Shown: in pieces, positions 1-64,000 of the stretch | Layout of the letters: every line of letters starts with the position of its first letter | How positions within the stretch are numbered: the stretch's first letter is position 1 | Assembly: GCA_035712365.1 (NCBI GenBank) | Contig: DASTAW010000062.1 | Span: 62,001-126,000, forward strand | Length of the DNA: 64,000 nucleotides | Direction: 5' to 3' | Source of the DNA: Terriglobia bacterium | Lineage (GTDB): Bacteria; Acidobacteriota; Terriglobia; UBA7540 | The notes under the pieces: model-generated | What the model saw: the letters and a program-made list of their open reading frames with translations, nothing else | Database searches by the model: none | What the model was told of the DNA's origin: nothing | Made by a program: the position numbers and the translations under genes

Positions 1-1511
1 GAGGGCTGAGTCGGGGTGATGGGGAAGGCGCTTGGGTAATTCAGCCGGTTGTATCCAACTCGGGCTTCATTCAGCATATTGCCGCTGAAGACGTGGGCCC
101 AATTGAGGTTCATATTGTTAATCTTGGAGTTATCCGATTCCCCGAAGCCGGGCAGGCTTCCGCCCTCGAAGGACTCGTCAGACAGGGAAGTTTCTGGCTC
201 GATGAGCCAATAGCCAAAAATCGAGTCGTTGGCGCCAAAATCCTGGTCGATTCGAGTGATGTATTGGTTAATATTGTTGACAGAGATGGGATTCCAGGAG
301 AACTCCGTGGGGCCGAAGTTCGGGAGGGGCATGTACTTGTTGACCAAACCCATTGCCACGGGGTCTATATCCGCGGTTGGGATGTGCCCGGTCGGAAACA
401 GCGTCGAATAAGGTGTCCCCGCCGGGTAGGTGTTACCGTCTTCACCGGCCAGCGGGGCGGCCGAGAACCCCGACGATGTCGCCAGGTCCGGGAACACGCC
501 GTTGCGCTGGCCCTGTGTTAGTACGGTTGTGGTACCGCCTGCGAAGCCACGGCCCGGCGCCACAGGTTCGCGGTTCTTGGTTCCTTGGTAAGAGAAGAAA
601 AAGAAGGTATGGTCCTTCCACAGAGGCCCGCCGAGGGTACCGCCGTACTGATTCTGGTGGAACAGAGCGTGTTCCGGCAGGAAGAAATTGCGAGCGTTCA
701 GGAAGGGGTCGCGGTAGAACTCGAAGGCGTCACCGTGGAATGCATTCGATCCTGACTTGGTGACCGCGTTCATGATGGCCCCACCGTTCCGGCCATATTC
801 CGGATTAATCGTGCTGGTGATCATGCGAACTTCGGCGATTGCGTCGGGACTCGGAATCACCAACGGTGTGTTCAGTGGTAAATCGTTTGCATCGTTCCCG
901 TTGATCAAAAAATCGTTGGACTGCGAACGGGAGCCATTCGTAGGAAAATTGAAATCAAAATCAATGGCTGCCACAACCCCTGGAAGCGTCTGCTGCAGGC
1001 TAATCCAGTTGCGTCCGTTCAGAGGAATATCCACAATCGCATTACCCGTAATGGTAGCTCCAAGCTGCATGCTTGTCGTCTGAACCTGGGCCGGTTCCGC
1101 TTTTACGGTGATCTCTTGGGTCACTGCTCCAATTTCCATCTGTATCCGGAGCACGTAAATCTGGTTCAAAGACAACTCGACCTGCTCCGCGGTAAACTTC
1201 TTAAACCCGCTCCTCTCGGCCGTGACCGTATACACTCCGGGAGCAGGAAGGCTCAAAAAGGCAAAGGAGCCGTCAGACGAACTACTCACCTTCTTACTGA
1301 CCCCCGTGGCGACGTTTGTGGCGGTGATCGCCACGCCCTTAACCACGGCTCCAGATGGATCTGTGACCGTGCCCTGGATCCTGGCGTTTACATCGGCGAA
1401 TGCCGCTTGCGGGGACAGAGTCAGCAAAACCGCGAATGAAGATAAGACTGCCAAGATTATTCCCCGGCGCAAAGCACTTCTAAGCGCATGGAAAGTAACG
1501 GATGTTTCCAT
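1..1511 (-). CDS. TonB-dependent receptor, N-terminal part (truncated by window edge)
   Basis: Outer-membrane receptor of the large acidobacterial type that imports oligosaccharides or other ligands using TonB energy. About 503 codons are visible and the frame stays open to base 1, so the C-terminal barrel lies outside. I read it by translating the minus strand: a signal peptide (hydrophobic stretch ending near QAAFA), then a carboxypeptidase-regulatory-like domain (GTVTDPSGAVV at about residues 38-48, then SDGSFAFLSLP), then a plug-like region with DIPLNGRNW and the typical GGAIMNAVTKSGSN. The start ATG at 1511 has AAGGAGG about nine bases upstream. The next ATG upstream is out of frame. Substrate cannot be told from this part. 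Family assignment is firm. Confidence 0.93.
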   Translation of the reverse strand, partial: METSVTFHALRSALRRGIILAVLSSFAVLLTLSPQAAFADVNARIQGTVTDPSGAVVKGVAITATNVATGVSKKVSSSSDGSFAFLSLPAPGVYTVTAERSGFKKFTAEQVELSLNQIYVLRIQMEIGAVTQEITVKAEPAQVQTTSMQLGATITGNAIVDIPLNGRNWISLQQTLPGVVAAIDFDFNFPTNGSRSQSNDFLINGNDANDLPLNTPLVIPSPDAIAEVRMITSTINPEYGRNGGAIMNAVTKSGSNAFHGDAFEFYRDPFLNARNFFLPEHALFHQNQYGGTLGGPLWKDHTFFFFSYQGTKNREPVAPGRGFAGGTTTVLTQGQRNGVFPDLATSSGFSAAPLAGEDGNTYPAGTPYSTLFPTGHIPTADIDPVAMGLVNKYMPLPNFGPTEFSWNPISVNNINQYITRIDQDFGANDSIFGYWLIEPETSLSDESFEGGSLPGFGESDNSKINNMNLNWAHVFSGNMLNEARVGYNRLNYPSAFPITPTQP

Positions 1512-2251
1512 CTTGCCATGCCTCCTTCTCTCCTGAATTTGTTGAGCTGAGAATTTCGCCTGCCCAGGCGGTTGCAAAGGCGGCTCTCTGGATGATGAAG
1601 CGAGGTTCAGATGTATCCGCCACGAAGGGACCGAATTCGATACCGAGTGAGCTGAAAATTAATGGCACTTCACAATCGAGATTCCTGACCGGAACGGTTT
1701 CTTCGGGCCAGCGAATCGCCCGCACCAATGGCTTCATGCGCGGGTGGCCTGCCTGGTACACTTTCAGGGACCGAAAGTGCGAAACCGGGGTCATGAGAGT
1801 CTTCCTCGTTGCCAAGCATGCTAACGGGTGGTGGAAGGTCTGGTATGGATTCGACGGAGAGGGTGATCCTGCGTGCGAGTTTCCAGACAACTTCCCACGA
1901 CGATTCGATAGTAATCTATCGGCACCGGCCGGAATCTGCTGTAATCCTGATCACCACACACGGTAATAAAATTCAAAGTCCCTATCGGCAACGGTAACAC
2001 AGCGGACAACCTCGACACAAGATTGTATCAGGTGAAAGCCTGGTTAACAAGAAAGTAATGATTATGAGAGGGATAAGAGGAAATTCATTATGCCGAATCA
2101 GTACCCTCGGACTCACTCCAACAGCAGTCCGTGGAGGGTTGGTGTGCCGAAACGGATCCAGCCAGGAAACAACTTGAATAGCCGCAGTCGGAACTCCAAA
2201 TAAGGTGTGCGTTCCGGTATACTACTGCAAAGATCCGGACTGGATTATGGG
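1512..2251. other. Non-coding region between receptor gene and mutY
   Basis: About 740 bases upstream of the receptor gene and downstream of mutY. Open frames on both strands here have no recognisable domain, no convincing ribosome binding site and antisense-like composition. I see no RNA gene or clear terminator. It probably holds the promoter of the receptor gene. Confidence 0.5.
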
Positions 2252-3328
2252 CTAGCTCCGGCGGGCATCAATCTTCCGGGCAATCTTGCGCGTCAACTGG
2301 GAGACCGCCGCACGTTCCACCAGGCGTGGCTCGATCCAGCGGGACCGCTCTTCAGGCGCGTTTCCTGGAAGAAAGCCTTTGTAGACAAAGACTTGGATGG
2401 ATCGATAGGTAATGTGGTGCCGAAGCTCGTATGAGGGTCCTCTTAATGAAGGGGTGGCGCCCAGCAAGCTGTTCAATTTTTCCCTAAGGAGCCTCAGAGC
2501 TTCGAGGCTGGATTTTCCTAGGGCGGAAGGGAAATTCCACAGGTCGTCCAGCAGGCCGTCATCGAGACCGCGGACCAGCATAACCCGTCGATTTTTATGA
2601 AGAATAGCAACCGCCATGTGCCACTCTTCAGCTTTTCGGCGGAGCTTGGCATCAGGAAAAGTTTCTGGTCTGCGAACCTTGAACCCCCTGCACCACCGCT
2701 GCACCGGGCATATGGAACACCGCGGCGACCGTGGCAGGCAGATGGTTTGCCCTAACTCCATCATAGCTTGGTTGAAATTGCCGGGACTCCGCCGGGACAA
2801 GAGCAGGACGAGCCCCTTCTCGACTTTCCGGCGAAATTCTGGTTGAGGCAGGCTGCCGCGGAGCGCCAGCACTCTCGCCATTACCCGTGCCACATTCCCG
2901 TCGAGCACCGCAAAGGGCTGGTTGTAGGCGATGCTCAGCACTGCCCGCGCCGTGTAATCGCCCACTCCGGGAAGGGTCCGTGCTTGCGCCATTTCCGCAG
3001 GAAATTGCCCTTGATGCTTTTCCATCAGCTCTTGTGCCGCCCGGTGCAGATTGCGGGCGCGACGATAATAGCCCAGGCCTGACCAGAGTTCCAGGACCCG
3101 TTCCAGCGGTGCTCTTGCCAGATGCTCAACGCTGGGGAATTCGCGAAGAAATCGTTGGTAAAAAGGAATGACGGTTTCGATCTGCGTCTGCTGGAGCATC
3201 ACCTCTGACAGCCAAACCATGTAGGGAGACCTGGACGTGCGCCACGGAAGGGCTCGGGACTGGCGCCGGTACCAGCGCAGCAGAGAACGTCGAGCGGCAG
3301 CGGCGTGGGCGGAGGAAAGCGGTTCCAT
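2252..3328 (-). CDS. mutY: A/G-specific adenine glycosylase MutY
   Basis: Base-excision repair enzyme that removes adenine mispaired with 8-oxoguanine. The 358-residue protein has the catalytic Glu42 in WLSEVMLQQTQ, the helix-hairpin-helix LPGVGDYTARAV (about 119-130) with catalytic Asp143 in VLDGNVARV, and the iron-sulfur ligands C197, C204, C207 and C213 with the standard C-x6-C-x2-C-x5-C spacing. The C-terminal third (about 230-358) fits the Nudix-like domain that recognises 8-oxoG. The start lies nine bases after the stop of the VWFA-type gene, so the two are probably cotranscribed. No clear Shine-Dalgarno is seen, which suggests coupling to the gene upstream. Confidence 0.96.
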   Translation of the reverse strand: MEPLSSAHAAAARRSLLRWYRRQSRALPWRTSRSPYMVWLSEVMLQQTQIETVIPFYQRFLREFPSVEHLARAPLERVLELWSGLGYYRRARNLHRAAQELMEKHQGQFPAEMAQARTLPGVGDYTARAVLSIAYNQPFAVLDGNVARVMARVLALRGSLPQPEFRRKVEKGLVLLLSRRSPGNFNQAMMELGQTICLPRSPRCSICPVQRWCRGFKVRRPETFPDAKLRRKAEEWHMAVAILHKNRRVMLVRGLDDGLLDDLWNFPSALGKSSLEALRLLREKLNSLLGATPSLRGPSYELRHHITYRSIQVFVYKGFLPGNAPEERSRWIEPRLVERAAVSQLTRKIARKIDARRS

Positions 3329-3337
3329 GGCAGGCGG

Positions 3338-4717
3338 CTATTTCAGGCGGTGTTTTGAGTGCCGGTCGCGCACTGATGACCGTACAATCTCGACTGCAGT
3401 GCCGGGCGCGTAATACCCCGGCGGGGCCTGTATTCCCATCAATCCGTGCCGGACCACCTGGACGCGCACGTTATGGAAGCGGCCGTCTTGCTTCGAGTCA
3501 GTTGGATTGTACCCCAGCACGTAATAAGCGGGGGGCAGGGGAATGGCCGCTCCGAATGCGGATTCCAGGTCGTCCTTGTTGCCGATAAATTTGCCGCCGG
3601 TCATGGTGGAGAGGTCCAGAAGAACGTCGGCGGCCATCGACGCTCGGTCCGCCATCATCTGGTTTTTTGCGGCCACAATGGATTCCCGCTCTTCGTCCAG
3701 CCTGCGATTTTGTGTCGGGGCGGGCGTTGGAAGCTGCCTGATCAGGCCGGTGACGTCCACGGTGCTGATGATGATGTGCAGGCGTGTTGCCCGCCGCGCC
3801 AGCAGGTCCACCTCCCTCGCCTCGGAGCCGGCCAGAAACCCGGGAGACGCCACAATGATGCTGCGCGGGTCCGGCAGCGCGGAAACCCGAGCGATCAGGC
3901 CATTCAACCCGTCCAGGGTCTTCCGGGACTGGATTTCGCTTTCAGCAATCACCTGCCTGGCGCGGGCGTTGATGCTTGCGGTCATCTTCTTGAGCGTTGC
4001 AATGGGCAGGCTGCTGGTGGGTGGGTCCTCCTGGCCGCTGCGCGTGCTGCAGGCGTTCATATCCTCGAGGGCGATTCTTAGCGCCAGGGGGTCGCGACCG
4101 TAGAGCAGCATCAGCGATTGAAAATCTGTAAGCGGCGGGCAGGTTTTAGCCTGGCTTCCCGAGGCGAGGTGAGGCTTGATGGCCAGCAAGGTCCGGTGCA
4201 GTTTTTCCCGATCGTCAGTGAAGTCAAGGGTTATCTCGCCTGACGCCGTGAACACGCCGACCTTGTTGCGCGGTCCCAGTGTTGACTTGAAGAAGGAATA
4301 GGCGCTGTCCGTGACGCGGATGGTGTCCGTAAAATCATAATGAAGATCATCGAAATAGAGCGCCGTGTAGCGGACGGTTCCGGGCTCCTTCAGGTTTTGG
4401 ACGGGCTCGGGAATGATGTTTCCGGCAAAGTCGCTGATCTGCTGCAGGCGGTTGTTGTCCCACAGGCGGAAGTCGCGCTGACGCAGATTGCCGACCGCCT
4501 CTCCCCGCACGTCGCGGACCACCACACAAATTTGCACAGCAGGCGGGATCGGCGTGTGGACCACGGCGCGGGGTGGTTGGTTCGTGGCTGGTTGATGGCG
4601 TTTGCTGCGCCTTTGGCCGCGCGCCGGAAGGCTGAAAAGCAGACCTGCGAGCGCGCAACACAGAATCAGGGTCCATTTGGACCATTGTCGGGCGGAACCG
4701 GTTCCCCAATCTGTCAT
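3338..4717 (-). CDS. Secreted VWFA-related acidobacterial domain protein
   Basis: Exported 459-residue protein of the VWFA-related family typical of Acidobacteriota (TIGR03436-like). A signal peptide spans about residues 1-35 (hydrophobic core LILCCALAGLLFSLP). The region around 85-100 (LRQRDFRLWDN) and LYFDDLHYDF near 126 match the family layout, and the end (YYVLGYNPTD, then a GYYAPG tail) is its usual C-terminal beta region. The canonical MIDAS DxSxS is not present: the equivalent strand reads FDDLH. Function is unknown. It precedes mutY with a nine-base gap, an unusual pairing with a DNA repair gene. A second, divergent paralogue lies at 39309-40499. Confidence 0.88.
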   Translation of the reverse strand: MTDWGTGSARQWSKWTLILCCALAGLLFSLPARGQRRSKRHQPATNQPPRAVVHTPIPPAVQICVVVRDVRGEAVGNLRQRDFRLWDNNRLQQISDFAGNIIPEPVQNLKEPGTVRYTALYFDDLHYDFTDTIRVTDSAYSFFKSTLGPRNKVGVFTASGEITLDFTDDREKLHRTLLAIKPHLASGSQAKTCPPLTDFQSLMLLYGRDPLALRIALEDMNACSTRSGQEDPPTSSLPIATLKKMTASINARARQVIAESEIQSRKTLDGLNGLIARVSALPDPRSIIVASPGFLAGSEAREVDLLARRATRLHIIISTVDVTGLIRQLPTPAPTQNRRLDEERESIVAAKNQMMADRASMAADVLLDLSTMTGGKFIGNKDDLESAFGAAIPLPPAYYVLGYNPTDSKQDGRFHNVRVQVVRHGLMGIQAPPGYYAPGTAVEIVRSSVRDRHSKHRLK

Positions 4718-4907
4718 GGAGCGGCCTTCGAAGGAGGGTGTTCCCGCCGGAACGAATACACAGAAAAACCCGCTCTGCGCGCTTGTGTCGGCCTCCCGTT
4801 CAACACAACAAGACCAGTATTATTTCCTGAGGCTGGAATTGTCAACAGAGCATTCGCGCGCGTTGCGTCCTTGATTTGCCGGGCGCAATCTGTAATTCTT
4901 GGGAATC

Positions 4908-4986
4908 GTAGCGGTGTCCCGCCGGGGCGGGACCGCCACCAGACCCACGTTTATAAATCGGAATGGCGGCATAAAGCCGCCTCTAC
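4908..4986. repeat. Palindromic repeat element, family A (GTAGCGG...CTAC)
   Basis: Two GC-rich hairpins in tandem: GTCCCGCC with GGCGGGAC, then GGCGGC-ATAAA-GCCGCC, bounded by GTAGCGG and CTCTAC. The same architecture recurs at 11455-11920, 17553-17614 and 42430-42452. It ends 23 bases before the ubiD start codon, so it lies in that gene's 5' leader or promoter. Confidence 0.7.
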
Positions 4987-5009
4987 AACCTTTAAGCACA
5001 AGGAATGCC

Positions 5010-6494
5010 GTGGCGTACAACGACCTTCGAGAATTTATCACCAGGCTGGAACGGGAAAAGGAACTGAAACGGATCGGCGTTGAGGTTGATGTAGACCTCG
5101 AAATCACCGAGATCACCGACCGCGTCTCCAAGGCTGCGGGCCCGGCCCTGCTTTTTGAAAAGCCCCGCTCGGCAAAAGACGGCCGGAATTATTCCATTCC
5201 TCTTCTGATCAACGCGCTTGGCACAAAGAAGCGTGTGGAGCTGGCGCTGGAAGTAGCTTCACTCGACGATGTGGCAAAGCGCATCGGGGACCTTCTGGCC
5301 ATGAAGCCGCCCGAGGGCCTGCTGGACAAAGTGAGAATGTTGCCCAAGGTCGCCGAACTCGGCTCATTCTTCCCGAAGACGGTAAAGGGCGGCCCGGTCA
5401 AAGAGGTCATCCAGCGCGAAGCCGCATCCCTTCGGGACCTGCCAGTCATGCAATGCTGGCCGCAGGATGGCGGTCGGTTCATCACCTGGCCGATGGTGGT
5501 TACGCGCAGCCCAAAGAGCGGCCGGCGCAACGTGGGCTGCTACCGCATGCAGGTTTTTGATGAGCGGACCACCGGCATGCACTGGCAGGTCCACAAGGGC
5601 GGCGCGGAACATTTCCGGTGGCTTGACCGCCAGGGCAAAGGCCGGCGGATGGATGTGGCCGTGGCCATGGGCGCCGATCCGGTCACCATGCTGGCGGGCA
5701 TCATGCCGCTGCCGGAGGACCTGGACGAATTCCTGTTTGCGGGCTTCCTTCGCCAGAAGCCCGTGGAGCTGGTGCGCTGCGAAACGGTGGACCTGGAAGT
5801 TCCTGCCAATGCGGAAATCGTTTTGGAGGGCTACGTCGATCTCGACGACATCCGCGTGGAAGGGCCGTTTGGCGATCATACCGGGTATTATTCGCTCCAG
5901 GATAATTTCCCGGCGTTTCATCTCACCTGCATCACGCGGCGGAAGAATCCCATCTATGTTTCCACCATCGTCGGCCCTCCGCCCATGGAGGATTACTGGA
6001 TGGGCCATGCGGTCGAGCGCATCTTCCTGCCACTGATGCGCCAGCAGATGCCGGAAGTGGTGGATATGCACATGCCGCCCGAAGGCGTGTTCCACAACCT
6101 GATCATCGTCTCGATTCGCAAGAGCTATCCCGGGCACGCGCGCAAGGTGATGAACGCCATCTGGGGATTGCCGGGCGCCATGTTCTCAAAGTGCATCGTT
6201 GTGGTGGACCATGACGTTGACGTTCATAACCTCGGCGAGGTGGCCTGGAAGGCCTTGAATCATATCGACCCGGAACGCGACATCCAGTTTGTGCTCGGGC
6301 CTGTGGACCAGCTCGAGCATGCTTCGCGGCTGCCGAATTTTGGCTCAAAGATGGGCATCGACGCCACCACGAAGTGGCCCACCGAAGGATTCACTCGCCC
6401 CTGGCCCGATGAAATCATCATGGATGATGAGACCAAAAGAAAAGTGGATGGCCTCTGGAAAACCCTGGGTTTGGATTTACCTCAGCGCACGTAG
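5010..6494 (+). CDS. UbiD family decarboxylase
   Basis: Prenylated-FMN-dependent (de)carboxylase of the UbiD family. In quinone-making bacteria the founding member decarboxylates 4-hydroxy-3-polyprenylbenzoate, but related enzymes act on other aromatic or unsaturated acids, so the substrate is open. From the GTG start the protein has 494 residues, close to the usual 490-500. Conserved segments include NVGCYRMQVFD followed by MHWQVHKGGAEH (cofactor and metal site) and EGPFGDHTGYYS, the catalytic-acid motif. I chose GTG at 5010 because AAGGA lies about six bases upstream; in-frame codons further upstream run through a palindromic repeat and are not family-like. No ubiX flavin prenyltransferase gene is in the window. 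Confidence 0.93.
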   Translation: MAYNDLREFITRLEREKELKRIGVEVDVDLEITEITDRVSKAAGPALLFEKPRSAKDGRNYSIPLLINALGTKKRVELALEVASLDDVAKRIGDLLAMKPPEGLLDKVRMLPKVAELGSFFPKTVKGGPVKEVIQREAASLRDLPVMQCWPQDGGRFITWPMVVTRSPKSGRRNVGCYRMQVFDERTTGMHWQVHKGGAEHFRWLDRQGKGRRMDVAVAMGADPVTMLAGIMPLPEDLDEFLFAGFLRQKPVELVRCETVDLEVPANAEIVLEGYVDLDDIRVEGPFGDHTGYYSLQDNFPAFHLTCITRRKNPIYVSTIVGPPPMEDYWMGHAVERIFLPLMRQQMPEVVDMHMPPEGVFHNLIIVSIRKSYPGHARKVMNAIWGLPGAMFSKCIVVVDHDVDVHNLGEVAWKALNHIDPERDIQFVLGPVDQLEHASRLPNFGSKMGIDATTKWPTEGFTRPWPDEIIMDDETKRKVDGLWKTLGLDLPQRT

Positions 6495-7059
6495 GATGTA
6501 GGGAATCGCTTCGCACTCCAGTCCCGCGCTTTGCAATGCACCGAACGGCCTTTTTGTAATTTTTACCCACCGTTCCAGAATTAGACACATTTTTCATAAA
6601 GACAAATTTTCGGCCTGATATATTTTAAATAAGTGTGTATTATATATAACTTACAAAATATCATATTGGGTAGGTTGAAAATCCCAAACGTCCCATTGGA
6701 GGGCTTCCAGAGGCAGTTGATAGCCTACTATACACAGCCTAGCTAAAAACCCTGCAGACGCCCTTCGACCCCTGGGCAGGGCAAGCCCCGCCCCTACGGC
6801 CCTCCCCGCGCGCCGCGCGTGTCCGGTTGTAGGGGGGTACTGCTTGCCGTCCCCACGATAACCCATCCCGCGTGATGGTAATGTGACTGAAGCGCCCACG
6901 CCCGTGTGCTTGCCTTCGATTCAAGCGCGCGCTCAGGTGGCGAGTTAAGCTGAACGTGGGTGAAAATATTCGGTCAGAAAGCGGCAGGAGTCTAACATGC
7001 GAGGGCGGCTTGTCGCCCATGCGTACTGTTGGTCAAAAAGTGAAGATCGTTTCGTTTTT

Positions 7060-7082
7060 GTGGCACGGCTATCCTGGCCGTG
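7060..7082. repeat. Palindromic repeat, family C
   Basis: A 23-base palindrome of the form GTGGCACGG-N-ATCC-TGGCCGTG. Its reverse complement recurs at 12686-12708 with one mismatch. Confidence 0.6.
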
Positions 7083-7182
7083 TTTTTCGGGCTGGCGCAG
7101 GCGGTGGCCGGTTCGTGTCTGCGAGCGGAGTGGCGCAGACCGCGAGGTTGCGTTCTGCGGCGCTTGTCCTAGTGCGAAGTGC

Positions 7183-7209
7183 CGCGGACCTCACGTTCGG
7201 AGGTCCGCG
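7183..7209. repeat. Palindrome ending in GCGCTAC (family A-like)
   Basis: Perfect nine-base arms CGCGGACCT and AGGTCCGCG separated by nine bases, followed by CTAC, the terminal motif shared with the family A elements. Confidence 0.55.
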
Positions 7210-7422
7210 CTACGTTGCTTGTCTTCACGAATCGCTCGAAACCGAAACCCGGCGTGTGACTCGCCATCCTGCTCGTCACTCATCACTAGCCGCTGCCTTC
7301 GGCATCCTTCATACTTCACACTTCAAACTTCATAATGCCCCACTCAGCTTCGCTGACCGCCCCGGTCAATCGGTGTGCCACGGCCCACCATCATATGTTC
7401 GTTCCCGGAAAGCTGCTTGCGT

Positions 7423-7428
7423 TATAAT
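7423..7428 (+). promoter_or_regulatory. Candidate -10 box for the restriction-modification operon
   Basis: A perfect TATAAT lies about 69 bases upstream of the methyltransferase start. No good -35 box sits at the standard distance, so this is only a candidate. Confidence 0.35.
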
Positions 7429-7496
7429 CACCTTCCGTACAGGGCTGAACTTCAGTTCACGGTGCCGCCGCATGGCACAGGCAGAGGGGGAAGTAC

Positions 7497-8738
7497 TTGT
7501 ATCTGAGGGCGATTCCACTAGACGCAGACAGCTCCGAGCAACGTCTCCTAAATATCGAGGATAAGCGAAGAAGCAACTTGTTCCGCTGGTCCGGGCAGTT
7601 TTCGCCTCAGCTTGTCGAGTTTTTTCTGGCGCGGTACGCCCGGGTCGGCAACATTGTCCTCGATCCCTTTGCGGGGAGCGGGACGGTCCTGTGCGAGTGC
7701 GGGAGGAAAGGGCTGGAAGCAGTCGCAGCAGAGATAAACCCTGCGGCTTACTCAATCGCGCGGCTATACCAGTTCATGAACTGCAAACAGGAGGACCGTC
7801 GCGGGTTGATCGCGGAAGTTGAGGATTCCATCGCACGTGCATTACCGCACTCGTGTCCTCTCTTCGAAGCCGGGACAGCCGATGCCGAACTCTCTGCGCA
7901 ACGAGCGCTCCTTAAGGCCCGGGAGTCTTTAGACGAACCCCAATCCTTGGATCTCATTGAGGCCCTTATTGTCCTTTCGGACTTCTATAGGCCCGGTCTT
8001 GACCGCAATAAAGTAATGAGCGTGTGGAGCAAAATCGCCTCGGTTCTCAGTGAGCTTCCATACTCAGGCGCGGCTCTGAACGCTATGAACGCCGACGCGC
8101 GCAAGCTCCCATTGGCGAGTGAATCCGTCGACCTGGTGGTGACTTCCCCGCCTTACATAAACGTCTTCAACTACCACCAGCAATACCGTGCTTCGGCTGA
8201 GGCCCTTGGGTGGAATCTCCTGAATGTGGCGAAATCAGAGATCGGGTCAAACCGCAAGCACAGGGCGAACAGGTTCTTTACGGTTATCCAGTATTGCCTC
8301 GACATCGCAGGGGTGCTTATGGAACTCACGCGTGTGTGCAAGAGTTCTGGGCGAATCATCTTTGTCGTTGGGCGCGAGTCGAGAGTCCGGGGTACGCCCT
8401 TGCTTAATGGAGACATTGTGGCGCTTGTGGCGACTAAGTGTTTGGGCTTACGCATGAGGGCCCGCCAGGAACGGGTGTTTAAGAATAAGTTTGGTACCCG
8501 AATATTTGAGGACGTCCTGCATTTTACGGGCATCGCAAATATGACGCGCACGGCGACTGATCCCAAGCTTATCGGAAAGCTTATCTTGGAGGGCGCACTT
8601 AAGACCGCCCCCGCGTTGGCTGTTGCCGATATAAAGGATGCGCTAGGGCGCGTTCACGAAGTTTTCCCCTCGCCAATCTATGACCCTGGAGCCGCAAGGA
8701 CGCTGGAGGAGATCAACTGTGCCCCCTCACCTCGATAA
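7497..8738 (+). CDS. Site-specific DNA methyltransferase (restriction-modification partner)
   Basis: DNA amino-methyltransferase, 413 residues. Motif I DPFAGSGT (56-63) binds S-adenosylmethionine and motif IV TSPPY (216-220) is the catalytic loop of N4-cytosine or N6-adenine methyltransferases; RWSGQFSP at about 30-37 resembles motif X. The order X-I-IV is therefore visible, with the remaining 190 residues available for target recognition. The TTG start at 7497 is preceded by GAGGGGG at six bases, which decides the start. The downstream endonuclease gene begins inside its last codons (20-base overlap), so both are translated from one message. Most likely it protects host DNA from that nuclease. 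Modified base and site are unknown. Confidence 0.9.
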   Translation: MYLRAIPLDADSSEQRLLNIEDKRRSNLFRWSGQFSPQLVEFFLARYARVGNIVLDPFAGSGTVLCECGRKGLEAVAAEINPAAYSIARLYQFMNCKQEDRRGLIAEVEDSIARALPHSCPLFEAGTADAELSAQRALLKARESLDEPQSLDLIEALIVLSDFYRPGLDRNKVMSVWSKIASVLSELPYSGAALNAMNADARKLPLASESVDLVVTSPPYINVFNYHQQYRASAEALGWNLLNVAKSEIGSNRKHRANRFFTVIQYCLDIAGVLMELTRVCKSSGRIIFVVGRESRVRGTPLLNGDIVALVATKCLGLRMRARQERVFKNKFGTRIFEDVLHFTGIANMTRTATDPKLIGKLILEGALKTAPALAVADIKDALGRVHEVFPSPIYDPGAARTLEEINCAPSPR

Positions 8739-9630
8739 GTTGAACGCGGTCTTGGAGAACGCAAAGCTCCCTGTAAGCGACAGGCCTGCCATCGAGGCAG
8801 CGAAGAAGCGCTATCGTGAGTGGGCCGCTCAGATGGACCAAGTGAAGGAAACGCAAGACAAGAGAATTGACCAATTGGTGCGTCTCTTGAACGACTACCG
8901 ACTGTATCTCGACGTGGACGTGATCTTTGACAGTGAGGCTGATTTTCTCTATAGGCAAAAGGGCCAACTTAAGCTCGACAATAGCGTGATCGAGGAGTTC
9001 TTGCCTTGGCTTATATGCCCTGCGGTCATACCGGAGCTCAAGGGGCTGGACATAGCCGTGGGGCCAGTGAGCTCGTACTCGTCTCTTTTCTTTAAGTCCA
9101 GCCTCGAGAACCCCTTGCACGGCGGAGGGCTGAGCATTCGAAGCAAGGATCAGGATTTTGCCATCAGCAGACCGCTTTATATCAAGGCGTCTCACAGTAA
9201 GGCTTTCGATGAGGGAAGGTGCCAAACTGAGACAACGAGCATCACGTACGTCGCTGCGGAGTGCAAGACAAATCTTGACAAGACCATGTTTCAAGAAGCC
9301 TGTGCGACCGCACGCGACACGAAGTTTGCCGTCGCTGGCGCGAAATACTACCTATTAGTCGAGTGGTTGGATATGACCCCTCTCAGCACGGCCGCCACAG
9401 ACATTGACGAAGTGCTTATACTCCGCAAGGCGAAAAGGGTTAACTCAAACGTTCGAAGCGAGTATGCGGTGCGGGAAAAGCGGAGGGCACACCGCCAAGC
9501 ATACATTGATAACCTCAAGGCGAATCCGTTCAGTCCGGACGTTTTCCGGCGGTTTGTCCAACACGTCGCAAAACTACTCCGGAACGAAGCCCCCGAGGAA
9601 CGAAACGTACTAAGACAGGGCTACTTCTAG
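8719..9630 (+). CDS. Bpu10I-family type II restriction endonuclease
   Basis: Probable DNA cleavage partner of the overlapping methyltransferase, 303 residues from GTG at 8719, which has GGAGGA eight bases upstream. The N-terminus (PHLDKLNAVLENAKLPVSD, then REWAAQM) is family-like for Bpu10I nucleases, which recognise CCTNAGC. A PD-(D/E)xK core is visible: Asp144/Asp146 in SKDQDF and Glu181-x-Lys183 in AAECKTNLDK. Known Bpu10I works as a heterodimer of two related subunits with two methyltransferases; here I see one nuclease and one methyltransferase gene, so subunit make-up and the exact site may differ. Family call is from recalled motifs, not a search. Confidence 0.75.
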   Translation: MPPHLDKLNAVLENAKLPVSDRPAIEAAKKRYREWAAQMDQVKETQDKRIDQLVRLLNDYRLYLDVDVIFDSEADFLYRQKGQLKLDNSVIEEFLPWLICPAVIPELKGLDIAVGPVSSYSSLFFKSSLENPLHGGGLSIRSKDQDFAISRPLYIKASHSKAFDEGRCQTETTSITYVAAECKTNLDKTMFQEACATARDTKFAVAGAKYYLLVEWLDMTPLSTAATDIDEVLILRKAKRVNSNVRSEYAVREKRRAHRQAYIDNLKANPFSPDVFRRFVQHVAKLLRNEAPEERNVLRQGYF

Positions 9631-9701
9631 CGCCGACCGGCGGACGCCAAATTCGCGCGCAAAAGCCTACGGCGCAGCCCGGGTGCGGTGGCTGTCGGCT
9701 T

Positions 9702-11180
9702 TTACCTTTCAGGGCCTCCCCGCTGCCAAAGCCCCAACTGCCTGCTCTCCGGCTCGAAAGATTGGATATCGCTCTCAACGCCTGTCGCTAGGCGGTAGGA
9801 TTCCCCCGCAAGTTGAATCATATTTGCCTTCGCCATTTCGGCGAGGGTGCGCTCGCACTCAGGCATGGGTCTTTGCATCGCGGCTGCAATTTCATGAGGC
9901 TCTGCGGTCTTTGTCGCATGCAATAACCTGATTACTATGATCCTGTCCAGATTATCAAGAGCTTGAGCCCGAGCACGCACGAAGGCAGAAAAGGCCGTGC
10001 TCTTGCGCCGTGAGAATCGGATGCAAAACGAATCCGCATCCACTGTTATCAGAGGGAAATCGTGGCCTGCGGAGAGAGAGTTGTAGTATATTCGGTCGAC
10101 GCCGTCGCCGAATTTCCGGCACAATCCCGCTTGGCGCGCAGCCTCCGCAAGCCTAAAGTTTCGATATATCGGATGGGCCCTGATGAGGTTCTGCGGCGTA
10201 AGCCCTGCCAGGAGGCTGCCAGGGTTTTGAAACGCAATGTCATCCTCAGATACGGTAATTTCCGTGATCGCCTTCAACCTGTAGTCCCTGTGGATCAGCG
10301 CGTTAGCAATTACCTCTTGGAGCGTCTCGGAATCAAGCGGCACCTGTTCCGCAAGGTGTTTAACGAAACGTTCCAGGGCTCGGTATATGTTCAGCGTTTC
10401 TGTGCGGCCGCTTTCCGACACTCCAGACCGTCCAAGATACGAGAACGCAACCTGTGCATGGGGCATATATCTTGCGATCGCCCTTGGGTTTCCAAGGAGC
10501 AAGAGTCCTGCAATCGTCAGGCGCTCCCGGTCGGAGTCAAGTCGTGGCTCACTCCTTATCAGGCCGAGGTTCCTCAGGAAATCAAGTCCGCCAATTCCAT
10601 ACCGAGTAGCATGTCGTGATTCGCAGAGGACCTGCTCGAGCGTCCCTTGATCGACGTTTTCAGGCCCCGCATCCGGAATCACCAAGTCGCTGTAGTCGTC
10701 GGCGGACGTGGAATACTCAATGGGACACTGGTTGTCCTTGCGCTTATAGCATACGCCGCGAAACTTGTGGAGCTCGACAGACGACGTTTTCGGCACCGCC
10801 ACGACGATAACGGCCCCCTCGGGGTCATGGACTAGCTCGGGCACCAACTCCCTCACCCAGAATGTCCGGCAAACTACAGGTGGAGTTGTTAATGTGCCGA
10901 TCCTTTCCTCGACCCAGTCTGGATTTACTTGCGGGAACCGGCAAGTAGCAAAGCAGTCCGGCGCAGTCTTCTTGTTCGACACCCCCAGAACGACTAGCCC
11001 GCCTTCGGCATTCGCGAGGCATGTGGCCGCCTCGCAGAAATTCTGCGAAAGCTCCACCGTATTCCCGCCCCATCCCTTAACCTCAAGTGTTTGGCACTCA
11101 AGCTCGCATGCAGGCTTGGAGCGGATCATATCCAGGAAGTCACGCATTCGCCGGGCAAGCTCGCTGCGATCAGTCAGCAT
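9702..11180 (-). CDS. AlbA_2 / HATPase_c_4-type ATP-binding protein
   Basis: A 492-residue protein of the group often labelled ATP-dependent DNA helicase-like or divergent AAA regulators. The N-terminal part (about 20-150) fits the Schlafen AlbA_2 domain: ECQTLEVKGWGG, then NAEGGLVVLGVSN, then YKRKDNQ. A GHKL-like segment EVIANALIHRDYR near 290-302 and FGDGVDRI near 365 fit HATPase_c_4, and the last 100 residues look like a winged helix. Such proteins turn up in defence islands and as regulators; the role is unproven. It converges on the restriction endonuclease gene with a 71-base gap, so it shares the island but not the operon. Confidence 0.78.
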   Translation of the reverse strand: MLTDRSELARRMRDFLDMIRSKPACELECQTLEVKGWGGNTVELSQNFCEAATCLANAEGGLVVLGVSNKKTAPDCFATCRFPQVNPDWVEERIGTLTTPPVVCRTFWVRELVPELVHDPEGAVIVVAVPKTSSVELHKFRGVCYKRKDNQCPIEYSTSADDYSDLVIPDAGPENVDQGTLEQVLCESRHATRYGIGGLDFLRNLGLIRSEPRLDSDRERLTIAGLLLLGNPRAIARYMPHAQVAFSYLGRSGVSESGRTETLNIYRALERFVKHLAEQVPLDSETLQEVIANALIHRDYRLKAITEITVSEDDIAFQNPGSLLAGLTPQNLIRAHPIYRNFRLAEAARQAGLCRKFGDGVDRIYYNSLSAGHDFPLITVDADSFCIRFSRRKSTAFSAFVRARAQALDNLDRIIVIRLLHATKTAEPHEIAAAMQRPMPECERTLAEMAKANMIQLAGESYRLATGVESDIQSFEPESRQLGLWQRGGPER

Positions 11181-11454
11181 TAGTCATCACGAGGTCCAAT
11201 GTGAAGGGGCCGAGGCGCAACCAGCAATGCGTGCACCCCACAATTACAAAATTCTTGCACAGGGCCCTCTCCTTCGCAAGGAATACATCTGAGTGGGGCG
11301 AGTGGCCGATGGCAACTGGTTCGGTCTGCAGATATCCTCAACCGCGACTCGAAAGACAGCGATGATTTTCGAAGAGTACCGACGAAATGCTAGAATTCTG
11401 GCTTACGTTTTCTGGCAAGAAATTCGAGCCAGCCATCGGAAGTGATGGTCCATG

Positions 11455-11920
11455 TAGCGCCGCCCTTCAGGGCGGCACGTGCCGGCTCCGCTGGAGCGGG
11501 ACCGGCGCTAGGTGCAGGAGCATGTGCCGGGCTGAAGCCCCTACAACACCAGACCTTCCGGCCTTTGTAGGGCCGACCTTCAGGTCGGCAGGGGTTTTTG
11601 GGAATTGGGGCGAAGATGCCGGGCTGAAGCCCGGCGCTACGATTACGGAGAGCCGAAGGAGAGAAGTGCCGAACGACGATTACGACATGCTGGTGATTGG
11701 CTCGGGGCTGGCGGGACGCCGTGCGGCGATTCAGGCGTAGCGGCGTCTCGCCGGGGGTTATAAGAACGCCGCCTTCGACGGCATCAACAGGTTGCGATTG
11801 TAGTCGTGTTTTCCGGCAGCATATTGAAATATCGCCCGGAGAGGGCGTAGCGGCGGGTTCATCCCGCCACAACGTCAATGCTCTCAACGTGAGTTGGCGG
11901 CGTAAAGCCGCCGCTACTGC
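11455..11920. repeat. Cluster of at least six GC-rich palindromes (family A)
   Basis: Successive hairpins: GCCGCCCTTCAGGGCGGC near 11460, a GCTCC/GGAGC stem near 11490, GCCGACCTTCAGGTCGGC near 11572, GCCGGGCTGAAGCCCGGC near 11618, GGCGGGTTCATCCCGCC near 11850, and GGCGGCGTAAAGCCGCC near 11896. Several carry the flanks GTAG or GCGCTAC. The stems vary but the loops (TTCA, TGAA, TAAA) recur. The cluster surrounds the flavoprotein relic at 11666-11740. Confidence 0.75.
11666..11740 (+). pseudogene. Relic of a pyridine nucleotide transhydrogenase (SthA-like) gene
   Basis: GTG start with AAGGAG four to five bases upstream, followed by 24 codons reading VPNDDYDMLVIGSG then LAGRRAAIQA and a TAG stop. 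This is the N-terminal FAD-binding GxGxxG region of soluble pyridine nucleotide transhydrogenase or a related disulfide oxidoreductase; family members continue for over 400 residues. Here a palindromic repeat starts exactly at the break and nothing flavoprotein-like follows. Translation signals are intact, so the loss is probably recent or a short peptide is still made. Confidence 0.7.
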
Positions 11921-11941
11921 TTATCCTGACGGGAAGCATTC

Positions 11942-12619
11942 TTGTTTAACAGCTTGCGGAATTACCTGGGGCGGCTGAAGCAGCGAAATAAGCTGATCTG
12001 CTACTGGCTCGTCCGCCTGACGGGACGGCCCTCCCGCTTTACTTTTCGCGGGCAGACCTATCGCTGCTTCTGGCACCGTTATAATGCGACGTGGAGAAAT
12101 GAACGGGCCATTGAGATTCCGATTGCGCGGAGTTTCCTGGCCGGGATTCCTCCAGATCAGGTGCTGGAAATCGGCAATGTCCTTTCCCACTACGGTCCGG
12201 TTTCGCACGAAGTGGTCGACAAGTATGAGCAGGCGGAGGGTGTGAGGAACCAAGACGTTTGCGATCTGAAATCCAATAAGAAATATACACTGATCCTGAG
12301 CATCTCAACGCTCGAGCACGTGGGGTGGGACGAGGAGCCAAGAGACGAGACGAAGGCGCCGAGGGCCATCGAAAATCTCCAAAGGCTTCTCGCGCCCGGC
12401 GGACGCCTGGTGGTTACTATCCCTGTGGGCTACAATCCGCCCCTCGACCGGATGATTGCGGACGGCCGCATAAGTTTTTCCTGGCACGCTTACCTGAAGC
12501 GGAGCCCGCGTCGTAATCAATGGCGCGAGGTCAGCGGCGCGGAGGTCCGTAATTCCGAATATGACCGGCAGACCAATTGCGCCCACGTGCTGTTTGTCGG
12601 CACGGTTGGAAATCGCTAG
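11942..12619 (+). CDS. Class I SAM-dependent methyltransferase
   Basis: A 225-residue methyltransferase. FRGQTYRCFWHRYNATWRNE and RAIEIPIA near 40-60 are followed by motif I VLEIGNVLSHYG (about 75-86), LSISTLEHVGWDEEP (about 119-133) and LLAPGGRLVVTIPVGYNP (about 149-166). This layout matches stand-alone methyltransferases usually found in polysaccharide or glycan gene clusters; the acceptor is unknown. The TTG start at 11942 lies directly after a palindromic repeat and its ribosome binding site (GGGAAG) is weak, so the original 5' end may have been disturbed by the repeat cluster. No glycosyltransferase neighbours are present. Confidence 0.82.
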   Translation: MFNSLRNYLGRLKQRNKLICYWLVRLTGRPSRFTFRGQTYRCFWHRYNATWRNERAIEIPIARSFLAGIPPDQVLEIGNVLSHYGPVSHEVVDKYEQAEGVRNQDVCDLKSNKKYTLILSISTLEHVGWDEEPRDETKAPRAIENLQRLLAPGGRLVVTIPVGYNPPLDRMIADGRISFSWHAYLKRSPRRNQWREVSGAEVRNSEYDRQTNCAHVLFVGTVGNR

Positions 12620-12654
12620 TGTAGTGCGTCTAAAAAGCCTTTACAATGTGCAGG

Positions 12655-12709
12655 GCGTGGCAGGGGCGTCCCGCCCGTGTCGGAGCACGGCCAGGATGGC
12701 CGTGCCACG
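12655..12709. repeat. Palindromic repeat doublet, family C
   Basis: Outer arms GTGGCA and TGCCAC enclose two stems: GGGGCGTCCCGCCC and CACGGCCAGGATGGCCGTG. The second stem matches the copy at 7060-7082 with one mismatch. It sits between the methyltransferase and the convergent small exported protein gene. Confidence 0.65.
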
Positions 12710-12851
12710 GGGGCATTGTAAACAGAAATGCGACGCACGGCACTAGCTCAAGAAAATGCGCGCAGGCGCTTCGTCTGGGCCGCGTTTCTCGTCCTGAAAA
12801 TGCAGCCCCGGAGTCTGGCGCTGTGCAAAACCCCCGGGACCGCGGCCAAAA

Positions 12852-13244
12852 CTAATTTTTAGGCTTAAGATTGCCAGACGTTGGCTGGGAGAACACGAGG
12901 TCCTCTTTCCAGCCGCTAGGACTGATTTCTGTGATGGCGTGGTCGTTGGACGCGATGGTGTAGTAGTCGACCAGGGTCTGATTATTCTTGTGAGATTTGT
13001 CGACCAGCTTGACTGGCGCCTCTCCCACAAGTTTGCCGTCATGGTTGTAGAATTGGACCGCCGGCGCCTTGGGATTGTTGTTGACGACCTCGATTTTGTA
13101 ATTTCCAGGCTTCAGTGTCAGCATCTTGCCGACCGTCGCAGGATAAAGCACGTTGATGTTTTTGGTTCTGGCGAATGCCATCCCAGTAAATAAGAAAATA
13201 ACGCTCAATACCGATAAGGCTACTGTGTGTATTTTGTTACGCAT
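12852..13244 (-). CDS. Small exported protein of unknown function
   Basis: A 130-residue protein with a signal peptide (hydrophobic core VALSVLSVIFLFTGMAFA) and a beta-rich mature part (TLKPGNYKIEVVNN, then VQFYNHDGKLVGEAPVKL). I place the start at ATG 13244 rather than 18 bases upstream, because GGGAGGT lies nine bases before it. Similar small secreted proteins are common in Acidobacteriota and have no assigned function. A perfect inverted repeat lies 25 bases upstream at 13270-13298. Confidence 0.75.
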   Translation of the reverse strand: MRNKIHTVALSVLSVIFLFTGMAFARTKNINVLYPATVGKMLTLKPGNYKIEVVNNNPKAPAVQFYNHDGKLVGEAPVKLVDKSHKNNQTLVDYYTIASNDHAITEISPSGWKEDLVFSQPTSGNLKPKN

Positions 13245-13269
13245 GAAGGTGTAACCTCCCATTGATGAT

Positions 13270-13298
13270 TTTTGCTCTCACTTATTATGAGAGCAAAA
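13270..13298. promoter_or_regulatory. Perfect 10-bp inverted repeat upstream of the small exported protein
   Basis: Arms TTTTGCTCTC and GAGAGCAAAA with a nine-base AT-rich loop. It lies just ahead of the ribosome binding site of the gene at 12852-13244 and 137 bases past the end of ribD. It could be an operator, a leader hairpin or a terminator for the riboflavin operon. Confidence 0.55.
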
Positions 13299-13435
13299 CC
13301 CCAATGGGTGGTTGCCTGAGGGTGGGAAGAGTGGCGAGTTGCTCACATTTGGACCACCTCTGCGCCATAGAACGGCGATGCGCTGCGTAGGCTTGAACCC
13401 AGGCGGTGGCTGGATGGCGGTCGCAAAACAACGGC

Positions 13436-14539
13436 TTACCGCGGCCAGCGCGGTCTCCCCTGGAGCAGCCATGCGCTGCCAACCTGCTCCATTTTCACAT
13501 CCTGAAGGCGGCATGCCTGCTCGATCCGCGCTACTCCCATTCCTGCCACTGCGGCCCGGCTTCGAACAGAACCCAGGACCAGCGGTGAAAGAAACCAGCA
13601 AACTCTGTTTACGAGGCGCAAGTCAAAGAAACTTCCCAGGACTTCGCCGCCTCCTTCGACCAGCAGGCTGATGATTTCTTCATTGGCCAGATGCCTGAGC
13701 AAGGCCCGCAGAGGAACCTGTTTGCCGCGGAAGGTTAGCACCCTTACGCCGGCATGCTCCAGACGAGCCTTCTTTGCGGAACTGGCTCCAGCGGTGCAAG
13801 CGACAATGCATTTCCCGGATTTCACCACTTTGCTGTCGAGCGGAATGCGCAGGCGGGAATCGAGAACTATTCGCCAGGGCTCTGCTGCGCCGTGCTGTCG
13901 CGGCCCCAGGTGGGGATCGTCACTCAGGACGGTGTTGATTCCCACCATCACAGCCTGATGTTCGGTTCGCAGGAGTCTCGCGCGGCGGCGGGCATCCTTG
14001 TCCGTGACCCACTTTGATTGTCCTGCCCGAGTTGCGATTTTTCCATCCAGGCTGGTCGCTGCTTTGACGGTGACGAATGGCATGCCGGTAGACCGGAGCT
14101 TCACATACATTTCGTTCAATAGGGTTGCTTCGCCCGAGCAAAGCCCGCCATGGACACGCAGCCCGTGTTTCGCGAGCAGCCGGGCGCTTCTGCCGGAAAC
14201 CACCGGGTTGGGGTCTTTCATTGCATAATAGACTTCGCGGATCCCAGCCTTGAGGATGGCGTCCGTGCAGGGAGGTGTCCGCCCGTAGTGGCAGCAGGGC
14301 TCGAGCGTAACGTAGAGTGTGGCGCCGCGGGCGCGCGGGCCGGCGTCGAGCAATGCTTCAACTTCCGCGTGGTTGGTGCCTGCGCCGTGATGGAAACCTT
14401 TCCCCACCACGCGCCCGTCGCGAACTATGACACAGCCGACCCATGGATTCGGATAGGGCAACCCCGGACACTCACGCGCCAGGCGAAGCGCCGCGCGCAT
14501 GTAGAATTCAGGTAGCTGACGAGAGGCTCGTGCGCGCAA
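13436..14539 (-). CDS. ribD: Bifunctional pyrimidine deaminase/reductase RibD
   Basis: Catalyses the second and third steps of riboflavin synthesis from the GTP cyclohydrolase II product: deamination of the pyrimidine, then NADPH reduction of the ribose. The deaminase zinc site is His57 and Glu59 in TNHAEVEAL, Cys82 in EPCCHYGRTPPC and Cys91. The reductase domain starts near 155 (VTVKAATSLDGKIAT) and contains LLVEGGGEVLGSF. The TTG start follows the ribBA stop directly (TGATTG) with AAGGTG five bases upstream, a clear case of translational coupling; an internal ATG 39 bases later has no ribosome binding site. Last gene of the operon. 367 residues is normal. Confidence 0.95.
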   Translation of the reverse strand: MRARASRQLPEFYMRAALRLARECPGLPYPNPWVGCVIVRDGRVVGKGFHHGAGTNHAEVEALLDAGPRARGATLYVTLEPCCHYGRTPPCTDAILKAGIREVYYAMKDPNPVVSGRSARLLAKHGLRVHGGLCSGEATLLNEMYVKLRSTGMPFVTVKAATSLDGKIATRAGQSKWVTDKDARRRARLLRTEHQAVMVGINTVLSDDPHLGPRQHGAAEPWRIVLDSRLRIPLDSKVVKSGKCIVACTAGASSAKKARLEHAGVRVLTFRGKQVPLRALLRHLANEEIISLLVEGGGEVLGSFFDLRLVNRVCWFLSPLVLGSVRSRAAVAGMGVARIEQACRLQDVKMEQVGSAWLLQGRPRWPR

Positions 14540-15754
14540 TCACTGCACCTTGCTGAGGAGGTGTCCGAGCTTGTCTTTTTTCACTTTCAGGTATGCATGG
14601 TTGGTCTTGCAAGGTTCAATTTCCAGCGGAACACGCCGCAGAATACTAAGACCATGTCTCCTGATCCCAGACAGCTTTTGGGGATTGTTGGTCAGCAGAT
14701 GAATCTTGCCGACGCCGAGGTCCTTCAGAATCTGAGCGCCAACGGAGTAGTCCCGCATGTCGGCGGGCAGCCCCAGCCGTTCGTTGGCCTCCACCGTGTC
14801 CAGGCCCTTGTCCTGGAGCGCATAGGCGCGAATTTTGTTGGCGAGCCCGATGCCGCGTCCTTCCTGGCTGAGGTAGACGATCACCCCTTGACCCTTTTCA
14901 CTGACCTTCTTCATAGCCGTAGCAAGCTGTGCGCGGCAGTCGCAGCGAATGGAGTGCAGAGTATCGCCGGTTACGCACTGTGAATGGACCCGCACCAGAA
15001 CGGGCCGGTCCGCTACAATTTTTCCCATCACCAACGCCAGATGCTCGCGGTTCTGAGATGGGCACTCGTAAACGTAGGCGGTAAAATTGCCAAAGTCAGT
15101 GGGCAGTTGAGCCCTGGCCACGCAGTTGACCAGCTTTTCGCGATAGCGCCGGTATTCAACCAGTTGTTCAATGCTGATTACCTTCAGGCGGTGCTTGCGG
15201 GCGATCTTTTCAATGCTGGGCGCCAGCGCGGATTTCCCATTTTTGTCCAGGATCTCGCACATGACCGCCACGGGCTTCAGCCCGGCCATGCGCACCAGGT
15301 CGACGGAAGCCTCCGTGTGCCCAGCCCTCACCAGAACACCGCCACTGCGCGCCCGGACCGGGAAGACGTGCCCCGGCCGCACAAAGTCGTAGGACTGCGC
15401 CCGCGGAGAGCCCAGCAGGCGGACGGTGGTGGCGCGGTCCTGGGCTGAAATTCCCGTTGTAGTGCCTTTTCGGGCATCAACCGAAACCGTGAAGTCACAG
15501 CCGAACGGAGTGCCGTTGTCATCGGCCGCAACCATGGGCGGCAGGCCCAGCTTCAGCGCGCGCTCGCGGGTGAGAGCGGCACAAATCAAGCCTCCGCCGT
15601 CTCTGATCATCGTATTGATTTGCGCGGCAGAAGCCTTTTCCGCCGCCATCACAAAATCCGCCTCGTTTTCACGGTCCAGACTATCGCGGACAATGATGAG
15701 CCGGCCGGCGCGGATTTCCTGCACTGCTTCTTCAACTGTAACTGCATGCGACAT
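14540..15754 (-). CDS. ribBA: Bifunctional DHBP synthase / GTP cyclohydrolase II
   Basis: Makes both riboflavin precursors. The N-terminal RibB domain (1-200) forms 3,4-dihydroxy-2-butanone 4-phosphate from ribulose 5-phosphate and shows DRENEADFVMAAE near 24-36 and GHVFPVRARSGG near 128. The C-terminal RibA domain (about 205-404) opens GTP and has the zinc cysteines in CVTGDTLHSIRCDC and the signature YLSQEGRGIGLANK. 404 residues is typical of the fused enzyme. It follows ribH by eight bases and is coupled to ribD. Confidence 0.96.
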   Translation of the reverse strand: MSHAVTVEEAVQEIRAGRLIIVRDSLDRENEADFVMAAEKASAAQINTMIRDGGGLICAALTRERALKLGLPPMVAADDNGTPFGCDFTVSVDARKGTTTGISAQDRATTVRLLGSPRAQSYDFVRPGHVFPVRARSGGVLVRAGHTEASVDLVRMAGLKPVAVMCEILDKNGKSALAPSIEKIARKHRLKVISIEQLVEYRRYREKLVNCVARAQLPTDFGNFTAYVYECPSQNREHLALVMGKIVADRPVLVRVHSQCVTGDTLHSIRCDCRAQLATAMKKVSEKGQGVIVYLSQEGRGIGLANKIRAYALQDKGLDTVEANERLGLPADMRDYSVGAQILKDLGVGKIHLLTNNPQKLSGIRRHGLSILRRVPLEIEPCKTNHAYLKVKKDKLGHLLSKVQ

Positions 15755-15762
15755 AGTTTTGC

Positions 15763-16260
15763 TCAGCCTCTGGCACTGCTCAGAGCAGCCAGCAAAGACA
15801 AGGCCGTCTGCGCAGCTTCGATTCCCTTGTTGAATTTATTGTTTCCCGCGCGGCGCAACGCGTCGCGCACGTTGTAAGTGGCAAGGACCTCAAAAATGAT
15901 GGGCACGTCATGCCGGAGCGAGACGTCCATAATTCCCCTGGCGCACTCGTTCACCACCAGCTCGAAGTGGTAGGTGTCGCCTTTGATCACGGCCCCGAGC
16001 GCGACCAGAGCGTCATACTTCTTCTGTCCCGCCAGCCGCTGTGCCAGGATGGGAATCTCGAAGCATCCCGGGACGGCAAAAGTCCGGATGTTCTCCTTCG
16101 GAACTCCCGCGGCCTGCAGGGTCGCCACACATTTCTTCTCCAGGCTCATCGTGATCTCGCGGTGGTATTCGCCGCGAACGATCGCGATGCGGAAACGCGA
16201 AGCGTCCTTACGCGCGAGACCGGGAGCCGGGGCGTTGGACTTTGCGTTCCGCAATCTCAT
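15763..16260 (-). CDS. ribH: 6,7-dimethyl-8-ribityllumazine synthase
   Basis: Condenses the RibD-derived pyrimidine with 3,4-dihydroxy-2-butanone 4-phosphate to form the lumazine precursor of riboflavin. Motifs are VPGCFEIPILAQ, GAVIKGDTYHFELV with the catalytic histidine, and GNNKFNKGIEAA. I take ATG 16260, which overlaps the ribE stop as ATGA and gives 165 residues; a longer frame extends upstream into ribE without family support. The first 20 residues are an extra N-terminal tail compared with most lumazine synthases. Confidence 0.95.
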   Translation of the reverse strand: MRLRNAKSNAPAPGLARKDASRFRIAIVRGEYHREITMSLEKKCVATLQAAGVPKENIRTFAVPGCFEIPILAQRLAGQKKYDALVALGAVIKGDTYHFELVVNECARGIMDVSLRHDVPIIFEVLATYNVRDALRRAGNNKFNKGIEAAQTALSLLAALSSARG

Positions 16261-16841
16261 TTCTTCAGCAGCCTTTCGATGTATTTGCCCAGTATGTCCA
16301 CTTCGATATTGACCTGGCGGCCGGGCCGTTTGCCGCCGAGAGTTGTGCGGCTCAGTGTGAAAGCGAGCAGGGAACACTGGAAGGTGGAGCGCGTGGCATC
16401 CACCACCGTCAGGCTGATGCCATCGACGGCGATGGAGCCTTTGGGCACGATGTAGCGGGAAAATCGCACAGGTATTGAAAACGTAAAGAGCCTGGCCGCG
16501 CCCTCGTTCTGGATCGCCTTAATCCGCGCGGTCGTATCGACATGCCCCTGGACCAGGTGTCCGCCGATCAGGCTCTGGGGCGTCAGGCACCTTTCGAGGT
16601 TAACTTCGTCCCCGGCTTTCAAATTTCCCAGAGTGGCCTTTCGCAGCGTCTCGGGCATGTAAACAACCCGGAACGATCCATTATTGAAACTCTGCACGGT
16701 TGAGCATACGCCTTCAACGGAGATGCTTTCGCCGTCCTGCAGCTTCCAGTCCGGGGGCTTGCGAATGGTCACGATCCGCTGCTGGCGGGCCTTGCTGACC
16801 CTGAGCACGGGACTGGTGGTCTCAACAATGCCGCTGAACAC
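16257..16841 (-). CDS. ribE: Riboflavin synthase alpha chain
   Basis: Dismutates two molecules of 6,7-dimethyl-8-ribityllumazine to riboflavin. The 194-residue protein starts with the invariant MFSGIVE and has the internal duplication of the family: SVEGVCSTVQSF and GHLVQGHVDTTA in the first lumazine-binding repeat, VPKGSIAVDGISLTVV in the second. First gene of the rib operon, about 265 bases downstream of the FMN riboswitch. Confidence 0.96.
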   Translation of the reverse strand: MFSGIVETTSPVLRVSKARQQRIVTIRKPPDWKLQDGESISVEGVCSTVQSFNNGSFRVVYMPETLRKATLGNLKAGDEVNLERCLTPQSLIGGHLVQGHVDTTARIKAIQNEGAARLFTFSIPVRFSRYIVPKGSIAVDGISLTVVDATRSTFQCSLLAFTLSRTTLGGKRPGRQVNIEVDILGKYIERLLKK

Positions 16842-17105
16842 ATGGCCTCGGTTCGGCTTTCGCCGGCCGCTACGCCTTTGAAGCTATAGCGCGCTACGAC
16901 GCGCCCTGGAACTCTGCAAGGCGGCTCAGCCCTGGGCTGGAAGCCAATTATCATGTTCTGGGAGACAGGGTCACGCCAGCGGGCGATCGCCGCGCCAACT
17001 GGACCCCGCAACGGGGCAAGGATTTCAAGCCAACTGTCCGCACCCGCAAACACGCACCGGCGCGGCCCCGCTAAAGGCCCGCCAGCACACAGTCTCAGGC
17101 GCCTG
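16842..17105 (-). other. Long leader between FMN riboswitch and ribE
   Basis: About 265 transcribed bases between the aptamer and the ribE start. It is GC-rich with several possible stems (for example GCGGGCC and GGGGCCGCGCCGG near 17060-17080) that could serve as the expression platform. I could not identify one terminator and anti-terminator pair with confidence, nor a supportable small gene. Confidence 0.4.
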
Positions 17106-17300
17106 ACCCTCTCCCATCCGGACTATACCGTCGGCCCCGGAATTCCACCGAGTCCTGAAGAACTCAATCCTTCTCCTGCCATCACCGCTTCACTGGCAAG
17201 CTCAGCAGACTAAAAGGTCGAGTTCTCCTCGCGGGCTCTACCGCCGATCGGGAATTGGGAAGACGTTCTAAGCGTCGTCCCTCACCCTGCCCCGAAGGTC
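17106..17300 (-). ncRNA. FMN riboswitch (RFN element)
   Basis: On the minus strand the conserved RFN blocks appear in order: TTCGGGGCAGGGTGA, AATTCCCGATCGGCGGTAG, AGCCCGCGAGGAG, then GGTGGAATTCCGGGGCC, GACGGTATAGTCCGGATG and GGAGAGG. These are the P2-P6 core segments of the aptamer. It precedes ribE-ribH-ribBA-ribD, so FMN should repress this operon. Boundaries are approximate to a few bases. Confidence 0.95.
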
Positions 17301-17322
17301 ATCTCAACAAGTTGTCATTCTA

Positions 17323-17352
17323 CTTATACCATGAAAGACAGTGGCGCCTCAA
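17323..17352 (-). promoter_or_regulatory. Candidate sigma70 promoter of the riboflavin operon
   Basis: On the minus strand TTGAGG (17352-17347), an 18-base spacer and TATAAG (17328-17323). Transcription would begin near 17316, just ahead of the riboswitch 5' end at about 17300. Confidence 0.6.
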
Positions 17353-17552
17353 GCTGCGCTGGGCTAGGGCAGGGTATTCTCCGAGTGGCACTTACGTCAA
17401 GGTCGGATAGTTGGCAGCCCGGCGCTAGGACAGCGAATGCCGGTTCGCGGAGAATTACGGGCCCACAAGAGACGGGTTCGAATGACGCGGTCATTGAACA
17501 GCGCAGAGACTCTTCTTCCGGAGGACTGCAAAATATGGTGACAGGCTCGTTT

Positions 17553-17614
17553 GTAGCGCCGCCGTCCCGGCGGCAATTGCCAGGGCCGCTCCCGCTTAGC
17601 GGGACCGGCGCTAC
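17553..17614. repeat. Palindromic repeat element, family A
   Basis: A 62-base element with outer arms GTAGCGCC and GGCGCTAC and inner stems GCCGCC/GGCGGC and GCTCCCGC/GCGGGA. It is the cleanest copy of the family in the window. The surrounding 17353-17749 region shows no gene. Confidence 0.75.
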
Positions 17615-17749
17615 GGAAGCCCATCATTCTATTATGCAATCCTCATTAGGAGTTTCACGTTATCCGACATTCAGACCTCTCTTCCATTTCCGCCGGCAAT
17701 CGAACGCCCGGTGCGGCGCAATAGCACTCCTCGCGATGGCCGAGGGGCC

Positions 17750-18262
17750 TTATGCAAAATGCCGGTTTTCTTGCATGGCGGGTTGAGGTTGATGCCGCAG
17801 AAGAATCCGGAACCCGAGGCCGTGCGTGATCAGCAGCAGCGGCACTATCAAAGTCGGCAGGAAGAATGCGGCTCCCAACTGTCCCGCCAATAGTCCGGCG
17901 TGATTGGCCTGGTAGAAAGCGTTCAGGATATCGGCTGAACCCCAGACGCTGAAGATCCATGCGACGGCAACGCCAGCCGCACCGGGGAGCAATGACAGCG
18001 ACAGCAAGGCAAGTGTCGCCGCAATGATATCTCCATAGGCCGCAGAGTGCGCGAAGGCAGGCGGCAGATCGGGTGACACGACACCGGGAACCAGGAATGC
18101 CAGCCCGATGAAGCGGAAGCTGTGCAGGATGAGCAGAGGCCGCAGCGCATCGGCCCGTGGCCGGAGGCGAAGTTCCGGCCAGATATATCGAGCGGTGACG
18201 GTCCCCCAGGCAATAAAGCTGAACGCGATGCTCAGGAAAAACCAGATCATTTGTTGTGGCAT
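17750..18262 (-). CDS. Multi-pass membrane protein of unknown function
   Basis: A 170-residue protein with about five hydrophobic segments (for example MIWFFLSIAFSFIAWG, LLILHSFRFIGLAFLVP, ATLALLSLSLLPGAAG, FFLPTLIVPLLLITHGLGF). Start at ATG 18262 is set by AAGGAGA eight bases upstream. It lies 16 bases after the NmrA-like gene and is probably the last gene of the TetR-controlled cluster. I do not recognise a named family; a role in the same stress or detoxification response is only inferred from position. Confidence 0.7.
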   Translation of the reverse strand: MPQQMIWFFLSIAFSFIAWGTVTARYIWPELRLRPRADALRPLLILHSFRFIGLAFLVPGVVSPDLPPAFAHSAAYGDIIAATLALLSLSLLPGAAGVAVAWIFSVWGSADILNAFYQANHAGLLAGQLGAAFFLPTLIVPLLLITHGLGFRILLRHQPQPAMQENRHFA

Positions 18263-18278
18263 GTTTAACGTCTCCTTC

Positions 18279-19409
18279 TTAGAATTCCAGCCGTTGACCG
18301 CGACTGGTGGCGGGGATAGGGAGGTGGTCACGTCCCGGTACTGCGGGCTTGGCGGTGTTGGCGATGGCGTGCTCGCGGCGCCAGACTTTGGACTCGGTGG
18401 CGAATTGCGGCTTCGACGGGAACGGGCGGCGCAGTTCGCGGTCGTATCGGTCGAACTTAAAGCCAGGGCTGAGCGGGGCGATCATGAACTGCGCAAACTC
18501 GCGAAACCAATTGCCTAAGGTCCGCTGGTTGCCGGGCAGCGCCGCATAACGACGAGCAATCGTCTCGAAGTCCTCTGGGGGCCGGCCGGTCACATCGAGC
18601 ACGTCGGTGGTTGGCGCCCCCAGCTCGAACGCGCCGCGCTTGTGATCGTCGATGTAGTAGCGAATGCCACTCAACACGTCGATTAGATAACCGATCATTC
18701 GTGCGGCTTTCATGAACAGCCAAGCCGGCGTCGGCACGACCTTGACTGATCGCCCAACGGCTCGGCCGACGGCTTTGGCCATGTCCTCCGCACCAAGAAG
18801 CTCCGGTCCGGTGGGGCGGTAGTTTTTTCCGGCTTGCCGTGCAGGATCGATTAAGGCCGCGACGGCGACCCGCGCGATATCTTCGTTCGAAGGTGGCGCA
18901 TTGCGGCTACCGCCGAATATCCACGGGAACACGCCGAGATGTATGGCCGACCCGATCGTCACCAGGTAGGCGTCAGCGAAGAAGCCTGGCCTGACGATCG
19001 TATGCCCGACGCCAGGCGTCATCGAGAACAGCCGATCAACCAGCCAATGCTGGCGGGTCATGAGCGCGGGATGCGAAGGGCTGGCCAGCCATTGCGTCAT
19101 GACGACGATGTGTTCGAGCCGGGCCTCCTTGGCGGCGACGGCGAAGGCGAGAGCTCCCTGAATCATGTACGGATCGAAAGGCGGACAATAATAGGCGCGC
19201 TGGACGTCCTTCAGCGCGTCGGCCACGCGCTCGACATCGCTCATGTCAGCGACCGCGACCTCGGCCCCTTGCGCTTTCAGCCGCGCGCTGCGGCCATCTT
19301 CTTGATGCACCATGGCACGAACGGGATAACCGGCCTTCAGCAGTTCGCTAACGACAACGCTCCCGGTCTTCCCAGTCGCGCCGGTCACGATGATCCTTGG
19401 CTTGATCAT
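18279..19409 (-). CDS. NmrA-like NAD(P)-binding protein
   Basis: Atypical short-chain dehydrogenase of the NmrA/SDR a5 type, 376 residues. The N-terminus has the nucleotide-binding IIVTGATGKTGSVVV (GxxGxxG at 9-15) followed by a beta-strand with Asp at ADMSDVERV. The family includes quinone and aldehyde reductases and NAD(P) sensors. The catalytic YxxxK of classical SDRs is not obvious, as usual for NmrA proteins. The C-terminal 90 residues (after the domain end near 285) are an extra tail without recognised motif. AAGGAGA lies upstream of ATG 19409. Second gene of the operon behind the TetR operator. Confidence 0.85.
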   Translation of the reverse strand: MIKPRIIVTGATGKTGSVVVSELLKAGYPVRAMVHQEDGRSARLKAQGAEVAVADMSDVERVADALKDVQRAYYCPPFDPYMIQGALAFAVAAKEARLEHIVVMTQWLASPSHPALMTRQHWLVDRLFSMTPGVGHTIVRPGFFADAYLVTIGSAIHLGVFPWIFGGSRNAPPSNEDIARVAVAALIDPARQAGKNYRPTGPELLGAEDMAKAVGRAVGRSVKVVPTPAWLFMKAARMIGYLIDVLSGIRYYIDDHKRGAFELGAPTTDVLDVTGRPPEDFETIARRYAALPGNQRTLGNWFREFAQFMIAPLSPGFKFDRYDRELRRPFPSKPQFATESKVWRREHAIANTAKPAVPGRDHLPIPATSRGQRLEF

Positions 19410-19504
19410 AAACGTCTCCTTCTAAGAAATTTGTCAGCTATTCCGCCGCGCCTCAGAAAGGCCAGCGACGGTTACTCTTACTGACCAACGGTGGCAGCTT
19501 TAGC

Positions 19505-19915
19505 TCACTGCTGCGCTCCTGGGCCCATCAATGCCCTCAGCGGCATCAAGGGTCCGACGGGAATGTACTGGTGATCCATCAAATGTTCCTTCGCGAGCGG
19601 CAGCGTTTCCATAATGGCCCGCGCCTCGTCCTCGGTCTTCGCGTCGACCACGAAGATGACGCCTTTGCCATCGCCGCGCGAATACCACTGGCGGATTTTC
19701 CCGTCGAGGTAGAGCTTCACCGTTGCCCGAATTTCTGCCGGTATGACGGCCATGATTTGGTCAGGGGTTACGCCCTGCCTGGGCGTCTCGATGACGATGA
19801 CTTCCGTGGTTTTAGGTATAGCGATGCTGGGCACGCCTGAGGCGGTCGCCGACTGTGGTTGCGCTAAGAACACCATGGGAAGCACTGCCATAAGAAAAGG
19901 GACCATAAGTTTCAT
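19505..19915 (-). CDS. Exported muconolactone isomerase / YciI-like protein
   Basis: A 136-residue protein with a signal peptide (MKLMVPFLMAVLPMVFLAQP) followed by a ferredoxin-like dimeric alpha/beta barrel: GKIRQWYSRGDGKGVIFVVD, ETLPLAKE, then PVGPLMPLRAL. This matches the muconolactone delta-isomerase/YciI fold; the lactone substrate is not implied. ATG 19915 is preceded by AAGGAT at six bases. It is the first gene behind the second TetR operator (19962-19981), so its expression is probably TetR-controlled. Export of such a domain is unusual. Confidence 0.75.
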   Translation of the reverse strand: MKLMVPFLMAVLPMVFLAQPQSATASGVPSIAIPKTTEVIVIETPRQGVTPDQIMAVIPAEIRATVKLYLDGKIRQWYSRGDGKGVIFVVDAKTEDEARAIMETLPLAKEHLMDHQYIPVGPLMPLRALMGPGAQQ

Positions 19916-19961
19916 CGGGTTATCCTTTCGATTCAGTTTGTCTTCGTTCCATTTGCCCGAT

Positions 19962-19981
19962 AAGAGTACGACCATACTCTT
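19962..19981 (-). promoter_or_regulatory. TetR operator 2, upstream of the isomerase-like gene
   Basis: Palindrome AAGAGTA-N6-TACTCTT, the same half-site and spacing as the copy before tetR (20587-20606). On the minus strand it overlaps a possible promoter (TTGCCT, 16 bases, TACTCT). It lies 47 bases before the start at 19915 and 15 bases after the tetR stop. Confidence 0.7.
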
Positions 19982-19996
19982 TCCAGGCAAAAAATT

Positions 19997-20581
19997 TTAC
20001 TCTTCAGCGAAACACTTGATGAAAAAGTTCCTTGCCTCCCTCAACATGTGCTCACGTTTTTGAGCCGACGAGGTCATCCGGACATTCGTCAACACCCCAG
20101 CCATGCTCGGGAACAGCAGTTGAAACTTCGTCAGCTTTTCTTCTCGCGTCTGACCAGGCACAAATGGCAATAGACGCTCACGATACGCTTCGCGCAATGC
20201 CTCAATCCGTTTTCGCACGGGCAACGGCTTTCGGGCGAGCTCTGGCCCGAGGGCGGCGAAGACGCAACCCATTCCTGGCGAGTTCGCGTGGCGTGTGCTC
20301 AGATAGCGTTCGATAATGGCCCGCAGAGCCTGGCCTTCGGGCGCTGACTGTGCAGCTTCCAGCATGCCTCTTCCCATCTCATCGAACGCTCGCGCTACCG
20401 CGCCAACAAAAAGGTCATCCTTGCTGTCAAAGTGGCGGTAAAAGCCCCCTTTCGCCAAGCCTGCCTTCTTCATGACCGTGCCGATGCCACTGCTGTCCCC
20501 GCCGTGCTCCCGGAACGAGCGAGCGGCCATGGAAAGAATCTTCTCGTGGTTCTGCGCTTTGTGTTCCAGCGAGTATCGCAT
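19997..20581 (-). CDS. TetR/AcrR family transcriptional regulator
   Basis: A 194-residue repressor-type protein. The N-terminal helix-turn-helix is typical: KILSMAARSFREHGGDSSGIG, then VMKKAGLAKGGFYRHFDSKDDLF (about 30-52). The C-terminal ligand domain ends KREHMLREARNFF. I set the start at ATG 20581, since the upstream in-frame codons would run through the palindromic operator. The gene product likely binds AAGAGTA-N6-TACTCTT at 20587-20606 and at 19962-19981, controlling itself and the isomerase/NmrA/membrane protein cluster. The inducer is unknown; the neighbours hint at quinones or other electrophiles. Confidence 0.88.
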   Translation of the reverse strand: MRYSLEHKAQNHEKILSMAARSFREHGGDSSGIGTVMKKAGLAKGGFYRHFDSKDDLFVGAVARAFDEMGRGMLEAAQSAPEGQALRAIIERYLSTRHANSPGMGCVFAALGPELARKPLPVRKRIEALREAYRERLLPFVPGQTREEKLTKFQLLFPSMAGVLTNVRMTSSAQKREHMLREARNFFIKCFAEE

Positions 20582-20586
20582 GACAT

Positions 20587-20617
20587 AAGAGTACGCACGT
20601 ACTCTAATGCTTGTCAA
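20587..20617 (-). promoter_or_regulatory. tetR promoter with TetR operator 1
   Basis: On the minus strand TTGACA (20617-20612), an 18-base spacer and TACTCT (20593-20588). The palindrome AGAGTACGCACGTACTCT (20588-20605) covers the spacer and the -10 box, so bound repressor would block polymerase. Predicted transcription begins at about the A of the tetR ATG (20581), which suggests a leaderless message. Confidence 0.7.
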
Positions 20618-20832
20618 GCAGAAAATCGATTTTGTTAAAGCCCCCACAGCCGCCAGTCCCCTACCGTTCACCCTCCGAGTGTCGGTTCAGGGTTTCTCGC
20701 AAGATCTCGATATACCAGGCGTCCCGCGAGGGTGGACCATTACTCAGAGGTCTTGCCTCGTTTTCAGTAGCGGTCCTTGGGATGCCAAAGGTATTGCCAA
20801 TCCCTCAAAGGATTATCGTAAAATGTTTCGGG

Positions 20833-21822
20833 ATGACCCGTCGCGTGAAACCAGGGTTGTGGGCTGTCGTCATCTTGACGGCCATTGGTGCGTATGCCGC
20901 AATTCTGCTACTTCTCCGTCACAGGCGGCCACAGCCAGTGATACTGGAGGGGTCGGTCATCCGCCAGGATTCGCAGGCGGAAAGACGACAACCTCTGTCC
21001 GGCGTCCAAATAACCGCCCGCGAGGGTTCCGTAGCCACCACTGGCGAGTCGGACCCCTCAGGCTTCTTCAGGCTTGTATTGCCCATCAGCGGCCCCTCCA
21101 GCCTGCCCGTGTTGCTCCAATTTCGCCTCCCGGGATATGAGCCCCTGGACCTGCCAGTAGTCGGTGGAGGTCTGCTCTACGTGGCGAGGCTGATTCCGAC
21201 GCCTTCGGAGCTCGAAACTCAACCCAATGTCCCCGAGGTAAAGGTCTCGAATGTTTCGGTGAGATATTCTGTGAAGACCACCGAGGCGGCGAACATTGGC
21301 AGCGCGGTCAGGACCTTTCAGGCCGTGAATACCGGGAACGTGCCGTGCAATCATCACGACCCCTGCTCGCCCGACGGCAAATGGAAAGCGGCGAGGGGAT
21401 CAGTGGTGATGGACGCCGGAGAAGGGAATGAGTTTCGCAATGTGCGCGTTTCCTGCGTTGCGGGCCCGTGCTCGTTTACCAGAATCACTCCCGAGGACGT
21501 TCCCACGAACGTGCGCATACTTCGCGCCTCGGCGCTTAACTGGTCGGACACGGCTACCTTCCTCGTGGAAGCAGAGGTGGTTCATCCGCTGTATAGCGCG
21601 GAACTGCGCAAGTCGTACCCCGTGATGTTCGGGCGGGTGCTGGATTTCACGCTCCCGGCCTCAGCCGAAGCGGTGGCCCTGGAAGCAGACTTGGGCGGAC
21701 ATCATATTATCTTTCCACTAGGCCCAAAGCCCCTTCTGTCGTGGGCAACCTGCCAGGTGAGGGTCAACCTGAGCAAGTCGAAGGTTTACCGGTGTGAACT
21801 TACGCCGGGTTACGAATTTTGA
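20833..21822 (+). CDS. Membrane-anchored protein with carboxypeptidase regulatory-like domain
   Basis: A 329-residue protein with one N-terminal hydrophobic helix (LWAVVILTAIGAYAAILLLL) and a carboxypeptidase-regulatory-like beta domain at about 30-110 (VILEGSVIRQ, PLSGVQITARE, SDPSGFFRLVLP). The remaining 210 residues, with cysteine pairs near CNHHDPC and SCVAGPC, are not recognised. Start at ATG 20833 is chosen because the hydrophobic anchor follows; longer frames run over the tetR promoter. The stop overlaps a possible start of the glycosidase gene (TTGA), so the two may be coupled. Confidence 0.7.
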   Translation: MTRRVKPGLWAVVILTAIGAYAAILLLLRHRRPQPVILEGSVIRQDSQAERRQPLSGVQITAREGSVATTGESDPSGFFRLVLPISGPSSLPVLLQFRLPGYEPLDLPVVGGGLLYVARLIPTPSELETQPNVPEVKVSNVSVRYSVKTTEAANIGSAVRTFQAVNTGNVPCNHHDPCSPDGKWKAARGSVVMDAGEGNEFRNVRVSCVAGPCSFTRITPEDVPTNVRILRASALNWSDTATFLVEAEVVHPLYSAELRKSYPVMFGRVLDFTLPASAEAVALEADLGGHHIIFPLGPKPLLSWATCQVRVNLSKSKVYRCELTPGYEF

Positions 21823-21896
21823 CCGGAGATCCCGCCAAAACTGGCGCGCGGAAAGAAGCATTTTTCCAGACTCGAAGGACGGCCGATTTGAAAGAG

Positions 21897-23291
21897 ATGG
21901 ACAGAAAAGCAGATGGCAGGCATTTGCCCTCGCGCCGCGCGATGTTGCGGCAGCTCCTCGGGGCCGGCATCAGTTTGCCGCTGGCTGGAAGCGATCTCCT
22001 GGCCCGGACGCCCGCTCAGCCTCAGTCGCGGCCGGCCGCCCCTCCCGCCAAACCGACCCTTTCGAAAGAGGATGATCAGTTTCTGGAGGATCTGGAACGG
22101 TCCAGTTTTGCTTTTTTCTGGGAACAGTCCAGCCCGCAAACCGGACTTGTGAAAGACCGCTGCAACGTCCGCGCCGATGACCACACTGTGGTCGCCAGTA
22201 TCGCCGCCACGGGCTTCGGGTTGACGGCCCTCTGTATTGGACACAAACGCGGTTATATTTCGCTCTCGGACGCCCGGGGGCGGGTGCTCAATGCGCTGCG
22301 CTTTCTTTGGAAGAACCTGGCCCATCACCGGGGCTTTTTCTTTCACTTCGCAAATGTCAATACGGGCGAACGACTGTGGGACTCGGAGGTCTCGACGATT
22401 GACACGGCAATCCTGTTTTGCGGCGTGCTTACGTGCCGGGAATATTTCCGGGACCGCGCCATCCAGGGGCTGGCGTTTGCCATCTTCAATCGCGCTGACT
22501 GGTCATGGCTGGCAGAAGACACGCCGCTGCTGTCGATGGGATGGATGCCCGAGATTGGCTTCCTTCCGAGCCGCTGGGTTGATTACAGCGAGCTCATGAT
22601 GATGTACCTGCTGGGGATGGGAGCGCATACGAATCCGTTGCCGCCGCAGACCTGGACGTCCTGGAAGCGGCTTACCTTTGAATATCGCGGGTTGCGCTAT
22701 ATCGGCTCTTTCGCTCCTTTGTTCGTTCATCAATACTCCCAGGCCTGGTTTGATTTCCGTGGGAAGCGCGACCAGTACGCTGATTATTTTCAGAACTCGA
22801 GAATCGCCACTGAAGCCCATCGCATCTTCTGCATCGAACTGGCGCCAAAGTTTCCTGACTATAGCAATGACCTTTGGGGCATTACGGCATCGGATTCCCA
22901 ATCGAACGGCTACGTGGCCTGGGGAGGGCCGCCGGAAATGGGGCCCATTGACGGAACCGTGGTGCCGAGCGCGGCGGGAGGATCACTGCCATTTCTACCC
23001 GAGGCTACCTTGCGCGTGCTGCGAAACATCAGGACTCGTTACGGAGGCGCCTGGAGCAAGTATGGTTTTATCAATGCCTTCAATCCTCTCAAGAACTGGT
23101 ACGACCCAGACGTTATCGGAATCGATACGGGAATTACCATGCTGATGGCGGAGAATCTGCGGACAGGGTTCGTCTGGGACACGTTTATGAAAAGTCCGGA
23201 AGCAATACGCGGCATGGCCCGAGCCGGCTTCAAACCTTATCAGCCGTCCGGACCGCCTCAGACGCAGCAACCGATTGCTTCAGGCAGTTGA
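21897..23291 (+). CDS. Exported PF10091-type glucoamylase-like glycosidase (GH144-related)
   Basis: Probable secreted glucan-degrading enzyme, about 464 residues. After a Tat-like signal (PSRRAMLRQLLGAG, then ISLPLAGSDLLA) come the (alpha/alpha)6-barrel features of this family: SSFAFFWEQSSPQTGLVKDR, ATGFGLTALCIG, RGFFFHFANVNTGERLWDSEVSTID split over 140-180, and SNDLWGITASDS with GPIDGTVVPSAAGGS near 340-380. Related enzymes cleave beta-1,2-glucan. Start is uncertain: ATG 21897 keeps the twin-arginine near the N-terminus, while a TTG at 21819 overlapping the preceding stop would add 26 residues. Confidence 0.85.
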   Translation: MDRKADGRHLPSRRAMLRQLLGAGISLPLAGSDLLARTPAQPQSRPAAPPAKPTLSKEDDQFLEDLERSSFAFFWEQSSPQTGLVKDRCNVRADDHTVVASIAATGFGLTALCIGHKRGYISLSDARGRVLNALRFLWKNLAHHRGFFFHFANVNTGERLWDSEVSTIDTAILFCGVLTCREYFRDRAIQGLAFAIFNRADWSWLAEDTPLLSMGWMPEIGFLPSRWVDYSELMMMYLLGMGAHTNPLPPQTWTSWKRLTFEYRGLRYIGSFAPLFVHQYSQAWFDFRGKRDQYADYFQNSRIATEAHRIFCIELAPKFPDYSNDLWGITASDSQSNGYVAWGGPPEMGPIDGTVVPSAAGGSLPFLPEATLRVLRNIRTRYGGAWSKYGFINAFNPLKNWYDPDVIGIDTGITMLMAENLRTGFVWDTFMKSPEAIRGMARAGFKPYQPSGPPQTQQPIASGS

Positions 23292-23647
23292 GGCTCCGCA
23301 ACGACGGGCGTTTGCCAGGCGGCTCGCCCTATGTCATGGTTGCGGTGAAACCGTGTCGCTCCCCTGGCAGGGAGCCGTGCCGGTTCTGGTCGGCCGCGAT
23401 CCGAGAGCCTTTCCATAACGGTGGCTTTGCGCTGCGGGTGGCCGGCGCAGCAGTGCGGTGTGTGGCCCCGGCGCGCACTTGGACGAAGGCGATAGACCGC
23501 GCTATGATCGTAAGTTTGGAAGGGACAGGCCGGCCCATAATGCCTGTTTCCTCCACGACGGTGCGCGCCTTCCGAACGGTGGTCCACTTCGAAAGCACGC
23601 TCGGAACGCCGTTCCCATAAATTCAGTTTGATCGAGGATGAAAGCCG
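23292..23647. other. Intergenic region before the M61 peptidase
   Basis: About 355 bases. A 110-codon plus-strand frame crosses it but has no domain, signal peptide or ribosome binding site, and I do not call it. No repeat or clear promoter was found. Confidence 0.4.
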
Positions 23648-25537
23648 ATGATCATTTCGCGCTGCCGGACCTGCCTTGCGCTTGCGTTCGTAATAGCGAC
23701 AGGAACACTGGGCCTGAAGGCCCAACCGCCCATCACTCTCGAAGTTGATGCCACCCAGGCGCCGCAGCAGATCATTCACACTCATATGACGATTCCAGTT
23801 TCTCCCGGCCCACTCACGCTCTACTACCCCAAATGGATCCCGGGTGAACACGCGCCGGACGGCCCGATCGTCAACATGACGGGATTGAAATTCAGCGGCA
23901 ACGGCGCCGTGATTCCCTGGCGGCGCGACCTGCTGGACATGTTCACATTGCATCTCGAAATCCCCCAGGGCGTCAGCGTCCTTGACGTCAAACTCGATTA
24001 CGTCGAGCCCGAGGCCACGTCTGGATTTACGGCCGGCGCTTCGGCCACCGACAAGCTGGTCGTCATAAGCTGGAACCAGGACCTTCTCTACCCCGCAGGC
24101 CATCCTGCGCAGGACCTTATTTTCAATGCGAGTCTGAAGCTTCCTGAAGGCTGGAAGTTCGGGACAGCGCTCCCGGTTGCGCGTCAGGAAGGGAACAGAA
24201 TTGAATTCAAGCCGGCCTCTCTCAACCGCCTGGTCGATTCGCCGGTCAGCGCCGGCCAATACTATCGGGTTGTGGATGTCACGCCTCAGGGAGAGTCCAT
24301 CCATCATGAAATTGACCTGGCGGCTGACAGCGAGGCGGCGCTCGACATGAATGCTGAATTGCAGCGGGACTATACGAACCTGGTGGCCGAGACGGGCAAG
24401 CTGTTCGGAGCGCGGCACTATCGGGACTATCATTTTCTGCTGACCCTGAGCGACCACGTGGCCCACTTTGGGCTGGAACACCACGAGTCCGACGACAGCC
24501 GCGTGGACGAGTTCTCGCTGATCGATGCAGGCCAGCGGCTGAACATGGTCACGCTGTTGCCTCACGAATTTGTCCATTCCTGGAATGGAAAGTTCCGCCG
24601 CCCGAAGGACCTGAGCGCCGCGTATTACGAAGAGCCGATGAAGACCGACATGCTCTGGGTATATGAAGGGCTCACCGAATATCTGGGCGACCTTTTAACG
24701 GCGCGAAGCGGGTTGTGGACTCCTGGTGAATACAGGCAGAACCTTGCTTTGATTGCCGCCCGCTATGGCCCGGGCCGGCCGGGAAGGACCTGGCGCCCGC
24801 TGCTGGACACAGCGGCCGACGCCCAGGTTCTTTACGGTGCTCCCGCTGAGTGGGAAAACTGGCGGCGCGGCGTGGACTTCTATGATGAGAGCGTCCTGCT
24901 CTGGCTTGAAGTCAACAGCATTATCAGCCGCGAGACCCATGCCAAGAAATCTTTGGACGACTTCTGCCGCCTGTTTTATGGCGGACCGAACGACGGCCCG
25001 GAGCTGAAGCCATATACTTTCCAGGACCTGGTGGACGCGCTCGGCAAAATCGCGCCTTATGACTGGGCGGGATTCTTACATGAGCGCTTGAATTCAACTT
25101 CGCCTGAGGCCCCCCTTGGCGGCATCGAGGGCAGCGGCTGGAAAGTGACTTACACCAGCTCTGAACCCTCTCTTTTGCAGAATTCGGAGGCCGTTCACAA
25201 CGACATCGACGAAAGTTATTCGATCGGCCTGCTGCTGAAAAACGATGGCTCGGTTGAAGATTCGGTGGTAACCAAGCCGGCTTACCAGGCCGGAATTTCC
25301 GCGGGGATGAAAGTGATTGCAGTGAATGGGCGTCAGTTCACGCCGCAGGTGCTTCGGCTGGCGCTGCGGGCGGGCGCCACCTCGAAAGAGCCGCTGCGCC
25401 TGCTGGTACTGAATGATGAATATTACAGGACCTGCACCATTGATTATCACGGCGGGGAATCATATCCGCACCTGGTCCGGGAAGCCGGCAGTCCGGACCT
25501 CCTCGACAATTTGCTGAAGCCCCTTGCCGCGCATTAA
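23648..25537 (+). CDS. M61 family metallopeptidase (glycyl aminopeptidase-like)
   Basis: Exported zinc aminopeptidase, 629 residues. A signal peptide spans about 1-26 (LALAFVIATGTLGLKAQ). The N-terminal beta domain (30-200) precedes the catalytic region, with the zinc motif HEFVH at 306-310 in LLPHEFVHSWNGKFRRP and the third ligand probably in VYEGLTEYLGDLL near 340. A PDZ domain near 510-600 (KPAYQAGISAGMKVIAVNGRQF) is characteristic of M61. The family prefers N-terminal glycine or alanine. It stands in a row with other secreted degradative genes, separated from the next by 37 bases. Confidence 0.94.
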   Translation: MIISRCRTCLALAFVIATGTLGLKAQPPITLEVDATQAPQQIIHTHMTIPVSPGPLTLYYPKWIPGEHAPDGPIVNMTGLKFSGNGAVIPWRRDLLDMFTLHLEIPQGVSVLDVKLDYVEPEATSGFTAGASATDKLVVISWNQDLLYPAGHPAQDLIFNASLKLPEGWKFGTALPVARQEGNRIEFKPASLNRLVDSPVSAGQYYRVVDVTPQGESIHHEIDLAADSEAALDMNAELQRDYTNLVAETGKLFGARHYRDYHFLLTLSDHVAHFGLEHHESDDSRVDEFSLIDAGQRLNMVTLLPHEFVHSWNGKFRRPKDLSAAYYEEPMKTDMLWVYEGLTEYLGDLLTARSGLWTPGEYRQNLALIAARYGPGRPGRTWRPLLDTAADAQVLYGAPAEWENWRRGVDFYDESVLLWLEVNSIISRETHAKKSLDDFCRLFYGGPNDGPELKPYTFQDLVDALGKIAPYDWAGFLHERLNSTSPEAPLGGIEGSGWKVTYTSSEPSLLQNSEAVHNDIDESYSIGLLLKNDGSVEDSVVTKPAYQAGISAGMKVIAVNGRQFTPQVLRLALRAGATSKEPLRLLVLNDEYYRTCTIDYHGGESYPHLVREAGSPDLLDNLLKPLAAH

Positions 25538-25574
25538 TCGCGTGGGGACGTGACATCATCAAGCGGAGGTTCTT

Positions 25575-27020
25575 TTGGCTTCGATTCTTGTGCGAGTTCT
25601 GAAGAGTGGGCGCGCGCGCTTTTGCCACCCTCTCCGGCATCGAGTCTTGCCGGTTTATTTCGCGAGCTTTGGTTTTTGCGTCCTTGTGGCCGTGGCTGCG
25701 TCCGGCCAGCCCCCCACACGACAGGCTCCGCCCGCAGCAGAAGTCGCCACTCTTACGCCCCACCGCGGATATTTCAACGAGCCTTCGGTTGCCATTAATC
25801 CGCGCAACCCGCAACAGGTGGTTGTTGCTTACCAGACCGGGGCCCGGATCGCGTTTTCAGATGACGGCGGCACGAACTGGAGCGCCGCTCGGGACACCAT
25901 GCCGAGCAACTATGGCGTGTCGGGTGACGTTTCTGTGGCGTATGACAACGAAGGCCACGCTTTTCTTTGTTACATCGCTTTTGACAAGCTGGGGACGGAA
26001 GAGTATTGGGGACACAACGCCACCCGCAATGGCGTGTTCGTGAGGCGCTCGCTCGATGGCGGCATGACGTGGCAGCGGCCCGCGGTTCCGGTGGTTGAGC
26101 ATGCCACGAAACCCGGCATTCCCTTCGAGGACAAGCCCTATATCGTGGCCGACAACACGAAAGGACCGTATGCAGGAAACCTCTACGTCGGATGGACGCG
26201 ATTCACTCTGACGCAATCCGAGGTCCTCCTGGCACGTTCGGAGGACGACGGCGCAACCTGGTCAAAGCCTGTTCGGATCAGCACCGAGGCTGGATTGCCG
26301 CGTGACGATAACGGTGACGTAGAGGGTTTTTCAGGAGTGGTGGGACCGGATGGCGCGCTTTACGTGGTCTGGGCCGACGGCACGCACGTGGTGTTTACGA
26401 CTTCGAGCGACGGAGGCCGTACCTTTGCGCCCTCGCGCGGCGTTGTTCCCATCGCGCCGCCATACTTCAAAATTACCGATGTGGACAGGACCGACGGCTT
26501 CCCCGTGATCTCGATCGATCCCCAGGGAGGCAACGGCGCGGGCCTCCTGTATCTCACCTGGAGCGACTATCGCAATGGCGACGTGGATGTTTTCTGTTCC
26601 ACATCGGCTGACCGCGGCCAGACCTGGATGCCGCCAGTGCGGGTGAATGCCGATCCCATTCACAATGGGGCTGACCAGTTTTTCCCGTGGCTGGCCGTCG
26701 ATCCGGTGACGGGAGCCGCCAATCTCATTTTCTACGACCGGCAGGATGACCCGGAAAACAGCAAGGCGGTTGTGCTGCTTGCGCGGTCAACCGACCACGG
26801 CCGTAGCTTTATCAATTATCTCTGGATGGGCCAGCCGTTCGATCCCAACAACGATTTTATTGGCGATTACACGGGCATTGCCGCGCTCGGCGGGCGGGTT
26901 TACGGAGTCTGGACGGAAGAGCGGCCGGCCTCCAGCCGGCGCAAGGCCGAAAGCCCCTTGCACCACACCGTCGTCCGGGTCGGCGTTGCGGATTTTTCCC
27001 GACCTGGGAATTCCCGCTAG
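25575..27020 (+). CDS. Exported Asp-box (BNR) repeat protein, sialidase-like fold
   Basis: A 481-residue exported protein with at least six Asp-box repeats: SDDGGTNW, SLDGGMTW, SEDDGATW, SSDGGRTF, SADRGQTW and STDHGRSF, spaced as on a six- or seven-bladed beta propeller. A signal region precedes AASGQPP at about 40. The catalytic arginine triad and RIP motif of true sialidases are not evident, so glycosidase activity should not be assumed. TTG 25575 is preceded by GGAGGT at five bases. It follows the M61 gene by 37 bases and is likely cotranscribed. Confidence 0.82.
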   Translation: MASILVRVLKSGRARFCHPLRHRVLPVYFASFGFCVLVAVAASGQPPTRQAPPAAEVATLTPHRGYFNEPSVAINPRNPQQVVVAYQTGARIAFSDDGGTNWSAARDTMPSNYGVSGDVSVAYDNEGHAFLCYIAFDKLGTEEYWGHNATRNGVFVRRSLDGGMTWQRPAVPVVEHATKPGIPFEDKPYIVADNTKGPYAGNLYVGWTRFTLTQSEVLLARSEDDGATWSKPVRISTEAGLPRDDNGDVEGFSGVVGPDGALYVVWADGTHVVFTTSSDGGRTFAPSRGVVPIAPPYFKITDVDRTDGFPVISIDPQGGNGAGLLYLTWSDYRNGDVDVFCSTSADRGQTWMPPVRVNADPIHNGADQFFPWLAVDPVTGAANLIFYDRQDDPENSKAVVLLARSTDHGRSFINYLWMGQPFDPNNDFIGDYTGIAALGGRVYGVWTEERPASSRRKAESPLHHTVVRVGVADFSRPGNSR

Positions 27021-27138
27021 CTGCCCCCTGAATTCAGGTTGCCATCTGCAACTTGAGTGTCCGCCGCGGTCTCTTTGTCTTTCAATATGAGTGTTAACAG
27101 TTCTACTGTGGGAAACGACTTGCTTAGTATTGGTAATA

Positions 27139-29403
27139 TTATAAATGGGGAACCCGGCGGGATTTCATCTGCTCAAGGTGCTGCCTTAGCCGTTCCAGGA
27201 CCTGGCCGTCATGCTCTTCCTGCAGTTTGTGCTCAACTTCAGTCAGGGCAAAATGGACGATGTCATGATGGTGGAGTTCTTCGGGCTCCAGGCGCTGGCT
27301 GCAGTCGAGCCAGATTTTATGCAGGAGGTCGATTTCGTTGGGAGTCAGGTGAGGAGCGTGCGGGCCCAGATAATAAACCTCTTCCCTGCCGTGCGGTGAG
27401 TAGACTTCCACGGTCAGTTGCGGCTTGGGGTTGGGCAATCCTTCCCATGCCAGCCCGGCCCGGCGAGCTTCCTCCGCCGCCGACATTTTGGTCGAGGACC
27501 CCAGGACGATCGTAGACGACTGAAGGTTCTGGCCGGCGCGCAGGATGCCGTCCCACACGTCCGTTGCCGCAATCACTGCCAGCTTTACGGATTTCCCGTA
27601 TTTCTCTGAAAGGGCCAGCGCCCGCGTAAACAATTCCTGCTCGTACACCGTGAACAACTGCTCCGGTTCAAGGCCGTGCTCGCCGGAACCGGCGCGCAAC
27701 AGGACCCGGATGTGGAGCACCACAATGTCCTGGCGTTCGATATCCACCCGCTCCAACACAGAAGCCAGGTGGTAGAGCTTGAAATAGTCCGGGACCGGCA
27801 CCAGGATATTGCCCGGCCGCGATCCAACCCCTTCCGCAGTAATCTCCTTACTGGGCTCCAGGTTGAACTGGTCAAGCTCGCTCGCGGCTGCCCTCCGGCG
27901 CTGGTTATGTTTTTCTGAAATAACAAAGAGGAGATAAAACAGCAGGGTGAAAGAAACGCCTGATATGGTTGCGATTTCCTTGGTGAAGAGGTTGATGATA
28001 GCCGTTGCAAACAGCGTCAGCGTAATCAGCCCGAGACCAAGCGGAAACTCCAGGCGACCCAGCTTCGGATTCAGTGGCACACGGAATTCGCGCGGTCCAG
28101 GCCGGGTGAAGCGGAGAACCAGGACGCCCAGGCCCTTCATGGCGAAACTCCAGATCACTCCGAAAGCATATGCTTCACCGAGCAGGATCACGTTGCCGCG
28201 GCTGAGAAAGATGGTCAGGAGCTGCAGTGCGACCACCAGGTTGATGATGCGGTGGGAAGTTCCAAAGCGCCGATGCGGCTGCCGGAACCAATCTGCCAGA
28301 ACGCCGTCTTCAGAAACGCGATTAAGGACTCCGTTGGATCCGACAATGGCTGTGTTGACCGCGCCCGCGAGGATCATGATTCCCACGAGGACCACGAAGC
28401 CATGAAACAACAGGCGAAGCGTCAGAGGCCCCACCACATTCATCGCCAGGCCCGCGATCAGATTATCTTTATAGCCGAGGCGAGTATGTGCATCTGGAAT
28501 AATCATGAAGGCAAAGAAGGAGACCAGCGAAGTGAACACCATGCTGTAGATGAAGACGATAAAGGCGGTTTTCTTCAGGTTCGGCAGCTTGGGATGCTCG
28601 ATTTCGCGGTACACCTGGGCCAGGGTTTCGAGGCCGCTCATGGCCAGCACGGAATGGCCAAAGGCCACAAGAACTCCGACCACGCCAATGATTTCCGGCA
28701 GCCGGCTGGAGCGCAGCCATCCCTCGGCTTCTACAGAAAAATGCAGGTTGGAGGGCACAGGAAGCGGTGGAAGGTGGCCGCCCTTGATCCACAGCGTGTA
28801 ACTGCACCACCCGATCACCAGGACCACCAGGATGGTGGTGAACTCCATGATACGTCTGGCTTTTTCGCTGGACTCCTCGATGCCCTTGATGTTCTCCCAC
28901 CAGAAATAAAGTGTCACAGCCGCCGCAAAAATCGCCGAGGTGGAGTTGGTGGGAAGGACGACATTGATGTGGGCGTACTGGAAGAGTTCATTGACGAAAC
29001 CCACCAGATACTGGCCGGCTGAAACGCCGCTGATCGGCCCGGTCAGGATGTAGTCGAACATCAGCGCCGAGACGGAAAACTTGGCTAGCGTTCCCCCCAT
29101 GGCCTCTTTGACCACCCGGTAGACGCCCCCGCGCACGAACATGCTGCAGCTTTCCACGTACATTTGTGCGACGGCGTAGGCAAACAGCATGACGGCCAGG
29201 ATGAACCACGGCGCCGACGGTCCGATCGCGTGTTCGGCGATGCCGCCGGCATAGAACGCGGAGGAAGCCAGATCATTCAGAACGATGGCCGCCGCGCGCC
29301 AGAAAGAGATGAACGTCAGCATCGCCGTAGTGGCGACCATAACGCGTGGCAGCGTCACCACTCGTTTTGTGGGAGACGATTGATCTGAGGTGCTATTTCC
29401 CAT
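27139..29403 (-). CDS. APC-superfamily permease with C-terminal universal-stress-like domain
   Basis: Inner-membrane amino acid/polyamine-type transporter, 754 residues. Residues about 20-505 form roughly twelve membrane helices; the first reads FISFWRAAAIVLNDLASSAFY, an unusual start for APC proteins. A soluble tail (520-754) begins RPGNILVPVPDYFKLYHLASVL and looks like a universal stress protein domain (VLHIRVL, then ALSEKYGK, then IVLGSS). The last 60 residues are rich in charged and His residues (RLEPEELHHHDIVHFA). Substrate is unknown. The gene is convergent with the Asp-box gene, 118 bases apart, with no strong terminator seen between them. Confidence 0.88.
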   Translation of the reverse strand: MGNSTSDQSSPTKRVVTLPRVMVATTAMLTFISFWRAAAIVLNDLASSAFYAGGIAEHAIGPSAPWFILAVMLFAYAVAQMYVESCSMFVRGGVYRVVKEAMGGTLAKFSVSALMFDYILTGPISGVSAGQYLVGFVNELFQYAHINVVLPTNSTSAIFAAAVTLYFWWENIKGIEESSEKARRIMEFTTILVVLVIGWCSYTLWIKGGHLPPLPVPSNLHFSVEAEGWLRSSRLPEIIGVVGVLVAFGHSVLAMSGLETLAQVYREIEHPKLPNLKKTAFIVFIYSMVFTSLVSFFAFMIIPDAHTRLGYKDNLIAGLAMNVVGPLTLRLLFHGFVVLVGIMILAGAVNTAIVGSNGVLNRVSEDGVLADWFRQPHRRFGTSHRIINLVVALQLLTIFLSRGNVILLGEAYAFGVIWSFAMKGLGVLVLRFTRPGPREFRVPLNPKLGRLEFPLGLGLITLTLFATAIINLFTKEIATISGVSFTLLFYLLFVISEKHNQRRRAAASELDQFNLEPSKEITAEGVGSRPGNILVPVPDYFKLYHLASVLERVDIERQDIVVLHIRVLLRAGSGEHGLEPEQLFTVYEQELFTRALALSEKYGKSVKLAVIAATDVWDGILRAGQNLQSSTIVLGSSTKMSAAEEARRAGLAWEGLPNPKPQLTVEVYSPHGREEVYYLGPHAPHLTPNEIDLLHKIWLDCSQRLEPEELHHHDIVHFALTEVEHKLQEEHDGQVLERLRQHLEQMKSRRVPHL

Positions 29404-29829
29404 TGATGGGTGTGTGGAGAATGGAGCTTATGGCGTTATTGAATAAGAATTGGAAGTTCGACACAGGAGACTACCTTGCCTCAAAGTGATCCCGTATATT
29501 CTCACACATCCATGAGCGATTATCATTAGTTTTTCTTATCGACGCCATAGCCATCACTTCTGGAACCTTTCCTGAAGAGACCCGGCGGAGGGATGGATGG
29601 GCCAGGGGCGGTCGCGCCGTTGTGATCCCCGACCCTCGGGAACCGCCTTTTGCTCACACCGTACGCGGCCTGGTCGAAGCCAGCCTCTTTGATCCAGACT
29701 GACGCGAGGTCGCGAATCGACATGATTTGCCCGGCCAGAAGTGCCGCACGGGTGTAGAATACCCCTCCGTGCCATACGGAAAGCCTGCTGCCCGTCGTAC
29801 GGTGAAGGCCCGGGAAGGGGGATGTTGAG
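29404..29829. other. Divergent intergenic region between permease and D-aminopeptidase
   Basis: About 425 bases between divergently transcribed genes; it must contain both promoters. I see no strong consensus boxes, no repeat and no credible small gene. Frames on the minus strand are shadows reaching into the aminopeptidase gene. Confidence 0.4.
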
Positions 29830-30693
29830 ATGTCGCAAGCGCAAGTGGATTCCTTGCTGGCTTTACTGAACCGAGGCTCATCGAAGGCCGAAAAACCAAA
29901 AAAGGTATTCATGGTCACGGACCTTGAAGGTGTTTCCGGCGTCTTCAGCACCGAACTCCAGTGCGAACCTCTCGAAAGCGCGCGGTTCCAGGAGGCCCGC
30001 AAACTCCTGACCGGGGAAGTCAACGCTGCGGTTGATGGGCTGCTGGAAGGTGGCGCAACGGGCGTCGTGGTTTGGGACGGCCACGACAGCAGCCGGTCCC
30101 TCTCAGCACTCGACATCAATCCCAGGGCGCTTCTGCTCACAGGGCAGCCCGTGGCGCCCACGTTGGAGCTGGATCGCTCCTATGCCGCAATGGTGTTTGT
30201 GGGGCAGCATGCCATGGCCGGAGCCATGAACGGAATCCTGAACCATTCGTTCAGCTCCCTCGGGGTTGAAAATATGTGGATCAATAACAAGCCGGTGGGT
30301 GAAATTGGCGTGCGCGTGATGCTGGCCGGCACACTCGGTGTCCCCGCCATCATGCTGTCCGGCGATGCCGCGGCCTGTGAGGAACTTCATGCCCTCGTCC
30401 CCAAGGCCGAGTGCGCCGCCGTCAAGGCTGGCGCCGGCCGCACGGCAGGCTTTATGCTTCCTCATCCTGCGGCCGCGGCACTGATTAAGCAAACGGCTCG
30501 TCGCGCTATGGAGCGCCTGGGCGAAATTCCGCCGTATCCGGCGGACGGGCCTGTCGAAGCTAAGGTCCAGTTCACCACGCGGGGAGTGCAATACTATCAG
30601 GCCCGCGCAGGAGTTGAGCAGATCGACGAGCGGACCTGGGCCTTCCGCGGCAAAGACCTCCAGGACGCCTGGCTGAAATACTCGTCCTTCTAG
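29830..30693 (+). CDS. M55 family D-aminopeptidase (DppA-like)
   Basis: Zinc peptidase that removes N-terminal D-amino acids, for example from peptidoglycan-derived peptides; 287 residues. Metal and catalytic residues are recognisable: Asp31 and Glu33 in VTDLEGVSG, His in WDGHDSSR, His in VGQHAMAG, His in LNHSFSS and Glu in VGEIGVRV. No signal peptide, so cytoplasmic. ATG 29830 has GGGGGATGTTGAG just upstream. The related Bacillus enzyme is encoded with a dipeptide transporter; none is adjacent here, although the permease is divergent. Confidence 0.93.
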   Translation: MSQAQVDSLLALLNRGSSKAEKPKKVFMVTDLEGVSGVFSTELQCEPLESARFQEARKLLTGEVNAAVDGLLEGGATGVVVWDGHDSSRSLSALDINPRALLLTGQPVAPTLELDRSYAAMVFVGQHAMAGAMNGILNHSFSSLGVENMWINNKPVGEIGVRVMLAGTLGVPAIMLSGDAAACEELHALVPKAECAAVKAGAGRTAGFMLPHPAAAALIKQTARRAMERLGEIPPYPADGPVEAKVQFTTRGVQYYQARAGVEQIDERTWAFRGKDLQDAWLKYSSF

Positions 30694-30725
30694 CTCTTGT
30701 GGCAAAGCTCGGGGCGTCGCGAGCT

Positions 30726-30731
30726 TATAAT
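30726..30731 (+). promoter_or_regulatory. Candidate -10 box before the pyridoxamine oxidase-like gene
   Basis: TATAAT about 37 bases before the start at 30768. The -35 region is poor, so confidence is limited. Confidence 0.35.
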
Positions 30732-30767
30732 CCTCCCCATCTGGACTGGCAAAGGAGAATTCGTCCC

Positions 30768-31199
30768 ATGACTCGGGAGGAAGTCTTGCAATTCATGCGC
30801 ACACATTCGTTGGGCGTGCAAGCTGCCGTCTCGACCACGAGCTGTCCGCAGGCTGCCGTCGTGGGGTTTGTCGTTACTGATGCTTTCGAGATTGTTTTCG
30901 ACACTCTTGCCACCTCCCGAAAAGCGGCATACCTACGTCAGAATCCTCACTGTGCTTTCGTGATCGGCGGGCTCACCGATGGCGATGAGCGCAGTGTGCA
31001 ATACGAAGGGATGGCTGATGAGCCTGCGGGAACTGATCTCCACTATTTGAAGGAGCTGTACTTCGCTCGGTTTCCCGATGGCCGTGAGCGCCAACATTGG
31101 CCGGGCTTGATCTATATTCGCGTCAAGCCTCGATGGCTGCGGTTCAGCGATTGGAACCAGACGCCGCCAATAATTGTGGAATTCGAGTTTAGCTCATGA
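30768..31199 (+). CDS. Pyridoxamine 5'-phosphate oxidase-like flavin-binding protein
   Basis: A 143-residue split-barrel protein. TREEVLQFMRTHSLGVQAAVS, then AAVVGFVVTDAFEIVFDT and SRKAAYLRQNPHCAFVIGG are typical of the PNPOx-like family, many of which bind FMN, F420 or heme. YIRVKPRWLRFSDW near the end is also characteristic. The substrate is unknown. ATG 30768 is preceded by AAAGGAGA at nine bases; a longer frame upstream lacks family residues. Stands alone. Confidence 0.88.
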   Translation: MTREEVLQFMRTHSLGVQAAVSTTSCPQAAVVGFVVTDAFEIVFDTLATSRKAAYLRQNPHCAFVIGGLTDGDERSVQYEGMADEPAGTDLHYLKELYFARFPDGRERQHWPGLIYIRVKPRWLRFSDWNQTPPIIVEFEFSS

Positions 31200-31289
31200 A
31201 GCCCTTATTATCCGGCAAGGTCCCGCATACCCAGCCTGCGGAAGCAATCAATCGAGGTTTAAAGAGCGGACCGCTCTTCATCAGAGGCG

Positions 31290-31484
31290 TCAACCGGCGC
31301 CCGAAGGGGCGCAGGCTCGTCCGCCAGTCCTGGCCGGAGTGCCGGAGGTCGCAAAGGTAGAGAATCGCCGTTCGGTTTTCTTGGAGCCGCACTCAGGGCA
31401 TGTCGGGGTGGGCTGGTTCCTGCTCAACGCCAGCTTCTCAAAAGTCTTTTTGCACTTCCGGCAAGTGTACTCGAAGATCGGCAT
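31290..31484 (-). CDS. FmdB family zinc-ribbon protein
   Basis: A 64-residue protein beginning MPIFEYTCRKCKKTFE with a second pair CPECGSKK: two CxxC knuckles at about 8-11 and 29-32, the classic FmdB/CxxC_CxxC_SSSS ribbon. The C-terminal part is short and disordered. The family was named for a regulator of formamidase in Methylophilus, but its members' roles are mostly unknown. It may be cotranscribed with the small membrane peptide 73 bases upstream. Confidence 0.87.
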   Translation of the reverse strand: MPIFEYTCRKCKKTFEKLALSRNQPTPTCPECGSKKTERRFSTFATSGTPARTGGRACAPSGAG

Positions 31485-31556
31485 AGAGGAATTTTACCCG
31501 CAGCTCTTGTTATCAGGACGATCGTCCTGGCCCGACCGGGCCGGCGGTCGCTGCGA

Positions 31557-31643
31557 TCAAGTGTAACGGGCTAGGCCGGGAATCCTGGGCAGGATGAGAA
31601 AGCACGCAATCAGCAAAACGACGAGGATAATCACGCCTTCCAT
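31557..31643 (-). CDS. Possible 28-residue single-helix membrane peptide
   Basis: Short frame with an almost wholly hydrophobic segment (VIILVVLLIACFLILP) and a basic end (GLARYT). A perfect TATAAT on the minus strand (31659-31654) lies 11 bases before the ATG, so transcription would begin only a few bases ahead of it. There is no ribosome binding site, which fits a leaderless or nearly leaderless message. Not recognised as a family. It could be chance. Confidence 0.35.
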   Translation of the reverse strand: MEGVIILVVLLIACFLILPRIPGLARYT

Positions 31644-31915
31644 AGTCCCGACCATTATACACCACTGCGGGTGGTAGGCGATTGGCGGTGGCAGCTCAGC
31701 TTGGTCCCTGCTCGGTGGCACGGCCATCCCGTTCGCTTCGCTCAGGGCGGGCCTGGCAGTATCTTTTGATCGAAACACGGGCGAGGACGCTCGTGCCAAA
31801 GCCCGCGGCGAGGCTTGCCGCGGTTGTTCATGGCGTGATAGATTGCGAAGCCTGCGGGAGCGATTGAAGCCGGGATCAAACGTTGCCTTCATCAATGCCA
31901 ACACCGGAGAATTCC

Positions 31916-32905
31916 ATGGATCCTCTGCAAAAAGTTCAAATTGGCAAGACCCCTTTACAAGTCACGCGCCTGGGATTGGGCGGCGCGCCGCTCGGAGGCC
32001 TGTTCGAGGATGTCCGGGGAGAAGCCGCCGTGGCAACCATCCGGCGCGCCCTGGAAATGGGCATCAATTTTTTTGACACGGCGCCGCTGTACGGTCATGG
32101 CAAGAGCGAAAAGTGGATGGGCCAGGGGCTTACCGGAATTCCCTCGGGTTCGCGGGTGCTGGCCACCAAGGTTGGCCGAGTGCTGGAGCCGGTCGAGCCG
32201 GGCACGTTGGAGAAAGATGAATTCGACAACCCGGCTCCCTTCAAACCGGTGTTCGACTTCAGTTACGACGGCGTGATGCGCTCCTTCAACGAGAGCCTGA
32301 AGCGATTGCAGGTTGACCGGATCGATATGCTGCACATCCACGACCCCGATAATCATTACGACCAGGCAATCACGGGAGCATATACCGCGCTCGACCAGCT
32401 TCGCAGGGAAGGGAAGATCACGGCCGTTGGCGCAGGAATGAATCAGGCCGAGATGCCCGCCCGCTTTGCCCGCGCAGGCAATTTTGATTGTTTCCTGCTG
32501 GCGGGCCGTTACACCCTGATCGACCACACCGGCCTGAAAGATTTATTGCCGCTCTGCGTCGAGAAGAAGATCAGCATCATTATCGGCGGGCCTTACAACA
32601 GCGGCATCCTGGCCACCGGCGCGAAGCCGGGCGGAAAGTTCAATTACGCCGATGCGCCGCCTGAAATCATGGAGAAGGTGCGAAAGGTTGAAGAGGTCTG
32701 CGCGCGTCACCAGGTACCGATGAAAGCTGCCGCGTTGCAGTTTCCGCTGGCGCATCCCGCGGTGGTGTCCGTTATTCCAGGTGCGCGGTCAGTGGCCGAA
32801 TTGGAAGAAAACTTCCGCCTCGTCAGCCATCCCATTCCCGGCGGGTTCTGGGCTGAACTCCGTTCAAAAGGACTGCTGCCGGAGGAAGCCCCGGTCCCAG
32901 TATAG
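31916..32905 (+). CDS. Aldo/keto reductase (D-threo-aldose 1-dehydrogenase-like)
   Basis: NAD(P)-dependent oxidoreductase of 329 residues. The catalytic tetrad is visible: Asp and Tyr in FFDTAPLYGHGKSE (about 51-64), Lys in VLATKVGR, His in DMLHIHDPD. RLGLGGAPLGGLFEDV near the N-terminus is characteristic of the subgroup of L-fucose/D-threo-aldose dehydrogenases. ATG 31916 is preceded by CGGAGA. A sugar-oxidising role would fit the alcohol dehydrogenase and epimerase 1-4 kb away, but they are on the other strand and not in one operon. Confidence 0.9.
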   Translation: MDPLQKVQIGKTPLQVTRLGLGGAPLGGLFEDVRGEAAVATIRRALEMGINFFDTAPLYGHGKSEKWMGQGLTGIPSGSRVLATKVGRVLEPVEPGTLEKDEFDNPAPFKPVFDFSYDGVMRSFNESLKRLQVDRIDMLHIHDPDNHYDQAITGAYTALDQLRREGKITAVGAGMNQAEMPARFARAGNFDCFLLAGRYTLIDHTGLKDLLPLCVEKKISIIIGGPYNSGILATGAKPGGKFNYADAPPEIMEKVRKVEEVCARHQVPMKAAALQFPLAHPAVVSVIPGARSVAELEENFRLVSHPIPGGFWAELRSKGLLPEEAPVPV

Positions 32906-32936
32906 GCGGCTGCTGTTGAATTTCGGTTTGGAACAA

Positions 32937-33152
32937 TCAGTCGACTTCGGCCATGTCGTGATGGAGAATCATGAACTGGTCAGCCCGAAGGGCAAGTGTG
33001 GCGCGCGTTCTTCCGTCGTTATCGCTGAACTCTATCTCGACCACGCCGGGTTCCAGCGACTCAACAACAGTTCCGACCCGGCCTCGGCGAAGAGAACGCT
33101 GGGGTATGTTTTCAAGGAGTGCAACAACAGCAAATGGCTTGATACTTTCCAT
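32937..33152 (-). CDS. DUF4926 family small protein
   Basis: A 71-residue protein: FAVVALLENIPQRSLRRGRVG, then TVVESLEPGVVEIEFSD, then ADQFMILHH. This beta-rich layout is the DUF4926 domain, whose genes are often found next to small toxin-like or SMI1/DUF6883-type genes. No catalytic residues are known. Here it is third in a compact minus-strand cassette, 51 bases after the 81-residue protein. Confidence 0.75.
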   Translation of the reverse strand: MESIKPFAVVALLENIPQRSLRRGRVGTVVESLEPGVVEIEFSDNDGRTRATLALRADQFMILHHDMAEVD

Positions 33153-33203
33153 TTTCCCACACAGAACGCAACGATAATCATCAGCGAGACGGTATGATGG
33201 GCG

Positions 33204-33449
33204 TCAAACTTCTTGTCCCTTTGCGGCTTGACCAGGCAGAAGGAATGTCTTCGGGTAGCTGCCTTCGCCGCAGAGCTTAAAAGAGCCAAAGTCTTTGTAC
33301 CAGGCACCCCGGGGGACCTCTGGCTTTGATTCCAACCAGGTCCGCAGCTTATTGAGGTCTTGGATCCTGACATTCCTGTCGCGCATGCGCTCGATCAGGT
33401 GATTACGGACGGCTGAGGGAAGGCGGGACCAGGTTTCGATGTGGGGCAT
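33204..33449 (-). CDS. Small basic protein, toxin-like by position
   Basis: An 81-residue protein, MPHIETWSRLPSAVRNHLIE with a helical first half and KPEVPRGAWYKDFGSFKLCG then YPKTFLLPGQAAKG in the second. I recall similar uncharacterised proteins with a conserved WYKDFGSFK core, but no named family. The start ATG overlaps the stop of the RHH gene (TGATG), so the two are translationally coupled, as in many toxin-antitoxin pairs. Toxicity is inferred from this arrangement only. Confidence 0.65.
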   Translation of the reverse strand: MPHIETWSRLPSAVRNHLIERMRDRNVRIQDLNKLRTWLESKPEVPRGAWYKDFGSFKLCGEGSYPKTFLLPGQAAKGQEV

Positions 33450-33718
33450 CACTCACCGAAGACAAAGCGTCCCAACTCTTCTCCGAGAGCCTTTACTTGC
33501 TTGGGTTCAGTCGCTGCGCGAAACTGCTCTGCCAGATCAAAAAACGTCTTTTCCTTCTGCTTCTGAGCTTCGATACCCTCTTCGATAAGTTCGACGAGCA
33601 CCCGGTTATCGCTCAAGCGCCGGCGCCTGGCCATGCTATCCACCTGCCTCGCCACTTCGCGGGAAAGCGTCACGCTTCTCCGGACATATTTTGCTCGAGT
33701 TGTCGATCGTACTGTCAT
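33449..33718 (-). CDS. Ribbon-helix-helix (RHH) type antitoxin-like protein
   Basis: An 89-residue protein. Residues about 12-50 (VRRSVTLSREVARQVDSMAR, then LSDNRVLVELIEEGI) fit a MetJ/Arc ribbon-helix-helix DNA-binding domain. The C-terminal tail (FFDLAEQFRAATEP onward) would cover a partner protein. No ribosome binding site precedes ATG 33718 or the alternative ATG at 33736; TACAAT at 33730-33725 sits seven bases ahead, so the message may be leaderless. Direct repeats AATGGTGT-AC-AATGGTGT overlap this box and could be its own operator. Confidence 0.72.
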   Translation of the reverse strand: MTVRSTTRAKYVRRSVTLSREVARQVDSMARRRRLSDNRVLVELIEEGIEAQKQKEKTFFDLAEQFRAATEPKQVKALGEELGRFVFGE

Positions 33719-33828
33719 GACACCATTGTACACCATTCTGGTGCACGAAGCCTGTCAAATATGATTTGCGATACCCACCAGCGCAGGCGGTAATCTTCGT
33801 GGCCGCATTGCCCCGGCGGGCATGGCTC

Positions 33829-34965
33829 TTATTCGACAGTGAGAATGCCTTTGATGTAATCCTCGCGCTGGAAGTCATTCTCAAAGGCTCGCGGGACTTC
33901 CTCCAGCGAGCGATAGCGGTGCGTCACCAATGGCGACACCTGAATGGTGCGAGAATTCACCAGCTCGCGCGCCCGCCGGTAGGTTGCAGGCCGCCCGTCA
34001 GGATCGAACCCGCCTGATGCGCCAACCGCCGCGACCAAAACCGGCTCCAGGAACAGGATGTTCGCCAGCAGGCTGATGTCGCGTCCTTGATGCCCGTGGC
34101 CATAGAGCAGAACGGTGGCCTGTTTGCGGATCAAGCCCGGCATCTGCTCAAAAATGGCGGAGTTTCCGCATGCATCAATCAGGTAATGGATCATTTCACC
34201 GCGCGTCAGTTCCAGCACCGACTCGCGCAAGTCCGCTTGTGCGACATTGATGGGCGTCCCTCCAAACTTTTGCACCAGCACGAGATTAATTTCTCGGACA
34301 TCGCTGACCAGCACGAGTCCTTCAAAGTGCAGGACGTTCCGCAGGTACTGCAGAAAGTAAAGACCGGCCGGACCTGCGCCACAGATCAGGATGTTCTTGA
34401 TGCGCTCATCGCCCTCCAGGGTGTAGCGTGCAGTGGTCTGCGCGGTGCGTTCGCTGGCGTGAAGCACACATCCCACCGGCTCAACCAGCGCCGCGAGATC
34501 CATCGGCATATCAGGGGGCAAAGGAAGGCAGTTGGTTGCGGGCATGGCGATATACTCGGCAAGAGCTCCCTGCAATCCCGTGATGCCGTGCTCGCCGTAG
34601 GTTTCGCACTGGTGCGAATTTCCCGTGGCGCAATAGGGGCACAGTGGCTGGCGCCCGCGACTGACGCAGTTGATTCCCTGGTCGCAGAGGACCCGGTCAC
34701 CCACGTTCAAGCAGGCAGCCTCTTTGCCCACCTCCACGATTTCGCCGCTGAATTCGTGCCCGAGGATCTGAGGCTGTTCAGTGAGCGGAATGTGGCGGCC
34801 CTGGGCGTCCAGATTGTAATTACCGTGGCCGCAGTAGATGTGAAGGTCCGTGCCGCATACGCCTACAGCCTTCACTCGAAGCATGACCTCGTTGGACGCA
34901 AGCACCGGATCAGGCACCTGCTGGACCACCAGCTTTTCGACATCCTGCAAGACGGCTGCCTTCAT
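33829..34965 (-). CDS. Zinc-dependent medium-chain alcohol dehydrogenase
   Basis: A 378-residue MDR-superfamily oxidoreductase. Catalytic zinc residues are in GVCGTDLH and QILGHEFSGEI. The structural zinc lobe reads CVSRGRQPLCPYCATGNSHQ, so the last three cysteines keep the usual spacing while the first is displaced. The nucleotide-binding motif is ICGAGPAGLYFL. The family includes threonine, sorbitol and fuconate-type dehydrogenases. ATG 34965 follows GAGGTG. It lies 83 bases after the epimerase gene and both are probably one transcript for sugar or polyol oxidation. Confidence 0.9.
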   Translation of the reverse strand: MKAAVLQDVEKLVVQQVPDPVLASNEVMLRVKAVGVCGTDLHIYCGHGNYNLDAQGRHIPLTEQPQILGHEFSGEIVEVGKEAACLNVGDRVLCDQGINCVSRGRQPLCPYCATGNSHQCETYGEHGITGLQGALAEYIAMPATNCLPLPPDMPMDLAALVEPVGCVLHASERTAQTTARYTLEGDERIKNILICGAGPAGLYFLQYLRNVLHFEGLVLVSDVREINLVLVQKFGGTPINVAQADLRESVLELTRGEMIHYLIDACGNSAIFEQMPGLIRKQATVLLYGHGHQGRDISLLANILFLEPVLVAAVGASGGFDPDGRPATYRRARELVNSRTIQVSPLVTHRYRSLEEVPRAFENDFQREDYIKGILTVE

Positions 34966-35048
34966 CGCCACCTCACCACGGCTGTTTCCGGTTAATTGCT
35001 GCCCTGCCGGCTGGTCCATCACCGGCCGCGGAGGCACCCTCAACGGCC

Positions 35049-36059
35049 TTATACCTCGAGGTCGCTTAAATCAAGTTCACCCTTGTTTCGAAGCCGCTCA
35101 AAAATCTCCGCCGTTTCGCGGATGCCCTCTTCGAGGGGCGTGGGGGGAGCCTTGTCGATATCGCGCTGCAGGGCGCTGTCGTCAAAATCAAAAGCGATCG
35201 GAATAGATTTTCCCTCGGCTCGGATCAACTCACGGGATTGAGGGAGCAGACGATTCAGCGTAGCGAGAAATTCATCCATGTGCATCACGGCGCCGCGCAG
35301 CGTGTAGGTTTTGGCGCCTTCCACGCGGACTTCCGCGCAGCGCAGGAAGACTTCCGCCGTGTCTTTGGCGTATTGCATGTCAAAACCGCCCGTGAAGCCG
35401 ATGGTGTAGGGGCGCCCCACAACGGCGGCCTTGATGGCCTTGGTGGGTCCCGAGGTGATTCCCTGGTCCCGGCCCACGCCGTAAACTGTGCCCGGCCGCA
35501 GGCCCACGCTGGAGATGCCGTCATTCAGGTAGTAAATGCGGGCGTTGCCTTCGTTGGCCTGCTTGAACACTCCGTAATGGGTGTTGGGCTGCAGGGGTGC
35601 GCCTTCGGGAACTTTGCCCTCACCGTAAAACTCTTCCGGCCCGAAAACCGCCACCGAACTCGCGTAGACAATCCGTCTGATCTGGTCGCGCCGCTTACGC
35701 GCAACTTCGAACACGTTGACGGTCCCCAGCACGTTCACCATTGCCCCAAGCCGCGGATTAGCGGCGCAGGCTGGGACCTGGAGGGCCGCCAGGTGGATGA
35801 GGTGGGTGATTCCGTTTTCGGCGACGGCGGAGTCCAACTGCTCGAAGTTGGTGATGTCGCCCTGGACGAATCGAATTCGCTCAAATTGTTCGTCGGTCAG
35901 AAGTTGCTGCAAACGATGAGCTTTTGTGTCGAGGTCATAAATCCACAGCGTCTCACCACGTTCAGTCAGTTTGCGGACGATCCATGAGCCGATAAAACCC
36001 TTGGCCCCGGTAAGCAAGAAACGGCTGGTTCCTGTCGCTGCCTTCGAATCCTGTGTCAT
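35049..36059 (-). CDS. NAD-dependent epimerase/dehydratase
   Basis: Extended short-chain dehydrogenase of 336 residues. The Rossmann motif FLLTGAKGFIGSWIV (14-28) has GxxGxxG, Asp in IYDLDTKA selects NAD, and the active site is Ser in YASSVAVFGPE with HYGVFK (YxxxK). It probably acts on a sugar or sugar nucleotide. It precedes the alcohol dehydrogenase gene on the same strand. Confidence 0.88.
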   Translation of the reverse strand: MTQDSKAATGTSRFLLTGAKGFIGSWIVRKLTERGETLWIYDLDTKAHRLQQLLTDEQFERIRFVQGDITNFEQLDSAVAENGITHLIHLAALQVPACAANPRLGAMVNVLGTVNVFEVARKRRDQIRRIVYASSVAVFGPEEFYGEGKVPEGAPLQPNTHYGVFKQANEGNARIYYLNDGISSVGLRPGTVYGVGRDQGITSGPTKAIKAAVVGRPYTIGFTGGFDMQYAKDTAEVFLRCAEVRVEGAKTYTLRGAVMHMDEFLATLNRLLPQSRELIRAEGKSIPIAFDFDDSALQRDIDKAPPTPLEEGIRETAEIFERLRNKGELDLSDLEV

Positions 36060-36321
36060 GCGCAGGATTATATGGGGAACGGCCTGGAGTTTCCAGCCAT
36101 AAGAAACGGGCCCCAGGTTGCGACAAACATCCGAAGTCCGAAGAAGGCTACACGCGGGTATTTCCGAACCCGGAAATGCGGCTCGGGGGCAGACACCTCA
36201 ACGCCGTCTCCCATCGGGACCAATTTGAAAATTGATTTTTAGATGCCGACTGTCCCGCCGGCCCCGCAGACTAAGGAAAATACGTCAAAATACAAATCGC
36301 GAACAACTGTCCCTCAGGCCT

Positions 36322-36663
36322 TTACGCTACTGATGCTTTTTCCCTGAGGACGTTCCACAGCGATTCTGGAACCTCTTCTTCAAAGTCAACGCCGAAGCTG
36401 ATGCTGACATCGTCCGGCATCAGGCGCGTCCATGACACACGGCCGCGGATTGCGTACCGCAGGTCCGGATGCAGAATGATGCCTACAGCCTCGCCCGGAA
36501 CGACTTTCTTCCTGGAGCTGAACCTGGCCCCTGTTTCTGACAGGGACAAAAGAATTGCCGGATGTCGGGTCTTTTCCGCCGACGATTCCGTCAGCAGAGT
36601 GGAACAAAGCGGAAGCTGAAAGCTTCCCTCTCTGAAGGTGTAGCGAGCGTTCGCCTCTCGCAC
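36322..36663 (-). CDS. PilZ domain protein
   Basis: A 113-residue single-domain protein. The cyclic-di-GMP binding pattern is present: RxxxR as R7-YTF-R11, then LSLSETGARF in the position of D/NxSxxG, and GRVSWTRLM later. The first residue of the second motif is Ser rather than Asp or Asn. Likely a c-di-GMP receptor in motility, exopolysaccharide or type IV pilus control. Stand-alone, divergent from gltX. Confidence 0.87.
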   Translation of the reverse strand: MREANARYTFREGSFQLPLCSTLLTESSAEKTRHPAILLSLSETGARFSSRKKVVPGEAVGIILHPDLRYAIRGRVSWTRLMPDDVSISFGVDFEEEVPESLWNVLREKASVA

Positions 36664-36727
36664 GGTTGGTTCCCCTCCCCTCGCACGAACGATTAGAACC
36701 CCATTACAGTGCCTTAAAGAGAAAAGT

Positions 36728-36755
36728 TTGTCAATCCGTACCGGTTGGTTAATGT
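36728..36755 (+). promoter_or_regulatory. Candidate gltX promoter
   Basis: TTGTCA, a 16-base spacer and TAATGT in the 233-base gap between the divergent PilZ and gltX genes. The -10 box is weak. Confidence 0.35.
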
Positions 36756-36896
36756 TGAATTGTTAGTAACGTCCTGTGGGCGGGAAAAATCGCCCCGTTC
36801 AGTCCGGGCCCGGTCTGCCTTCGGGGACCTGCCCACAGCCCGCACGCTGTACAGCTTTCGATGGCTGTGTTAGTTTTCGGAGGAAGGCCTTCATTG

Positions 36897-38414
36897 ATGG
36901 AAACGGAAATTATTCGAGTTCGGTTTGCGCCAAGCCCGACGGGTTATGTCCATGTGGGAAACGCGCGCACCGCATTGTTCAACTGGCTCTTCGCACGCCA
37001 TTCGCGGGGCAAATTCGTTCTTCGCATCGAAGATACAGACGTTGAACGGTCGGAACAGCGTTTCGAGACGCAACTGATCGAGGACTTGAAATGGTTCGGG
37101 TTGGACTGGGACGAAGGGCCCGACTGCGGAGGCCCGCTCGGCCCCTATCGGCAGTCGGAGCGCCAGGACATTTACAGCAAACATTCCCTGGAGCTTATCG
37201 ACAAGGGCCGCGCTTATTACTGTTTCTGTTCGCCTGAACAGCTTGAAGAGGAGCGGCAGCAAGCCGTCAAGGCCGGCCAGCAGCCGCAGTACTCCGGGCG
37301 ATGCCGGGGGATTGTGAAAGAAGATGCAGCGCGCCGGGTGGCGGCTGGCGAACTCGCAGCCATCCGGCTGAAGATAACGGAGCGGGCGTTTGCGTGGAAA
37401 GATATCGTCCACGGCGAGACCAGTTTTTCCGGCGAGGTAATCGGCGACCCGGTCCTGGTGCGGTCGGGCGGGGCGCCTGCATACAACTTTGCGGTGGTGG
37501 TGGATGACCACCTGATGGAGATCACGCACGTGGTTCGCGGCGACGATCACATTTCAAATACGCCGCGCCAACTGGCGCTCTACAACGCCTTCGGCTGGCA
37601 GCCGCCGCAGTTCGCTCATCTGTCCACCATTCTGGGCGGCGACCGCGCGCGCCTGTCCAAGCGGCATGGGGCTACGTCGCTCGAAAGCTTTCGGTCCCTG
37701 GGAATCCTTCCGGAAGCCTTGCGAAATTACCTGACGCTGCTCGGCTGGTCGCCTGCGGACGGGAAGACTGAAATCCTGAGCACGGAGGAGATGGTCCGGC
37801 AGTTTTCGCTGGACCACATCATTAAGAGCGCGGCCGTTTTTGACCAGGAGAAATTGAACTGGTTGAACCGTCATTACCTGAAGCAGTTGCCGCTGAGCAA
37901 GGCGGCGGAATTGGCCGTGCCCTTCCTGACGGAAGCCGGCCTGCTTTCCTGGCCCTTAGCATCTTCGGCAATGGAATGGCTTGAACTGGTCATAGAATCG
38001 GTCATTAACAAAATCGATTATTTCAGCCAACTGCCTGACGCCGTCCGGCTGATTTTTGAGTATGATGCCAGGAAGGCTGCGGAACTGCTGGGCGCGGAGG
38101 GGCCGGCCAGCGGCGCAGGCGCCAGCGAGGTCCTGAAGCGAGTGACTTCGAAAGTCCTCGAGGAGCAGCATCTCACTTACTCGAGGTTTCGGGAGGTCCT
38201 TAAGGAAATCCAGAAGGAAACCGGCAGGAAAGGGAAGGAGTTGTTCCATCCGGTGCGCGTTGCCTTGACAGCGGCCGAATCGGGTCCGGAGCTGGAAAAG
38301 CTCGTTCCGATCCTCGAACAGGGGGCGGAACTACACCTGGAGCCGCCGATCAGGAGCGTAGCCGACCGATTGCGTGAATTCTCAGAGGCCGCCCATCTGT
38401 TTTCTTGCGGGTGA
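36897..38414 (+). CDS. gltX: Glutamate-tRNA ligase
   Basis: Charges tRNA-Glu with glutamate; 505 residues. The HIGH-type signature is PTGYVHVGNARTALFNWL (His19), and the KMSKS equivalent is RLSKRHGA (252-259). A zinc-ribbon-like insertion CFCSPEQLEEE...YSGRC resembles that of many bacterial enzymes. The C-terminal anticodon domain is present. ATG 36897 is preceded by GGAGGAAGG about nine bases away. rlmB follows on the same strand after 67 bases. Confidence 0.96.
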   Translation: METEIIRVRFAPSPTGYVHVGNARTALFNWLFARHSRGKFVLRIEDTDVERSEQRFETQLIEDLKWFGLDWDEGPDCGGPLGPYRQSERQDIYSKHSLELIDKGRAYYCFCSPEQLEEERQQAVKAGQQPQYSGRCRGIVKEDAARRVAAGELAAIRLKITERAFAWKDIVHGETSFSGEVIGDPVLVRSGGAPAYNFAVVVDDHLMEITHVVRGDDHISNTPRQLALYNAFGWQPPQFAHLSTILGGDRARLSKRHGATSLESFRSLGILPEALRNYLTLLGWSPADGKTEILSTEEMVRQFSLDHIIKSAAVFDQEKLNWLNRHYLKQLPLSKAAELAVPFLTEAGLLSWPLASSAMEWLELVIESVINKIDYFSQLPDAVRLIFEYDARKAAELLGAEGPASGAGASEVLKRVTSKVLEEQHLTYSRFREVLKEIQKETGRKGKELFHPVRVALTAAESGPELEKLVPILEQGAELHLEPPIRSVADRLREFSEAAHLFSCG

Positions 38415-38481
38415 GTCGCGCCTGGCCGGTCCGGCGGGCGGGCCATCCGTCTGCATGGCGCCCGGGCGGCATGATCAGTGC

Positions 38482-39228
38482 ATGAACAAACAGCAAGCTC
38501 CACGGGCGCTCGACGTGGTGTACGGCATCAATGCTGTCAAGGAGGCCGCCGGTTCGCGGCCCATCGATCATATATTGGTCCGTGAGGGGGCCAGCGGCAG
38601 GCGTCTGCAGGAAATTCTGAATGACTGCCGGCAGCGTGGGATTCCACTCCGCTTCGTCCCGCGGCAGGCCCTCGAGCGTCTGGCGCAAACCGGCCATCAT
38701 CAGGACGTGGTTGCCGTCTGCTCCTCGAGGGACTATCAGGACCTGGAGAGCGTGGTTCAAAGCCCGAGTCCGGCGCTGCTGCTGGTACTGGATGGCGTGG
38801 AAGACCCGGCCAACCTGGGGGCGATTGTGCGGACCTCGGTGGCTGGCGGGGCAAACGGTATTGTGATCGCCGAACGTCGCGCTGCGGGCTTGTCTCCGGC
38901 GGTGGCGCGGACGGCTGCCGGAGCTCTGGAGCACGCCCGGATTGCCCGGGTCAAGAACCTTGTCCGCGCGCTCGCGGAGCTGAAAGAGATGGGGCTGTGG
39001 ATATATGGATTTGAAGCGGCAGCGGAGAAGTCGTACCTTAATCTGGATTATGCGCCGGCGTGCGCGCTGGTGCTGGGGGGCGAAGGTCATGGTCTGCACC
39101 GGCTGGTCCGTGAAGCCTGCGACTGTCTTGCAGGAATTCCCCTGCGCGGCCCCGTGGAATCTCTGAATGTATCTGTAACGGCGGGAATTGTCCTTTACGA
39201 AGCGATTCGCCAGCGGATGGATCGGTGA
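38482..39228 (+). CDS. rlmB: 23S rRNA (guanosine-2'-O-)-methyltransferase RlmB-like (SpoU family)
   Basis: SpoU-family RNA ribose methyltransferase, 248 residues. An N-terminal substrate-binding domain (YGINAVKEAAG onward) is followed by the knotted SPOUT domain with motif 1 DGVEDPANLGAIVRTS, motif 2 LVLGGEGHGL and motif 3 IPLRGPVESLNVSVTAGIV. RlmB methylates G2251 of 23S rRNA; the exact position is inferred from family resemblance. I take ATG 38482 since upstream codons overlap gltX and lack family residues. No strong ribosome binding site. Confidence 0.9.
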   Translation: MNKQQAPRALDVVYGINAVKEAAGSRPIDHILVREGASGRRLQEILNDCRQRGIPLRFVPRQALERLAQTGHHQDVVAVCSSRDYQDLESVVQSPSPALLLVLDGVEDPANLGAIVRTSVAGGANGIVIAERRAAGLSPAVARTAAGALEHARIARVKNLVRALAELKEMGLWIYGFEAAAEKSYLNLDYAPACALVLGGEGHGLHRLVREACDCLAGIPLRGPVESLNVSVTAGIVLYEAIRQRMDR

Positions 39229-39308
39229 ATGGATTTCCACTGCGGGCCGATTAAAGGACTATCAGAGGGTAACCCTGGTCCCGCGGGGTACATCGTAGAT
39301 AGAGAGGG

Positions 39309-40499
39309 ATGAGAAATCGAATGCTAGAAGGAAACCGTGGTGCTGGAAGGACCGGCGCGCGCGCTTTCAGCGTCATCGCGCTATTTCTTATGACTGCCGC
39401 GATGGCTCTGGCGCAAAGCGAACCCAGCCAGCCTGCGCCGGCCAAGCCCTCGGCAGACGCCCCGGGCAGCGCCGGCGACACCCAGCAGAACCCAACAGGC
39501 GGCCCGATTCGAATCCAATCCAATCTGGTTACTGCTCCCGTCACCGTCATTGACAAGGTGACCGGTGAATTCGTCTACAACCTGGACCAGAAGGATTTTC
39601 AGATTTATGACAATGGCAAGCTTCAGCAAATTACCGGGTTCACTCGCGAGTCACACAGCATCGCCGTCGTCATCCTGGTCCAGACCAGCGACTCCGTGAC
39701 GCCCGTGCTGGGTGACCTGAAGAACGTAGCGCCGCTTTTTACAGAGTTGATGCTGGGACCTAAAGGCGAAGCTGCAGTGATCACCTTTGCCTCGGATGTC
39801 AAAGTGGCCCAGGGTTTTTCAAACTCCGGCGCCGCGCTCGACGACACGTTTCGCCGCCTGCTGCCGGACGGCAACAAAGCTCGAATGAACGACGCCCTGA
39901 TGCAGGGCATCAACCTGCTTCAGCACCGTCCCAAGGGTGAAAGGCGTGTGATTGTGGTCTTCTCGAGTGGTTATGATTCGGGGAGCCAGACCGCAAGGAA
40001 CGAGGTCATTCGCCGCGCAACCGCTGCGGAAGTGGAGATCTACGGCATGGGCCTTAGCCTGACCAAATCCTACCTGACCCGCGACAAGCCGCCCCTTAAC
40101 CCGCCGACCTCGGCGCAGAACTCGAGCGGCGCCACGCCGCCCCAGCCGGGAAGACCCACCACTCCGAGTACTGATATGGGCACATTTGGCGCGACTGTTC
40201 CGCTTACCGGGGCGATTCGCCCGGCGATCCGCGGCGCACAGAACATCATCTTTTCCAACGACGCGGAAGCTTACGCCCAATATACGGGTGGCGTGTTTTA
40301 TTCCCAATGGTCCACCCAGGCGCTTCAGAACCACCTTAGCCAGATTGCCGCGGATGTCCACAGCCAATACCTGCTGGCTTATGTTCCCGATAATCTTTCC
40401 GAAACCGGATTTCACCGGGTAGAGGTTAAAGTGACTCGCAAAGGCGAGAAGCTGAATATCCGCACTCGCCGGGGCTATTTCTACGAAGGCTCGAATTAG
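39309..40499 (+). CDS. Secreted VWFA-related acidobacterial domain protein
   Basis: A 396-residue exported protein, paralogous in layout to the gene at 3338-4717. Signal peptide to about residue 35 (VIALFLMTAAMALAQ). The domain runs from NLVTAPVTVIDKVTGEFV through LDQKDFQIYDNG, HSIAVVILVQTSDSV, RRVIVVFSSGYDSGSQ and ends HSQYLLAYVP...RRGYFYEG. The metal-site DxSxS is replaced by QTSDS. A proline/threonine-rich insertion (about 255-300) interrupts the C-terminal half. Function unknown. Confidence 0.88.
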   Translation: MRNRMLEGNRGAGRTGARAFSVIALFLMTAAMALAQSEPSQPAPAKPSADAPGSAGDTQQNPTGGPIRIQSNLVTAPVTVIDKVTGEFVYNLDQKDFQIYDNGKLQQITGFTRESHSIAVVILVQTSDSVTPVLGDLKNVAPLFTELMLGPKGEAAVITFASDVKVAQGFSNSGAALDDTFRRLLPDGNKARMNDALMQGINLLQHRPKGERRVIVVFSSGYDSGSQTARNEVIRRATAAEVEIYGMGLSLTKSYLTRDKPPLNPPTSAQNSSGATPPQPGRPTTPSTDMGTFGATVPLTGAIRPAIRGAQNIIFSNDAEAYAQYTGGVFYSQWSTQALQNHLSQIAADVHSQYLLAYVPDNLSETGFHRVEVKVTRKGEKLNIRTRRGYFYEGSN

Positions 40500-40568
40500 C
40501 GCGAAATCCCGCGGCGAACGTCGTTATCCCCGCCGCGCGGCCGGACCGCGAAGTACCGCAAGGGCCCT

Positions 40569-41021
40569 TCAATCCCGCCTGCTTTCAATGGGCTGCCTGG
40601 TTCTGAGGCCGATCTCAGCCAGGTAGGGGCGCATGGTATCATTCCGCACCCTCAGGATGATGGCGTGTGGCCGGCCATTGCTGGAGTAGAGCACGGTGAA
40701 AAAGCCGTCGTGCCTGCCGTGAGCGGACGTGGGCTTGATGACCCACGGCAGCTTCATCCTTCGGATTTTCCTGCTCACTCGCGGCAGGAACTCCATCTGG
40801 GTGATCGTGTCATAGGGTATGGAGAGCGATTCGCCCGCGCACTGGAACACCAGGGCTGGTTCGGTGACTTCCACTTTCCCCTTGCAGCCTTTGGGTATCG
40901 GCTCCGTGCCGGCCACGTACTTGAACTCCGATTCGTGGTGCGGCCGCGCCCAGGTGTGCGGCGCTAGCAGCACGAGGATGGCCAGTAGCGCAGCCGTTTT
41001 CGCGGTTGAGAATTTATGCAT
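40569..41021 (-). CDS. Exported protein of unknown function
   Basis: A 150-residue protein with a signal peptide (TAALLAILVLLAPHTWA) and a mature part with SIPYDTITQMEF and HGRHDGFFTVLYSSNG. The two cysteines (GCKGK, FQCAG) could pair. I recognise no named domain; the layout resembles acidobacterial PH-like secreted proteins. It lies 61 bases after the TonB-like gene on the same strand. Confidence 0.65.
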   Translation of the reverse strand: MHKFSTAKTAALLAILVLLAPHTWARPHHESEFKYVAGTEPIPKGCKGKVEVTEPALVFQCAGESLSIPYDTITQMEFLPRVSRKIRRMKLPWVIKPTSAHGRHDGFFTVLYSSNGRPHAIILRVRNDTMRPYLAEIGLRTRQPIESRRD

Positions 41022-41082
41022 TTGCCTCGCTTGCTTTGCCTGCCGAATCTCCCTCGCCAGTCGTGGATATTCAAGATGCCCT

Positions 41083-41817
41083 TCAGTGCTTCACCGCATT
41101 GGCGGTCTGATTCATCGCCAGGCCGCGCGGCTGGACCTTAACCGTGATATACCACGGAACGGCAATTGACCCCCATCGCGCGGGGCTGAACTTCCAGAAT
41201 TGCAGGCTCTTTCTGGCCAGTTCTACCGCTGCCCCGCTGGTGGCGTCCAGAGGACTTGCATCGAGCACTTCACCGTTTGGGCCGATCAGCACCTTCATGC
41301 GAAGTCCAGAGGACGGGGGCGCCTCCTGGGGATGGGTAACGATTGCGGGCGGGCGGACCTGCTTTTCCAGATAAAGGTCAGCGTCCCTGGGCAGTTGACC
41401 TCTATAGCGGCGCGAATGCAGGTTGAACTGTACGACCACGTCGGTGCTGAACGGGACCGGGTCTCCCCGCAGAACGTACGGCCGATAAAGCCATCCCTCG
41501 ACGGCCTGGAGAGCGGCCACGGCGAGGATCGGCTGGCCCTCGACCACATGGACCTCTGACACCCTCCCCTCCGGCGTAACTGTGATCTGGAGCTTGACAG
41601 CTCCACGGATAAAATTGACTTTGGCGACCGCCGGGTAGGCCGGTCGCGTGACGTGGATCAGCAGTTTGGCCGCCGCCTCACTATCTAGTCTCTCAATTTG
41701 GTGGAATAGAGTTGCCTGTGCCTGCGCGAGCGGGCAGGCCAGCAGGAAAATCAGCAGAAAGGGCCAGCAGGAAGCCCGCTGCCCGTCCGCCGGCAATGGC
41801 CTATGAATTCGACTCAA
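41083..41817 (-). CDS. Exported TonB C-terminal domain protein (two copies)
   Basis: A 244-residue exported protein with two TonB_C-like domains: YPAVAKVNFIRGAVKLQITVTP with LQAVEGWLYRPYVLRG near 60-120, and LRMKVLIGPNGEVLDASPL with SLQFWKFSPARW near 175-225. Such stand-alone proteins in Acidobacteriota may contact TonB-dependent receptors or simply use the fold. The TTG start at 41817 lies inside the end of acpS (17-base overlap), so translation is coupled to acpS; a slightly later start is possible. Confidence 0.78.
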   Translation of the reverse strand: MSRIHRPLPADGQRASCWPFLLIFLLACPLAQAQATLFHQIERLDSEAAAKLLIHVTRPAYPAVAKVNFIRGAVKLQITVTPEGRVSEVHVVEGQPILAVAALQAVEGWLYRPYVLRGDPVPFSTDVVVQFNLHSRRYRGQLPRDADLYLEKQVRPPAIVTHPQEAPPSSGLRMKVLIGPNGEVLDASPLDATSGAAVELARKSLQFWKFSPARWGSIAVPWYITVKVQPRGLAMNQTANAVKH

Positions 41818-42184
41818 GAATCACCTGCGCCACAACATAGCGGTTGGCGTGCGAGATGGACATGACGGCCCGCGTAACTCCAAGCTGGTCTGCAACTTCC
41901 CGCGCGCGCCCGGTCAGCAACAGCTCCGGCTTTCCGCTGGCCTGGTGGGCTATCTCCACGTCGAGCCAGCGAACGCCCCTGGCCCAGCCCGTCCCCAGGG
42001 CCTTAAAGGCCGCCTCTTTGGCGGCGAAGCGCGCGGCGTAACGTTCTGCTCGGTTCTTGAATCGCTCGCAGTAAGCGATCTCTGCGGGAGTGAAGACCTT
42101 CCGTGAAAAGCGGTCCCCATGGCGTTCCAGTGCGCGCCCGATCCGCTCTGTTTCAGCGATGTCAATGCCTGTGCCGACCGTCAT
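41801..42184 (-). CDS. acpS: Holo-[acyl-carrier-protein] synthase
   Basis: Transfers 4'-phosphopantetheine from coenzyme A to the serine of acyl carrier protein. The 127-residue protein has Asp8 in GTGIDIAETERIG and Glu57 in RFAAKEAAFKALGTG, the magnesium ligands, and MSISHANRYVVAQVI at the end. Length is standard for AcpS. The exported TonB-like gene overlaps its 3' end. Confidence 0.95.
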   Translation of the reverse strand: MTVGTGIDIAETERIGRALERHGDRFSRKVFTPAEIAYCERFKNRAERYAARFAAKEAAFKALGTGWARGVRWLDVEIAHQASGKPELLLTGRAREVADQLGVTRAVMSISHANRYVVAQVILESNS

Positions 42185-42493
42185 TCTGCTCAGTCCCGAA
42201 CAGCGCCAGCAGTCCCTGAAGGAGCCTCGGCGCTGTTCTGCCGGTTTACTGCCCTTACCGGTTCGGCCTTGCCGGCCGCCTCACGCTTCTTCGCAGTCCA
42301 GATGGGTGCAAGGTCTTTGCTAACCATAACAGAGGGATGATTGGAATTCAAATGGACCAGCGCGCCTCATGCGGCCGTGTATATTCAACGCCGGAGCGTC
42401 GCTCCAGCGGCCGGTGACGGGGTGTCTTCGTAGCACCGCCCTTCAGGGCGCCAGGCATCCGGTTGATCCAGGCGCCCATGTTATAGTCGAAAC
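42185..42493. other. Divergent intergenic region between acpS and pgeF
   Basis: About 309 bases between divergent genes, containing both promoters and the family A palindrome at 42430-42452. No small gene is supported. Confidence 0.4.
42430..42452. repeat. Partial family A palindrome
   Basis: GTAGCACCGCCCTTCAGGGCG: the start motif GTAGC plus a CGCCCTTCAGGGCG stem, like the first copy in the 11455 cluster but lacking the second half. Confidence 0.55.
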
Positions 42494-43450
42494 GTGGCTG
42501 CCGGGACTTTCAAACTTACCTCTTCAAACGGCTGCGCCTGGCTCGAGTGCGAAGCGCTGGCGGACATTCCCTGGCTGGTCCATGCGTTCGGAACGCGGAA
42601 GGGCGGCGCGTTGGGGCCGAAGCCCGCAGGGCCAGAATCTCAATCGAACGCGGGCGCCGGCCATGCCAGGGAGAAAGAAAAGATGCGGCGGTTCGTTCAT
42701 GCGCTCGGCTGCGGCGGCTTTCCTATGGCCACTTTGCGCCAAACGCACTCCGCGATTGTTTACTGCGCCTCGCCGGGCGAAGGGAAGATGCCGGTCCACT
42801 ATCAGCTTGCCGGGAATCCGTTGCCGGACGCGGATCATGCGCCGCGCACGCTCTCCGGCGATGCGCTGCTCTCCGACCGTGCCGGCCTGCTGCTGGGAAT
42901 TCGCGTGGCCGATTGCGTGCCCATCCTGATGGTTGACTGCAAACGGCGCGCCGTGGCGGCGGTGCACGCCGGCTGGCGCGGAGCGCTGGCGCGCATCGTT
43001 GAAAAAGCCGCAGGCGAGATGGGGCGCATGTTCCATTCCCGGCCTGAAGATCTGGTGGCGGCGGTGGGTCCCTCCATCCGCAGGTGCTGTTACGACGTGG
43101 GTCCTGAAGTCGCAGACGCTTTCTGCGGGGCATTCCCGGCTGGCGAGAAATTCTTCCATAAAGTTGCCGCCACGGGCGAGGAGTTGCGGATGGCTTTGCG
43201 CTACCAGACGCTGTTCACGCTCCAGGCGCCGCCGGGACACCAGGCGGAGGACGCTCTAACAAAAATTCATCTGGACCTCGCCGCGGCGGTCCGCTATCAA
43301 CTGGAACACGCAGGCATTCCGCGCAGCCAGATTTTCGTGGCGGATTACTGCACTGCCTGCCGCACGGACCTGTTCTATTCGTTTCGCAAAGAAGGTGCCC
43401 TGGCGGGGCGGATGATGGCCGTGATTGGAATGCGGCCTGAGGCTTCGTAG
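42494..43450 (+). CDS. pgeF: Peptidoglycan editing factor PgeF / YfiH-type purine phosphorylase
   Basis: Member of the YfiH/DUF152 (multicopper polyphenol oxidoreductase) family, implicated in removing misplaced L-Ser from peptidoglycan precursors and in purine nucleoside cleavage. The zinc triad is His85 in LRQTHSAIV, Cys141 in VADCVPILM and His158 in VHAGWRGAL. 318 residues, somewhat longer than the usual 240-280, with an insertion around 95-118. The start is GTG 42494; no good ribosome binding site is seen. Confidence 0.9.
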   Translation: MAAGTFKLTSSNGCAWLECEALADIPWLVHAFGTRKGGALGPKPAGPESQSNAGAGHAREKEKMRRFVHALGCGGFPMATLRQTHSAIVYCASPGEGKMPVHYQLAGNPLPDADHAPRTLSGDALLSDRAGLLLGIRVADCVPILMVDCKRRAVAAVHAGWRGALARIVEKAAGEMGRMFHSRPEDLVAAVGPSIRRCCYDVGPEVADAFCGAFPAGEKFFHKVAATGEELRMALRYQTLFTLQAPPGHQAEDALTKIHLDLAAAVRYQLEHAGIPRSQIFVADYCTACRTDLFYSFRKEGALAGRMMAVIGMRPEAS

Positions 43451-43468
43451 CCGTTCAAAGAGACCACC

Positions 43469-43559
43469 CGTCATGCTGATCCCGCGAAGCGGGAGAAGCA
43501 TCTGCTGTGCGTCACTTCAGCGACTATAAAGCAGATCCTTCGCTTCGCTCAGGATGACG
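43469..43559. repeat. Interspersed inverted-repeat element, family B
   Basis: Outer arms CGTCATGCTGA and CAGGATGACG, with CCCGCGAAGCGGGAGAAGCA and ATCTGCT inside and AAAGCAGATCC on the other arm. The same design recurs at 59721-59831 and 62044-62141. It lies between the convergent ends of pgeF and rlmN. Confidence 0.75.
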
Positions 43560-43584
43560 CGGCTGAGGGAGTAGCTGAACAAGC

Positions 43585-44658
43585 TCATGCCAGTGGTTGG
43601 GGCAGGATCGCCTCAACCGCCGCCTGCTTCATCGCGCCCAGCCGAAGCTGGCCGCAGGCCGCCATCACGTCCTGGCCGCGTGAAATGCGGATGTAAGCTG
43701 GCGCCTGGTGGTTGCGAAGCACGTCCTGGAAAGCCAGCACGCGCTCCAATGGAGAAGGTCGATAGGGCAGTTCCGCTCCGCTATTGAAGGGAATCAGGTT
43801 CAGCTTGCACCGGATGCCGCGCACCAGCGCCGCCACGCGCCGGGCGTCATCGTCGGAATCGTTGATGCCGTCGAGCAGAACGTACTCAAACGTCACGTAC
43901 TCCCGCGGCCCCAGTGGCAGCTCGCGGCAGATCTCGAGCAGTTCATTCAGCGGATACTTACGGTTCAGGGGCATCAGTTCCGTCCGCTGCTCGTCGCTCG
44001 AGGCGTTCAGAGAGACGGCCAGCCTGGGCCGCGAGGGTTCCTCGGCAAACTTGCGGATCTGCGGGATGACGCCGGCGGTGGAGACCGTCATGCGCCGCAG
44101 CGCCAGCGCCATTCCGTTGGAGTCGGAAAAAATCCTGACCGCTTTCATCACCGCGTCCAGGTTCAGCATCGGCTCGCCCATGCCCATGAAAACCAGGTTG
44201 ACTGGAGTCTCCGCCGGCGTCTGCTGCGCTTCGAGCACGGCAACTGCCTGCCCCACGATTTCACCAACCGTCAGGTTGCGCCGGGCTCCCAGCAGCGCCG
44301 TGAAGCAGAAGCGGCAGCCCACCGCGCAGCCCACCTGGCTTGAAAGGCACAGCGTCACGCGGTTTTCCAGCGGCATGTAAACGGTTTCAATGCTCTCACC
44401 GTCATGGAGCCTGAACAGGTAGCGCACCGCGCCATCGCGCGATGCTACCCGCGCCTTGATTTCAGGCCATTCCACGCGATAGCGCGTCGTCAGCTCTTGC
44501 CTGAAAGCAGAGGGTATGTCAGTGAAAGCGTCCAGATCGCGCGAGCGCCGCGCATAAAGATTGCGAAACAACTGCTTGCCGCGGAAGCGCGCCTGGCCAC
44601 ACTCCAACGCCAGTTGTTCAAGTTCCGTTCTGTCGAGCCCAAAAAGATTGCCTTCCAT
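43585..44658 (-). CDS. rlmN: 23S rRNA (adenine2503-C2)-methyltransferase / tRNA m2A synthase
   Basis: Radical SAM enzyme that methylates C2 of A2503 in 23S rRNA and of A37 in some tRNAs. From ATG 44658 it has 357 residues, with the 4Fe-4S ligands C111, C115 and C118 (QVGCAVGCRFCFT), VFMGMGEPMLN for SAM binding, AVSLNASS, and the methyl-carrying cysteine C335 in VMAACGQL. A frame continues 45 codons upstream but runs into a 185-base inverted-repeat element, so I prefer 44658. No ribosome binding site is visible there. Possibly the element has displaced the native 5' region. Confidence 0.93.
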   Translation of the reverse strand: MEGNLFGLDRTELEQLALECGQARFRGKQLFRNLYARRSRDLDAFTDIPSAFRQELTTRYRVEWPEIKARVASRDGAVRYLFRLHDGESIETVYMPLENRVTLCLSSQVGCAVGCRFCFTALLGARRNLTVGEIVGQAVAVLEAQQTPAETPVNLVFMGMGEPMLNLDAVMKAVRIFSDSNGMALALRRMTVSTAGVIPQIRKFAEEPSRPRLAVSLNASSDEQRTELMPLNRKYPLNELLEICRELPLGPREYVTFEYVLLDGINDSDDDARRVAALVRGIRCKLNLIPFNSGAELPYRPSPLERVLAFQDVLRNHQAPAYIRISRGQDVMAACGQLRLGAMKQAAVEAILPQPLA

Positions 44659-44673
44659 AAGATTGATAATCAC

Positions 44674-44858
44674 GGCTGGCGCAGACGCTTGCCTTGTAGT
44701 GTCTGCGGTCTCGCGGAGCGAGAGGTTCTGCTTGAAACTGATTCCCCAGTCCGCTGCAATCGCCAAGGTGATCCGCCGCAACTCGGTCGTCACACCCGCC
44801 AGCCTGGCCCGTCAGCTTCGCTGATCGCAGACATTGAAAACCAACGTCTGCGCCAGCC
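44674..44858. repeat. 185-bp element with long terminal inverted repeats
   Basis: Perfect 14-base ends GGCTGGCGCAGACG and CGTCTGCGCCAGCC, with a second inner pair TGTCTGCGGTC and GATCGCAGACA at matching positions. It begins 16 bases upstream of the rlmN start. It has no coding potential I can support, and resembles a miniature inverted-repeat (MITE-like) element. The remaining 44859-45022 holds nothing else I can call. Confidence 0.65.
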
Positions 44859-45022
44859 ACGGGCCTGCAACCGGATCTCCCCGCAGGTTTTTCAGCAATT
44901 CATAATTCAAAATTCATAATTGCTGTGCGCCCCTGGCGTGAATAAATTTCCCGAAGCATTGACGCCCAATTCAGTATATCTTACATTCTATAAGCTTCCC
45001 TTTGAGCTGGGAAAGGACCGCC

Positions 45023-45631
45023 ATGAGCCCCCGCCGAGTTGATCCTGAGCTGACCGCACGGCGCCGCGAAGCTCTGATCAAGGCCGGCTATGCCGAAATT
45101 CTTGACAAGGGCCTCCCCGCAACCACCATCGACTCGGTTGTGGCGCGCGCCAATTCCAGCAAAGGAGGAGCGCTCCACTATTTCCGCAGCAAGGAAGACC
45201 TTATTTACGCTGTGCTCGACTGGCTGCTCGGTGAACTCACCCGCAGTCTCGACCAGGTGGCCACCAGCCAGGAGTCTCCCCGCGAGCGCCTGGCGGCGGA
45301 ACTCGAATTGCTTTTCCACAGCGCCGAAGTCAATCGCAAACTCTACCTGGTGCTGTTTGATTTCGTCACCCTCGGCGCCCGCGAGGAGCGCTTCCGCCAG
45401 CTCTTTCACGATTTCTACGTCCGGTGCCGCAAGCGCGACGCCCAGATCATCATCGAGGGCATCAAGCTGCAGGAATTTCGCCGTGTCCGCCCAGAAGACG
45501 CCGCCGCCACCATCCGCGCGCTGGTTGACGGCTACTGCCTGCAGTGGCTGATGGATTCCTCGAACATTCCCGTCGAAGTCTTCCGCGACCGCTGCGGCGC
45601 CGTCCTCGGCTCCTACCTGCTGCGCGGGTAA
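45023..45631 (+). CDS. TetR/AcrR family transcriptional regulator
   Basis: A 202-residue regulator. The DNA-binding domain includes ARRREALIKAGYAEILDKGL, then TTIDSVVARANSSKGGALHY and FRSKEDLIYAVL. The C-terminal domain resembles the BetI/TetR_C_6 type (LVDGYCLQWLMDSS). ATG 45023 has AAGGA six bases upstream. No adjacent efflux or enzyme gene suggests the target; the next gene downstream is an exported protein 78 bases away, in the same direction. Confidence 0.88.
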   Translation: MSPRRVDPELTARRREALIKAGYAEILDKGLPATTIDSVVARANSSKGGALHYFRSKEDLIYAVLDWLLGELTRSLDQVATSQESPRERLAAELELLFHSAEVNRKLYLVLFDFVTLGAREERFRQLFHDFYVRCRKRDAQIIIEGIKLQEFRRVRPEDAAATIRALVDGYCLQWLMDSSNIPVEVFRDRCGAVLGSYLLRG

Positions 45632-45709
45632 TCAGTTTGCATTTTGAATTTCATCCGCCGCCGCTATGACACGCCAAACGCGTTGCGCTGAAGTCTTCAC
45701 CCAACTAGA

Positions 45710-46702
45710 ATGAGGGCCATGAATCGCTTCATTTCCTTAAAACTTTTATGTTTTCTGCTAGTGGCGGCCACCATTTCCGCCGCCGGCCTCGCCGAGACAA
45801 CGTCTGATTTTGCCGGGAATTGGGTAGTGAGGCTTGGAAACCGTGCCCTGATTGTGGTTACTCTTAAACCGGCAACGACGCGTGCGAACGGGCTCGATGG
45901 TTGGCTAGCTCGCCCCACCCATTTCAATTTTACCGGAATGGGCAATTTCATCTCAGACATCAAAGGCCCCACTGTCCAGTACCCCATCGTCGGAAGCATT
46001 ATCACGGGGAATTGCCTCGCGTTCACAACTCAAAACCCCGCCGACAAGAACGATCAGGACAAGTTCCGGCTCTGCCTGAGTTCATCGGGTCATGCCACGC
46101 TTACCATCGATATTCCCACTTTCGAGTCCTGGCCGGTGATCAAAGAAAAAGGAGCCGTGATTGTTGCCACTGATTGGGACAGTGCTCGTACTTATTATCT
46201 GGACGAGACCAAAGTTTCCAATGCGGAGATGCAGAGGATTTTCGAGGCGGACCAGAAAGACCGCCGGGCTGGTTTCGCGGGAATTGACTGGTCGGTAGTT
46301 AACAAAAGAGACGCGGCGCGCCGCGAAACCGTGCGCCAGCTTCTTGCGGAGGGGAAGCTACGCAGCGGAAAGGATTTCGAGAGGGCGGCTTTTATATTTC
46401 AACACGGCGGCACACCGGAAGATTGCCTGCTGGCTCATACTCTGGCCATGGTCGCCGTCGCACGTGGCGATGGGAACGCCATCTGGATAGCCGCCGCAAC
46501 ACTCGACCGCTATCTGCAATCGATCAATCAGCCCCAGATCTACGGCACCCAGTATAAGTTCAAGCGTGGTGGACAGATGACTCAGGACCCCTATGACCGG
46601 AGCCTGATCTCCGATGCGCTGCGCCGCGACTTAGGTGTTCCCTCAGAAGCCGAACAAAAATCTCAGGAAAAACAGTACGAAAAAAGCAGGAAAAACAATT
46701 AG
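45710..46702 (+). CDS. Exported protein with DUF6624-like C-terminal region
   Basis: A 330-residue exported protein with a signal peptide (LLCFLLVAATISAAGLA). The N-terminal half (30-150) is beta-rich (DFAGNWVVRLGNRALIVVTL). The C-terminal half contains FEADQKDRRAG, then FERAAFIFQHGGTPEDCLLAHTLA split over about 225-245, and LQSINQPQIYGTQYKF, a pattern I associate with DUF6624. Function unknown. ATG 45710 or 45719 could be the start; the second has GAGG very close. Confidence 0.68.
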   Translation: MRAMNRFISLKLLCFLLVAATISAAGLAETTSDFAGNWVVRLGNRALIVVTLKPATTRANGLDGWLARPTHFNFTGMGNFISDIKGPTVQYPIVGSIITGNCLAFTTQNPADKNDQDKFRLCLSSSGHATLTIDIPTFESWPVIKEKGAVIVATDWDSARTYYLDETKVSNAEMQRIFEADQKDRRAGFAGIDWSVVNKRDAARRETVRQLLAEGKLRSGKDFERAAFIFQHGGTPEDCLLAHTLAMVAVARGDGNAIWIAAATLDRYLQSINQPQIYGTQYKFKRGGQMTQDPYDRSLISDALRRDLGVPSEAEQKSQEKQYEKSRKNN

Positions 46703-46880
46703 CGGTAGCCCGGTCCCCAATCCTCCTGTCGGCGGACCATATGTCTACACACGAACCGTCCTAACTTGTTGTCCGTTGGCCCGAAGATTTGTCCTCAAAG
46801 GCGCTGAACGGGTTGACGCGCCGCCCGGCGAATGAGACACTGGCCCACTCGCACACCAGTCAACTTGATGAAGGAAGCTG

Positions 46881-47564
46881 ATGTTCCCAGGCGCGCTCCG
46901 CATCGCATTTTCGGTGTTCCTCATTGCCGGTGTTCCTCTGCTTTCCTGGCGCAGCGCGCGGCCGGAGCAGGTGCGGGGAATTCCCAAAACGGCCATCTAT
47001 TTTTCTGCGGTGGTTTCGCAGTGGGCCCTGGCGGGAATCGGGGCGCTGGTGGTTTATGTGGCCGGGCCCGGATGGCAATCGGCAGGGCTGGCTGTCCTGG
47101 CGGAATCGGAATTCTTCAAATGGACTGCCGCGCTGGTGCTGATATCGGTGGCCGGGCTGGGGCTTGTCCTGCTGCTCGAGCAGCGCGGCTGGTGGCCAGA
47201 AGAATCCGAGATGGTGCAGCTCTTGCTGCCGCAGACCGGCCGCGAAAAGCTGTGGGCCGTTCTGGGGCTGGCGCCTACGGCGGGCCTGTGCGAAGAGTTT
47301 CTTTACCGCGGGTTTCTGCTGGTGGAGGTGACGGCCTGGTTCCATTCGGCTGTGTGGGGCGTGGTGATTTCATCAGCGGCCTTTGGCCTGGCGCATTTTT
47401 ACCAGGGCCTGAACGGAATGGTTCGGGCGGGTTTGCTGGGCGCGCTGCTGGCCTGGCCGATGGTGGAGACGGGTTCGCTTTATCCATCAATGACTGCACA
47501 TTTTTTGATTGATGCCGTCGCGTTGCTCTGGCTGGGACCGGAATTTCTGCAGCAGCAGGGATGA
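46881..47564 (+). CDS. CPBP family intramembrane metalloprotease
   Basis: Membrane-embedded protease of the CAAX/bacteriocin-processing (Abi) family, 227 residues with about six hydrophobic helices. Motif 1 is EE at 138-139 in CEEFLYRGFLL (EExxxR), motif 2 FGLAHFYQG and motif 3 MTAHFLIDA, giving the two glutamates and two histidines needed. Bacterial targets are mostly unknown; some members process peptides or confer bacteriocin immunity. ATG 46881 follows GAAGGAAGCTG. It is 72 bases before the cytochrome gene and may be cotranscribed. Confidence 0.9.
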   Translation: MFPGALRIAFSVFLIAGVPLLSWRSARPEQVRGIPKTAIYFSAVVSQWALAGIGALVVYVAGPGWQSAGLAVLAESEFFKWTAALVLISVAGLGLVLLLEQRGWWPEESEMVQLLLPQTGREKLWAVLGLAPTAGLCEEFLYRGFLLVEVTAWFHSAVWGVVISSAAFGLAHFYQGLNGMVRAGLLGALLAWPMVETGSLYPSMTAHFLIDAVALLWLGPEFLQQQG

Positions 47565-47636
47565 CTAATCCTCTTGCCGAACGGCAGAGGTCGCGCTACT
47601 TTAGGACGGCTGTTGTTCCGAAGGGGAGGGAAGAGC

Positions 47637-48062
47637 ATGTCGAGATTTTTTGCACTATGCGGTGCGTTGCTATGGGCGGCGTCGGTAGCTGCCGCGCAGG
47701 GAGGGCCGGTGTCGAATCGGACGAAGCTGATCGCGCACGGAAAATATCTCACCACCCGTGTGGCAGGTTGCACAGACTGTCACTCGCCGCACAATCAACG
47801 GGGCGAGGTGATTGCAGGGCGCGAATTGCAGGGGACGCCGCTTGACTTTCAGCCCACTCATCCGGTGCCAGGCTGGGTGTCCGTGGCGCCGCCGATCGCG
47901 GGACTGGCGGGCTGGACGGAAAGCGAGGCTGTCCGATTTTTGACCACAGGTCTCAACCGTAGCAACAAACCTCCTGCTCCGCCGATGCCTGCGTTCCGCC
48001 TATCGAAGCACGATGCGGAAGCGGTGGTGGCCTATCTGAAGTCGCTGCCTCCTCCGAAGTAA
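47637..48062 (+). CDS. Small exported c-type cytochrome
   Basis: A 141-residue exported cytochrome c with one heme-binding motif CTDCH (C45, C48, H49) and a possible methionine axial ligand in PPMPAFRLS; the sequence AHGKYLTTRVAGCTDCHS is typical of the group accompanying periplasmic dehydrogenases. Signal peptide about 1-20 (LCGALLWAASVAAA). ATG 47637 has GGAGGG seven bases upstream. Its electron partner is not in the neighbourhood. Confidence 0.88.
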   Translation: MSRFFALCGALLWAASVAAAQGGPVSNRTKLIAHGKYLTTRVAGCTDCHSPHNQRGEVIAGRELQGTPLDFQPTHPVPGWVSVAPPIAGLAGWTESEAVRFLTTGLNRSNKPPAPPMPAFRLSKHDAEAVVAYLKSLPPPK

Positions 48063-48214
48063 AGGATCTTTGCCCGTTTCGAACAGAGTTGAAGGCCGGC
48101 AGGCTTTGGGGAAGCAGGCCTGTTTTTGCGATGGACTGGCAAGCTGGCCTTGGGCCGGACCCAACCGAAAACTTTCTGCAAGGCTTGCCGGATTCAAGCT
48201 AGAATGTGCAGATT

Positions 48215-48484
48215 ATGGAAGAGCGAGAATTTTTCGACGAAAAAGAAGTTTCGAAAGCTGCCAATCTTTCCTGCCATTTCTGCCGCCAGGCGGCCACTTA
48301 CCAGGTCCGCTGGATTGAACGCACCAAGAAGAAAACCTTGCGGGGAAACGCCGATGATCGCGACCGGGCGAAGTTCCAGAAAATCAGATCGTACATGCTG
48401 CGGCGCGATGACTTTGTCCAATGCCAAAACCCGCGTTGCCGGAAAAGGTTTGAAATCACCGGGCAGTCGCTGGTCTTTATGTAA
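48215..48484 (+). CDS. Small protein with two cysteine pairs (zinc-knuckle-like)
   Basis: An 89-residue cytoplasmic protein. One pair is CHFC (about 20-23), the other CQNPRC (about 70-75), the middle is basic (WIERTKKKTLRG, then RAKFQKIRSYMLRR). The layout suggests a single zinc site formed by both pairs, perhaps binding nucleic acid. I recognise no named family. ATG 48215 is chosen; a GTG nine bases upstream is possible. No ribosome binding site is clear. Confidence 0.6.
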   Translation: MEEREFFDEKEVSKAANLSCHFCRQAATYQVRWIERTKKKTLRGNADDRDRAKFQKIRSYMLRRDDFVQCQNPRCRKRFEITGQSLVFM

Positions 48485-48599
48485 CGGCTTTGCAGCCGTG
48501 TGGAATCGCCTGCTGCGTTGGCAATTGGAAGCGCGTGTGACCGTCGTCCCTCTTGATAGAACTCAACCCTAGAGCGGCCAGGCACTGGAATGCGCGCGG

Positions 48600-49415
48600 T
48601 TAAAACGGGCGGAAAATTCCGGGCCCCATCGGGAAGCGGCGTCGGATGCGCACGCGTCTATTCTGCTCCGGCTGCTGAGGCTGAGCAGCCGGGGCGGGCG
48701 GCGGGTCGCCGCTGAAGTCGAGTTGCCCCTGCGCAAATTGCAGCGGGGCGCCCAATTGAAGTTCCAGGCTGGTCCCTGGCGGAAGGTATATCTGCTTGCC
48801 GCGCCCGGCCATCACCCAGATGGCGCCGGCTGCGGCGCCTGCGGCGCTTCCAATGCCCAGCCCTCTGAGCGTATGGCCGCCCGAAATTCCCGCGATGGAG
48901 CCGACTTCAGCGCCGGTGATGGTGGTCTGTGCCACTTTGCCTGCGTCCTGGCCCTTGGTGGACTGGCCTTCGACCTTGCCCTCTTTGCGGTTGAAGCCTT
49001 CCTGTCCGCTTCCTGCGAATGAAGAGAGCGAGGCGCGGAGGGGCTGGGTCACACCGTTGGGAAGCGTGAGGGAATCGAACCGGATGCCCAGCTTGGCTTT
49101 GCCGCGAATCCGGCCGGGCTTAACCACCTGGGTAACTTCTCCCCTGACGTAGCTGCCCACAGGAATCACGATCTGGTTGTCAACGGTGATAGGGAAGATG
49201 GTCCGGCAGTAGATCGACTGGCCTGCATAGGCGGTTTTCGAGTTAATGGCATTTTCGAGACTCACAGGAATATGCGTCTCCGCCGGAACGGTTACGGTTG
49301 CGTCCGGCAGCGGTGGTTTGCCGGTCTCGGTGGCGTTTTGGGCTGCCAGCGGTTGAGAGAGCGCCAGTAACAGGAACGCGGGTAGAAAAAGCCTGGAGTA
49401 AGCAGAGTAGGCCAT
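48600..49415 (-). CDS. Exported glycine-zipper protein, TrbI/VirB10-like beta region
   Basis: A 271-residue exported protein. After a signal peptide (RLFLPAFLLLALSQPLAAQ) comes a beta-rich part with VPAETHIPVSLENAINSK and VIPVGSYVRGEVTQV, which resembles the VirB10/TrbI beta-barrel region. A glycine-zipper follows (GSIAGISGGHTLRGLGIGSA, then AGAAAGAIWVMAG), a possible membrane insert. A proline/glutamine-rich and arginine-rich tail ends the protein. ATG 49415 has AGGAGG at eight bases. No conjugation genes are nearby, so an envelope role is more likely. Confidence 0.72.
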   Translation of the reverse strand: MAYSAYSRLFLPAFLLLALSQPLAAQNATETGKPPLPDATVTVPAETHIPVSLENAINSKTAYAGQSIYCRTIFPITVDNQIVIPVGSYVRGEVTQVVKPGRIRGKAKLGIRFDSLTLPNGVTQPLRASLSSFAGSGQEGFNRKEGKVEGQSTKGQDAGKVAQTTITGAEVGSIAGISGGHTLRGLGIGSAAGAAAGAIWVMAGRGKQIYLPPGTSLELQLGAPLQFAQGQLDFSGDPPPAPAAQPQQPEQNRRVRIRRRFPMGPGIFRPF

Positions 49416-49493
49416 GTTTGCAACCTCCTCGCCCGATGGTCTGGATCCCGGTGGTGCGATGTTCATTCGAAGCAGCGAGTTGCCCCTTGCGTG

Positions 49494-50870
49494 TCAGTGC
49501 GCCTGGGTCTCTGTTGCCGCGCCGATGGCTGCTTCGATGGCCCTTGTGATGCGCGCTGCGTGATGCTCAACCGCGGATTCGTCCTGTGCTTCCACCATCA
49601 CGCGAGCCAGCGGCTCAGTCCCTGAATAGCGGACCACGATCCGCCCGGAATCTCCAAGCTCGCGGGCGCAGGCCTCGAGGGTCCGGGCCACCTCAGGGAT
49701 GGATTCAAGGGGCGGCTTTTCCCGGACCGGAATGTTGCGAATGACCTGCGGGTACTGCTGCAATCCGCTCACGGCCTCGGTGAACGATGCTCCAGTCTCG
49801 CCGAGGATGCGCAGCATCTGGAGCAGAGTGATGATGCCGTCGCCGGCGAGCGACAGGTCCGCGAAGATGATGTGGCCGGAGGGTTCGCCGCCTAGATTGT
49901 ACCCTGAGCGGAGCATTTCTTCCAGCACGTACCGGTCTCCGACCGCCGCCCGCTTGAGCCCGATGCCGCATCGAGCCAGCGCGTGCTCGAGCGCGAGGTT
50001 CGTCATCAGCGTGCCGACGACGGTGTGGCCATTCAATTTCTGAAGGCGGTCGTACCAGGGCGCCGCGGCATAGAGGATGTGGTCTCCGTCGGTGAGGCGG
50101 CCGTCGCTGGTGGCGAAGATCGCCCGGTCGGCATCGCCGTCAAAGGCAACACCGAGGCTGGCGCCTGCGGCCCGAGTTTCGCGGGCCATGGAAGCCGGAA
50201 AAAGCGAGCCGCAGTCGAGATTAATGTTGCGGCCATCGGGCGCGGCGTTGAGGATGCGGGCCTGTATCCCAGTTTCCTTGAGGAGCAGGGGAACCACACG
50301 AGACGCTGAGCCATTGGCGCAATCCACCACCAGCGGCCCTTTCGGCAAAGGCAGATCGGCAGGGAGGATGCCGCGAAGATAGGCGACATACTCTTGCAGG
50401 AATTCCGGCTCTGGCGAGAGGTCTTCCTGCGGATGCTGGCCGTTTGTCGATCGATCGCGTTCGATGGCCTGTTCGATTTCCAGTTCCTGAGAGTCCGAAA
50501 GCTTAAGCCCGGAATTGGAGAAGACCTTGATGCCATTGTCGTAATAGGGATTATGGGAGGCCGAAACCATGACGCCGGCGGTGAATCCGTGATGGCGCGT
50601 GAGAAAAGCGACACCGGGCGTAGTGATGACGCCGGCATAGAACAGCCGGGTCCCTGTCGATCTGATCCCGGCGGCCAGGTTGCGGGAAATCTGGCGGCCC
50701 GATTCGCGTGTGTCTTCTCCAAGGACCGCCTGAGGCTGGCCGGCGCCGTTCATCTTCTCGATCAGCCCGCCAATCGCCTTCCCGAACTTGAACACCGTTT
50801 CATGGTCAAGCGGATAGTGCCCGGCTTTGCCCCGCATGCCGTCTGTGCCGAAGAGTTTCCGTGTTTGCAT
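49494..50870 (-). CDS. glmM: Phosphoglucosamine mutase
   Basis: Interconverts glucosamine 6-phosphate and glucosamine 1-phosphate for UDP-GlcNAc, peptidoglycan and LPS synthesis. The 458-residue protein has the phosphoserine Ser105 in VSASHNPYYDNG, the magnesium loop AFDGDADRAIF, the sugar loop GGEPSGHIIF and the phosphate loop VRYSGTEPLARV. The starting MQTRKLFGTDGMRG is typical. Upstream 50871-51093 is a divergent promoter region shared with the TPR protein gene. Confidence 0.96.
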   Translation of the reverse strand: MQTRKLFGTDGMRGKAGHYPLDHETVFKFGKAIGGLIEKMNGAGQPQAVLGEDTRESGRQISRNLAAGIRSTGTRLFYAGVITTPGVAFLTRHHGFTAGVMVSASHNPYYDNGIKVFSNSGLKLSDSQELEIEQAIERDRSTNGQHPQEDLSPEPEFLQEYVAYLRGILPADLPLPKGPLVVDCANGSASRVVPLLLKETGIQARILNAAPDGRNINLDCGSLFPASMARETRAAGASLGVAFDGDADRAIFATSDGRLTDGDHILYAAAPWYDRLQKLNGHTVVGTLMTNLALEHALARCGIGLKRAAVGDRYVLEEMLRSGYNLGGEPSGHIIFADLSLAGDGIITLLQMLRILGETGASFTEAVSGLQQYPQVIRNIPVREKPPLESIPEVARTLEACARELGDSGRIVVRYSGTEPLARVMVEAQDESAVEHHAARITRAIEAAIGAATETQAH

Positions 50871-51027
50871 ATTGTGCCATTGTAATGGCGGAAGCGTTGT
50901 GACTCAACTTCGGAACGTCGAGGCGGCAATTAATCGGCGGATTTCGGGCAGGTGGGAACGGCCGGCCATGGGCATGGTGTTTCTATCCTGGGCTGCCGCC
51001 ACCGCCGGAAATGACACTCTCTCTCGG

Positions 51028-51056
51028 TTGACATGGAATAAAGCTTCTAGTACGCT
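51028..51056 (+). promoter_or_regulatory. Candidate promoter of the TPR protein gene
   Basis: Perfect -35 TTGACA (51028-51033), a 17-base spacer and a partial -10 TACGCT (51051-51056). Transcription would start near 51063, 31 bases before the start codon. Confidence 0.45.
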
Positions 51057-51093
51057 GGGCCTAATAGCGTCTAATTGAATGTGGGAGTGAACT

Positions 51094-52191
51094 ATGTCCT
51101 GGACAAAAAAGGCGGTCAGCCTTGGAACAGTTTGGACCCTGACTCTGGCCGGAAGCGTTCTGATGAGCGTGCGCCCGGCCCACGCGGCCCAGCAGCAGGA
51201 ACAGCAACCTGCAAAGGCCTCTGCGCCGGTGCAGGCGCCGCTCACCGAAGACGAATTGATCAAGCTTGTTAAACACAACAAGAAGGAATTGAAGAAGGCG
51301 GCGGATGAGGTCCATGCCCGAGGACTCGACTTTGAATTTACGCCCGACATCGAGAAGAAAGTCACCAAAGCCGGCGCCGACGACCAGTTCCTCACCTACG
51401 CAAAACAATTCACTCCCGCAATGCGCGCCGCGCGCAAGTCCAAGGTCGGAAACGCCGAGGTGAGCCCGGAGGAGGCCGAGGCTTACAACAAGCTCAAGGG
51501 TTCGACCGACGCTGAGACCATCATCAAATCCTCTGACGACTTCGCCGCGAAGTACCCAAAGAGCCCTCTCCTCACCTATGTGTACGCTCTCGAGGCGAGC
51601 GCTTATCAGCAGAAAAACGATGCGGGGAATGTGATCAAGTACGGCGAAAAGAGCCTGGATCTTGATCCCAATAACCTCATCAGCCTGCTGATGGTTTCGG
51701 GCGTCCTCCCACAGCCGCAGATGCTCAACAGCGTCAGCGATGCCGAAAAGGAAAAGAGGCTGGGGACGGCCGCGGATTACGCGCAGAAGGCGCTGCAGGA
51801 AATCGATCAGCTTCCAAAGCAGTCCAAGGAATCTGACGACGCTTATCAGAAACGGAAGGACCAGATTGCATCCGGGGCGTATGCGTCCATTGGCATGGTC
51901 CACCTGGAACGTTCGAGGATGGCCCTGCAGGGACTGGACCAATCTGAGCTGGCCAAGGCGGAGGAGAGCTACAAGTCCGCCATCGCCAAGTCGGATACTC
52001 CGAATCCTTCGGATTACTACCGGCTGGGGGAAGTTTACCGGGGTGAAAACAAACTCAGCGACGCGGTTGCAGCTTTCTCCAAGGCCGGGCAGTTGGCTCC
52101 GGGAACGGTCATCGAGCAGCTTGCCAACCAGCAGGTCCAGGAATTGAAGAACGCTGAAAGCTCCCAGCCCAAGGCCGCCGCAAAACCCTAG
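51094..52191 (+). CDS. Exported TPR-repeat protein
   Basis: A 365-residue exported protein. A signal peptide ends at AHAAQQ near 32. The N-terminal domain (50-110) has TEDELIKLVKHNKKELKKAA. Tetratricopeptide-like helices follow (YPKSPLLTYVYALEASAYQQ, then SYKSAIAKSDTPNPSDYYRL, then LSDAVAAFSKAGQLAPG). It probably acts as a protein-interaction scaffold in the periplasm. GGAG lies seven bases before the ATG. The gene precedes rnc by about 100 bases on the same strand and may head that operon. Confidence 0.82.
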   Translation: MSWTKKAVSLGTVWTLTLAGSVLMSVRPAHAAQQQEQQPAKASAPVQAPLTEDELIKLVKHNKKELKKAADEVHARGLDFEFTPDIEKKVTKAGADDQFLTYAKQFTPAMRAARKSKVGNAEVSPEEAEAYNKLKGSTDAETIIKSSDDFAAKYPKSPLLTYVYALEASAYQQKNDAGNVIKYGEKSLDLDPNNLISLLMVSGVLPQPQMLNSVSDAEKEKRLGTAADYAQKALQEIDQLPKQSKESDDAYQKRKDQIASGAYASIGMVHLERSRMALQGLDQSELAKAEESYKSAIAKSDTPNPSDYYRLGEVYRGENKLSDAVAAFSKAGQLAPGTVIEQLANQQVQELKNAESSQPKAAAKP

Positions 52192-52289
52192 GCCGGGATT
52201 TGAGCCAGCCGGTCCGGAAAAAATCCGATCTGGCGCGACCTTCCGGCCCGCGCCGGAGGCCCGGACTGGCCGTAGTGCATCACCAAAGC

Positions 52290-53003
52290 ATGGCGCGACC
52301 TTCCTTCAACAGGCTGGAAAAGCGGATCGGTTACAAGTTCCGCGACCGTGACCTGCTGGTCGAAGCGCTCACCCATTCCTCATATGCCCAGGAAGTCTCC
52401 CGTCCAACTCGCTACAATGAACTGATGGAGTTTCTGGGCGACGCCGTCTTGAGCTTCGCGGTTACCTTGCGGCTGCTGGAAGCTTTTCCCGAATACGACG
52501 AAGGGAAGCTTTCTCTGGCGCGCTCCAGCCTTGTGGCCGCCAATTACCTCAGCGGCATTGCGCTCGAGCTCGGCCTGGGTGAATACTTAAGGTTGGGCCA
52601 GTCGGAGGAACGGAGCGGCGGCAGGCGCAAATCCGGCATCCTCGTGGATGCGCTCGAGGCCCTGCTGGCCGCCGTATATCGCGATGGCGGCTTTGAAGAA
52701 GCCAGGCGAGTTATTGAGCGGGTGGTCCTCCCGGCGGACCTCGTCGCCCGGGTTGACGATCTGTTTGCCAACAATTATAAGGGCGCGCTGCAGGAACGTC
52801 TCCAGGCAGAGCGCCAGGGGCCTGCCCGTTACAGCGTAGTTGAAGAGGAAGGGCTGGAGCACCAGAAGACCTTTACCGTTGAAGTGAAAACAGGCGCCGG
52901 CGTGGTGGCGCGGGGCAGCGGCGCCAGCAAGAAGGCTGCCCAGCAGCAGGCCGCCAGACGCGCGTTGGCGATGCTCACAGAAAAAGTGGAGGCAGATGGC
53001 TGA
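52290..53003 (+). CDS. rnc: Ribonuclease III
   Basis: Double-strand-specific endoribonuclease for rRNA and mRNA processing. 237 residues from ATG 52290. The signature reads NELMEFLGDAVLS (Glu44, Glu47, Asp51) instead of the usual NERLEFLGD; the acidic residues are kept. The second catalytic pair lies in LVDALEALLAAVY near 120. A double-stranded RNA-binding domain follows with SGASKKAAQQQAARRAL. A TTG at 52200 could give a longer N-terminus. The 3' end overlaps lepB by eight bases. Confidence 0.95.
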   Translation: MARPSFNRLEKRIGYKFRDRDLLVEALTHSSYAQEVSRPTRYNELMEFLGDAVLSFAVTLRLLEAFPEYDEGKLSLARSSLVAANYLSGIALELGLGEYLRLGQSEERSGGRRKSGILVDALEALLAAVYRDGGFEEARRVIERVVLPADLVARVDDLFANNYKGALQERLQAERQGPARYSVVEEEGLEHQKTFTVEVKTGAGVVARGSGASKKAAQQQAARRALAMLTEKVEADG

Positions 53004-53760
53004 ACCCTACCAGAAATCGTCTTTCCGCGACACGTTTGAATCCCTGGTTGTAACGGTGGTCCTCGCGATTTTTGGGACCACCTTCGTGGTCCAGGCGTTC
53101 AAGATCCCGACCGGCTCGATGGAGAACACGCTCTTGATCGGCGACCATCTCCTGGTGAACAAGTTCGCGTTTGCTTATCCGCACGGCGCCCTGGCAAGGC
53201 TGCTTCCTTACCGCCAGATCCATCGCGGCGACATTGTGGTATTCAAATATCCGGGCAGCTCAGAGGACGCGCAGGAACCAGGCGAACACTTTGTGAAAAG
53301 GGTCATCGGACTTCCGGGCGACAGCGTCCGCGTTTTCCACCGGCAGGTGTTCGTCAATGGAACCGCGGTCGCGGAACCGTTTGTCCGCCAAAGCCACCCC
53401 AATGAACTGCGCCCAGGAGATGATTTTCCGCCGGTTACCTGGGATGAGATGGAAGGCGCGACCTCGGTCTGGCGGGCCGAATTTCAGAACTATGTCAAGG
53501 ACGGGCAGTTGGTTGTTCCTCAGAACCAGTATTTTGTCATGGGAGACAACCGGGAGGAGAGTTGGGACAGTCGTTTCTGGGGCTTTGTCCCCCGCACGCT
53601 CATTTCCGGCCGGCCGCTGGTCATTTACTGGTCATACGAAACTCCCCCGGGCCAATACGAGCAGACCTCATTGAGTGACCGGCTCAGCCAGTTCGGCAGC
53701 ATGTTCGTCCATTTCTTCAGCCGGACGCGCTGGAGCAGGACCTTCAAGCTTGTGCACTGA
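52996..53760 (+). CDS. lepB: Signal peptidase I
   Basis: Membrane-bound serine/lysine protease that removes signal peptides from exported proteins; 254 residues. One N-terminal membrane helix (SLVVTVVLAIFGTTFVVQAF) is followed by the catalytic Ser41 in KIPTGSMENTLL and Lys101 in FVKRVIGLPGD, and by the signature GDNREESWDSRFWGFV. The start overlaps rnc and the stop overlaps the AsmA-type gene (TGATG), so three genes are tightly coupled. This fits the many exported proteins in the window. Confidence 0.96.
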   Translation: MAEPYQKSSFRDTFESLVVTVVLAIFGTTFVVQAFKIPTGSMENTLLIGDHLLVNKFAFAYPHGALARLLPYRQIHRGDIVVFKYPGSSEDAQEPGEHFVKRVIGLPGDSVRVFHRQVFVNGTAVAEPFVRQSHPNELRPGDDFPPVTWDEMEGATSVWRAEFQNYVKDGQLVVPQNQYFVMGDNREESWDSRFWGFVPRTLISGRPLVIYWSYETPPGQYEQTSLSDRLSQFGSMFVHFFSRTRWSRTFKLVH

Positions 53761-56378
53761 TGACTCAAACCAGGCGCCGACATCTTCGAAATGCCGCGGT
53801 CGCCCTGGCGCTGCTGATAGGGGCGGCGTGGGTGGCGCCGCTTTTTCTGAATGCCGGACGCTATCGCCCCCTGTTGAAGGCGGGCCTCGAACGATCTCTC
53901 GGCAGGAAGGTGGCTCTCGGCCACATTGCACTGCACTTCTTTCCCCGGCTTGGATTCACCGTTGATAATGTGGTGATCGACGAAGATCCCTCCTTTGGCC
54001 TGGAGCCATTCGTGCGGGTTGGCCGGCTTGATTGCGATCTTCGTTGGCGAAGTCTGTGGAGTTCGCACGTCTACCTGGGCACCCTCAAACTTTCCAGCCC
54101 CAGCATCAACCTTGTCCGGAATTCTTCCGGCAAATGGAACATCGAAGATCTGCTTTTGCGAAGCCGGATCAAGCCCCAGTCGCGCGACCACGCCACGCCC
54201 GCGCCGATGCCCTCGAACCTGTCGGTCGAGATTGAGGGAGCGCGGCTGAACTTCAAAATCGGCGAAAACAAAAAGCCTTTTACGGTTATTAACGCCGGCG
54301 CCCATCTGGATTTTGACTACGATTCCGAGCGGCTTGATTTCCGAATGGCGGGCGAGCCGGTGCGCACGGACCTGGAATTCCCCACGCCGGGGCTGGTGGA
54401 TCTGGACGGCAACTGGTCACCAGCGCGGGCCGCACGGGATTCTCTTCAAGCCACCCTCCGAATGCAGGGAGCGTTGCTTTACGACTGGATCCCGCTCCTG
54501 ACCGGAAGGAACCCCGAACTCTACGGGGTGCTGAACAGCACCATCAACCTGGGCGGGAGCCTTCGGCAGATCGAGTACACGGGTGAAGCACATCTCAGCC
54601 AGCTTCACCGCTGGGAACAATTGCCGTCGGCGAGTGATTTGCCTTGCGACCTTCGCTTCCGGGGCCAGTTTGACCGCGACAAGGAAGACCTTGTCATCCA
54701 AAGCATGGACCTGGCCTTCGTGAATTCGCAGGTCCACCTGGAGGGTTCAATCGCCACCGTCGCGTCACGGCCGGACTTTGATTTAGTCGTGGCCTTCGAG
54801 CGTTCTCGAATGGAAGACCTGTTGCGGCTGGGTACACGGGTCCTGGGCAAGCGGGTTGCCTGGGACGTTAACGGACGCGTCAATGGAATGGTTTCAGTGC
54901 AGGGCCCCTGGAACGGACAGCGGTATGGCGGGTTTCTCAATGCTCACCAGGTCCGCTTAGACACATCTTCAGGGACCTTCCCGGTGTCGGACGTCGCCCT
55001 CCGCATCACCGGATCGGGCGCCCGCCTGTCGCCCGCGCGGGTCTTGCTGGCTCCCGGTGTTGACGTTGTTGTTGAAGGGAGCTTGCGGCATTTCCCCCCC
55101 CAACACGCCGGGCGGCCGACGGTGGTGCATCCTGGGTACCAGTTGACGTTGTCCTCCAGCGCGGTGAACCTGGGAAGGCTGGTGCATTTTGGGCGCGCCC
55201 TGGGCATTCTTGGCAAAAGTCCCATGGAGGCTGAGGGAATCGGATCGTTCACTCTTCGCCTTGCCGGCGGCGCGTGGCCCTGGACCCGGCCAAGCGTCAC
55301 GGCACAGGCCAGTATTCGCAGCGCGCGGCTGGTGATTCCAGGGTTGAGCGGACCGCTGAACGTTCCGCGGGCCCGCATTCAGGTCTACGGCAGGCAGATC
55401 ATCATCAATCCGATCCTGGCGGTGATGGGCACCAGCGTTTTCTCCGGCTGGGCGGTGCATCAGCGCGGGTCGCCTGCCCCGTGGGATTTCAGCCTGACGG
55501 CTGACAAACTGAGCATCGAGCAGGCCAGCCAATGGTTCGAGGGAATCGGTGACCGGAATACGCCTTCATTTCTTGACAGAATTGCAGGCATCGGCGCGCT
55601 GATCGGCGGCCGCCGCCCGGCCTTTCACCTGGCGGGCAGCATGGACGCGCGCGGGCGCTTTTCCACTCCACTGATAACTTATCGCGGCGTGTCGCTACGC
55701 GATTTTCAGGCCAGCGTTGATATTCACGACCGCAAGGTTCGCGTTTCGCGAGTTCGATTTGAGGCGGGAGGCGGGCACGGAGAGGGGAACGCGCTCTTGG
55801 ATCTGTCCAGGAGCCCGGTACAGATTTCAGGCCAGGCTGGAATCCGCGGCGCCAGTATCCGGCCATTGGGACCTTACCTCCCGCCGGCCGTGCGGACAGT
55901 CCGCGGATACTATTCTGCGGGTGGAACTTTTGAGGCCAGCGGTTTGACCCACGCGCAACTTGCCAGGACCCTGAAAGGAGTTGCCACCGTGCAACTGGAG
56001 AGCGTCAATCTCGGCGATTTCGACCCCGTCGGGTCCTTGGCCCGCCGCTTCGGCATGGAAGCTCTTGAGGAGCCTCCACAAGCCCTGGTTATACCGCGCG
56101 CCACAGCGCACCTCGACGTTCAGGATCGCCAGTTGACACTTGACGATTTTCTGGTGGACATCGACGGCGCCGAATTCCAGCTTCACGGGGGCTATTCGTT
56201 CGACGGGTCCGCGCGATTGCTGGTTCGGGCTGACCTGCGCGGTATCCATCAGCCGTGGACGCCTGTCCATCCCGGCATCGCAGGACCGGCGTCCAGAATT
56301 GCGGACCTTCACTTTGGCGGCACGCTCCGCAATCTTGAAATGATGCCCTCGACCCAGATATCGCAGACTCAGCCCTGA
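53760..56378 (+). CDS. AsmA-family envelope protein
   Basis: A large (872-residue) AsmA-like protein anchored by one N-terminal helix (AAVALALLIGAAWVAPLFL). The first 130 residues are typical: RPLLKAGLERSLGRKVALGH, then FFPRLGFTVDNVVIDEDPSF and PSINLVRNSSGKWNIEDLLL. The rest is long repeated beta structure as in AsmA/TamB-type lipid-transfer bridges, with the AsmA_2-like part VTAQASIRSARLVIPG onwards. Likely role: outer membrane lipid homeostasis. It is coupled to lepB upstream and 11 bases before the next gene. Confidence 0.88.
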   Translation: MTQTRRRHLRNAAVALALLIGAAWVAPLFLNAGRYRPLLKAGLERSLGRKVALGHIALHFFPRLGFTVDNVVIDEDPSFGLEPFVRVGRLDCDLRWRSLWSSHVYLGTLKLSSPSINLVRNSSGKWNIEDLLLRSRIKPQSRDHATPAPMPSNLSVEIEGARLNFKIGENKKPFTVINAGAHLDFDYDSERLDFRMAGEPVRTDLEFPTPGLVDLDGNWSPARAARDSLQATLRMQGALLYDWIPLLTGRNPELYGVLNSTINLGGSLRQIEYTGEAHLSQLHRWEQLPSASDLPCDLRFRGQFDRDKEDLVIQSMDLAFVNSQVHLEGSIATVASRPDFDLVVAFERSRMEDLLRLGTRVLGKRVAWDVNGRVNGMVSVQGPWNGQRYGGFLNAHQVRLDTSSGTFPVSDVALRITGSGARLSPARVLLAPGVDVVVEGSLRHFPPQHAGRPTVVHPGYQLTLSSSAVNLGRLVHFGRALGILGKSPMEAEGIGSFTLRLAGGAWPWTRPSVTAQASIRSARLVIPGLSGPLNVPRARIQVYGRQIIINPILAVMGTSVFSGWAVHQRGSPAPWDFSLTADKLSIEQASQWFEGIGDRNTPSFLDRIAGIGALIGGRRPAFHLAGSMDARGRFSTPLITYRGVSLRDFQASVDIHDRKVRVSRVRFEAGGGHGEGNALLDLSRSPVQISGQAGIRGASIRPLGPYLPPAVRTVRGYYSAGGTFEASGLTHAQLARTLKGVATVQLESVNLGDFDPVGSLARRFGMEALEEPPQALVIPRATAHLDVQDRQLTLDDFLVDIDGAEFQLHGGYSFDGSARLLVRADLRGIHQPWTPVHPGIAGPASRIADLHFGGTLRNLEMMPSTQISQTQP

Positions 56379-56389
56379 GGAGGAGTTCT

Positions 56390-57079
56390 TTGCAGAGACT
56401 GATTTCCCGCAGAAAGCTTACGGCCCCCAAATGGCTGGCGCCGGCGGTGATTCTGCCGCTGGCCGTCTGCAGTGTACTGCTGGGGGTGCTGGGATTGGCG
56501 GCGGATGCCTCCACGTCACAAGCGCGCGCCCCTGCCGGACTCTCCACGGCGGCAGCCAGCGCCTTCCAGTCGAAGCTGATCGAACTCTCCGCGACAGGCC
56601 CGGTGAAGCGTGGTCCACACAGTCCGATCGTGATCACCGACAACGAAGTGAATTCATTCGTCAAGTATGATCGCCCGGAGTTTCTGCCAGCCGGCGTCAA
56701 CGATCTGGAGTTTCATTTCAAGCCTGACGGCATCCATGGAGCGGCCAACGTCAATTTCGATCAGCTCAAGCCCTCACAACAATCTGAAAGTCCGTTGACC
56801 GCCCGGCTGCTTGCTTCCATCTTCCACGGCACCCAGCGCCTGACCGCGTTGGGCGCGCTCGAGAGCAAAGACGGCACTGGCACGCTTACCATCAAGGATG
56901 TGCACATCGGCAGTACGGCGCTGTCGGACTGGCTGGTCAACTTTCTGGTCCACACCTACGTTGAGTCTGAGTACAAAGTTGACCTGAGCAAGCCCTTCCT
57001 TTTGCCAGACCACGTCATGCGCATTGAATTTGCTCCCGGCAAAGCCGTCTTCGTCCGCGGCGCCCAACCGAAAAAGTAG
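56390..57079 (+). CDS. Envelope protein of unknown function, partner of the AsmA gene
   Basis: A 229-residue protein with an N-terminal membrane anchor or signal (LAPAVILPLAVCSVLLGVLG). The body has ITDNEVNSFVKYDRPEFLPA, then GVNDLEFHFKPDGIHGAANV, then SKPFLLPDHVMRIEFAPGKA. This long-beta pattern resembles lipid-binding LmeA/DUF2993-type domains, but I would not assign it. The TTG start has GGAGGAG just upstream. It lies 11 bases after the AsmA gene and is likely in the same operon, so a joint role in lipid handling is inferred. Confidence 0.7.
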   Translation: MQRLISRRKLTAPKWLAPAVILPLAVCSVLLGVLGLAADASTSQARAPAGLSTAAASAFQSKLIELSATGPVKRGPHSPIVITDNEVNSFVKYDRPEFLPAGVNDLEFHFKPDGIHGAANVNFDQLKPSQQSESPLTARLLASIFHGTQRLTALGALESKDGTGTLTIKDVHIGSTALSDWLVNFLVHTYVESEYKVDLSKPFLLPDHVMRIEFAPGKAVFVRGAQPKK

Positions 57080-57282
57080 GCTGCTTGCTGCCGGCGTCCT
57101 GCGTGCAGAGACGGCTGTCAGCCTGGTGATGCAAAGACCGCTGCAGGAATTCTCGCGCGCTCTGTGTCCTGCCGTTTGATTTGCGCGTGAGATTTCGATT
57201 ACAAATGGGACTGTGGCTTCTCGACATGTCACTCCCTATTCAGTAATGGCGCAGCATTCAGTCCAACGGAACGACTAAAGTT

Positions 57283-58503
57283 ATGGAACACCCGGGCCAG
57301 GTATTGCTCGAGCTCTTCCTGATGTATGCGGGAGGAAAGCTGCTGGCGGAAATCGCCGAGCGGCTCCGGCAGCCCGGAGTTTTGGGCGAGTTGATTGCAG
57401 GCGTGTTGCTGGGGCCGTCGCTGCTCCACCTGGTCCATCTCACCGAACTGAACCAGGGCATCGCTGAAATCGGAGCGGTGTTTCTGCTCTTCACCGTTGG
57501 CCTGGAAACAAAGCCCAGCGACCTTCTGGAAGTGGGCTGGACGGCTGTCGCCGTCGGGGTCCTGGGCGTCATCCTGCCTTTTGTGCTGGGCCTCTTGTAC
57601 ATGAAGTTTGCCGGCCACACGACGGTCGAGTCGATTTTTGTGGGCGCTGCAATGGTGGCGACCAGCGTGGGCATTACCGCCAGAGTTTTGGGGGATTTGG
57701 GCGCCCTGTCAACCCGCGCGGCCCGCGTGATTCTGGCAGCAGCCGTGTTGGATGACATTCTGGGCTTGCTGGTGCTTGCCGTGGTCAGCAGCCTTTCAAC
57801 CGGAGAAATCCATTACCTCCAATTGCTCACAGTCGCCGCCGAGGCCGTGGGCTTCACGCTTCTGATCGTGTTTTTGGGCTCGCGGCTGATTGGCCGGTTT
57901 CAGCCTCAGGTCGAAAAACTTCGCGCGCGCGATTCCGCTTTCATCCTTTCAATCATCCTCTGCCTGGGACTCTCTCTCGCATCTGTTTACATCGGCATCG
58001 CCGCCATTGTCGGAGCGTTCCTGTCCGGGCTGGCGTTTGCCGACCACAGCGAGCGGTGGAAGCTGCAAGAGAACGCTCATCCGCTCAGCGAATTCCTGGC
58101 GCCTTTCTTTTTTGTGATGCTCGGGGTGCAGGTGAACGTCGAGACGCTTGCGAAGCCCAGCATCCTGGGCCTTGCCGCCATCATCTGTATCCTGGCCATC
58201 CTCGGAAAGCTTGTGGGCTGCGGGTTTGGCGCCTTCGGTATGAATTTCAAGGACAAGTTGCGCGTTGGCATTGGGATGGTACCGCGGGGAGAAGTCGGGT
58301 TGATCGTGGCGGGCGTGGGTTTGACCCTGCACACCATTTCCGAAGCCGTCTATTCCATCGTTCTGCTGATGAGCATAGTCACCACCCTTGTAGCGCCTCC
58401 ATTCCTCCGCATGGTGATGCCCTTTCCGTCGAAGGAGGCGTCGCCTCCTGAGGCCCTGCCCCAGGACGAAGGGCGCTCAGCCGAAGTCTCTCTCGAAGAA
58501 TAA
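57283..58503 (+). CDS. CPA2-type cation:proton antiporter (membrane domain)
   Basis: Inner-membrane Na+ or K+/H+ exchanger, 406 residues and about twelve hydrophobic helices. GVLLGPSLLHLV near 43-54 and the catalytic double-aspartate AAVLDDILGLLVLAVV (about 147-162) are conserved. The RCK/TrkA domain of KefB-type proteins is absent, as in stand-alone members. MVPRGEVGLIVAGVGL near 330 is typical. No clear ribosome binding site; ATG 57283 is chosen by family length. The 203 bases upstream show nothing else. Confidence 0.92.
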   Translation: MEHPGQVLLELFLMYAGGKLLAEIAERLRQPGVLGELIAGVLLGPSLLHLVHLTELNQGIAEIGAVFLLFTVGLETKPSDLLEVGWTAVAVGVLGVILPFVLGLLYMKFAGHTTVESIFVGAAMVATSVGITARVLGDLGALSTRAARVILAAAVLDDILGLLVLAVVSSLSTGEIHYLQLLTVAAEAVGFTLLIVFLGSRLIGRFQPQVEKLRARDSAFILSIILCLGLSLASVYIGIAAIVGAFLSGLAFADHSERWKLQENAHPLSEFLAPFFFVMLGVQVNVETLAKPSILGLAAIICILAILGKLVGCGFGAFGMNFKDKLRVGIGMVPRGEVGLIVAGVGLTLHTISEAVYSIVLLMSIVTTLVAPPFLRMVMPFPSKEASPPEALPQDEGRSAEVSLEE

Positions 58504-58663
58504 GGCCGGTTGGCTTGATGGACCAACCATCTCTCGATCGCTGGCTGTGCTCCCAGCGCGTACGTTCGGCGCCGCAGGAAATCAATGTCCATGGTGTTTT
58601 CAGTTGCTACCTGTATTGTGCTTGGCCTATACTTCACCCTTCAATTTATAAGGGGGCTTCATC

Positions 58664-59695
58664 ATGGGAAAATCAGGAGTTGGACGGCGTGACTTCATGA
58701 GAGCGGCGGGCGCGTCTGCAGCGGCACTGGGAGCGGCTGGGACCCTTGGGGCGCAGAGCCAGGAATCGAAACATGCCGATGTTCCACTTGCTCCCGCAAC
58801 CAAATTTCCCAAGCTTGCATTCATTACCAATTACTCGCGTCAGAAGCTGGCCTTTGCGACCGAAACAGGATATGAAGGCGTAGTGGTAAAGGCCGGGAAG
58901 GAATTCAACCCTTACCTGAGCGACTCTCAGATCGACCAGATTCTTGCGACTTCCCGCGAAACAGGCTGCCGGATCATCAGCGTCGAAGGATTTTATGATC
59001 TACAGGGAAAAGGCATCAACCACATTGACCCTGACCCCGCGGCGCGGCGCTCGTCAAATGAGAAGTTTATTCATTACCTCGAGTTTGCTCATCGACTGGG
59101 CTGCAAATTCGTGGGCGCCTTCAGCGGGGGAATTCCCGGGGCCAGTTTTGACCGGCAGGCGAAAGAGCTTGCGGAAGTATTCCATGACAAATTCCTCCCG
59201 GTGTGCCAGAAGCTCGACGTCTCAATGGGGTGGGAGAATTATCCCACGGCGATCAATTTCGCCACCGTCCCGGCGGCCTGGGAGAAAGTGTTTGAGCTGA
59301 TTCCGGACCACCACTTTGGGATGGAATTTGATCCCTCTCATCTGGTCCGGCAATACATCGATCCTTATGTGGCCGTGTGGAACATCCGTGACCGCCTGCT
59401 GGCCATCCATCTGAAAGACACGGAAATCACTCAGCCGGTCCTCCAGCAGGTCGGAATTCGTGGGGATGGCTGGTGGCGCTATCGGATTCCCGGCCAGGGA
59501 TTGATCGACTGGCCTCGCTTTTTCACCGTGCTTCTTCAGACTGGATTCAATGGCGGCGCAGCCGTTGAGCACGAAGACAAGTTCTGGGATGCGCCTCCGA
59601 GTGACGGTGCTGCGGAATTTCCGCAGGCCCGCAAGGACGGGTTCATCCTGGCCTATCGCTTCTTGCGGCAATTTCTTCCGGGCCGCCTCAGTTGA
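58664..59695 (+). CDS. Tat-exported sugar phosphate isomerase/epimerase (TIM barrel)
   Basis: A 343-residue protein of the xylose isomerase-like AP_endonuc_2 family. A clear twin-arginine signal (GRRDFMRAAGASAAALGAAG) means it is exported folded. The barrel has GYEGVVVKAGKEF, GCRIISVEGFYD, LGCKFVGAFSGG, VSMGWENYPTAI with a probable metal-binding Glu, and IHLKDTEITQ with His. Substrate unknown. The Acidobacteriota and Planctomycetota have many such secreted members, often with sugar oxidoreductases. Confidence 0.87.
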   Translation: MGKSGVGRRDFMRAAGASAAALGAAGTLGAQSQESKHADVPLAPATKFPKLAFITNYSRQKLAFATETGYEGVVVKAGKEFNPYLSDSQIDQILATSRETGCRIISVEGFYDLQGKGINHIDPDPAARRSSNEKFIHYLEFAHRLGCKFVGAFSGGIPGASFDRQAKELAEVFHDKFLPVCQKLDVSMGWENYPTAINFATVPAAWEKVFELIPDHHFGMEFDPSHLVRQYIDPYVAVWNIRDRLLAIHLKDTEITQPVLQQVGIRGDGWWRYRIPGQGLIDWPRFFTVLLQTGFNGGAAVEHEDKFWDAPPSDGAAEFPQARKDGFILAYRFLRQFLPGRLS

Positions 59696-59720
59696 TGTGT
59701 CCGGGAAGGCGCAACGGTTG

Positions 59721-59831
59721 CGTCTGCCATTCTGGTCCCGCAAAGCGGGAGAAGAATCTGCTTTTGATCTGTGTACTGAAGATAAAGCAGGTTCCTCAGG
59801 CCGATAAGAACGGCGGCCCTTCGGAATGACG
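59721..59831. repeat. Interspersed inverted-repeat element, family B
   Basis: Begins with CGTCTGCCATTCTGG and ends with CTTCGGAATGACGA. Inside are CCCGCAAAGCGGGAGAAG, AATCTGCTTTT and on the opposite arm AAAGCAGGTTCCTC. It sits between the sugar isomerase-like and S9 peptidase genes. Confidence 0.75.
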
Positions 59832-59875
59832 AACGAGGTTGCCTTTTCACCGAGCTGTTACACCTCGACAACTCC

Positions 59876-62011
59876 ATGATGAAGCCCACACTGACCTGCA
59901 CGCGCGTTTCGTTGATTTTCTTCCTTACCTTTGTCCCGGCCGTCTGTCTCGCCGCCGGGCCGCGGCCTTTTACGATCGAGCAGGTGATGAGCGTGCCGTT
60001 TCCAGCCGAGCTAACGGCGGCGCCCGCGGGCGCCAAAGCTGCGTGGGTTTTTAATGCCGCGGGAGCGCGCAACATCTGGGTGGCGGAAGTGCAGCCCAAT
60101 GGGAGCAACTTTGCCGCGCGCCAGCTTACCAGCTATTCCGGGGATGACGGCCAGGACGTTGGAGATATCGCCTGGCTTCCGGACGCTTCCGCCGTTGTCT
60201 ATGTGCGCGGCGGCGACCTGGAAGACGCGGGCGCGCCCTATCCGAACCCCGCGAGCGTACCGCAAGGCGTCGAGCAGAACGTATGGCTCATGCCGCTCAC
60301 TGGTGACGCTCCGCAACTCCTGGGCGAAGGCTACGCGCCCGCAGTTTCACCCAAAGGCACGAGCGTCGCCTTCCTTTGCAAGGGACAGGTGTGGCTGGTC
60401 AGCATCAATCCGGCGGGCAAGGCGGCGCAGCTCATTCACGCAGAGGGCTCGACAGGATCGCTGCGCTGGTCGCCGGACGGCACGAAACTCGCTTTTGTGA
60501 GCAACCGCGGTGACCACTGGCTGATCGGCGTTTACGATTTCGCGCAACAAAGCGTCCATTATCTCGACCCCAGCGTTGACCTTGACTCGAATCCCGTCTG
60601 GTCGCCGGACGGAAAACAGATTGCCTTCATCCGGATTCCTGCCTCGGAGCACGAGAGAATCTTTGGCCCCGCGCGCACCGGCGTCCCGTGGTCCATCCGG
60701 GTTGCGGATGTTGCAAGCGGCGTCGGGAAGGAAATCTGGAAGGCGCAGGAAGGTGCGGGCAGCGTGTTCCACGGGGTCCATGGCGCCCATCAGTTGCTTT
60801 GGGCGGATGGTAATCTTCTCGTGTTTCCGTGGGAGCGCGACGGCTGGCTGCACCTTTATACGGTTCCGGTCGAAGGAGGAGCGGCGCGGCTGCTGACCTC
60901 GGGGGACTACATCGTGGAGGACGTGACGCTCACGCCGGACCGTCGCGAGCTGGTCTTTAACTCCAATGAAAATGATGTTGACCGCCGGCACCTCTGGAAG
61001 GAGTTCGTCACAGGAGACCATCCGGAGCCTTTGACCCGCGGTGATGGAATTGAGTGGTCGCCTGTGGTGGCAAACCAGGGTGACGCCGTCATCCTGTTGC
61101 ACTCAGATGCGAAACTTCCGGCGCGGCCTGCGGTTCTCGAGCCTTCCGGCAAACTCCGCGATCTTGCCCCGGACGCCATTCCGGCCGATTTTCCGGCGCA
61201 CGAAATGGCGACGCCGCAACCCGTGATGATTTCCGCCGCGGACGGCCTTCGCATCCACGCCCAATTATATCTGCCCGCAAACGACCATGACGGCGTACGG
61301 CATCCAGCCGTTGTGTTTGTCCACGGAGGTTCGCAGCGGCAGATGCTGCTGGGCTGGCATTACATGGGCTATTACAGCAATGCGTACGCGCTCGACCAGT
61401 TTCTGGTCAGCCGTGGTTATGTTGTGCTTTCCATCAACTATCGCGGCGGCATCGGCTATGGCCTGGATTTCCGCGAGGCGCCCAATTACGGGGCCAGTGG
61501 CGCCAGCGAGTTCAGCGACGTCGAAGGGGCCGGCCTCTATCTCCGCAGCCGGAATGATGTTGACCCCAACCGGATTGGCATCTGGGGCGGGTCATGGGGC
61601 GGCTATCTGACGGCGCTCGCGCTGGCCCGCTCCTCCGACCTTTTCGCTGCTGGAGTTGATATCTCAGGCGTACACAACTGGAATTTTGAGATTCCAGACT
61701 GGGTGCCGTCCTATTACGAGCAGCGGCAGCCTGAAACCATGCGCGTGGCGTTCGAGTCTTCGCCGCTCGCTTATGTCAAGACCTGGCGGTCGCCCGTGCT
61801 GCTCATCCAGGGCGACGACGATCGAACCGTGCCTTTCAAGGAAATGGTGCACATGGTGGAAGCGCTTCGTCAGGAGCATGTGACGTTACAACAGATCGTG
61901 TTTCCGGACGAAATTCACGATTTCCTTCTGCATTCCACCTGGCTGCGCGCGTATCATGCGGCTTCTGATTTTTTTGACCATTACCTTGGGAGCGATCTTG
62001 CGAAACGCTAG
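59876..62011 (+). CDS. S9 family prolyl oligopeptidase-type peptidase
   Basis: Exported serine peptidase, 711 residues. Signal peptide about 1-25 (SLIFFLTFVPAVCLAAG). A WD40-like propeller (40-400) shows repeated SPDG blocks (LRWSPDGTKLAFVSN, NPVWSPDGKQIAFIR). The alpha/beta hydrolase domain has Ser573 in GGSWGGYLTAL, the acid in QGDDDRTVPF near 648 and His681 in DEIHDFLLHS. Related acylaminoacyl and dipeptidyl peptidases work in the periplasm. The gene is flanked by two family B repeats. Confidence 0.94.
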   Translation: MMKPTLTCTRVSLIFFLTFVPAVCLAAGPRPFTIEQVMSVPFPAELTAAPAGAKAAWVFNAAGARNIWVAEVQPNGSNFAARQLTSYSGDDGQDVGDIAWLPDASAVVYVRGGDLEDAGAPYPNPASVPQGVEQNVWLMPLTGDAPQLLGEGYAPAVSPKGTSVAFLCKGQVWLVSINPAGKAAQLIHAEGSTGSLRWSPDGTKLAFVSNRGDHWLIGVYDFAQQSVHYLDPSVDLDSNPVWSPDGKQIAFIRIPASEHERIFGPARTGVPWSIRVADVASGVGKEIWKAQEGAGSVFHGVHGAHQLLWADGNLLVFPWERDGWLHLYTVPVEGGAARLLTSGDYIVEDVTLTPDRRELVFNSNENDVDRRHLWKEFVTGDHPEPLTRGDGIEWSPVVANQGDAVILLHSDAKLPARPAVLEPSGKLRDLAPDAIPADFPAHEMATPQPVMISAADGLRIHAQLYLPANDHDGVRHPAVVFVHGGSQRQMLLGWHYMGYYSNAYALDQFLVSRGYVVLSINYRGGIGYGLDFREAPNYGASGASEFSDVEGAGLYLRSRNDVDPNRIGIWGGSWGGYLTALALARSSDLFAAGVDISGVHNWNFEIPDWVPSYYEQRQPETMRVAFESSPLAYVKTWRSPVLLIQGDDDRTVPFKEMVHMVEALRQEHVTLQQIVFPDEIHDFLLHSTWLRAYHAASDFFDHYLGSDLAKR

Positions 62012-62043
62012 TGCAGTGTCCGGCGTGATTGTTCATCTTGCGC

Positions 62044-62141
62044 CGTCATTCCGAGGGTTGGTGGTCTTCCGGCCCGAGGAATCTGCTTCTGCGCCAGACC
62101 AAAAGCAGATTCCTCTCCCGCTTTGCGGGATCGGAATGACG
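62044..62141. repeat. Interspersed inverted-repeat element, family B
   Basis: Arms CGTCATTCCGAGG and TCGGAATGACG, with GAGGAATCTGCTTCT and AAAAGCAGATTCCTC forming a 12-base inner stem, and CCCGCTTTGCGGG near the right end. Best-preserved copy of the family, between the S9 and M49-like genes. Confidence 0.8.
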
Positions 62142-62269
62142 GGCGCCAAGCCTCGTTGCAAACGTTCCGTGGGACGCCACGCCAGGACGGGCCGTTGATG
62201 ACGCTCGTTTCTCCGCGGCTTTGCCAATGGACGAAACGTCGCGGGCGCCCGCGCGCAGATGGAGGCAGA

Positions 62270-63964
62270 ATGAGGCGAAGCACCTCAGTCGGCATTATCA
62301 TTCTGTTTATTGCGTGTTCTATGGCATGCACCGTACGCGGCAAACCCGGCGCCAGCAAGACGGCCCGTTTCGGGGTTGTGGCCCCTGATCTGCCCTCACG
62401 CCTGGCCAAATGGCGCCGCGTCGATATGCCGTACGACTCATCAGGCTTGACAGATACTCAGCGCCAGGTAGTGGACAAGCTCGTGGATGCGTGCCGTTAT
62501 CTGGACAATATTTTCTGGCGACAGAGCGACCCTGTGGCGCTTGAGCTTTACCTGACTCTGGAAGGCAGTAATGCTCCGGCCGACGTGGAACTGCGACGCT
62601 TCCTGATGATTAATGGCAGCCGGTTTGACCTGCTGGACGATAACAAACCATTTGTGGGAACAGCTCCCATGCCGCCGGGACACTGGCTTTACCCGCCCAA
62701 GTTGACCCGGGCGGAGATCGATCGCTATATAAAATCACATCATGCCGCAAAGAACGAAATCTACAGTCCCTATACCGTTGTCCAGCACGAAGACCGCGAC
62801 CTGGCCGCCGTTCCCTACAACGTGGCCTACAAGCCGTTTCTTGAAAAAGCTGCCGCGGACCTGCGCGAGGCCGCAAAGCTTTCCGACGATAAGATGTTTG
62901 CAAAATTCCTGGCGGCGCGGGCCGTCGCATTACTGAACGATAATTACTACCCGAGCGACATTCTGTGGCTTGAATTGAAGAACCCGAAAATCGACGTGAT
63001 CTTTGCCCCATACGAAACCTACCTGGACGGCCTGCTCGGGGTCAAAACCTCCTACGGCGCAGCGGTATTGATTCGGAATGACGCCGAAAGCAAAAAGCTT
63101 GCGCTCTACGAAAAGTACATTCCCATGATCCAGCGCGACCTGCCGCTGCCGTCAGCGGATTTGCCTTCGCTGAGCGGCCATCTGACGCCGATGGAAGTTG
63201 TGGATTCGCCGTTCCGCGCCGGAGACCTGCGGCATGGCTACCAGGCCGTGGCGGACAACCTGCCGAACGATCCCAGGATCCACCAGACCAAAGGCACCAA
63301 GAAAATCTTCTTCAAGAACTTCATGGACGCCCGTGTGAACTACGTGATTCTTCCCTTGGTCAAGCATCTCATGGAGCCCGGCCAGGCGGCCCAGGTCTCG
63401 GGCGATGGTTTTATGGCCATGGTGGTGATGCACGAAATTTCGCATGGTCTCGGTCCCGCGTTCGCGCATGTCGGGAACAGGCAGGTCAGAATTCCCGAGG
63501 CGATTGGCCCCATCTATTCAGCTCTTGAAGAAGCCAAGGCCGACGTGGTCGGCATGTACGGGCTCAAGTGGCTGGTTGACCGTCACGCGCTTCCGGAATC
63601 GGGACTGGATGAGAGTTACGCTTCCTATGTGGGCGGAATTTTCCGCACGGTGCGATATGGGGTCGGCGAGGCGCACGGCAAAGCGGAAATCATGGAGTTC
63701 AACTATCTGAGCGAGCAGAAGGCCATCACCTGGAACGACCAGAACGGAAAATACCGCATCGATTATCTGCGCATGCCCGGCGCGCTGGCCAAGCTGGCCC
63801 GCGAGCTGCTGGAAATCGAAGCCACCGGCGCCCGCGCCCGCGCCGAAGCCTGGTTCAAGCGTTACGGTAGCATGCCGCAAACCCTCCAATCCGCTCTTGC
63901 CAAAACCGGAGACGTGCCCGTCGATATCGACCCCGTTTTTTCATTCCCTGAAAAGGTGCAGTAA
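62270..63964 (+). CDS. M49-like (dipeptidyl-peptidase III family) zinc peptidase, probable lipoprotein
   Basis: A 564-residue protein. The N-terminus (GIIILFIACSMAC) looks like a lipoprotein signal with Cys20. The zinc site is His388-Glu389-x-x-His392-Gly in VMHEISHGLGP and the third ligand in SALEEAKADVVGMYG (Glu420/421), the M49 arrangement. Eukaryotic DPP III uses HELLGH (six residues); this bacterial branch has HEISHG with the common five-residue spacing. ATG 62270 is set by GGAGG five bases upstream. The protein probably cleaves small peptides in the periplasm. Confidence 0.85.
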   Translation: MRRSTSVGIIILFIACSMACTVRGKPGASKTARFGVVAPDLPSRLAKWRRVDMPYDSSGLTDTQRQVVDKLVDACRYLDNIFWRQSDPVALELYLTLEGSNAPADVELRRFLMINGSRFDLLDDNKPFVGTAPMPPGHWLYPPKLTRAEIDRYIKSHHAAKNEIYSPYTVVQHEDRDLAAVPYNVAYKPFLEKAAADLREAAKLSDDKMFAKFLAARAVALLNDNYYPSDILWLELKNPKIDVIFAPYETYLDGLLGVKTSYGAAVLIRNDAESKKLALYEKYIPMIQRDLPLPSADLPSLSGHLTPMEVVDSPFRAGDLRHGYQAVADNLPNDPRIHQTKGTKKIFFKNFMDARVNYVILPLVKHLMEPGQAAQVSGDGFMAMVVMHEISHGLGPAFAHVGNRQVRIPEAIGPIYSALEEAKADVVGMYGLKWLVDRHALPESGLDESYASYVGGIFRTVRYGVGEAHGKAEIMEFNYLSEQKAITWNDQNGKYRIDYLRMPGALAKLARELLEIEATGARARAEAWFKRYGSMPQTLQSALAKTGDVPVDIDPVFSFPEKVQ

Positions 63965-64000
63965 GCAGCTCTTAAGTTGCAGTACCCCATCTATAACGGC

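Follow-up and report, generated by a model that had tools for sequence, protein, structure and literature searches.

A conserved pair of palindromic candidate operators flanking a TetR-family regulator gene in Acidobacteria

Introduction

Among the regulators described so far, the best published parallel to the mode of action considered in this study is AcuR of Rhodobacter sphaeroides. As reported in PMC3017554, AcuR is a TetR repressor encoded in the operon acuR-acuI-dddL, with a palindrome, TAATAGAC-N6-GTCTATTA, located over the promoter, and its inducer is acrylate, a reactive compound. The acuR mRNA is leaderless and has no Shine-Dalgarno sequence, and AcuR is translated less than the products of the downstream genes; a fusion value of about 7.5% is also given. 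According to the same report, the operon is transcribed from a single promoter, and no internal promoter was found (PMC3017554). A second reference system is NemR of Escherichia coli (nemRA-gloA), for which a switch composed of Cys106 and Lys175 is reported (PMC7464077, PMC5297802).

The locus studied here is part of a stretch of DNA of 64,000 nucleotides, the whole of which was analysed and is referred to as the window. It is centred on a tetR gene (19997..20581, minus strand) encoding P0001, a TetR/AcrR-family regulator of 194 amino acids. As in the AcuR system, the repressor gene is placed directly before its presumed targets, and a palindrome with a 6-bp centre overlaps its promoter; the leaderless repressor mRNA, demonstrated for AcuR, is predicted for P0001. 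Unlike the acuR operon, however, the locus has a second operator and a candidate promoter between the repressor and the targets, and both the operator letters and the target genes are different. In addition, P0001 is not itself an AcuR, as it scores 38.4 bits against the AcuR model NF051457, whose cut-off is 247. NemR shares with P0001 the protein family, the adjacent detoxification genes and an aligned Cys106, but the two proteins are 21% identical, their targets differ, and Lys175, Cys21 and Cys116 of NemR are missing in P0001.

Uncharacterised divergent TetR-NmrA gene pairs of Proteobacteria (e.g. loci L020, L023 and L044) provide a third term of comparison. Homologous genes are adjacent in these pairs, as they are in the window, and are accompanied by a same-frame palindrome, AGATGA-N6-TCATCT or close to it. 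The pairs differ from the window in their divergent layout, in the other letters of the operator, in the presence of His for Lys before GGFY and in their TetR proteins, which are about 29-48% identical. Several divergent TetR-NmrA pairs (e.g. L025 and L028) gave no significant palindrome. An earlier, sequence-only reading of the window had regarded operator, target genes and their combination as undescribed. Among the matches listed by an open-access text search, neither the operator nor the TetR-NmrA-MIase unit is described (MIase stands for muconolactone isomerase), but the claim needs qualification in that relatives bear same-frame sites with other letters.

Results

The sequence-only reading had placed matching palindromes on both sides of tetR, and both are present. 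The upstream operator O1 (AAGAGTA-N6-TACTCTA; 20587..20606, assigned to neither strand) reads AAGAGTACGCACGTACTCTA in the sequence and covers the spacer and the -10 box of the candidate tetR promoter. The second operator O2 (AAGAGTA-N6-TACTCTT; 19962..19981, likewise without strand), which reads AAGAGTACGACCATACTCTT, is located just past tetR, upstream of the MIase-NmrA-membrane operon. Perfect copies of AGAGTA-N6-TACTCT are found in the whole window only at 19963-19980 and 20588-20605. When up to three mismatches were allowed, the window gave nine matches against the 6.8 expected by shuffling; the looser matches are therefore at chance level, and only the perfect copies are meaningful. The whole-genome search for which the sequence-only reading had called was also performed, and the 4,667,009 bases of the genome contain two perfect places, both at this locus, compared with none for the reversed control pattern. 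A chance origin of O1 and O2 can be ruled out on the basis of these genome-unique perfect copies and of the co-occurrence in the phylum and the column conservation reported below.

Orthologues were retrieved by a scan of contigs and by searches of genomes from the phylum (297 genomes), the class (399) and relatives (61). This gave 20 orthologous loci, including the window, with one locus for each TetR copy except for the second copy in L147. Because L021 is cut by the end of its contig, counts concerning O2 and the downstream genes use 19 loci; column averages do not include L146, which is near-identical to L145. The TetR proteins of the other orthologous loci are 69-90% identical to P0001 (90% over 49 residues for the truncated L021), and at the thresholds used the distribution of close orthologues is patchy (14 of 399 class genomes, 3 of 61 relatives).

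O1 starts 24-26 bp ahead of the tetR start codon in all 20 loci, and out of its 12 half-site positions it shows no mismatch in eight loci, one in six, two in five and three in a single locus (L156). O2 is without mismatches in 14 of the 19 loci, with one mismatch in four and two in one. The sequence-only reading had made its case depend on conservation of the palindrome upstream of orthologous tetR genes; the palindrome is indeed retained, with at most two mismatches, in 19/20 loci for O1 and in 19/19 for O2. The mean column conservation of the half-sites is 0.93 for O1 (19 rows) and 0.97 for O2 (18 rows), against 0.48 and 0.55 for the respective 40-bp left flanks. Of the right flanks, that of O2 is at 0.43 and that of O1, which is coding, at 0.69.

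In the phylum sample, the exact longer form AGAGTAC-N4-GTACTCT occurs in 4 of 297 genomes, and these are the same four that contain a TetR orthologue of at least 75% identity. A TetR match at E <= 1e-15 is present in 26 of the 297, and the exact long operator is absent from the 22 whose match is more distant. In the MAG locus L009, labelled Spirochaetia and encoding a TetR protein 60% identical, TTGACA and a palindrome near the start codon are retained; the palindrome is degenerate (three mismatches), and no second operator site was found in this locus. It should also be mentioned that in L147 (contig 69 of G313) tetR is tandemly duplicated together with both operators, at +0 and +4596 from tetR, the second copy being followed by a truncated NmrA gene and then by the membrane gene.

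Each operator contains a candidate -10 box. For tetR, the candidate -35 box TTGACA (20612..20617, minus strand) is 18 bp from the candidate -10 box TACTCT (20588..20593, minus strand), which lies within O1 and ends 6 nt before the start codon. Within O2, TACTCT (19963..19968, minus strand) is the candidate -10 box of the operon promoter, and is 16 bp from a weak candidate -35 box, TTGCCT (19985..19990, minus strand). The tetR -35 box reads TTGAC in 19 and TTGACA in 15 of the 20 orthologous loci, at 16-18 bp from the -10 box, and the gene-proximal half of O1 has the form TAnnnT in all of them (TACTCT in 17 loci, TACGCT in another two and TAATCT in the last). The -10 hexamer of O2 is TACTCT in most orthologues (TACGCT in L148 and L156, TACGCG in L152), and the letters of its -35 box vary. 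Hexamers beginning with TT are present 16-18 bp from this -10 box in 19/19 loci, which is trivial because of a T-tract (19989..19994, minus strand) that lies between the tetR stop codon and O2 and is retained in most of the 19 orthologues. This T-tract may be either an upstream element or the remnant of a terminator. The sequence-only reading had taken both copies of TACTCT as candidate -10 boxes. In favour of this assignment is the conserved pairing of the hexamer with TTGAC at O1; against it are the agreement with TATAAT at three of six positions (TA...T), the weak -35 box at O2 and a simple promoter scan, which reported no promoter at O1 or O2.

The distance from the end of the tetR -10 box to the start codon is 6 nt in 15 loci, 7 nt in four and 8 nt in one. 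Since transcription generally begins about 7 nt past the -10 box, the tetR mRNA would start at or near its start codon. No Shine-Dalgarno word is present in the last 18 nt before tetR in any of the 20 orthologues, and the tetR mRNA is probably leaderless. An arrangement of the AcuR type, with the promoter at the start codon and no Shine-Dalgarno sequence, fits all 20 orthologues, as judged by sequence alone. As for the first gene behind O2, a Shine-Dalgarno word is found at most 25 nt before it in 16 of 19 loci, where the start of the protein match was used as the gene start and the list of words was somewhat longer.

P0001 contains the TetR_N helix-turn-helix domain (PF00440, E-value 2.9e-11; 43.4 bits, cut-off 24), with GLAKGGFYRHF as recognition helix. 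Its match to PF16925 (8.8e-06) is just below the gathering score, no NCBIfam equivalog cut-off is reached, and the closest PDB relative, 2fd5, which is followed by Mce3R and others, is named just 'transcriptional regulator'. Cys106 is the only cysteine of P0001 retained in all 20 aligned orthologues, and its counterpart in NemR from E. coli (locus L199) is likewise Cys106. Of 115 aligned sequences, including NemR, 114 have cysteine at this position; being nearly universal in the aligned set, this residue indicates membership of the subfamily rather than redox sensing. The positions of NemR Cys21 and Cys116 are occupied in the 20 orthologues by Phe (in one case Ile) and by Ala, Ser or Gly, respectively, and that of Lys175 by Arg168 in P0001. 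In view of this near-universal cysteine and of the missing partner residues, redox sensing of the NemR type through Cys106 was retained as a lead only.

Three genes follow O2 in the window. The first (19505..19915, minus strand) encodes P0002, a MIase/YciI-fold protein of 136 amino acids, which scores 20.2 bits (E-value 0.00066) with the muconolactone isomerase family PF02426, below the gathering cut-off of 26.7, and for which the PDB yields no relative by sequence at E <= 1. Its structural model, which has high confidence in the domain (about residues 38-120), superimposes on ClcF (Z 11.3, rmsd 2.7, 87 aligned residues), TftG (Z 10.7, rmsd 2.2, 84 aligned) and the YciI-type protein HI0828 (Z 10.5, rmsd 2.6, 88 aligned). 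The three Z values are to be considered tied, and the identities are 16-24% for ClcF and TftG and 9% for HI0828. The model agrees with a fold of the muconolactone isomerase type, which is a predicted fold and not a predicted activity. Unlike ClcF, TftG and YciI-type proteins, P0002 has an N-terminal hydrophobic stretch, which resembles a signal peptide when judged from the sequence.

The second gene (18279..19409, minus strand), an accessory member of the operon, encodes the NmrA-like NAD(P)-binding protein P0003 (376 amino acids; PF05368, E-value 6.8e-19, 69 bits, cut-off 27), whose PDB relatives are SimC7 and YtfG, the latter a quinone reductase. The third (17750..18262, minus strand) encodes P0004, a small hydrophobic membrane protein of 170 amino acids with no Pfam family and nothing meaningful among its PDB sequence relatives; its model is helical, with a mean pLDDT of 64.3, and was too poor for a structure search. 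The ribosome-binding leaders of the membrane gene and of the NmrA gene (AAGGAGACGTT) lie within the two copies of an 18-nt direct repeat (94%; window positions 18267-18284 and 19411-19428).

The first gene behind O2 is MIase-like in 17 of 19 loci and a membrane gene in the remaining two, and a homologue of the membrane protein is present in 15 of 19, upstream of tetR in L151 and behind the second tetR copy in L147. A substantial NmrA match was obtained in three of 19 loci (the window, L005 and L147), and L150 has a remnant of 27 residues. With such a low occurrence compared to the MIase-like and membrane genes, NmrA does not belong to the core of the unit. The core targets are the exported-looking MIase-fold protein and/or the membrane protein, and NmrA is an occasional passenger. 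Thus, of the three target genes assigned by the sequence-only reading, all are present in the window, but NmrA falls outside the conserved unit. In Terriglobus albidus (L151), a third site with one mismatch is located before two further homologues of the membrane gene upstream of tetR. In both L151 and L152, an ORF resembling a CcdA/DsbD-type membrane protein, as judged by eye, comes after the MIase-like gene, at 2.5 kb from the start of tetR. In the MAG locus L008, the MIase-like gene (4665-5066) is interrupted in frame by a stop that follows codon 68, with the remainder reading like a normal relative, which could indicate either a pseudogene or a sequencing error.

The analysis was extended to more distant TetR relatives, taken as one best match per locus at E <= 1e-8, with L001, L002 and L113-L142 left out beforehand. 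After removal of 19 repeat loci, of the truncated L021 and of four loci without the helix pattern, 125 were left, and a further 11 without GG, GA or GP before FY were dropped, leaving 114. A motif-free palindrome search was positive at p <= 0.05 in 65 of these 114 loci; considering that two regions were searched per locus, up to about 11 may be chance passes, and the palindromes listed for L038, L091 and L194 look spurious. The other 49 loci, which had no palindrome at p <= 0.05, are outside the counts given below, for which one best site per locus was used. Near-perfect palindromes, AATATGATGATCATCATATT and TTATATTATCACCATAATATAA, were also seen beside TetR genes of other branches of the subfamily (L100, L103, L176 and relatives).

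Read from the outside in (positions -9 to -4), the half-site is AGAGTA in the clade of the window, mostly AGATGA in relatives with HGGFYRHF, GGATTA with ..GGFYKHF, and ATATGA or ATATTA with ..GGFYAHF. The operator can be seen as one form of a site shared across the family; the letters of this site, to judge from these alignments, tend to follow the residues of the recognition helix. If the helix is written x1-GGFY-x2-HF, Arg or Lys at x2 is associated with G at -8 (39 of 47) and Ala with T at -8 (11 of 13), while Lys at x1 is associated with G at -6 and T at -5 (19/19), and His with T at -6 (27 of 36) and G at -5 (24 of 36). The association is plain from these raw counts, which led us to propose, tentatively and at rather less than even odds, a simple recognition code in which x2 sets base -8 and x1 sets bases -6/-5. 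Under this code, x2 would specify G (Arg or Lys), T (Ala), C (Ser or Val) or A (Asn) at -8, and x1 would specify TG (His) or GT (Lys) at -6/-5; the clade of the window would have switched x1 to Lys, and its operators would have changed along with it. The subfamily concerned spans Acidobacteria, Proteobacteria and a few others. A TetR tree built without residues x1 and x2 unites the clade of the window, which has 19 rows and a support of 99, with the GGATTA clade on a branch that is not starred (support 94). On the starred branches, only three independent pairs show a difference in x2 class; on average 1.7 of them agree with the code and none opposes it, which is not significant in a sign test on these three pairs. 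The link between Lys at x1 and G at -6 comes from a single clade, and there are observations counter to the code: T is found at -6 in L009, whose TetR is 60% identical and has Lys at x1, and one half of the weaker operator copy, O1, also carries T at this position in four loci, with the letters AGATGA in L145, L146 and L153 and AGATTA in L151.

Discussion

We read the locus as a local, self-limiting TetR repressor switch with two operators, and assign to this reading a probability of about 0.8. A TetR dimer would bind the two near-identical 20-bp operators. At O1 it would cover the spacer and the -10 box of its own promoter, resulting in autoregulation, and at O2 the promoter of the adjacent MIase-NmrA-membrane operon. 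Because the gene-proximal operator half is a candidate -10 box at both sites, repression is expected to occur by blocking of RNA polymerase. The mRNA of the target operon would have a leader with a Shine-Dalgarno sequence, while a leaderless tetR mRNA devoid of one implies that the repressor may be made sparingly. That the sites are conserved at fixed positions between poorly conserved flanks supports the earlier proposal of auto-repression and of control of the downstream operon. In addition, O2 is better conserved and nearer to perfect than O1, which suggests that the target is controlled more tightly than the repressor; considering the five loci with two mismatches in O1 and the one with three, some of them may have only weak autoregulation or may have lost it. 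An inducer would release TetR from the operators. From the enzyme folds and relatives and from the conserved cysteine, one may guess, on thin grounds, that this inducer is small and electrophilic or aromatic, for instance a quinone or an aldehyde.

The regulon looks local. In 10 distinct genomes, sites with at most one mismatch outside the tetR locus amounted to 24 places, compared with 50 when the pattern was reversed as a control; G281 and G300, whose places were the same, were counted once. A genome-wide regulon was rejected on this lack of any excess. An extra site common to G094 and G163 is inside a coding stretch, and the site at +4348 in L152 appears, from its letters, to belong to the 3' end of coding sequence. 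The same counts bear on the idea that the palindromes belong to another, unlinked regulator, of which tetR would be merely one target. Binding by the linked TetR is a prediction from sequence, which leaves some room for this idea; nevertheless, we consider it very improbable, since not only are outside sites not in excess, but the exact site occurs in the phylum sample only together with a close tetR orthologue, and many TetR relatives have same-frame palindromes beside their own genes, with letters tending to follow the recognition helix.

It is also conceivable that O1 and O2, about 625 bp apart, loop the tetR gene, so that repression of each promoter needs both sites. Both sites are nearly always present, at a spacing of 623-632 bp in the 19 loci, as looping would require. 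This spacing, however, merely reflects how long the tetR gene is, and its variation from 623-627 bp in 17 loci to 631-632 bp in L144 and L003 is a shift of about half a helical turn or more, implying that no strict phasing between the sites is kept. Looping therefore appears improbable. A further alternative, which we regard as unlikely, follows the acuR-acuI-dddL model: a single promoter at O1 would serve both tetR and the operon, and O2 would act as a roadblock or a decoy. The weak and variable -35 box of O2 would fit this arrangement, as would the precedent of the AcuR operon, in which no internal promoter was found (PMC3017554). On the other hand, O2 is more conserved than O1 and ends in the same TACTCT in most loci, and the gene after it has a Shine-Dalgarno word in 16/19 loci.

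Conclusions

The locus is a conserved and well-formed instance of ordinary bacterial regulation and does not overturn what is known of TetR proteins; a specialist would not be greatly surprised by the two operators, by a tetR gene laid out for a leaderless mRNA or by letters specific to the clade. For an acidobacterial TetR clade that is still uncharacterised, the results provide an exact operator that can be tested; when an open-access text search named this phylum, none of the papers listed contained that name. They also place two proteins with no assigned role, one with a MIase fold and the other a membrane protein with no Pfam family, in one probably inducible unit.

Finally, the alignment of operators with recognition helices represents a cheap starting point for a specificity code. 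If the code holds true, its combination with a repressor made from a leaderless mRNA and with an operator of their own for the targets would make this family a ready set of orthogonal sensors.
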